The notes under the pieces are model-generated. The model was not told the DNA's origin, ran no database searches, and was given only the letters and a program-made list of their open reading frames with translations. Positions 1 through 19,289 of a stretch of DNA of 19,289 nt are shown in pieces (the first letter of the stretch is position 1; every line of letters begins with the position of its first letter). The DNA is from an uncultured Oscillospiraceae bacterium (GTDB lineage Bacteria; Bacillota; Clostridia; Oscillospirales; Oscillospiraceae): the NCBI GenBank assembly GCA_934621665.1, contig CAKTUT010000010.1, forward strand, positions 1-19,289, read 5' to 3'. A program made the translations under genes and the position numbers.

Positions 1-482
1 AGTCCTCGGTGATCAACAAGCTTTTGCTGCGTAAAAACTTTGCCCGCGTGGGCGAAGCGCCCGGAAAGACAACTCATATCAATTTCTTCCGCATTGACAA
101 CAAAATCTATCTGGTCGATCTGCCTGGCTATGGCTACGCCAAGGTTCCAATGAAAGAAAAGGAGCGCTGGGGACGGCTGATGGAGGCCTACTTTGCGGCA
201 GAGGATACGATTGACTACGGCGTTATGCTTGTGGATGCGCGCCATAAGCCCACAGCAAACGATGTGATCATGGCCGATTATTTTAAGGCCAGCGGCAAGC
301 CTTTTGCGGTGGTTGCAAACAAGCTGGACAAGCTGAAAAAGAGCGAAATTGAGCCAAATCTGGATTGCATCCGGCAGACGCTGATGCTGCCGGAGGACGT
401 GCCGCTGATTCCATTTTCGGCGGAGAGCGGCCTTGGCCGCGAAGCGCTGCTTGGCATCATTCTGAAAGTGGCGGGCGAATAG
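1..482 (+). CDS. engB: Ribosome biogenesis GTP-binding protein EngB (YsxC/YihA), 5'-truncated by window edge
   Basis: This is a TRAFAC-class GTPase needed for late assembly of the 50S ribosomal subunit in the cytoplasm. The open frame runs in from the left edge (first full codon at 3). It begins with Ser-Ser-Val-Ile-Asn, which fits the end of the family's P-loop (G1, GxxNVGKSS), so the GTG at 9 is an internal Val codon and not a start. Visible motifs are PGKT (switch I/G2 region, about window residues 21-24), DLPGYGYA (G3), NKLDK (G4; many members have TKxDK) and SAESGLG (G5). The C-terminus is complete, ending in TAG at 480-482. About 25-30 N-terminal residues lie outside the window. A strong terminator follows directly, so engB is the last gene of its operon. 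In related genomes it often follows clpX/lon, which cannot be checked here. Identification is secure. Confidence 0.96.
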   Translation, partial: SSVINKLLLRKNFARVGEAPGKTTHINFFRIDNKIYLVDLPGYGYAKVPMKEKERWGRLMEAYFAAEDTIDYGVMLVDARHKPTANDVIMADYFKASGKPFAVVANKLDKLKKSEIEPNLDCIRQTLMLPEDVPLIPFSAESGLGREALLGIILKVAGE

Positions 483-485
483 GCA

Positions 486-520
486 AAAAAATCAGGCCAA
501 ACGGCCTGATTTTTTGTTCT
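486..520 (+). terminator. Rho-independent terminator after engB
   Basis: The stem AATCAGGCC (490-498) pairs with GGCCTGATT (503-511) around an AAAC loop, and flanking A/T runs extend it. It is followed by a T tract (510-515, then GTTCTT). It starts a few bases after the engB stop codon. The A-run/T-run flanks would also allow function on the opposite strand. Confidence 0.93.
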
Positions 521-548
521 TGTAATACGGACACGAAAGTCGTAAAAT
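520..548 (+). promoter_or_regulatory. Putative sigma-A promoter of ade
   Basis: A -35 box TTGTAA (520-525) and a -10 box TAAAAT (543-548) are separated by 17 bases, upstream of ade. The -35 box begins inside the T-rich tail of the engB terminator. The leader between this promoter and the ade ribosome binding site contains a short stem, GGACG/CGTCC (559-563 with 570-574). I do not recognise a purine riboswitch core in it. Confidence 0.45.
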
Positions 549-605
549 GGTGTTAAGAGGACGGAAGATCGTCCGCAGCTGTTTGAAAACGAAAGGAGAA
601 CACGG

Positions 606-2414
606 ATGCTGAATCATTTCTGTAAAAAACCGCTTTGGGAATGCTCCGCAACACTCTCCGCCGTCGCCATGGGCGCAGTTCCGGCGGAAACTGTCATTTT
701 AAATGCCAAGCTGGTAAACGTCTGTACGCATGAAGTTGAGGAAAATATCGGCGTGGCAATTCACAGCGGCCGCGTGGCGCTGGTAGGTGACGCGTCGCAC
801 TGCATCGGCGAGGGTACGCGCGTCATTGACGCGAAAGGCAGCTATATCGCGCCCGGTCTGCTGGACGGACATATGCATGTGGAATCGTCGATGCTTTCCG
901 TCGGTGAGTATGCGCGCGCGGTTGTGCCGCACGGCACAACCGGCATTTACTATGATCCGCATGAGATCTGCAACGTCATGGGACTTGACGGCGTGAATCT
1001 GATGGTAGCTGACGCTGAGCGAACACCGCTCAAGGCCATGCTGACCACGCCCTCCTGCGTACCGGCTGTTCCCGGGTTTGAGGATTCCGGCGCGGAAATC
1101 ACCTCACGCGATATTGCAAACGAGATGCAGCGCGACGTGACGGTTGGCCTTGGTGAAATGATGAACTTCCCCGGCATTCTGGGCTCAAATTCAGAAACGC
1201 ACGCCATCACCGGTGAGACGCTCAAGGCCGGTAAGATTGTCACCGGACACTATTCCATTCCCGACACCGGACGCGGGCTGGAGGCGTATATTGCAAGCGG
1301 CGTTCGCTGCTGCCATGAGTCCACGCGCGCCGAGGATGCACTGGAAAAGATGCGCCGCGGTATGTATGCCATGATGCGCGAGGGTTCGGCGTGGCATGAC
1401 CTCAAGGTTGTCGTCAAGGCCATCACCGAGCACAAGGTCGATACGCGCTATGCCGTCATGATCTCCGACGATACGCATCCGTTTACGCTTCTGCGGGACG
1501 GCCATCTCGATCACATTGTCCGCCGCGCTATTCAGGAGGGCGTTGACCCCATTACGGCGGTACAGATGGTCACGATCAACTGCGCGCAGTGCTTCCAGAT
1601 GGATCATGAGCTCGGCTCGATTGCGCCGGGCAAGTGCGCGGATATTATTTTCGTGGACAATCTTGAAAAGTTCAACGTCACGCGCGTCATGATTGACGGC
1701 GATGTTGTTGCCGAAAACGGCAAGATGTGCGTGGAGTTTGCACCGTATACCTATCCGGATTACGCGATGCATACCATGCACGTGGGCGAGACGATTACGC
1801 CAGAGACGTTCCGCATTTCCACGCAGCAAAAGGACACCGCCATGGTGCGCGTGATGGAGATTATCCCCGCACGTGTGGGTAACTTTGAGCGCCACGTGAA
1901 GCTGAATGTTGAAAACGGCTGCCTCAATTCGGATGTTTCGCAGGATGTGCTCAAGACATTCGTTTTTGAGCGCCATAAGAATACCGGCAAGCACGGCGTG
2001 GGCTTTGTCAAGGGCTTCCACATCACGCGCGGCGCGATGGCATCAACGGTTGCGCACGACGCGCACAACCTGCTGGTCATCGGCACGAACGACGCGGACA
2101 TGGCGCTGGCTGCAAACACGCTGATCGAGTGCGGCGGCGGTATGTGTGCGGTGCAGGACGGCAAGGTGCTCGGCTGCGTGCCGCTGCCGCTTGCGGGTCT
2201 GATGAACCCGCAGCCCTGCGAGGAAATGAGCAGACTGGTTGAAAAGCTTGACGCGGCGTGGAAGCAGATCGGCTGCGATATCGTCTCGCCATTTATGACG
2301 ATGGCGCTGATTTCGCTTGCGTGTCTGCCCGAGGTTCGACTGACGAACAGGGGAATGGTTGACTGCACAAAGTTCCAGTTTGTTCCACTTGAGGTTGAGG
2401 AAGAAAACCAATAA
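606..2414 (+). CDS. ade: Adenine deaminase
   Basis: It hydrolyses adenine to hypoxanthine and ammonia in purine salvage, and is a cytoplasmic amidohydrolase-fold metalloenzyme. The 602-residue product matches the usual 570-600 of the bacterial family. The metal-binding motif HMHVESS is at residues 89-95 and YYDPHE follows at about 115-120. Further family blocks are VPAVPGFEDSGA, GLGEMMNFPG, the GHYSIPDTGRGLEAY segment and SDDTHPFTLLRDGHLDH. SIAPGKCADI closes the barrel. The adenine-deaminase C-terminal domain follows, with GFHITRGAMASTVAHD and ECGGGMCAVQDGKV. The ATG at 606 has a strong AAAGGAG ribosome binding site (592-598). The gene stands alone between two terminators and has its own promoter. 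Nothing looks broken. Confidence 0.96.
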   Translation: MLNHFCKKPLWECSATLSAVAMGAVPAETVILNAKLVNVCTHEVEENIGVAIHSGRVALVGDASHCIGEGTRVIDAKGSYIAPGLLDGHMHVESSMLSVGEYARAVVPHGTTGIYYDPHEICNVMGLDGVNLMVADAERTPLKAMLTTPSCVPAVPGFEDSGAEITSRDIANEMQRDVTVGLGEMMNFPGILGSNSETHAITGETLKAGKIVTGHYSIPDTGRGLEAYIASGVRCCHESTRAEDALEKMRRGMYAMMREGSAWHDLKVVVKAITEHKVDTRYAVMISDDTHPFTLLRDGHLDHIVRRAIQEGVDPITAVQMVTINCAQCFQMDHELGSIAPGKCADIIFVDNLEKFNVTRVMIDGDVVAENGKMCVEFAPYTYPDYAMHTMHVGETITPETFRISTQQKDTAMVRVMEIIPARVGNFERHVKLNVENGCLNSDVSQDVLKTFVFERHKNTGKHGVGFVKGFHITRGAMASTVAHDAHNLLVIGTNDADMALAANTLIECGGGMCAVQDGKVLGCVPLPLAGLMNPQPCEEMSRLVEKLDAAWKQIGCDIVSPFMTMALISLACLPEVRLTNRGMVDCTKFQFVPLEVEEENQ

Positions 2415-2427
2415 AATACGCACATGA

Positions 2428-2462
2428 GCGGAACGCCGCAATGCGGCGTTCCGCATTCTTGT
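2428..2462 (+). terminator. Terminator after ade
   Basis: A near-perfect 13-bp GC-rich stem is formed by GCGGAACGCCGCA (2428-2440) and TGCGGCGTTCCGC (2442-2454), followed by the short T-rich tail ATTCTTG. The U tract is poor but the stem is very stable. It lies 13 bases after the ade stop codon. Confidence 0.78.
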
Positions 2463-2487
2463 AAAATTGCGGCCGCTGTGATATACT
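2459..2487 (+). promoter_or_regulatory. Putative promoter of the peptidase-scpAB-gerW-rluB operon
   Basis: The -35 box TTGTAA (2459-2464), a 17-base spacer and the -10 box TATACT (2482-2487) are present. A TG at 2479-2480 gives an extended -10 element (TGaTATACT). The -35 box again overlaps the tail of the preceding terminator. It lies 34 bases upstream of the TTG start of the first gene. Confidence 0.6.
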
Positions 2488-2520
2488 GTTCTAAATTATC
2501 GGTAAAGGGAAGAATCTGCT

Positions 2521-3213
2521 TTGGAAAAGTTTCTGGCATGGGTGCAGCAGCTGCAATGGAATACGGTTTGGCAGACGGCGATGATTGTGGCGGCGTCGCT
2601 GCTTTGTATTACGTTTCATGAAACGTGCCATGGCCTGGTTGCCTACTGGCTGGGCGATCCCACAGCAAAAAATCAGGGTCGCCTGACGCTCAACCCCATC
2701 AAGCATATCGACCTCATGGGACTGATTATGATGGCTGTGTGCCATTTTGGCTGGGCAAAGCCTGTGCCGGTGGATATGCGGAATTTCAAAAATCCAAAGA
2801 CCGGCATGGCGCTGACGGCGCTGGCAGGGCCGGTTTCCAACGTGCTGCTGGCATATCTGGCAATGCTGTGCTATTCGCTCTGCTACTATTTCAGCGCTGT
2901 CCATGAATCGGACGCCGCGCGGTATTTACTGCTGTTTTCCTATTATGTTGTGCTCATCAGCGCAGGACTTGCTGTGTTCAACATTTTCCCCATTCCGCCG
3001 CTTGACGGCTCAAAGGTGCTGTTTGCGCTTTTGCCGGACGAGTGGTACGCAAAGCTCATGCGCTATGAGCGCTATGGCATGGCGCTGCTGGCAGTCCTGC
3101 TGCTGACAAACGTGCTGGATACACCGCTGGAATTTTTGCGCGACGGCCTGACAAGCGGCCTTGCGTATATTGGCATGTGGCCGTTTGAGCTGCTGATGAA
3201 TTTATCTGCATAG
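2521..3213 (+). CDS. Site-2 protease family (M50) membrane zinc metallopeptidase
   Basis: This is an integral-membrane metallopeptidase of the S2P/M50 family, of the short PDZ-less type found beside scpA in many Clostridia. Its substrate is unknown. The 230 residues contain HETCH at 33-37 (the HExxH zinc motif within a transmembrane helix). AGPVSN is at about 103-108, and NIFPIPPLDG at 155-164 supplies the third metal ligand Asp. About five hydrophobic segments are visible. The start is TTG at 2521, chosen because AAAGGGA (2504-2510) lies 10 bases upstream and the next in-frame ATG, at residue 21, would cut into the first membrane helix. The gene heads a packed operon, with its stop 8 bases from the scpA start. 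The family call is secure; the physiological role is not. Confidence 0.92.
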   Translation: MEKFLAWVQQLQWNTVWQTAMIVAASLLCITFHETCHGLVAYWLGDPTAKNQGRLTLNPIKHIDLMGLIMMAVCHFGWAKPVPVDMRNFKNPKTGMALTALAGPVSNVLLAYLAMLCYSLCYYFSAVHESDAARYLLLFSYYVVLISAGLAVFNIFPIPPLDGSKVLFALLPDEWYAKLMRYERYGMALLAVLLLTNVLDTPLEFLRDGLTSGLAYIGMWPFELLMNLSA

Positions 3214-3221
3214 GAGTGCGC

Positions 3222-4034
3222 ATGGAACAGCCTGTCTATCATCTGGAGGGCGTCGTCCGCGCAAAGGCCGAGAGTCTGGAGGATTTCAACGGCCCGCTGG
3301 ACGTCATTTTCCTGTTACTCAGTAAGAATAAAATTGAAATTCAGGACGTCAGCATCAGCGCCATTTTGGAGCAGTATCTGGCGTATCTGGATGAAATGAA
3401 GCGGATGGATGTGGAGATTGCCAGTGAGTTTACCGCCATGGCGTCGCATCTGATGCTGATTAAGACAAAAATGCTGCTTTCAGCGGCAGAGGCTGCCGAG
3501 GCGCAGAGCGAGATGGAGCTTCTGATTCAGTCGCTGGAACAGCGGCGGCAGCGCGAGGCGTTTGCAAAGCTGCAAGACGGAGTGAAGTTTCTCGGCTCGC
3601 GCAACGAGATTGGTCTTGGGCTGTTTGCCAAGCAGCCGGAGCCGCTGTCGCGCGATAAGGCGTATCGTTATCAGCATGACCGTGAGGATTTGCTGTCAGC
3701 GCTTGCTGCGATTGAAGAGCGCGAGGCGCGGATGCTGCCGCCTCCGGCGTCAAACTTTGCCGGAATCGTCGGCGTGGAGCGCTATCCTGTGACGGTAAAG
3801 GCGGCGGAAATTCTAAAAAAGCTGCTGTCAAACGGCGTGACAAAATTTCTGTCGCTGTTTCGCAGAAGCCGCAGCAGGTCGGAAATTGTGGCGACGTTTC
3901 TTGCAGTTCTTGAATTATGTAAACTGAAATCCGTCTCTGTTGATGAGATGGATGGGGAAATGACTGTAACGTATTTGCGGATGCCGGAGGAGACGGTAGT
4001 GGAGGAGGAGAGCACAGCGCATGGAGCAAAATGA
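3222..4034 (+). CDS. scpA: Segregation and condensation protein A (kleisin)
   Basis: ScpA is the kleisin subunit that bridges SMC heads and, with ScpB, forms the bacterial condensin that organises and segregates newly replicated chromosomes. The 270-residue product has the typical N-terminus (YHLEGVV, then FNGPLDVIFLLLSKNKIEIQDV) and the helical segment MDVEIASEFTAMASHLMLIKTKMLL. The C-terminal winged-helix region (FLAVLELCKLKSV) is also present. I chose ATG 3222 over the in-frame GTG at 3216 because TAGGAG (3211-3216) is the ribosome binding site and would overlap the GTG. The 3' end overlaps scpB by 14 bases, which suggests translational coupling of the two partners. Identification is secure. 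Confidence 0.96.
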   Translation: MEQPVYHLEGVVRAKAESLEDFNGPLDVIFLLLSKNKIEIQDVSISAILEQYLAYLDEMKRMDVEIASEFTAMASHLMLIKTKMLLSAAEAAEAQSEMELLIQSLEQRRQREAFAKLQDGVKFLGSRNEIGLGLFAKQPEPLSRDKAYRYQHDREDLLSALAAIEEREARMLPPPASNFAGIVGVERYPVTVKAAEILKKLLSNGVTKFLSLFRRSRSRSEIVATFLAVLELCKLKSVSVDEMDGEMTVTYLRMPEETVVEEESTAHGAK

Positions 4035-4686
4035 TTTGCAGCGAGCCATTATGGCTGTTTTGTTTGCCGCTGGTGAGCCGGTTGCCGCGTCGCGGCTGTG
4101 CGAGTCGCTCGGCGTAAGCGAGGATGCGCTTGCGCGCGAGACGCAGGCGCTGATGGATATGCTGGCGTATAACCGCAGCGGAATCCGTATCGTACATCTG
4201 GAAAATGCATATCAGATGTGTTCTGCCTCTGAGCAGGCGGAAGCAGTTACACGGACGCTGGAGACGCGCAAGCCGCCTAAGCTTTCACAGTCACAGCTGG
4301 AAACGCTGACGGTAATTGCCTATTACCAGCCTGCGACGCGCGCGTATGTTGAGCAGATTCGCGGCGTGGACAGCGCCTACTGCGTCAGCGCGCTGCTTAC
4401 AAAGAAGCTTATCTGCGAGGCCGGGCGGCTGAATGTCCCCGGGCGGCCGATCCTTTATAAGACCACGCCGGATTTTCTGCGTGTGTTCGGTTTGTCGTCG
4501 CTCGACGAGCTGCCGGAGATTGAAAAAATGGAGTTCCAGTCAAAGCAGCAGCTGCAGATGCAGCTGGAGGCCGAGCAGGCTGCGGGCAGCGCCGATGCGG
4601 AAGCGCAATCACAGGCTGCGCCTGTCGATGGGTCGGATACACCCAGGGAGGGCGAGCAGCTGACGCTGGCGGAGGACGCGCAATGA
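4021..4686 (+). CDS. scpB: Segregation and condensation protein B
   Basis: ScpB dimerises through winged-helix domains and binds ScpA in the SMC-ScpAB condensin. The 221 residues include two winged-helix units, the first starting AIMAVLFAAGEPVAASRL and the second LSQSQLETLTVIAYYQPATRAYVEQIRGV. The conserved GRPILYKTTPDFLRVFGL precedes an acidic, Ala/Gln-rich tail of about 45 residues that looks disordered. The start ATG 4021 lies inside the end of scpA. The stop overlaps the next ATG (ATGA, 4683-4686). Length and motifs are those of the family. Confidence 0.96.
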   Translation: MEQNDLQRAIMAVLFAAGEPVAASRLCESLGVSEDALARETQALMDMLAYNRSGIRIVHLENAYQMCSASEQAEAVTRTLETRKPPKLSQSQLETLTVIAYYQPATRAYVEQIRGVDSAYCVSALLTKKLICEAGRLNVPGRPILYKTTPDFLRVFGLSSLDELPEIEKMEFQSKQQLQMQLEAEQAAGSADAEAQSQAAPVDGSDTPREGEQLTLAEDAQ

Positions 4687-5321
4687 CGTGGTGGATGATT
4701 CTGCTGCTGATTTTCGGCGTGTTGTTCCTCATCGGCTGTATCCCCGTTGGCGTATGGCTGCGGTATCAGGACGAGACCCTGACATTGAAAGCAAAAATCG
4801 GCTTTTTGAAGCTCCAACTCCTGCCAAAGGATGAAAAACAGCCGAAAAAAGCAAAAAAACCGAAAAAACCGAAGAAAGAAAAACCTCAAAACAAGAAGCT
4901 GGAAGCCAAAAGCGGCAAAAAACAGCCGCTTTTACCGAAAGGCGTTGGCACGATTTTTGATCTGCTGCGTCTGCTTGGCGATACGCTTGGCAATCTGCGC
5001 CGCAAAATCCGGATTGAAGAGCTGAGACTCCATCTGATTTTCGGCGGGGATGATCCGGCGGACGCGGCGATGAACTATGGCCGCGGCTGGGCAATCATCG
5101 GCGCGATGAATCCGTATCTGGAGCGGCTGTTTGTGATAAAAAAACGTGACATTCAGCCATTTCTCGATTATAATACAGACAAGATGAAAATAGACGCGCA
5201 GCTGACGCTGACGATTACCATCTGGCGTGTGCTGGCGCTGGCGCTCCGTGCGGGCGTTGGGTTTTTGAAAATTATGAATGCTAGGAAAAAAGGCGGTGCA
5301 GGAAATGAATCATCCTCTTAA
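4683..5321 (+). CDS. DUF2953 domain membrane protein (YtfI-like)
   Basis: The function is unknown. DUF2953 proteins are usually encoded directly upstream of gerW/ytfJ in endospore formers, as here, and are thought to act in sporulation or at the envelope. The 212-residue protein has one N-terminal transmembrane segment (about 3-25). A strongly basic stretch at about 50-80, rich in Lys-Lys-Pro/Ala units, is encoded by an A-rich tract. A C-terminal part contains the family-like region IRIEELRLHLIFGGDDPADAAMNYGRGWAIIGA and ends with a hydrophobic helix. The ATG at 4683 overlaps the scpB stop, and its own 3' end overlaps the gerW start by 17 bases. The family call rests on position and the C-terminal block. 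Confidence 0.85.
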   Translation: MTWWMILLLIFGVLFLIGCIPVGVWLRYQDETLTLKAKIGFLKLQLLPKDEKQPKKAKKPKKPKKEKPQNKKLEAKSGKKQPLLPKGVGTIFDLLRLLGDTLGNLRRKIRIEELRLHLIFGGDDPADAAMNYGRGWAIIGAMNPYLERLFVIKKRDIQPFLDYNTDKMKIDAQLTLTITIWRVLALALRAGVGFLKIMNARKKGGAGNESSS

Positions 5322-5709
5322 TGAAATGATGACGAACTCCATGGGAAAAATCCGCGACATGGTGGACGTCAACACGGTCATCGGCGACCCCATCACCACG
5401 CCAGACGGCGTGACGCTGATTCCCATTACCAAGGTTTCCATCGGTTATGGCGGCGGCGGTTCGGATTTTCCAACCAGCGCAGCGTCCAACCGCGACAATG
5501 CCTTTGGCGGCGGTGCAGGTGCGGGCGTAAAGATTACGCCGATGGCGTTTCTGGTAATCCGCGGCGAGTCGGTGCGGATGCTGCCGGTGGCAGAGCCGGC
5601 GTCTACGTCGGTTGACCGTATCATTGAGCTTGTACCTGATATTCTTGACCGTGTGGAGGATATGCTGCGCGGACTCAAGGAGAAAAAGACGGACGGCGAC
5701 GCGGAATAA
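5305..5709 (+). CDS. gerW: GerW/YtfJ family sporulation protein
   Basis: GerW (YtfJ) is a forespore-made protein needed for normal spore germination in Bacillus, and its homologs are widespread in Clostridia. The product starts HPLNEMMTNSMGKIRDMVDVNTVIGDPI and contains the family's glycine-rich block VSIGYGGGGSDF. GGGAGAGVKITPMAFLVI follows, and the protein ends in a charged helix. I chose ATG 5305 (134 residues) over the upstream in-frame ATG 5278 because known members begin just before HPI/HPL. AGGCGG (5291-5296) is well placed as its ribosome binding site, while 5278 would add nine residues lacking family resemblance. Its presence marks the host as a probable spore former. Confidence 0.92.
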   Translation: MNHPLNEMMTNSMGKIRDMVDVNTVIGDPITTPDGVTLIPITKVSIGYGGGGSDFPTSAASNRDNAFGGGAGAGVKITPMAFLVIRGESVRMLPVAEPASTSVDRIIELVPDILDRVEDMLRGLKEKKTDGDAE

Positions 5710-5753
5710 CGTATGTTTTTTCACCTGCGGCAAATACTAGCACGGGTGATAAA

Positions 5754-6842
5754 ATGAAATATGGATTTGTTCGGACGGCGGCGGCCGCAGCTGCCGCCGC
5801 CCTTTTTCTGACGAGCGCCGTCTATGCAGCAGCGCCGGAAAACGCGGCGCGGCGCGCCATTCTGGCGGATGGCGTCAGCGGACGCGTGCTGTATGAGAAA
5901 TCGGCGGATGAGCGAAGCCTGATTGCAAGCACAACGAAAATCATGACCGGGCTTTTGATCTGTGAAAACTGTGATTTGAACGCCGAATTTTCCATTCCGG
6001 CGGAGGCCGTCGGTGTGGAGGGCTCGTCGCTGTATTTAACGCAGGGCGAGGTTTGCTCGGTGCGTGAGCTGCTGTATGGCATGATGCTCCGTTCGGGCAA
6101 CGATGCGGCCACGGCGCTTGCAATTTTCTGCGACGGAAGCATCGAGCGCTTTGTCGCGCGGATGAATATGCGTGCGCGTGAGCTTGGCCTGTGGGGGACG
6201 CATTTTGAAAATCCGAGCGGTCTTGACGCGCAGGAACACTATTCCACAGCGCGCGATCTTGCAAAGCTTGCGTGCGCGGCGATGAAGAATCAGACGTTCC
6301 ACGAGGTGGTCTCGACCAAGTCGGTAACCATTGGCAGCCGGACGATGACGAATCACAATAAACTTCTCTGGCGCTATGACGGCGCATCTGGAATCAAAAC
6401 CGGCTATACGCGCGCGGCCGGACGCGTCCTTGTCAGCTGCGCCGAGCGCGACGGGCGGCGGCTGATTGCCGTGACAATTGACGATCCGGACGACTGGAAT
6501 GACCATGCGGCACTGCTGGACTATGGCTTTGACGCGTTTGAAGCGCGGAAAGTGGCAGTGGCGGGGCAGACACTTGCGCAGCTGCCGGTGATTTCCGGCG
6601 AGCAGGCGTCGGTGGAGCTGGTGGCGGGTGATACGCTTGTGCTGCCGCTTTTGCCGGAGGAAACGATAGAAATACGCATTCTTGCGCCGCAGATGGTGTT
6701 TGCGCCTGTCCTTGCCGGACAGGCCGGGACGGCAGAGGTGTGGTGCGGCGGAGAAAGGCTTGGCGAGATCCCGCTTTACTATCGCCAGCCTGTGGCGCAG
6801 GTGACGGCACAGGGACGCTTCCGGCGGATATTTGGAGGATAA
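5754..6842 (+). CDS. D-alanyl-D-alanine carboxypeptidase (PBP5/DacF-like, S11)
   Basis: This is a low-molecular-weight penicillin-binding protein that removes the terminal D-Ala from peptidoglycan stem peptides, which limits cross-linking. It acts outside the membrane. The 362 residues begin with a signal peptide (MKYGFVR, an Ala-rich hydrophobic core, cleavage probably near AYAA at 24-27). The three serine-peptidase motifs are intact: STTK (S59, K62), SGN (114-116) and KTG (215-217). The PBP5-type C-terminal beta domain follows. I see no clear amphipathic membrane anchor; the end is short and basic (RFRRIFGG). A 44-base gap separates it from gerW; the ribosome binding site is weak (GGGTGA). 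Next to gerW and rluB it may act in spore cortex formation, like DacB/DacF, but a vegetative role is equally possible. Confidence 0.93.
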   Translation: MKYGFVRTAAAAAAAALFLTSAVYAAAPENAARRAILADGVSGRVLYEKSADERSLIASTTKIMTGLLICENCDLNAEFSIPAEAVGVEGSSLYLTQGEVCSVRELLYGMMLRSGNDAATALAIFCDGSIERFVARMNMRARELGLWGTHFENPSGLDAQEHYSTARDLAKLACAAMKNQTFHEVVSTKSVTIGSRTMTNHNKLLWRYDGASGIKTGYTRAAGRVLVSCAERDGRRLIAVTIDDPDDWNDHAALLDYGFDAFEARKVAVAGQTLAQLPVISGEQASVELVAGDTLVLPLLPEETIEIRILAPQMVFAPVLAGQAGTAEVWCGGERLGEIPLYYRQPVAQVTAQGRFRRIFGG

Positions 6843-6843
6843 G

Positions 6844-7563
6844 ATGGAAGAAAGACTGCAAAAGATCCTTTCACGCTGCGGCGTAGCGTCACGGCGTGCG
6901 GCAGAAGAGATGATTGCCCAGCGACGCGTACGCGTCAATGGCAACACGGCGATGCTTGGCGATACCGCCGATGCGGAGCAGGATGTCATTGAGGTGGACG
7001 GCAAGCGCATTGCGCGCGAGCGCGCGCGAGTGTATCTGATGCTTAACAAGCCGCGCGGCTACGTCACAACGCTCAGTGACGAAAAGGGGCGGCGCGACGT
7101 GTCGGAACTTGTAGCTGACTGCGGCGCGCGTGTTTATCCGGTTGGGCGGCTGGACTTAAATTCCGAGGGACTTTTGCTGATGACGAACGACGGCGCGCTG
7201 GCAAATCGCCTGATGCATCCAAAAAGCGAGATTGAAAAGTCGTATCTGGTGTGGGTGAGCGGCTATCATGACGGCTGTGAAAGAACGATGGCACAGCCGA
7301 TTGAAATCGACGGGCGCAAAACGTCGCCTGCTGAGGTAAAGCTTCTTCACCGTGACGGTGAAATTGCACTGCTGTCGTTTACCATCCACGAGGGACGCAA
7401 CCGCCAGATTCGCCGCCTTTGTGAGGCGGCGGGTGTGCGCGTGACGCGCCTGCGCCGCACGGCAGAGGGCACACTTGAACTGGGTGAGCTTGCAAGCGGC
7501 AAATGGCGCGAGCTGACGATGGAGGAGATTGAGACACTTTACCGGGAAACGGAAAAGAAGTAA
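6844..7563 (+). CDS. rluB: 23S rRNA pseudouridine synthase, RluB/RsuA family
   Basis: It isomerises a uridine to pseudouridine in 23S rRNA (position 2605, E. coli numbering, for RluB). The 239 residues comprise an N-terminal S4 RNA-binding domain (ERLQKILSRCGVASRRAAEEMI, about 3-24). The catalytic domain carries NKPRGYVTT (68-76), GRLDLNSEGLLLMTNDG (catalytic Asp104) and the late motif EGRNRQIRRL. I chose ATG 6844 over the in-frame TTG 6832 because GGAGG (6834-6838) is the ribosome binding site five bases upstream. Only one base separates it from the carboxypeptidase stop, so it is the last gene of the operon. RluB and RluE/RsuA are hard to tell apart from sequence alone; RluB is the usual assignment in Firmicutes at this locus. 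Confidence 0.92.
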   Translation: MEERLQKILSRCGVASRRAAEEMIAQRRVRVNGNTAMLGDTADAEQDVIEVDGKRIARERARVYLMLNKPRGYVTTLSDEKGRRDVSELVADCGARVYPVGRLDLNSEGLLLMTNDGALANRLMHPKSEIEKSYLVWVSGYHDGCERTMAQPIEIDGRKTSPAEVKLLHRDGEIALLSFTIHEGRNRQIRRLCEAAGVRVTRLRRTAEGTLELGELASGKWRELTMEEIETLYRETEKK

Positions 7564-7575
7564 AAATAATTTGAA

Positions 7576-7620
7576 TTTCGCGCAGTTTTTTGCTTTCACA
7601 CTTGCAAAAGCTGCGCGAAA
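7576..7620. repeat. Long inverted repeat overlapping a promoter
   Basis: The arms TTTCGCGCAG (7576-7585) and CTGCGCGAAA (7611-7620) are perfectly complementary. Inside them TTTTGC (7588-7593) pairs with GCAAAA (7604-7609), leaving a 10-base loop. No T tract follows on the plus strand, so it is a poor terminator for rluB. It covers the -35 box and most of the spacer of the promoter below. I therefore favour an operator, perhaps for the RpiR-type regulator encoded next, with a weak terminator as the alternative. Confidence 0.55.
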
Positions 7621-7630
7621 ACTGTATCAT
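7602..7630 (+). promoter_or_regulatory. Putative promoter of the rpiR-cmk-rpsA operon
   Basis: The -35 box TTGCAA (7602-7607), a 17-base spacer and the -10 box TATCAT (7625-7630) lie upstream of the regulator gene. The -35 box sits at the loop end of the inverted repeat, so a protein on the repeat would block it. Confidence 0.5.
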
Positions 7631-7677
7631 ATTATCTGTTGTTTCGATGATTTACGATGTGGCGCAGGAGGAAAACT

Positions 7678-8538
7678 ATGGCGGCGGATATTCTCAGTCA
7701 GATTCGTGAGCGTCACCGCTCCTTTTCCAAGGGACAGAAGCTGATTGCAAATTATATTCTCGATTCCTATGACAAGGCCGCGTTTATGACGGCCTGCAAG
7801 TTGGGGAAAACGGTGGGTGTGTCCGAGTCTACGGTTGTCCGCTTTGCGGTGGAGCTTGGCTTTGACGGCTACCCCAGCATGCAGAAAACGCTTCAGGAGC
7901 TGGTGCGCACGCGCCTGACCTCGGTGCAGCGGATGGAAGCGGCAAACGACCGCATCGGCAATCAGGACGTGGTGTCAACTGTCTTACAGGCTGATATGGA
8001 GACCATTCGCAAGACGAACGACGCACTAGACCGCGGCGAGATGGAGCGGAGCGTGGACGCCATTTTGCAGGCGCGGCACATCTATATTATTGGCGTGCGC
8101 TCCTCAGCGGCTATTGCAAGCTTTTTGAATTTTTATCTGCGCAACCTGTTTGACAACGTTATGCTGGTTTCCTCTACGGCGACAAGCGAGATGTTTGAAC
8201 AGATGCTGCGCGTGAACACGGGCGATGTGGTAATCGGCATCAGCCTGCCGCGCTATTCCAGCCGGACAATCAAGACTATGCAGTTTGCACACGATTCCGG
8301 CGCAACCACCATTGCGATCACTGACAGCACAGATGCACCGGCGGGAAAGCTTGCCGACCACGTGCTGGTAGCAAAGAGCGATATGGTGTCGGTGGTTGAT
8401 TCGTTGGTCGCGCCGATGAGCGTGGTAAACGCGCTGATTGTGGCAATCAGCCGCCGGCAGCAGCGGCAGGCAGCAGATACATATAAGACACTGGAGCGTC
8501 TGTGGGATGAGTATGACGTATATGAACGAATCGAATAG
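7678..8538 (+). CDS. RpiR/MurR family transcriptional regulator (HTH + SIS)
   Basis: This is a DNA-binding regulator that senses a phosphosugar through its SIS domain; the ligand is unknown. The 286-residue product has an N-terminal HTH_6 domain (about 3-77; the helix-turn-helix is KLGKTVGVSESTVVRFAVELGF at 41-62). A SIS domain spans about 125-260, with IYIIGVRSSAAIASFL, DVVIGISLPRYSSRTIK and TTIAITDS. I chose ATG 7678 because AGGAGG (7667-7672) precedes it; the upstream in-frame ATG at 7657 lacks such a site. It opens an operon of housekeeping genes and overlaps the next gene. It may bind the inverted repeat on its own promoter. RpiR regulators more often sit beside sugar-use genes, so the target here is open. 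Confidence 0.92.
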   Translation: MAADILSQIRERHRSFSKGQKLIANYILDSYDKAAFMTACKLGKTVGVSESTVVRFAVELGFDGYPSMQKTLQELVRTRLTSVQRMEAANDRIGNQDVVSTVLQADMETIRKTNDALDRGEMERSVDAILQARHIYIIGVRSSAAIASFLNFYLRNLFDNVMLVSSTATSEMFEQMLRVNTGDVVIGISLPRYSSRTIKTMQFAHDSGATTIAITDSTDAPAGKLADHVLVAKSDMVSVVDSLVAPMSVVNALIVAISRRQQRQAADTYKTLERLWDEYDVYERIE

Positions 8539-9763
8539 GGTTGTAGTGATTGGCGGCGGCGCGGCGGGAATGATGGCCGCGGGCACCGCCGCGGCAAACG
8601 GCGCGCAGGTGACGCTGCTGGAAAAAAACGACCGTCTCGGGAAAAAGCTTTATATCACCGGCAAGGGACGCTGCAATGTGACAAATGACTGTCCGGCAGA
8701 GGAGTTCTTTCAGAATGTGCCGCGTAATCCGCGCTTTTTGTACAGTGCAATCTATGGCTTTGCACCGCGCGATGCCATGGCATTTTTTGAGGAACTTGGC
8801 TGCAAACTGAAAACGGAGCGCGGAAATCGCGTGTTTCCGGTAACCGACCGCTCGGCAAGCGTAATTGACGCGCTGCGCGCGTGGCTGCGCCAGACGGGTG
8901 TTAAGATTGTCAATGAGCCGGCGGCACGGATTTTGACGGAAAATGGTACGGTGGCTGCCGTGCGCGCGGAAAAGCTGCTGTATCCGGCAAACCGCGTGAT
9001 TCTGGCGACCGGTGGATGCAGCTATCCGCTGACCGGCTCTACCGGAGACGGCTACCGGATGGCGGAGTCGCTTGGGCATACGGTTGTTGCACCCGAGGGC
9101 TCGCTTGTGCCGCTGGTGGAAAAGGGCTACTGGTGCAAGCAGATGCAGGGACTTTCGCTGAAAAATATTGCGATCCGGCTGGTGAACCAAAAGGGCAAAT
9201 GCGTCTATGAGGAGTTCGGCGAGCTGCTGTTTACGCACTTTGGCCTGTCTGGGCCAGTGATTCTGAGTGCCAGTGCGCATATGAAGCCGGGAGAGCACTA
9301 TACGGTAGTGATTGACCTGAAGCCGGCGCTGGACGAGCAGAAGCTTGACCAGCGGCTGCTGCGCGATTTTGAGCAGTATCAGAACCGAAATTTTGAAAAC
9401 GTGCTGCATGAGCTTTTGCCAAAGGCCATGGTGCCGGTGGCGGTCAAGCGCAGCGGCATTGATCCGGAGCAGAAAGTGCACTCCATCACGCGCCAGCAGC
9501 GGCAGGCGCTTGTGCAGCTGATTAAGCATTTTGATATTGAAATTGCATGCAAAGCGCCGATTGAGGAGGCAATTGTCACCTCCGGCGGTATCAAGGTGAA
9601 TGAAATCGACCCGAAAACGATGCAGTCCAAGCTGGTGCGTGGGCTGTATTTTGCGGGCGAGATCATTGACGTGGACGCCTACACAGGCGGGTTTAATTTG
9701 CAGATCGCGTGGGCAACCGGTCGCGCGGCAGGGCTTGCTGCGGCGGCGTATGCAGAAATTTGA
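8522..9763 (+). CDS. NAD(P)/FAD-dependent oxidoreductase, HI0933/YhiN family
   Basis: This is a flavoprotein of the HI0933-like family. The substrate is not established for the family. The 413 residues carry the dinucleotide-binding GGGAAG at 11-16, the family hallmark GKGRCNVTN at 48-56 and LATGGCSYPLTGSTGDGY. The C-terminal block is TSGGIKVNEIDPKTMQSKLVRGLYFAGEIIDVDAYTGGFNLQIAWATGR. The frame is open far upstream, with in-frame ATGs at 8507 and 8513. I chose ATG 8522 because it puts the beta strand VVVIGGG near the N-terminus, as in relatives, although the GGAG at 8493-8496 fits 8507 better. All choices overlap the regulator gene (stop 8536-8538), implying coupled translation. A position upstream of cmk is common in Clostridia. 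Confidence 0.92.
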   Translation: MNESNRVVVIGGGAAGMMAAGTAAANGAQVTLLEKNDRLGKKLYITGKGRCNVTNDCPAEEFFQNVPRNPRFLYSAIYGFAPRDAMAFFEELGCKLKTERGNRVFPVTDRSASVIDALRAWLRQTGVKIVNEPAARILTENGTVAAVRAEKLLYPANRVILATGGCSYPLTGSTGDGYRMAESLGHTVVAPEGSLVPLVEKGYWCKQMQGLSLKNIAIRLVNQKGKCVYEEFGELLFTHFGLSGPVILSASAHMKPGEHYTVVIDLKPALDEQKLDQRLLRDFEQYQNRNFENVLHELLPKAMVPVAVKRSGIDPEQKVHSITRQQRQALVQLIKHFDIEIACKAPIEEAIVTSGGIKVNEIDPKTMQSKLVRGLYFAGEIIDVDAYTGGFNLQIAWATGRAAGLAAAAYAEI

Positions 9764-9777
9764 CGGGAGGAATCTCG

Positions 9778-10458
9778 ATGAGAAAGAAATTTTACAGCGT
9801 GGCCATTGACGGCCCGAGCGGCGCGGGTAAAAGTACGCTTGCGCGCCGTGTGGCGGAAAGGCTGGGCTTTCGGTATGTGGACACCGGCGCAATCTACCGC
9901 GCCGTGGGCTATCACATGGCGCTGATGGGCGTAGGGCCGCGCGATAAGGACGGTATTACGCGGTTTATTGACGATGTGAATATCCAGATTGTCTACGCGG
10001 ACGATGGCATTCAGCATATGATTTTAAACGGCCGCGACATCACCGATGGGATCCGCACGCCGGAGATGTCGGTGTATGCCTCCGGCGTTTCAGCGCTGCC
10101 GTGCGTGCGCGATTATCTGCTGGATATGCAGCGAAGCCTTGCCCGGACGAACAATGTCATTATGGACGGCCGTGACATCGGAACGGTTGTCCTGCCGCAG
10201 GCGGACGTGAAAATCTTCCTGACGGCATCGGCCGAGGTGCGCGCGCAGCGCCGCTATGCGGAGCTGATCTCCAAGGGAGAAAATGTGACGCTCGACAAGG
10301 TACTGGCGGATATGCGCCAGCGCGACAAACAGGATTCCACACGCGCCGTTGCGCCGCTTCGCTGCGCGGAGGACGCGGTGCGGCTGGATACCTCCGAGAT
10401 GAATCTGGATGAGGCCGAGGCGGCTATCTTGAAAATTGTCAGGGGGAAGCTGGGATGA
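9778..10458 (+). CDS. cmk: Cytidylate kinase
   Basis: It phosphorylates CMP and dCMP with ATP in pyrimidine nucleotide recycling. The 226-residue product has the P-loop GPSGAGKST (12-20), the NMP-binding segment YVDTGAIYRAVG, the conserved MDGRDIGTVVLPQADVKIFLTA and the Arg-rich lid following it (AQRRYAEL). The start ATG 9778 has GGGAGG (9765-9770) seven bases upstream. The gene begins 14 bases after the flavoprotein stop and overlaps plsC by four bases (ATGA-type overlap). The order cmk-plsC-ispH-rpsA is a conserved Clostridia arrangement. Confidence 0.97.
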   Translation: MRKKFYSVAIDGPSGAGKSTLARRVAERLGFRYVDTGAIYRAVGYHMALMGVGPRDKDGITRFIDDVNIQIVYADDGIQHMILNGRDITDGIRTPEMSVYASGVSALPCVRDYLLDMQRSLARTNNVIMDGRDIGTVVLPQADVKIFLTASAEVRAQRRYAELISKGENVTLDKVLADMRQRDKQDSTRAVAPLRCAEDAVRLDTSEMNLDEAEAAILKIVRGKLG

Positions 10459-11090
10459 AGTTCTGGTACTGGGTGTGCTATGGGCTTGCAAGTATCGGCC
10501 TGTTCATCTGGCATCCGTTTTCGCGCTTTCATGGACGGGAGAACATCCCGGATGGCGGTGCGGTGTTCTGCTCGAATCATGCAAGCGCTGCCGATGCGGT
10601 TTGGGTTTTGCTTGCACTGCGACAACCGAATATGATCCGCGTCATGGCAAAAAATGAGCTGCACCACGCATTTTTTATTGGCTGGGTTATGGAGAAGTTC
10701 AGGATTATCTTTGTTCATCGCGGCAAACACGACACAAAGGCGTTTGATACATGTATTTCGGCACTGGAAAACGATGAGAAGCTTCTGATGTTCATCGAGG
10801 GCACGCGCTGGCGTCCGGATAAGGACACGCGCGCAAAGACCGGTGCGTTCCGTATGGCGGCACAAACCGATAAGCCGATTGTTCCGGTGTATGTGACGCG
10901 TAATAAAAAGCCGTTTGCGCCGGTTGACGTGATCATCGGTAAGCCATTTAAACTGGAGTGCGGCGCAGAAGCATCACACGAGACGCTTCAGCGCGTGGCG
11001 GACGAGACGCTTTACGAGATCTACAAAATGGGCGGTGATACATATGCAAATCATGTTGGCCGAGACAGCGGGCTTCTGCTTCGGAGTTGA
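10455..11090 (+). CDS. plsC: 1-acyl-sn-glycerol-3-phosphate acyltransferase (PlsC-like)
   Basis: This is a membrane-associated acyltransferase that makes phosphatidic acid from lysophosphatidic acid in phospholipid synthesis. The 211 residues hold an N-terminal hydrophobic segment (about 3-20). The catalytic HX4D is HASAADA (H42, D47), with IIFVHRG in the place of block II. The substrate-binding block III is FIEGTR (113-118), where most relatives have PEGTR, and IVPVY follows. The start ATG 10455 has GGGGGAAG just upstream and overlaps the cmk stop. Its stop lies 47 bases inside ispH. Acyl specificity cannot be inferred. The family is secure; the exact lysophospholipid substrate follows from context. 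Confidence 0.92.
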   Translation: MKFWYWVCYGLASIGLFIWHPFSRFHGRENIPDGGAVFCSNHASAADAVWVLLALRQPNMIRVMAKNELHHAFFIGWVMEKFRIIFVHRGKHDTKAFDTCISALENDEKLLMFIEGTRWRPDKDTRAKTGAFRMAAQTDKPIVPVYVTRNKKPFAPVDVIIGKPFKLECGAEASHETLQRVADETLYEIYKMGGDTYANHVGRDSGLLLRS

Positions 11091-11688
11091 CCGCGCCGTC
11101 TCGCTGGTGGAGCAGGCGGTGAAAGAGGGCAAGCACGTTGCGACGCTTGGACCGATTATCCACAACCGCCACGTGACAAGCCGGTTTGAGGCGCTCGGCG
11201 TGCGCGAGATTGCATCACCGGAGGAGGCAAGACCGGATGAATGCGTCATCATCCGTTCGCATGGCGTGAGCCGGACAGTGTATGATCAGCTGATAGCGCG
11301 CGGCGTTGAGGTGGTGGATGCTACGTGCCCGTTTGTCAAGAAAATTCACCATATTATTGCCGCGGCGGAGGAAAATGGACAGCAGCCGGTGATTATCGGT
11401 ACGCGAAGCCACCCAGAGGTGCAGGCCATTGCGGGCTGGTGTCATGATCCACAGATTTTTGAAACGCCGGAGGAGCTGGCCGAATGGCTTCAGAATGATG
11501 TAAATCGCACAAAGATACCCATCCGTATGGTCAGCCAAACCACCAGTACGCAGAAATTATGGGAAAAATCTTGTGAAATTTTAAAAAAAGAGTGTACAAA
11601 TTCAGAAATATTTGATACAATATGCAAAGCTACGGAGATGCGTCAATTTTGCCGAGCTTCTCGAGCAGTCCCTCAAAACTTTAAATAA
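11044..11688 (+). pseudogene. ispH: ispH (HMBPP reductase) with missing C-terminal third and frameshift
   Basis: IspH is the 4Fe-4S enzyme that ends the MEP isoprenoid pathway (HMBPP to IPP/DMAPP). The start ATG 11044 is preceded by GGGCGGTG. All N-terminal and central signatures are present: Cys12 in GFCFGVDRAV, GPIIHNRHV, RSHGV, Cys95 in DATCPFVKKIH, the HPEV block (123-126), SQTT (165-168) and Cys194 in TICKATEMRQ. After residue 201 the frame reads FCRASRAVPQNFK and stops (TAA 11686-11688), with no IspH similarity. The third domain, of roughly 85-90 residues with the Ser/Asn substrate-binding motif (GGxxSSNT-like), is absent. The next bases encode the start of ribosomal protein S1 in the +1 frame. 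In many Clostridia IspH is fused to S1, so I read this as a fused gene with an internal, out-of-frame deletion. An assembly error is a real alternative. Confidence 0.85.
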
Positions 11689-12727
11689 TGGAGATAAGGT
11701 CACTGGCACGGTTATGGCGATCGGCTCGACGGAAGTCGAAGTTGACCTGGGCACCAAGCATACGGCATACATCCCGGTGGAAGAGTTCCTGACCGAGCCG
11801 GGTGCAAAGATCGAGGACGCTGTCAAGGTCGGCGATCAGGTTGAGGCAATCGTTGTCCATGTCAATGACGGCGAGGGTGTTGTCCGCCTGTCCAAAAAGC
11901 GTCTGGAAGCAGGCAAGGCTTGGGAAGAAATTGAAGCTGCTGTTGAGAGCAAGGAAGTTCTTGAGGGCGTTGTCACCGAAGAAAACAAGGGCGGCGTTGT
12001 CGTCAGCATCAAGGGTGTTCGGGTGTTCGTTCCCGCATCCCAGACCGGCGTGCCCAAGGGCGGCGATCTCGGCGCTCTGGTAAAGACCACAGTCAAGCTC
12101 CGCATTACCGAAGTCAACCGCGCACGCCGCCGTGTTGTCGGCTCGATCCGCAGTGTCGCTTCTGAAGAGCGCAAGGCTGCGCAGGAGAAGATCTGGAGCG
12201 AAATCGAAGTTGGCAAGCACTATCATGGTGTTGTCAAATCCCTCACCTCCTACGGCGCATTTGTCGATATCGGCGGTGTTGACGGCATGGTTCACGTATC
12301 CGAGCTCAGCTGGAATCGCATCAAGAATCCGGCAGAGGTTGTCAAGGTTGGCGACGAGATCGACGTGTTCGTGATCTCGTTCGATCCGGAAAAGAAGAAA
12401 ATCTCTCTGGGCTACAAGACCGCTGAGACCAATCCGTGGACGATGTTCAACGCGCAGTATGCTGTCGGCGACGTTGTCAAGGTCAAGATTGTCAAGCTGA
12501 TGACTTTCGGTGCATTTGCAGAGATCATCCCCGGCGTTGACGGCCTGATCCACATCTCCCAGATCGCGGATCGCCGCATTGCAAAGCCTGAGGACGTTCT
12601 GTCTGAGGGTCAGGAAGTGGATGCAAAGATCATCGACATTGATCAGGAGCACAAGCGTATCTCTCTGTCCATCCGTGCACTGCTGAACGGCAGTGACGAG
12701 GCAGAAGCTGAGGGCGACGCTGAGTAA
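11612..12727 (+). CDS. rpsA: 30S ribosomal protein S1 / S1 RNA-binding moiety of an IspH-S1 fusion, start uncertain
   Basis: S1 binds mRNA on the 30S subunit. Four S1 domains are visible at about residues 26-97, 114-181, 199-267 and 283-355 (numbered from 11612). The third and fourth are the best matches (SYGAFVDIGGVDGMVHVSEL; TFGAFAEIIPGVDGLIHISQI). An acidic tail follows. Recognisable S1 sequence starts at NFAELLEQSLKTLNNGD (11645). The nominal TTG start at 11612 lies inside ispH and has no ribosome binding site, and the next in-frame ATG (11714) would cut the first domain. This suggests S1 was the C-terminal half of a fused ispH-rpsA gene. Codon use shifts to the restricted set of a highly expressed gene. 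A strong terminator follows. Confidence 0.88.
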   Translation: MIQYAKLRRCVNFAELLEQSLKTLNNGDKVTGTVMAIGSTEVEVDLGTKHTAYIPVEEFLTEPGAKIEDAVKVGDQVEAIVVHVNDGEGVVRLSKKRLEAGKAWEEIEAAVESKEVLEGVVTEENKGGVVVSIKGVRVFVPASQTGVPKGGDLGALVKTTVKLRITEVNRARRRVVGSIRSVASEERKAAQEKIWSEIEVGKHYHGVVKSLTSYGAFVDIGGVDGMVHVSELSWNRIKNPAEVVKVGDEIDVFVISFDPEKKKISLGYKTAETNPWTMFNAQYAVGDVVKVKIVKLMTFGAFAEIIPGVDGLIHISQIADRRIAKPEDVLSEGQEVDAKIIDIDQEHKRISLSIRALLNGSDEAEAEGDAE

Positions 12728-12741
12728 TTTCACAAAATACA

Positions 12742-12774
12742 GGCGGGTCATCTGTGATGACCCGCCTTTTGTTT
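12742..12774 (+). terminator. Strong terminator after rpsA
   Basis: An 11-bp stem, GGCGGGTCATC (12742-12752) with GATGACCCGCC (12756-12766), closes on a TGT loop and is followed by TTTTGTTT. It ends the regulator-cmk-rpsA operon, 14 bases after the stop. Confidence 0.95.
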
Positions 12775-12804
12775 AGCACCCTATGAAAGAAAGGAGCAAC
12801 GCAT

Positions 12805-13254
12805 ATGCTGTTTTCGTTTTTGCACGACTGCCCGGAATATATTCAGGCGGCGACAGAGCTGGTGCATGGTGAATTTGGCACAGAGCGCAACTATGAGGCG
12901 TTTCGCGAGCTGCTGTGCCACTCGATGACGCCGGGAGAGCTTCCGCTGTGCGTGGTGGCAATTGACCGCGGCGAGCTTGTGGGCGCGCTCGGCATCCTGC
13001 GCGCCGATCTGATTTCCAGGCAGGATCTGTATCCGTGGATTGCAAATGTGGTGGTGCGGATGGATCGGCGCGGTGAGGGAATTGGCCTTGCGATGTTGCG
13101 CTGGAGTCAAAAGGCCTGCCGAAATCTGGGCTATCGCAGAATTTACCTGTATACAACGCTGGAGGGCTATTATGAAAAGCTCGGCTGGCAGTATATGGGC
13201 AACGCATGGGAGCAGGATGGTTCTGTACAGAAAGTTTATGCGCTGACACCATAG
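12805..13254 (+). CDS. GNAT family N-acetyltransferase
   Basis: This protein should transfer an acetyl group from acetyl-CoA to an unknown amine. The 149-residue product is a single GNAT domain. WIANVVVRMDRRGEGIGLAML contains the acetyl-CoA pyrophosphate loop RGEGIG (89-94), and the late motif is GYYEKLGWQYMG (121-132). The ATG at 12805 has a strong AAAGGAG ribosome binding site about 10 bases upstream. It follows the rpsA terminator; I see no clear promoter in the 30 bases between, so it may depend on read-through or a weak promoter. It converges on another GNAT gene 10 bases away; the two are not close in sequence. Confidence 0.85.
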   Translation: MLFSFLHDCPEYIQAATELVHGEFGTERNYEAFRELLCHSMTPGELPLCVVAIDRGELVGALGILRADLISRQDLYPWIANVVVRMDRRGEGIGLAMLRWSQKACRNLGYRRIYLYTTLEGYYEKLGWQYMGNAWEQDGSVQKVYALTP

Positions 13255-13262
13255 CGCTGCAT

Positions 13263-13296
13263 GTCTACTTTTTCTGGCAAGACAGAAACAGTAGAC
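13263..13296. repeat. Inverted repeat at the junction of two convergent GNAT genes
   Basis: GTCTACT (13263-13269) pairs with AGTAGAC (13290-13296), and inside them TTTCTG (13271-13276) pairs with CAGAAA (13283-13288), leaving a six-base loop. It overlaps the stop codon and last codons of the minus-strand gene. It starts nine bases after the plus-strand stop. There is no T tract on either side, so it may be an RNA 3'-end stem or a weak bidirectional terminator. Confidence 0.45.
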
Positions 13297-13834
13297 CGTT
13301 GGAGGCTTCTGTGTCAACGCGATAAACCTCGCGGTAAATCACATCGCGCATTGTCTCAAATTCCGTCTGCGTGATTGTTCCGTCGCGCGTCATAATCCGC
13401 AGCGGCTGTGGCGCGCGGCCTACGCCAAGGCTTGGCTGGATGTACGGGTAGTTGTTAAGGAAAAAGCCGTTGCGCCGGTAAAATCCAATCCGGCGGCGCG
13501 TAATATCCGATTCCGGCAGCTCTACCTCCAGACAGACCGGCTTCTGCATCGGTGCGGTGACCTGCTGCAAAAGGGCAGAGCCGATACCGCTATTACGCGC
13601 GGCAGGGGAGACAGCGAAGTGCTCAATGTAGACGAACGTATCAAAATCCCACACGGTCAAAAGTGCCTTGACATCGCCGCGCTCGTCCCGCAGACCGCAG
13701 GGGTGATAGCGGGGATGCGCGAACAGTGCGCGCTGGCCGCCATAGTCGCGGAACTCATCGGCCGGAAAGCTCTGCTCCAGCAGATGATAGAGGCTGTCGA
13801 TGTCCGCAATGTTAAACGCTTCAACGGGTAACAT
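13265..13834 (-). CDS. GNAT family N-acetyltransferase
   Basis: This is a second predicted acetyl-CoA dependent acetyltransferase with unknown substrate. The 189 residues hold VYIEHFAVSPAARNSGIGSALL, with the acetyl-CoA loop RNSGIG at 80-85, and FYRRNGF (118-124) as the late GNAT motif. The C-terminal 40 or so residues extend beyond the core fold. The start at 13834 has a TAAGGAG ribosome binding site six bases upstream. It begins 18 bases after the stop of the ABC-F gene, so the two form one minus-strand transcription unit. Its 3' end lies in the inverted repeat described above. Confidence 0.87.
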   Translation of the reverse strand: MLPVEAFNIADIDSLYHLLEQSFPADEFRDYGGQRALFAHPRYHPCGLRDERGDVKALLTVWDFDTFVYIEHFAVSPAARNSGIGSALLQQVTAPMQKPVCLEVELPESDITRRRIGFYRRNGFFLNNYPYIQPSLGVGRAPQPLRIMTRDGTITQTEFETMRDVIYREVYRVDTEASNGLLFLSCQKK

Positions 13835-13852
13835 GAAATTCTCCTTACTTGC

Positions 13853-15469
13853 TCAATGTGAGGCGCTCTGGCGTTCGCGCTTCCATTGCAGATAGTCGTC
13901 ATATGTGCCGGGACGGTCGAGGATCGAACCATCAGGCTGGAACTCAATGACGCGGTTACAGGCTGTTTGCAGCAGCTCGTGGTCGTGTGAGGCCAGCAGA
14001 ATATTGCCCGGAAAAGCGCACAGACCCTTGTTGACGGCCTGAATGGCTTCCATGTCAAGATGGTTGGTCGGCTGGTCAAGCAGAATGACATTCGCGCCCG
14101 AGAGCATCATGCGCGAGAGCATACAGCGCACCTTTTCGCCGCCGGACAGGACGTTGACCGGCTTAAAGACCTCATCACCGGAGAATAGCATTCGGCCAAG
14201 GAAGCCGCGCAGATACACGTCGTCCTTTTTCGCCGAAAACGGCCGCAGCCAGTCAACAAGACTTTCCTCATGGCCGTCAAAGTATTCGCTGTTGTCCTTG
14301 GGCAGGTAGCTGGTAGTGACAGTCTGCCCCCACTTGATGCTGCCCTCGTCCGGTTCCAGTTCACCCATCAGAATCTGGAACATTGTGGTCTGCGCCAGCT
14401 CATTTTCGCCGACGAAAGCGATCTTGTCGTTCTTTCCGACGATAAAACTGACCTTGTCCAGAAGCTTCACGCCGTCAACCGTTTTGCTGACGTCGGTAAC
14501 GAACAGAATGTCCTTACCAACATCGCGCTCACGCTCAAAGCCGACGAACGGATAGCGCCGCGAGGACGCGGGAATTTCCTCCACGGTCAGCTTGTCGAGC
14601 AGACGGCGGCGGGAGGTTGCCTGACGGCTTTTACTCTTGTTGGCAGCAAAGCGCGAGATGAATGTTTGCAGCTCGGCAATCTTTTCTTCATTGCGCTTTG
14701 TCTTGTTGCGCAGCAGCTGCTGCACCAGCTGGGACGATTCATACCAGAAGTCATAGTTGCCGACGTACTGCTTGATCTTGCCATAGTCGATATCGACAAT
14801 GTGCGTACAGACGGTATTGAGGAAGTGACGGTCATGGCTGACGACGATGACAAGGCCGGTGTCCTCATAGTCCATGATAAAGTTTTCCAGCCAGTCGATG
14901 GCCTCAATGTCAAGGTTGTTGGTCGGCTCGTCCAGCATGACGATATCGGGCTTGCCAAACAGCGCCTGCGCCAGCAGTACCTTGACCTTGTCGCGGCCGT
15001 CGGTTGCGCCCATGCGGTCATTGTGCTGTTCGACTGGGATGCCGAGACCCTGCAGCAGGCGGCTGGCGTCGGATTCCGCTTCCCAGCCGTCCATTTCGGC
15101 AAACTCCGCCTCCAGCTCGCTTGCACGCAGACCGTCCTCCTCAGTGAAGTCCTCTTTTTCGTAGAGAGCGTCCTTTTCTTTCATCACCTGATACAGCCGG
15201 GGATTACCCATGATGACCGTATCGAGAATGGTATATTCGTCGTACTGGAACTGATCCTGCTTCAAAACCGACATTCTTGCGCCGGGTTTGATGGACACGC
15301 TGCCGGACGTGGGCTCAAGCTCGCCGGAGAGAATTTTCAGAAATGTGGATTTGCCCGCGCCGTTTGCGCCGATGACGCCATAGCAGTTGCCGGGAAGAAA
15401 TTGCAAATCGGCGTTCTTGAACAGAACCGAGCCGCCGAACTGCATGGAAAGATTGCTGATTGTAAGCAT
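13853..15469 (-). CDS. ABC-F family ATPase (YkpA/YbiT-type)
   Basis: ABC-F proteins are soluble tandem ATPases without membrane domains that act on the ribosome in translation or antibiotic protection. The 538 residues contain NBD1 with Walker A GANGAGKST (34-42), Walker B plus catalytic Glu IVMLDEPTNNLD (176-187) and SHDR (211-214). A Lys/Arg-rich linker at about 250-295 matches the interdomain arm. NBD2 has signature LSGGE (441-445) and Walker B VILLDQPTNHLD (Gln in place of Glu, 466). Its Walker A is degenerate, GENELAQTT (354-362), lacking the Lys. The NBD1 signature is also degenerate (ATDGRDK, 155-161). Such decay of one ATP site occurs in this subfamily. The start has an AAGGAG ribosome binding site. 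Whether it confers drug resistance cannot be told; the YkpA/YbiT type usually does not. Confidence 0.93.
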   Translation of the reverse strand: MLTISNLSMQFGGSVLFKNADLQFLPGNCYGVIGANGAGKSTFLKILSGELEPTSGSVSIKPGARMSVLKQDQFQYDEYTILDTVIMGNPRLYQVMKEKDALYEKEDFTEEDGLRASELEAEFAEMDGWEAESDASRLLQGLGIPVEQHNDRMGATDGRDKVKVLLAQALFGKPDIVMLDEPTNNLDIEAIDWLENFIMDYEDTGLVIVVSHDRHFLNTVCTHIVDIDYGKIKQYVGNYDFWYESSQLVQQLLRNKTKRNEEKIAELQTFISRFAANKSKSRQATSRRRLLDKLTVEEIPASSRRYPFVGFERERDVGKDILFVTDVSKTVDGVKLLDKVSFIVGKNDKIAFVGENELAQTTMFQILMGELEPDEGSIKWGQTVTTSYLPKDNSEYFDGHEESLVDWLRPFSAKKDDVYLRGFLGRMLFSGDEVFKPVNVLSGGEKVRCMLSRMMLSGANVILLDQPTNHLDMEAIQAVNKGLCAFPGNILLASHDHELLQTACNRVIEFQPDGSILDRPGTYDDYLQWKRERQSASH

Positions 15470-15504
15470 TTGGTTTCTCCTTGTAAAAATGGAACGTTTT
15501 TCTT

Positions 15505-15533
15505 AGTTTACCACATTTTCACCTGAAATGAAA
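15505..15533 (-). promoter_or_regulatory. Putative promoter of the ABC-F/GNAT unit
   Basis: On the minus strand TTTCAT (15533-15528), 17 bases and TAAACT (15510-15505) are present, with TG one base upstream of the -10 box (extended -10). The -35 box is weak. It is divergent from the htpG promoter and about 36 bases from the ABC-F start codon. Confidence 0.4.
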
Positions 15534-15572
15534 GGGCACTTGTGAACAGAACATGAATTTTGCGGAAAAGAC

Positions 15573-15600
15573 TTGCATTATCGGAAAAAGCGGCTATAAT
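15573..15600 (+). promoter_or_regulatory. htpG promoter
   Basis: TTGCAT (15573-15578), a 16-base spacer and a perfect TATAAT (15595-15600) are present. The predicted transcription start falls at the left edge of the CIRCE element, the usual geometry for HrcA control. Confidence 0.8.
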
Positions 15601-15605
15601 ACAAA

Positions 15606-15632
15606 TTAGCACTCGGAAACGATGAGTGCTAA
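15606..15632. promoter_or_regulatory. CIRCE operator (HrcA binding site)
   Basis: TTAGCACTC (15606-15614), nine bases and GAGTGCTAA (15624-15632) match the CIRCE consensus at all 18 arm positions. HrcA bound here would repress htpG until heat or misfolded protein load relieves it through GroE. The element lies in the 5' untranslated region, 23 bases before the ATG. Confidence 0.97.
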
Positions 15633-15655
15633 AACGACGATAGGACGTGAGTTTT

Positions 15656-17548
15656 ATGCCAAAGAAACAGTTTAAAGCCGAATCCAAGCGTCTTTTGGAT
15701 TTGATGATTAACTCAATTTATACCCACAAGGAAATCTTCCTGCGGGAAATTATATCGAATGCCTCCGATGCCATCGACAAGCTGGCATATCAGGCGCTGA
15801 CTGATGAAAACGTCGGCTTGAACCGAAGTGACTTTGCCATTCAGCTGAAGGCCGACAAGGATGCGGGCACGCTGACCGTCTCCGATAACGGCATTGGCAT
15901 GAGCAGGGAAGAGATGGAGGAAAACCTCGGCACAATCTGCAAATCCGGCAGCCTGAAATTCAAGCAGGAGATGGAGAAGCAGGAGGAGCTGGACATCATC
16001 GGCCAGTTTGGCGTCGGCTTCTATTCGGCTTTTATGGTTGCTGACGAGGTGACTGTAATCTCCAAGAAGTATGGCAGCAACGAGGCCTATATGTGGCAAT
16101 CGTCCGGTGCGGACGGCTATACCATCCAGCCTGCCGAGCGTGCTGAGGCCGGTACGGACGTGATCATGAAGCTGAAAGCCGACACCGAGGACGAGCAGTA
16201 TTCGCGCTATCTCCAGCCGTATACCATCCAGAGCCTTGTGCGCAAATATTCCGACTACATCCGCTATCCGATCAAGATGGATATGGAGCACTCCAAGCTG
16301 AAAGAGGGTACGGAGGACGCAGACAAGCCGGAATATGAAACCGTTGTGGAGAACACTACGCTCAATTCCATGGTGCCGATCTGGCAGAAAGCAAAGAAAG
16401 ACGTCACCGAGGAGGAGTATAATAGCTTCTATAAGGAAAAGTTCTTTGATTTTGAAGATCCCATCGCAACCATCCATGTCAGCGTAGAGGGTGCGGTAAC
16501 GTATAAGGCGCTGCTGTATATCCCAGCCAAAGCACCGTATGATTTCTATACCAAGGATTTTAAAAAGGGCTTACAGCTCTATTCGTCCGGTGTGATGATC
16601 ATGGAAAACTGCGCCGATCTGCTGCCCGACTGCTTCCGCTTTGTGCGTGGCATTGTTGATTCGCAGGACCTGAGCCTGAATATTTCACGAGAGATGCTCC
16701 AGCATGACCGCCAGCTCAAGTTCATGGCGTCGAATCTGGAAAAGAAGATCAAGGCTGAGCTGACAAAGCTCTGCGAAAACGACCGCGAGAAGTACGAGAA
16801 GTTCTTCAATGCGTTTGGCCTCCAGCTGAAATACGGCGTGGTGTCTGACTACGGCCAGAAGAAAGAAATGCTGCAGGATCTGCTGCTGTACTGGTCGAGC
16901 AAGGAAGAAAAGCTGATTACCCTGAAAGAGTATACCGACGCAATGCCGGAGGATCAGAAGTACATCTACTTTGCCGCCGGTGAGAGCCGCAGCCACCTGG
17001 AGCAGCTGCCGCAGATGGCGCAGCTGAAAGAAAAGGGCTACGACGTACTGTTTATGACCGAAGAGGTTGACGAGTTTATTACCTCCACGCTTCAGAAGTA
17101 TGCCGACAAGGAGTTCCGCAGCCTGAATGCCGCAGACCTCGGACTTGCCACCGAGGAGGAGAAAAAGGCTGCCGAGGAAAAGACCGAGCAGGCCAAGACG
17201 ACGCTTGACTTTGTCAAGGAGACGCTGGGCGATGCGGTCAAGGAGGTTCGTCTGAGCACAAATCTTGGCACAAGCCCTGTATGCGTTGTGCCGGGTGAGG
17301 GCATGACGTTTGAGATGGAGAAATACTTCCGCCGGGTCAGCCCCGAGATGGACGCCAAGGCTGACCGCATTCTGGAGTTGAACCCCGACCATCCGGTATT
17401 TGCCGCACTCCAACTGGCCGTAGCGCAGGATCCGGAAAAGGCCAAGAAGTATGTCGAAATCCTGCACGCGCAGGCGCTCTTGATGGCCAATCTGCCGGTG
17501 GAGAACGCCACCAATTATACAAATCTTGTCTGCGAGCTGATGAAATAA
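15656..17548 (+). CDS. htpG: Molecular chaperone HtpG (Hsp90)
   Basis: HtpG is the bacterial Hsp90, an ATP-driven homodimeric cytosolic chaperone. The 630-residue product has the GHKL ATPase domain with REIISNASDAIDK (Glu31, Asn35), DNGIGM (77-82) and GQFGVGFYSAF (116-126). The middle domain contains the SLNISREMLQ block, and a C-terminal dimerisation domain follows. There is no charged linker or MEEVD tail, as expected in bacteria. I chose ATG 15656 over the in-frame GTG at 15647 because family members begin near this Met; AGGA at 15642-15645 is an acceptable ribosome binding site. Control by CIRCE differs from Bacillus subtilis, where htpG is not in the HrcA regulon. The gene is monocistronic, ending at a terminator. 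Confidence 0.97.
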   Translation: MPKKQFKAESKRLLDLMINSIYTHKEIFLREIISNASDAIDKLAYQALTDENVGLNRSDFAIQLKADKDAGTLTVSDNGIGMSREEMEENLGTICKSGSLKFKQEMEKQEELDIIGQFGVGFYSAFMVADEVTVISKKYGSNEAYMWQSSGADGYTIQPAERAEAGTDVIMKLKADTEDEQYSRYLQPYTIQSLVRKYSDYIRYPIKMDMEHSKLKEGTEDADKPEYETVVENTTLNSMVPIWQKAKKDVTEEEYNSFYKEKFFDFEDPIATIHVSVEGAVTYKALLYIPAKAPYDFYTKDFKKGLQLYSSGVMIMENCADLLPDCFRFVRGIVDSQDLSLNISREMLQHDRQLKFMASNLEKKIKAELTKLCENDREKYEKFFNAFGLQLKYGVVSDYGQKKEMLQDLLLYWSSKEEKLITLKEYTDAMPEDQKYIYFAAGESRSHLEQLPQMAQLKEKGYDVLFMTEEVDEFITSTLQKYADKEFRSLNAADLGLATEEEKKAAEEKTEQAKTTLDFVKETLGDAVKEVRLSTNLGTSPVCVVPGEGMTFEMEKYFRRVSPEMDAKADRILELNPDHPVFAALQLAVAQDPEKAKKYVEILHAQALLMANLPVENATNYTNLVCELMK

Positions 17549-17559
17549 GCAAAAGCTTA

Positions 17560-17606
17560 AAAAAGATAACCCGCTGTCGTGTAAAACGGCAGCGGGTTAT
17601 TTTGTG
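17560..17606. terminator. Bidirectional terminator between htpG and dinB
   Basis: ATAACCCGCTG (17566-17576) pairs with CAGCGGGTTAT (17590-17600), and TCGT with ACGG extends the stem inward around a GTAAA loop. TTTTG follows on the plus strand. On the minus strand the stem is followed by TCTTTTTT, complementary to the A-run at 17559-17564. It serves both convergent genes. Confidence 0.93.
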
Positions 17607-17619
17607 AGCAGGAATGTAC

Positions 17620-18876
17620 TCAAATCGGCTTTGTGACGCCGGTGCGGCGCTCTTTTGAAAGGCCGCCTGCCATGCTTTTGGTGTCGCCGGACAAAAAGGT
17701 TGCGCGGACAATCGCGTCCTCGCCGTATTTTTCACGAATTGCGTCCACAGCGGTGTCCAGCTTTTCCATGCGTGCGTAATCGCCACTGTCAAACAGACAG
17801 CATTGGCGGCAGCCGGAAACGCTCAGTCGCGTCATCTGCACACCAAGCTGGCGCAGCGGTGTTTTGCCGTCCCACAGCGCGTCGAACACACGACAGGCGT
17901 TTTGATACAGCTCGGTTGTGACGTTGGTGGCGGAGGCAAGCTGCGACTGGCGTGAGCAGTCTTCAAAGCTACTGGAGCGAATCTGAACGCTGATGCACGC
18001 GCCGGCCTGACCGTCGCGGCGCATTCGCATTCCCACGGTTTCGCATAGCGACAGCAGCACCTGATGCGCATAGTCGCGGTCGGTCACGTCACGCGGCGTG
18101 GTAAACGAGTTGCCATAGCCCTTGTTCGGCTCGGCCTGCGGGCGCACGATGCCCGCGTCGCGACCGTTGGCAAACTGCCAGACAATCTCGCCCTGTTTTC
18201 CGAGCCGTCTGCGCAAAAACGCCGGATCGGCCGCGGCAAGCTGGCCAATGGTGGTAATGCCCATCTGGCAAAGCTTTTTTTCGGTCATCCGGCCGACCAT
18301 AAAAAGCTCCCGCGCGGGGAGCGGCCAGAGTTTGGTTGGAATTTCAGCAGGGAAGAGCGTATGCGTCTTGTCCGGCTTTTCAAAATCACCCGCCATTTTG
18401 GCAAGCAGCTTGTTGGAGGAAATGCCGATATTGACCGTAAAGCCAAGTCCCTGCCGGATGCGCGCACGCAGGCGATTTGCCGCCATGACCGGCGGTCCAT
18501 AGAGTCCGGCTGTGCCGGTCATGTCTACCCACGCCTCGTCAATGGAAAACTGCTCCACATTTGGCGAGTATTCATGCAAAAGCGCGATCAGCCGCCGCGA
18601 CGCCTGCACGTACAGCTCATAATCCGGCTCGGCAACCACAAGCCCGGGGCATTTTTCCATGGCCTTTCCAAGCGGCTCGCCCGTCTGAATGCCGTATTTT
18701 TTGGCAGGCATGCTTTTGGCCAGAATGATGCTGTGACGTGATTTTTTGTCACCGGCAATGACGGATGGAACAGTGCGCAGGTCAAACGACTCGCCAAGGA
18801 TATTTACGCGCCACGCGGCAGTCCACGACAAAAAGGCACTGTTGACGTCAATATGAAATACAATCCGCTCGGCCAT
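17620..18876 (-). CDS. dinB: Y-family DNA polymerase (DinB/Pol IV-like)
   Basis: This is an error-prone translesion DNA polymerase. The 418 residues start with the catalytic palm motif HIDVNSAFLSW (metal-binding Asp10, predicted steric-gate Phe15). SIDEAW carries the other acidic residues (Asp113, Glu114), and the thumb block GFTVNIGISSNKLLAKMAGDFEKPD follows. A little-finger domain ends with QCCLF (358-362), which matches the QxxLF-type beta-clamp-binding motif. I chose the start at 18876 over the one at 18903 because the family begins just before the HID strand and GGGAG precedes it. The ATG overlaps the stop of the small upstream gene (TGATG), indicating coupled translation. Promoter and LexA-like box lie upstream of that small gene. 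DinB and UmuC-like Gram-positive subtypes are hard to separate here. Confidence 0.94.
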   Translation of the reverse strand: MAERIVFHIDVNSAFLSWTAAWRVNILGESFDLRTVPSVIAGDKKSRHSIILAKSMPAKKYGIQTGEPLGKAMEKCPGLVVAEPDYELYVQASRRLIALLHEYSPNVEQFSIDEAWVDMTGTAGLYGPPVMAANRLRARIRQGLGFTVNIGISSNKLLAKMAGDFEKPDKTHTLFPAEIPTKLWPLPARELFMVGRMTEKKLCQMGITTIGQLAAADPAFLRRRLGKQGEIVWQFANGRDAGIVRPQAEPNKGYGNSFTTPRDVTDRDYAHQVLLSLCETVGMRMRRDGQAGACISVQIRSSSFEDCSRQSQLASATNVTTELYQNACRVFDALWDGKTPLRQLGVQMTRLSVSGCRQCCLFDSGDYARMEKLDTAVDAIREKYGEDAIVRATFLSGDTKSMAGGLSKERRTGVTKPI

Positions 18877-19145
18877 CACGCAATCTCCCGCAGAAAAACC
18901 CACCGGTGCGTGCGCACAGTGTAGCGCAGCTCAAACAGGCATTCGCGCTCCCATAAAACGGCCTTGCACAGATAGACAAACGCCTCAATGCCCACGTATT
19001 CCACGCGGCGGCTGTCAAGCACCTGCGCAATCTGGACGGTATGCAGTGCGTGCGTCTCGTCTTCAAAGCGGAAGCGCAGCGGCTGCATCGAGCCGTCGGC
19101 GTCGCAGTGCGCAATCATCTGTATGGGAATGTTCCGATGTTCCAT
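18876..19145 (-). CDS. Small conserved protein of unknown function, coupled to dinB
   Basis: I do not recognise a named function. The 89-residue protein has no signal peptide or membrane segment. It reads as a small beta-rich domain: PLRFRFEDE near the N-terminus, HTVQIAQVLDSRRVEYVG, FVYLCKAVLW, and CLFELRYTVRTHRWVFLREI at the end. From memory, similar small proteins (with a PLRFRFEDE-like start and a FELKY...W.L end) lie beside Y-family polymerase genes in other Firmicutes. The layout also recalls the DUF6504 proteins in actinobacterial translesion operons, which is inference only. The ATG at 19145 has an AAGGAG ribosome binding site nine bases upstream. Its stop overlaps the dinB ATG. It is the first gene of a probable SOS transcription unit, so a role as a polymerase accessory is plausible. 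Confidence 0.8.
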   Translation of the reverse strand: MEHRNIPIQMIAHCDADGSMQPLRFRFEDETHALHTVQIAQVLDSRRVEYVGIEAFVYLCKAVLWERECLFELRYTVRTHRWVFLREIA

Positions 19146-19163
19146 CGCGGCCTGCTCCTTAAT

Positions 19164-19177
19164 CGAACTTTTGTTTT
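19164..19177. promoter_or_regulatory. LexA-like (SOS) box
   Basis: CGAAC, TTTT, GTTTT (plus strand) compares with the Firmicutes LexA/DinR consensus CGAAC-N4-GTTCG: the left half is perfect and the right half has three of five matches. It lies directly downstream of the -10 box at the expected transcription start of a Y-family polymerase operon, which is where a LexA repressor should sit. Confidence 0.55.
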
Positions 19178-19206
19178 ATTATAGCAAAAGCGAGCGGCGT
19201 TTGCAA
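19178..19206 (-). promoter_or_regulatory. Promoter of the small gene-dinB operon
   Basis: On the minus strand TTGCAA (19206-19201), a 17-base spacer and a perfect TATAAT (19183-19178) are found, about 33 bases upstream of the small gene's start codon. Confidence 0.82.
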
Positions 19207-19230
19207 CTGGAAGTTTTATACTGATATTCA

Positions 19231-19267
19231 ATTAAAAACTTTCATTCATGGAATGGAAGTTTTTAAT
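19231..19267. repeat. AT-rich 17-bp palindrome at the right edge
   Basis: ATTAAAAACTTTCATTC (19231-19247) and GAATGGAAGTTTTTAAT (19251-19267) are complementary at 16 of 17 positions, with one G-T wobble, around a three-base ATG loop. The motif GGAAGTTTT also occurs at 19209-19217 outside the palindrome. It could be a bidirectional terminator for a minus-strand gene entering from the right, or an operator. ATG 19268, directly after it and preceded by GGAAG, could start a plus-strand gene (Met-Lys-Ile-Ile-Met-Arg-Arg), but only seven codons are visible. Confidence 0.6.
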
Positions 19268-19289
19268 ATGAAGATCATTATGAGACGAG

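Follow-up and report, generated by a model that had tools for sequence, protein, structure and literature searches.

A 272-nt deletion at the ispH–rpsA joint of an Oscillospiraceae contig and a probable internal start for ribosomal protein S1 in intact ispH–rpsA fusion genes

In a 19,289-nt stretch of DNA from an uncultured Oscillospiraceae bacterium (contig CAKTUT010000010.1; hereafter, the window), ispH turns into nonsense part of the way through, and the gene of ribosomal protein S1 (rpsA) follows at once in another reading frame. This arrangement raises two questions: what was lost at the joint, and how S1 is made from the gene when it is intact.

The ispH–rpsA joint in the window

The following features surround the joint.

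11044..11646, + strand: 5' part of ispH, 201 codons (LYTB positions 1-188 of 267; 199/201 residues identical to the intact protein P0001)
11646..11648, + strand: deletion joint (272 nt missing compared with P0001)
11647..11688, + strand: out-of-frame ispH tail, 13 residues (FCRASRAVPQNFK) and a stop codon, as read from the frame (stop at 11688)
11648..12727, + strand: rpsA (S1) without a start, with four S1 repeats (PF00575, four stretches; NF005208)
12741..12767, + strand: terminator-like hairpin 3' of rpsA (12-pair stem and T-rich tail)

The start codon of ispH is ATG 11044, and the frame stays family-like as far as the Q codon of TICKATEMRQ, which ends at 11646; all three cluster cysteine regions are retained. 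The original prediction described IspH as normal up to TICKATEMRQ and nonsensical thereafter, with S1 resuming in the +1 frame, and both statements agree with our analysis: 13 wrong residues follow 11646, and the first S1 codon is F (TTT) at 11648. The rpsA piece scores 388 bits against NF005208 (cut-off, 368 bits).

Both pieces align to a single NCBIfam model, NF000907, which represents the IspH/S1 fusion, one at each end of it. The ispH piece covers positions 3-197 (210.8 bits) and the S1 piece positions 291-639 (391.3 bits), each below the model cut-off of 624 bits. A chance juxtaposition need not be considered, as the two halves come from one known fusion family. Of the hallmarks of this fusion, the window keeps the four S1 repeats, whereas its LytB/IspH domain is incomplete (only 1-188 of 267) and the single ORF is interrupted by the +1 frame difference at 11647.

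The gene order in the window (9772-12727) is cmk, acyltransferase, ispH, and rpsA. Since cmk adjoins rpsA in Escherichia coli, ispH may have been inserted between cmk and rpsA. A phage origin was rejected, since the region 10400-12800 gave no match in the phage collection.

Intact copies and the extent of the deletion

A protein search with S1 found an intact fusion of 650 residues, P0001, which matches the window at 199 of 201 positions in IspH and at 345 of 359 in S1. It holds 91 residues that are absent from the window, and the net loss is 272 nt. The loss had been predicted as 85–90 IspH residues; this number is near the total of 91 but mixes two proteins, as 77 of the missing residues belong to IspH and 14 are counted from the start methionine of S1. 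The 77 missing IspH residues of P0001 include the SSNT and TAGAS motifs; SSN and the serine of TAGAS bind the substrate of IspH. Compared with the intact copies, the deletion took the C-terminal region of IspH together with the S1 leader, the Shine-Dalgarno sequence, the start codon, and the first 14 S1 residues. To judge from the codons, both ends of the gap appear to share the 2 nt AA.

The IspH of another record, P0121, agrees with the window at 198 of 201 residues and likewise extends beyond the joint. Among the matches listed (120 of 7752, few of which were read in sequence), there was no second record with the joint of the window. That the joint is a chimera made from two different species was considered and rejected, as P0001 joins both halves in one protein, though its last ~25 S1 residues differ from the window.

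With regard to this tail, the S1 proteins of the window and P0001 differ at one position up to residue 332 and then at 12 positions in the last ~27 residues (window 12640-12727), which represents either a variable tail or a chimeric record. In three proteins of sister species (P0123, P0124, and P0129), the IspH reading frame is lost inside the A-rich TICKATEMRQ region or shortly after it, and the A-runs around it may be prone to indels.

Fusion genes and contig breaks among the relatives

The scan of genome contigs yielded 80 loci, mostly of Oscillospiraceae, whose S1 is 67-89% identical. One open frame runs across IspH and S1 in 73 of these nearest loci, in line with the earlier proposal of a lesion in an ispH–rpsA fusion gene; the joint is a 272-nt deletion in such a gene. 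In the class-wide search of 196 genomes, 157 were above the fusion cut-off, and the in-frame fusion is kept in these 157. A 26-base exact pattern was too specific, matching only G002 among 61 genomes of the phylum.

The frames of the two pieces meet in a T run, as might be expected of a programmed +1 frameshift that makes a short IspH–S1 fusion. However, 91 residues including the C-terminal motifs of IspH would remain absent from such a product, and all 182 scored loci are in frame without any shift. We give this explanation practically no chance.

The other seven of the 80 loci lack ispH, and their contigs begin either 22-107 nt before the F codon of S1 'FAELL' (five loci) or inside S1 (two loci). 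Five contig starts within 150 nt upstream of the F codon compare with 0.44 expected (P ~9e-5), where the expectation is taken from 17 further contig starts over the other 5850 nt. This clustering suggests that the joint often breaks assemblies, probably because the S1 DNA is very alike between species.

The original prediction offered a second ispH or a mevalonate pathway as ways to tolerate the loss, and neither received support from the genomes of six relatives. These genomes each have one LytB match (6/6) and one full-length S1 above the cut-off; IspG was found in five of the six, and HMG-CoA reductase is absent from all six. Organisms with the fusion are likewise described as having no other ispH or rps1 by Rao et al. 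(2015, PMC4746011).

A conserved putative S1 start inside ispH

Two sets of intact genes were compared. The close-relative set consists of 72 loci that passed a motif filter. The class set consists of 110 of the 157 genomes above the cut-off (the 30 best-scoring loci and 80 picked from the listing), with 47 left out. Expected counts were obtained by shuffling synonymous codons within each gene.

In all 72 close relatives, the codons of IIKEV spell AAGGAGGT, in which an ATG lies 11 nt after GGAGG; L075, which the filter had dropped, also carries GGAGG and the start. A GGAGG located 5-13 nt before an in-frame start is present in 72/72 close relatives (38.2 expected) and in 110/110 loci class-wide (14.9 expected). 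The close-relative count alone is only about twofold above expectation, and the relatives are not independent of each other. The start codon is ATG in every close relative and in 108 of the class set, where two have GTG. The spacing is 11 nt in 72/72 close relatives; class-wide it is 11 nt in 99 loci, 8 nt in 10, and 5 nt in one. A Shine-Dalgarno sequence and start at a conserved spacing, as expected for a nested in-frame gene, are thus found in the intact relatives of both sets (72/72 and 110/110).

The protein sequence at this site is less constant than the DNA motif. The encoded residues in the class set are KEV (74), EEV (17), KEA (7), REV (7), GEV (2), and EEA, QEV, and MEV (1 each), so that the residue of the first codon varies (K, E, R, G, Q, M) over an invariant GGAGG. 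The valine codon at the site is GTG in 0/72 close relatives, compared with 41% (2218/5393) of the valine codons elsewhere in these genes. The region around the start is less structured than in synonymous shuffles in 68/72 close relatives; class-wide this holds for only 59/110 loci, which is no reduction in structure.

These observations bear on the statement in the original prediction that S1 has no credible start in the window. Within the S1 frame at ~11588-11738, there are only TTG 11612 and ATG 11714, neither of which has a good Shine-Dalgarno sequence by eye, and ATG 11714 sits within S1 domain 1. The statement therefore holds for the window itself but not for the gene, as S1 would normally have its own start inside ispH, which was lost by the deletion.

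Genomes without the fusion provide a natural control. IspH was looked for in 34 of the 39 genomes that scored under the fusion cut-off; it was present in 16, and the site could be aligned in 14 (L202 and L206 gave no aligned site). In five of these (L191-L194 and L200, of which L193 and L194 have similar joints), tblastn placed rpsA directly after ispH, with the two genes overlapping in different frames. The start of rpsA in these five is the homologous signal, in which 9-10 nt separate GGAGG from ATG. Fused and unfused states therefore coexist in one class. In nine unfused IspH genes without adjacent rpsA, GGAGG occurs in 1/9 and a start at 5-13 nt in 0/9. Because the signal is present in the five overlapping pairs and the start is absent from the nine genes without rpsA, it goes with rpsA and not with IspH.

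The GGAGG motif is situated at a domain boundary, and codons resembling Shine-Dalgarno sequences have been proposed to slow ribosomes. The motif might then be a pausing signal that lets IspH fold before S1 is made. We consider this improbable. A start codon accompanies GGAGG at a fixed distance, no other rpsA start signal is evident in the five unfused relatives, and unfused IspH without rpsA mostly lacks it. Since the signal tracks rpsA, it is not accounted for by pausing in the fusion alone.

A promoter-like element upstream of the joint

A promoter-like element (11593-11621) is still present in the window, upstream of the joint. It consists of the following parts.

11583..11589, + strand: A-tract just 5' of the element (an A-run in most of the 72 relatives, 80% consensus line)
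11593..11598, + strand: -35-like hexamer TGTACA, 4/6 to TTGACA (conserved-block comparison and promoter scan)
11613..11621, + strand: extended -10, TGATACAAT, within the FDTIC codons (72/72 close relatives; 17-nt spacer, TG)

In the relatives, the conserved core TGATACAAT is located 17 nt after a TGTACA or TTTACT-like hexamer, which is preceded by an A run. The pattern TGnTA[CT]AAT is present in 72/72 close relatives against 2.25 expected from synonymous shuffles and in 54/110 loci class-wide against 12.2 expected. In 72/72 close relatives, the extended -10 precedes the S1 start by 256 nt, and the deletion of the window begins ~25 nt past the -10. When the full -35/-10 arrangement was scored, 62/72 close relatives and only 23/110 loci class-wide exceeded 95% of the shuffles.

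The surrounding DNA forms an AT-rich dip (28.9% G+C at 11540-11629 in the window) that is conserved. In the 72 relatives, codons 169-198 reach a synonymous identity of 0.70-0.82, compared with 0.34-0.58 for the other IspH codons as far as codon 264. GC3 falls to 0.22 in codons 169-198 from a usual value of ~0.8. The S1 codons are also high in synonymous identity (0.50-0.76), so some of the conservation may reflect the codon bias of a highly expressed gene. On these patterns, the promoter-like signal is strong among the close relatives of the window and uncertain farther out, in contrast to the S1 start signal, which is class-wide.

The same AT-rich block in the FDTIC codons could instead be an RNA element, such as a site for S1 binding or autoregulation. 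The distance from the block to the S1 start is ~256 nt in 72/72 close relatives, and S1 is described as preferring AU-rich RNA (PMC6203783), both of which would suit such an element. However, the most invariant part of the block is the extended -10 at 17 nt from the -35-like hexamer, and no Rfam family was found at gathering cut-offs across the whole window. An RNA element is therefore rather unlikely as an alternative to the promoter.

Origin of the lesion

Because the six relatives each have one IspH and one full-length S1, the window allele would be null for both. It would yield neither active IspH nor normal S1, and for this reason it most likely does not belong to a living genome; a living genome that has lost both functions is unlikely. 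In our judgement, an artefact of assembly or library preparation is likelier than a living allele. The original prediction stated that a full-length in-frame fusion in a relative would make the joint an assembly error. P0001 provides such a fusion at the level of the species, which leaves this particular DNA molecule aside.

The joint itself counts against an artefact to some extent, as it is a clean single deletion with the apparent 2-nt shared sequence, and real deletions also show such sequence. The sampled strain could thus carry a recent loss-of-function allele that is tolerated via another IspH or scavenged isoprenoids, or that belongs to a dying lineage. The gene neighborhood otherwise looks intact. 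In addition, loss of IspH occurs in the class: of the 34 genomes tested under the fusion cut-off, 18 lack a LytB match, although incompleteness may explain some of them, and 8/8 tested LytB-less genomes also have no HMG-CoA reductase. On the other hand, a real deletion would have struck IspH and S1 at once, while six relatives carry one of each, a near-identical intact copy (P0001) exists, and contig breaks cluster at the joint. Therefore, we consider a real deletion doubtful, though worth keeping in mind, and prefer an artefact. The lesion serves as a warning that the joint is a weak spot in assemblies.

The class members that have neither a LytB nor an HMG-CoA reductase match (G011, G013, G020, G038, G045, G050, G072, and G073) are either incomplete genomes or users of another isoprenoid source.

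A proposed two-product gene

In the mechanism that we propose, intact genes would supply S1 in two forms, one joined to IspH as the C-terminal half of the fusion and the other free and initiated at the embedded start, with part of the free S1 translated from transcripts of the promoter-like element in the FDTIC region. Because the in-frame fusion is found in 157/196 genomes and the internal start in 110/110 examined, two products would be the simplest account. The 'Rosetta stone' IspH–RPS1 fusion is thus probably a two-product gene that gives both the fusion and free S1. We assign a probability of roughly 0.7 to the complete reading, in which the joint is a deletion in a fusion gene, intact genes produce S1 in both ways, and an artefact best explains the lesion. 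It appears quite likely that the fusion gene is nested in this manner across Clostridia, a promoter and ribosome binding site inside ispH giving free S1 and read-through giving the fusion, so that whatever function is sought for the fusion may apply to no more than part of the S1 in the cell.

The fusion has been taken to hint at a physical link between the ribosome and isoprenoid or Fe-S chemistry (PMC4746011). If most S1 is produced in free form from the start within ispH, the case for such a physical tie weakens. S1 would also be incompletely annotated throughout a large class of bacteria, and lesions in the 3' part of ispH would abolish S1 as well.

Comparison with known systems

The closest known system is the IspH–RPS1 fusion (Rao et al. 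2015, PMC4746011; NF000907), which has the same two domains in the same order and, according to that report, occurs mostly in anaerobes of the Firmicutes, many of them from the gut. The fusion is treated there as a single polypeptide, and the main text does not contain the words 'internal', 'start codon', 'Shine', or 'promoter'. The present analysis adds the embedded S1 start and the putative promoter, and the copy in the window is broken. An internal start or promoter in the fusion was not found in the literature open without subscription; the nested S1 start in ispH is apparently unreported, whereas the fusion itself is already known.

In-frame internal starts that give two products are found in the long and short forms of CheA, the forms of IF2, and LysC of Bacillus subtilis. 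The intact fusion genes resemble these in that one frame contains an internal Shine-Dalgarno sequence and start, which would give a shorter C-terminal product. They differ in the predicted products, of which the shorter would be an entire ribosomal protein and the longer an enzyme fused to S1. A second likeness is to out-of-frame overlapping gene pairs with translational coupling; in the five unfused relatives, rpsA starts inside ispH, out of frame, at the same signal. In the fusion genomes, by contrast, the overlap is in frame, so that the same start becomes nested within a single longer gene.
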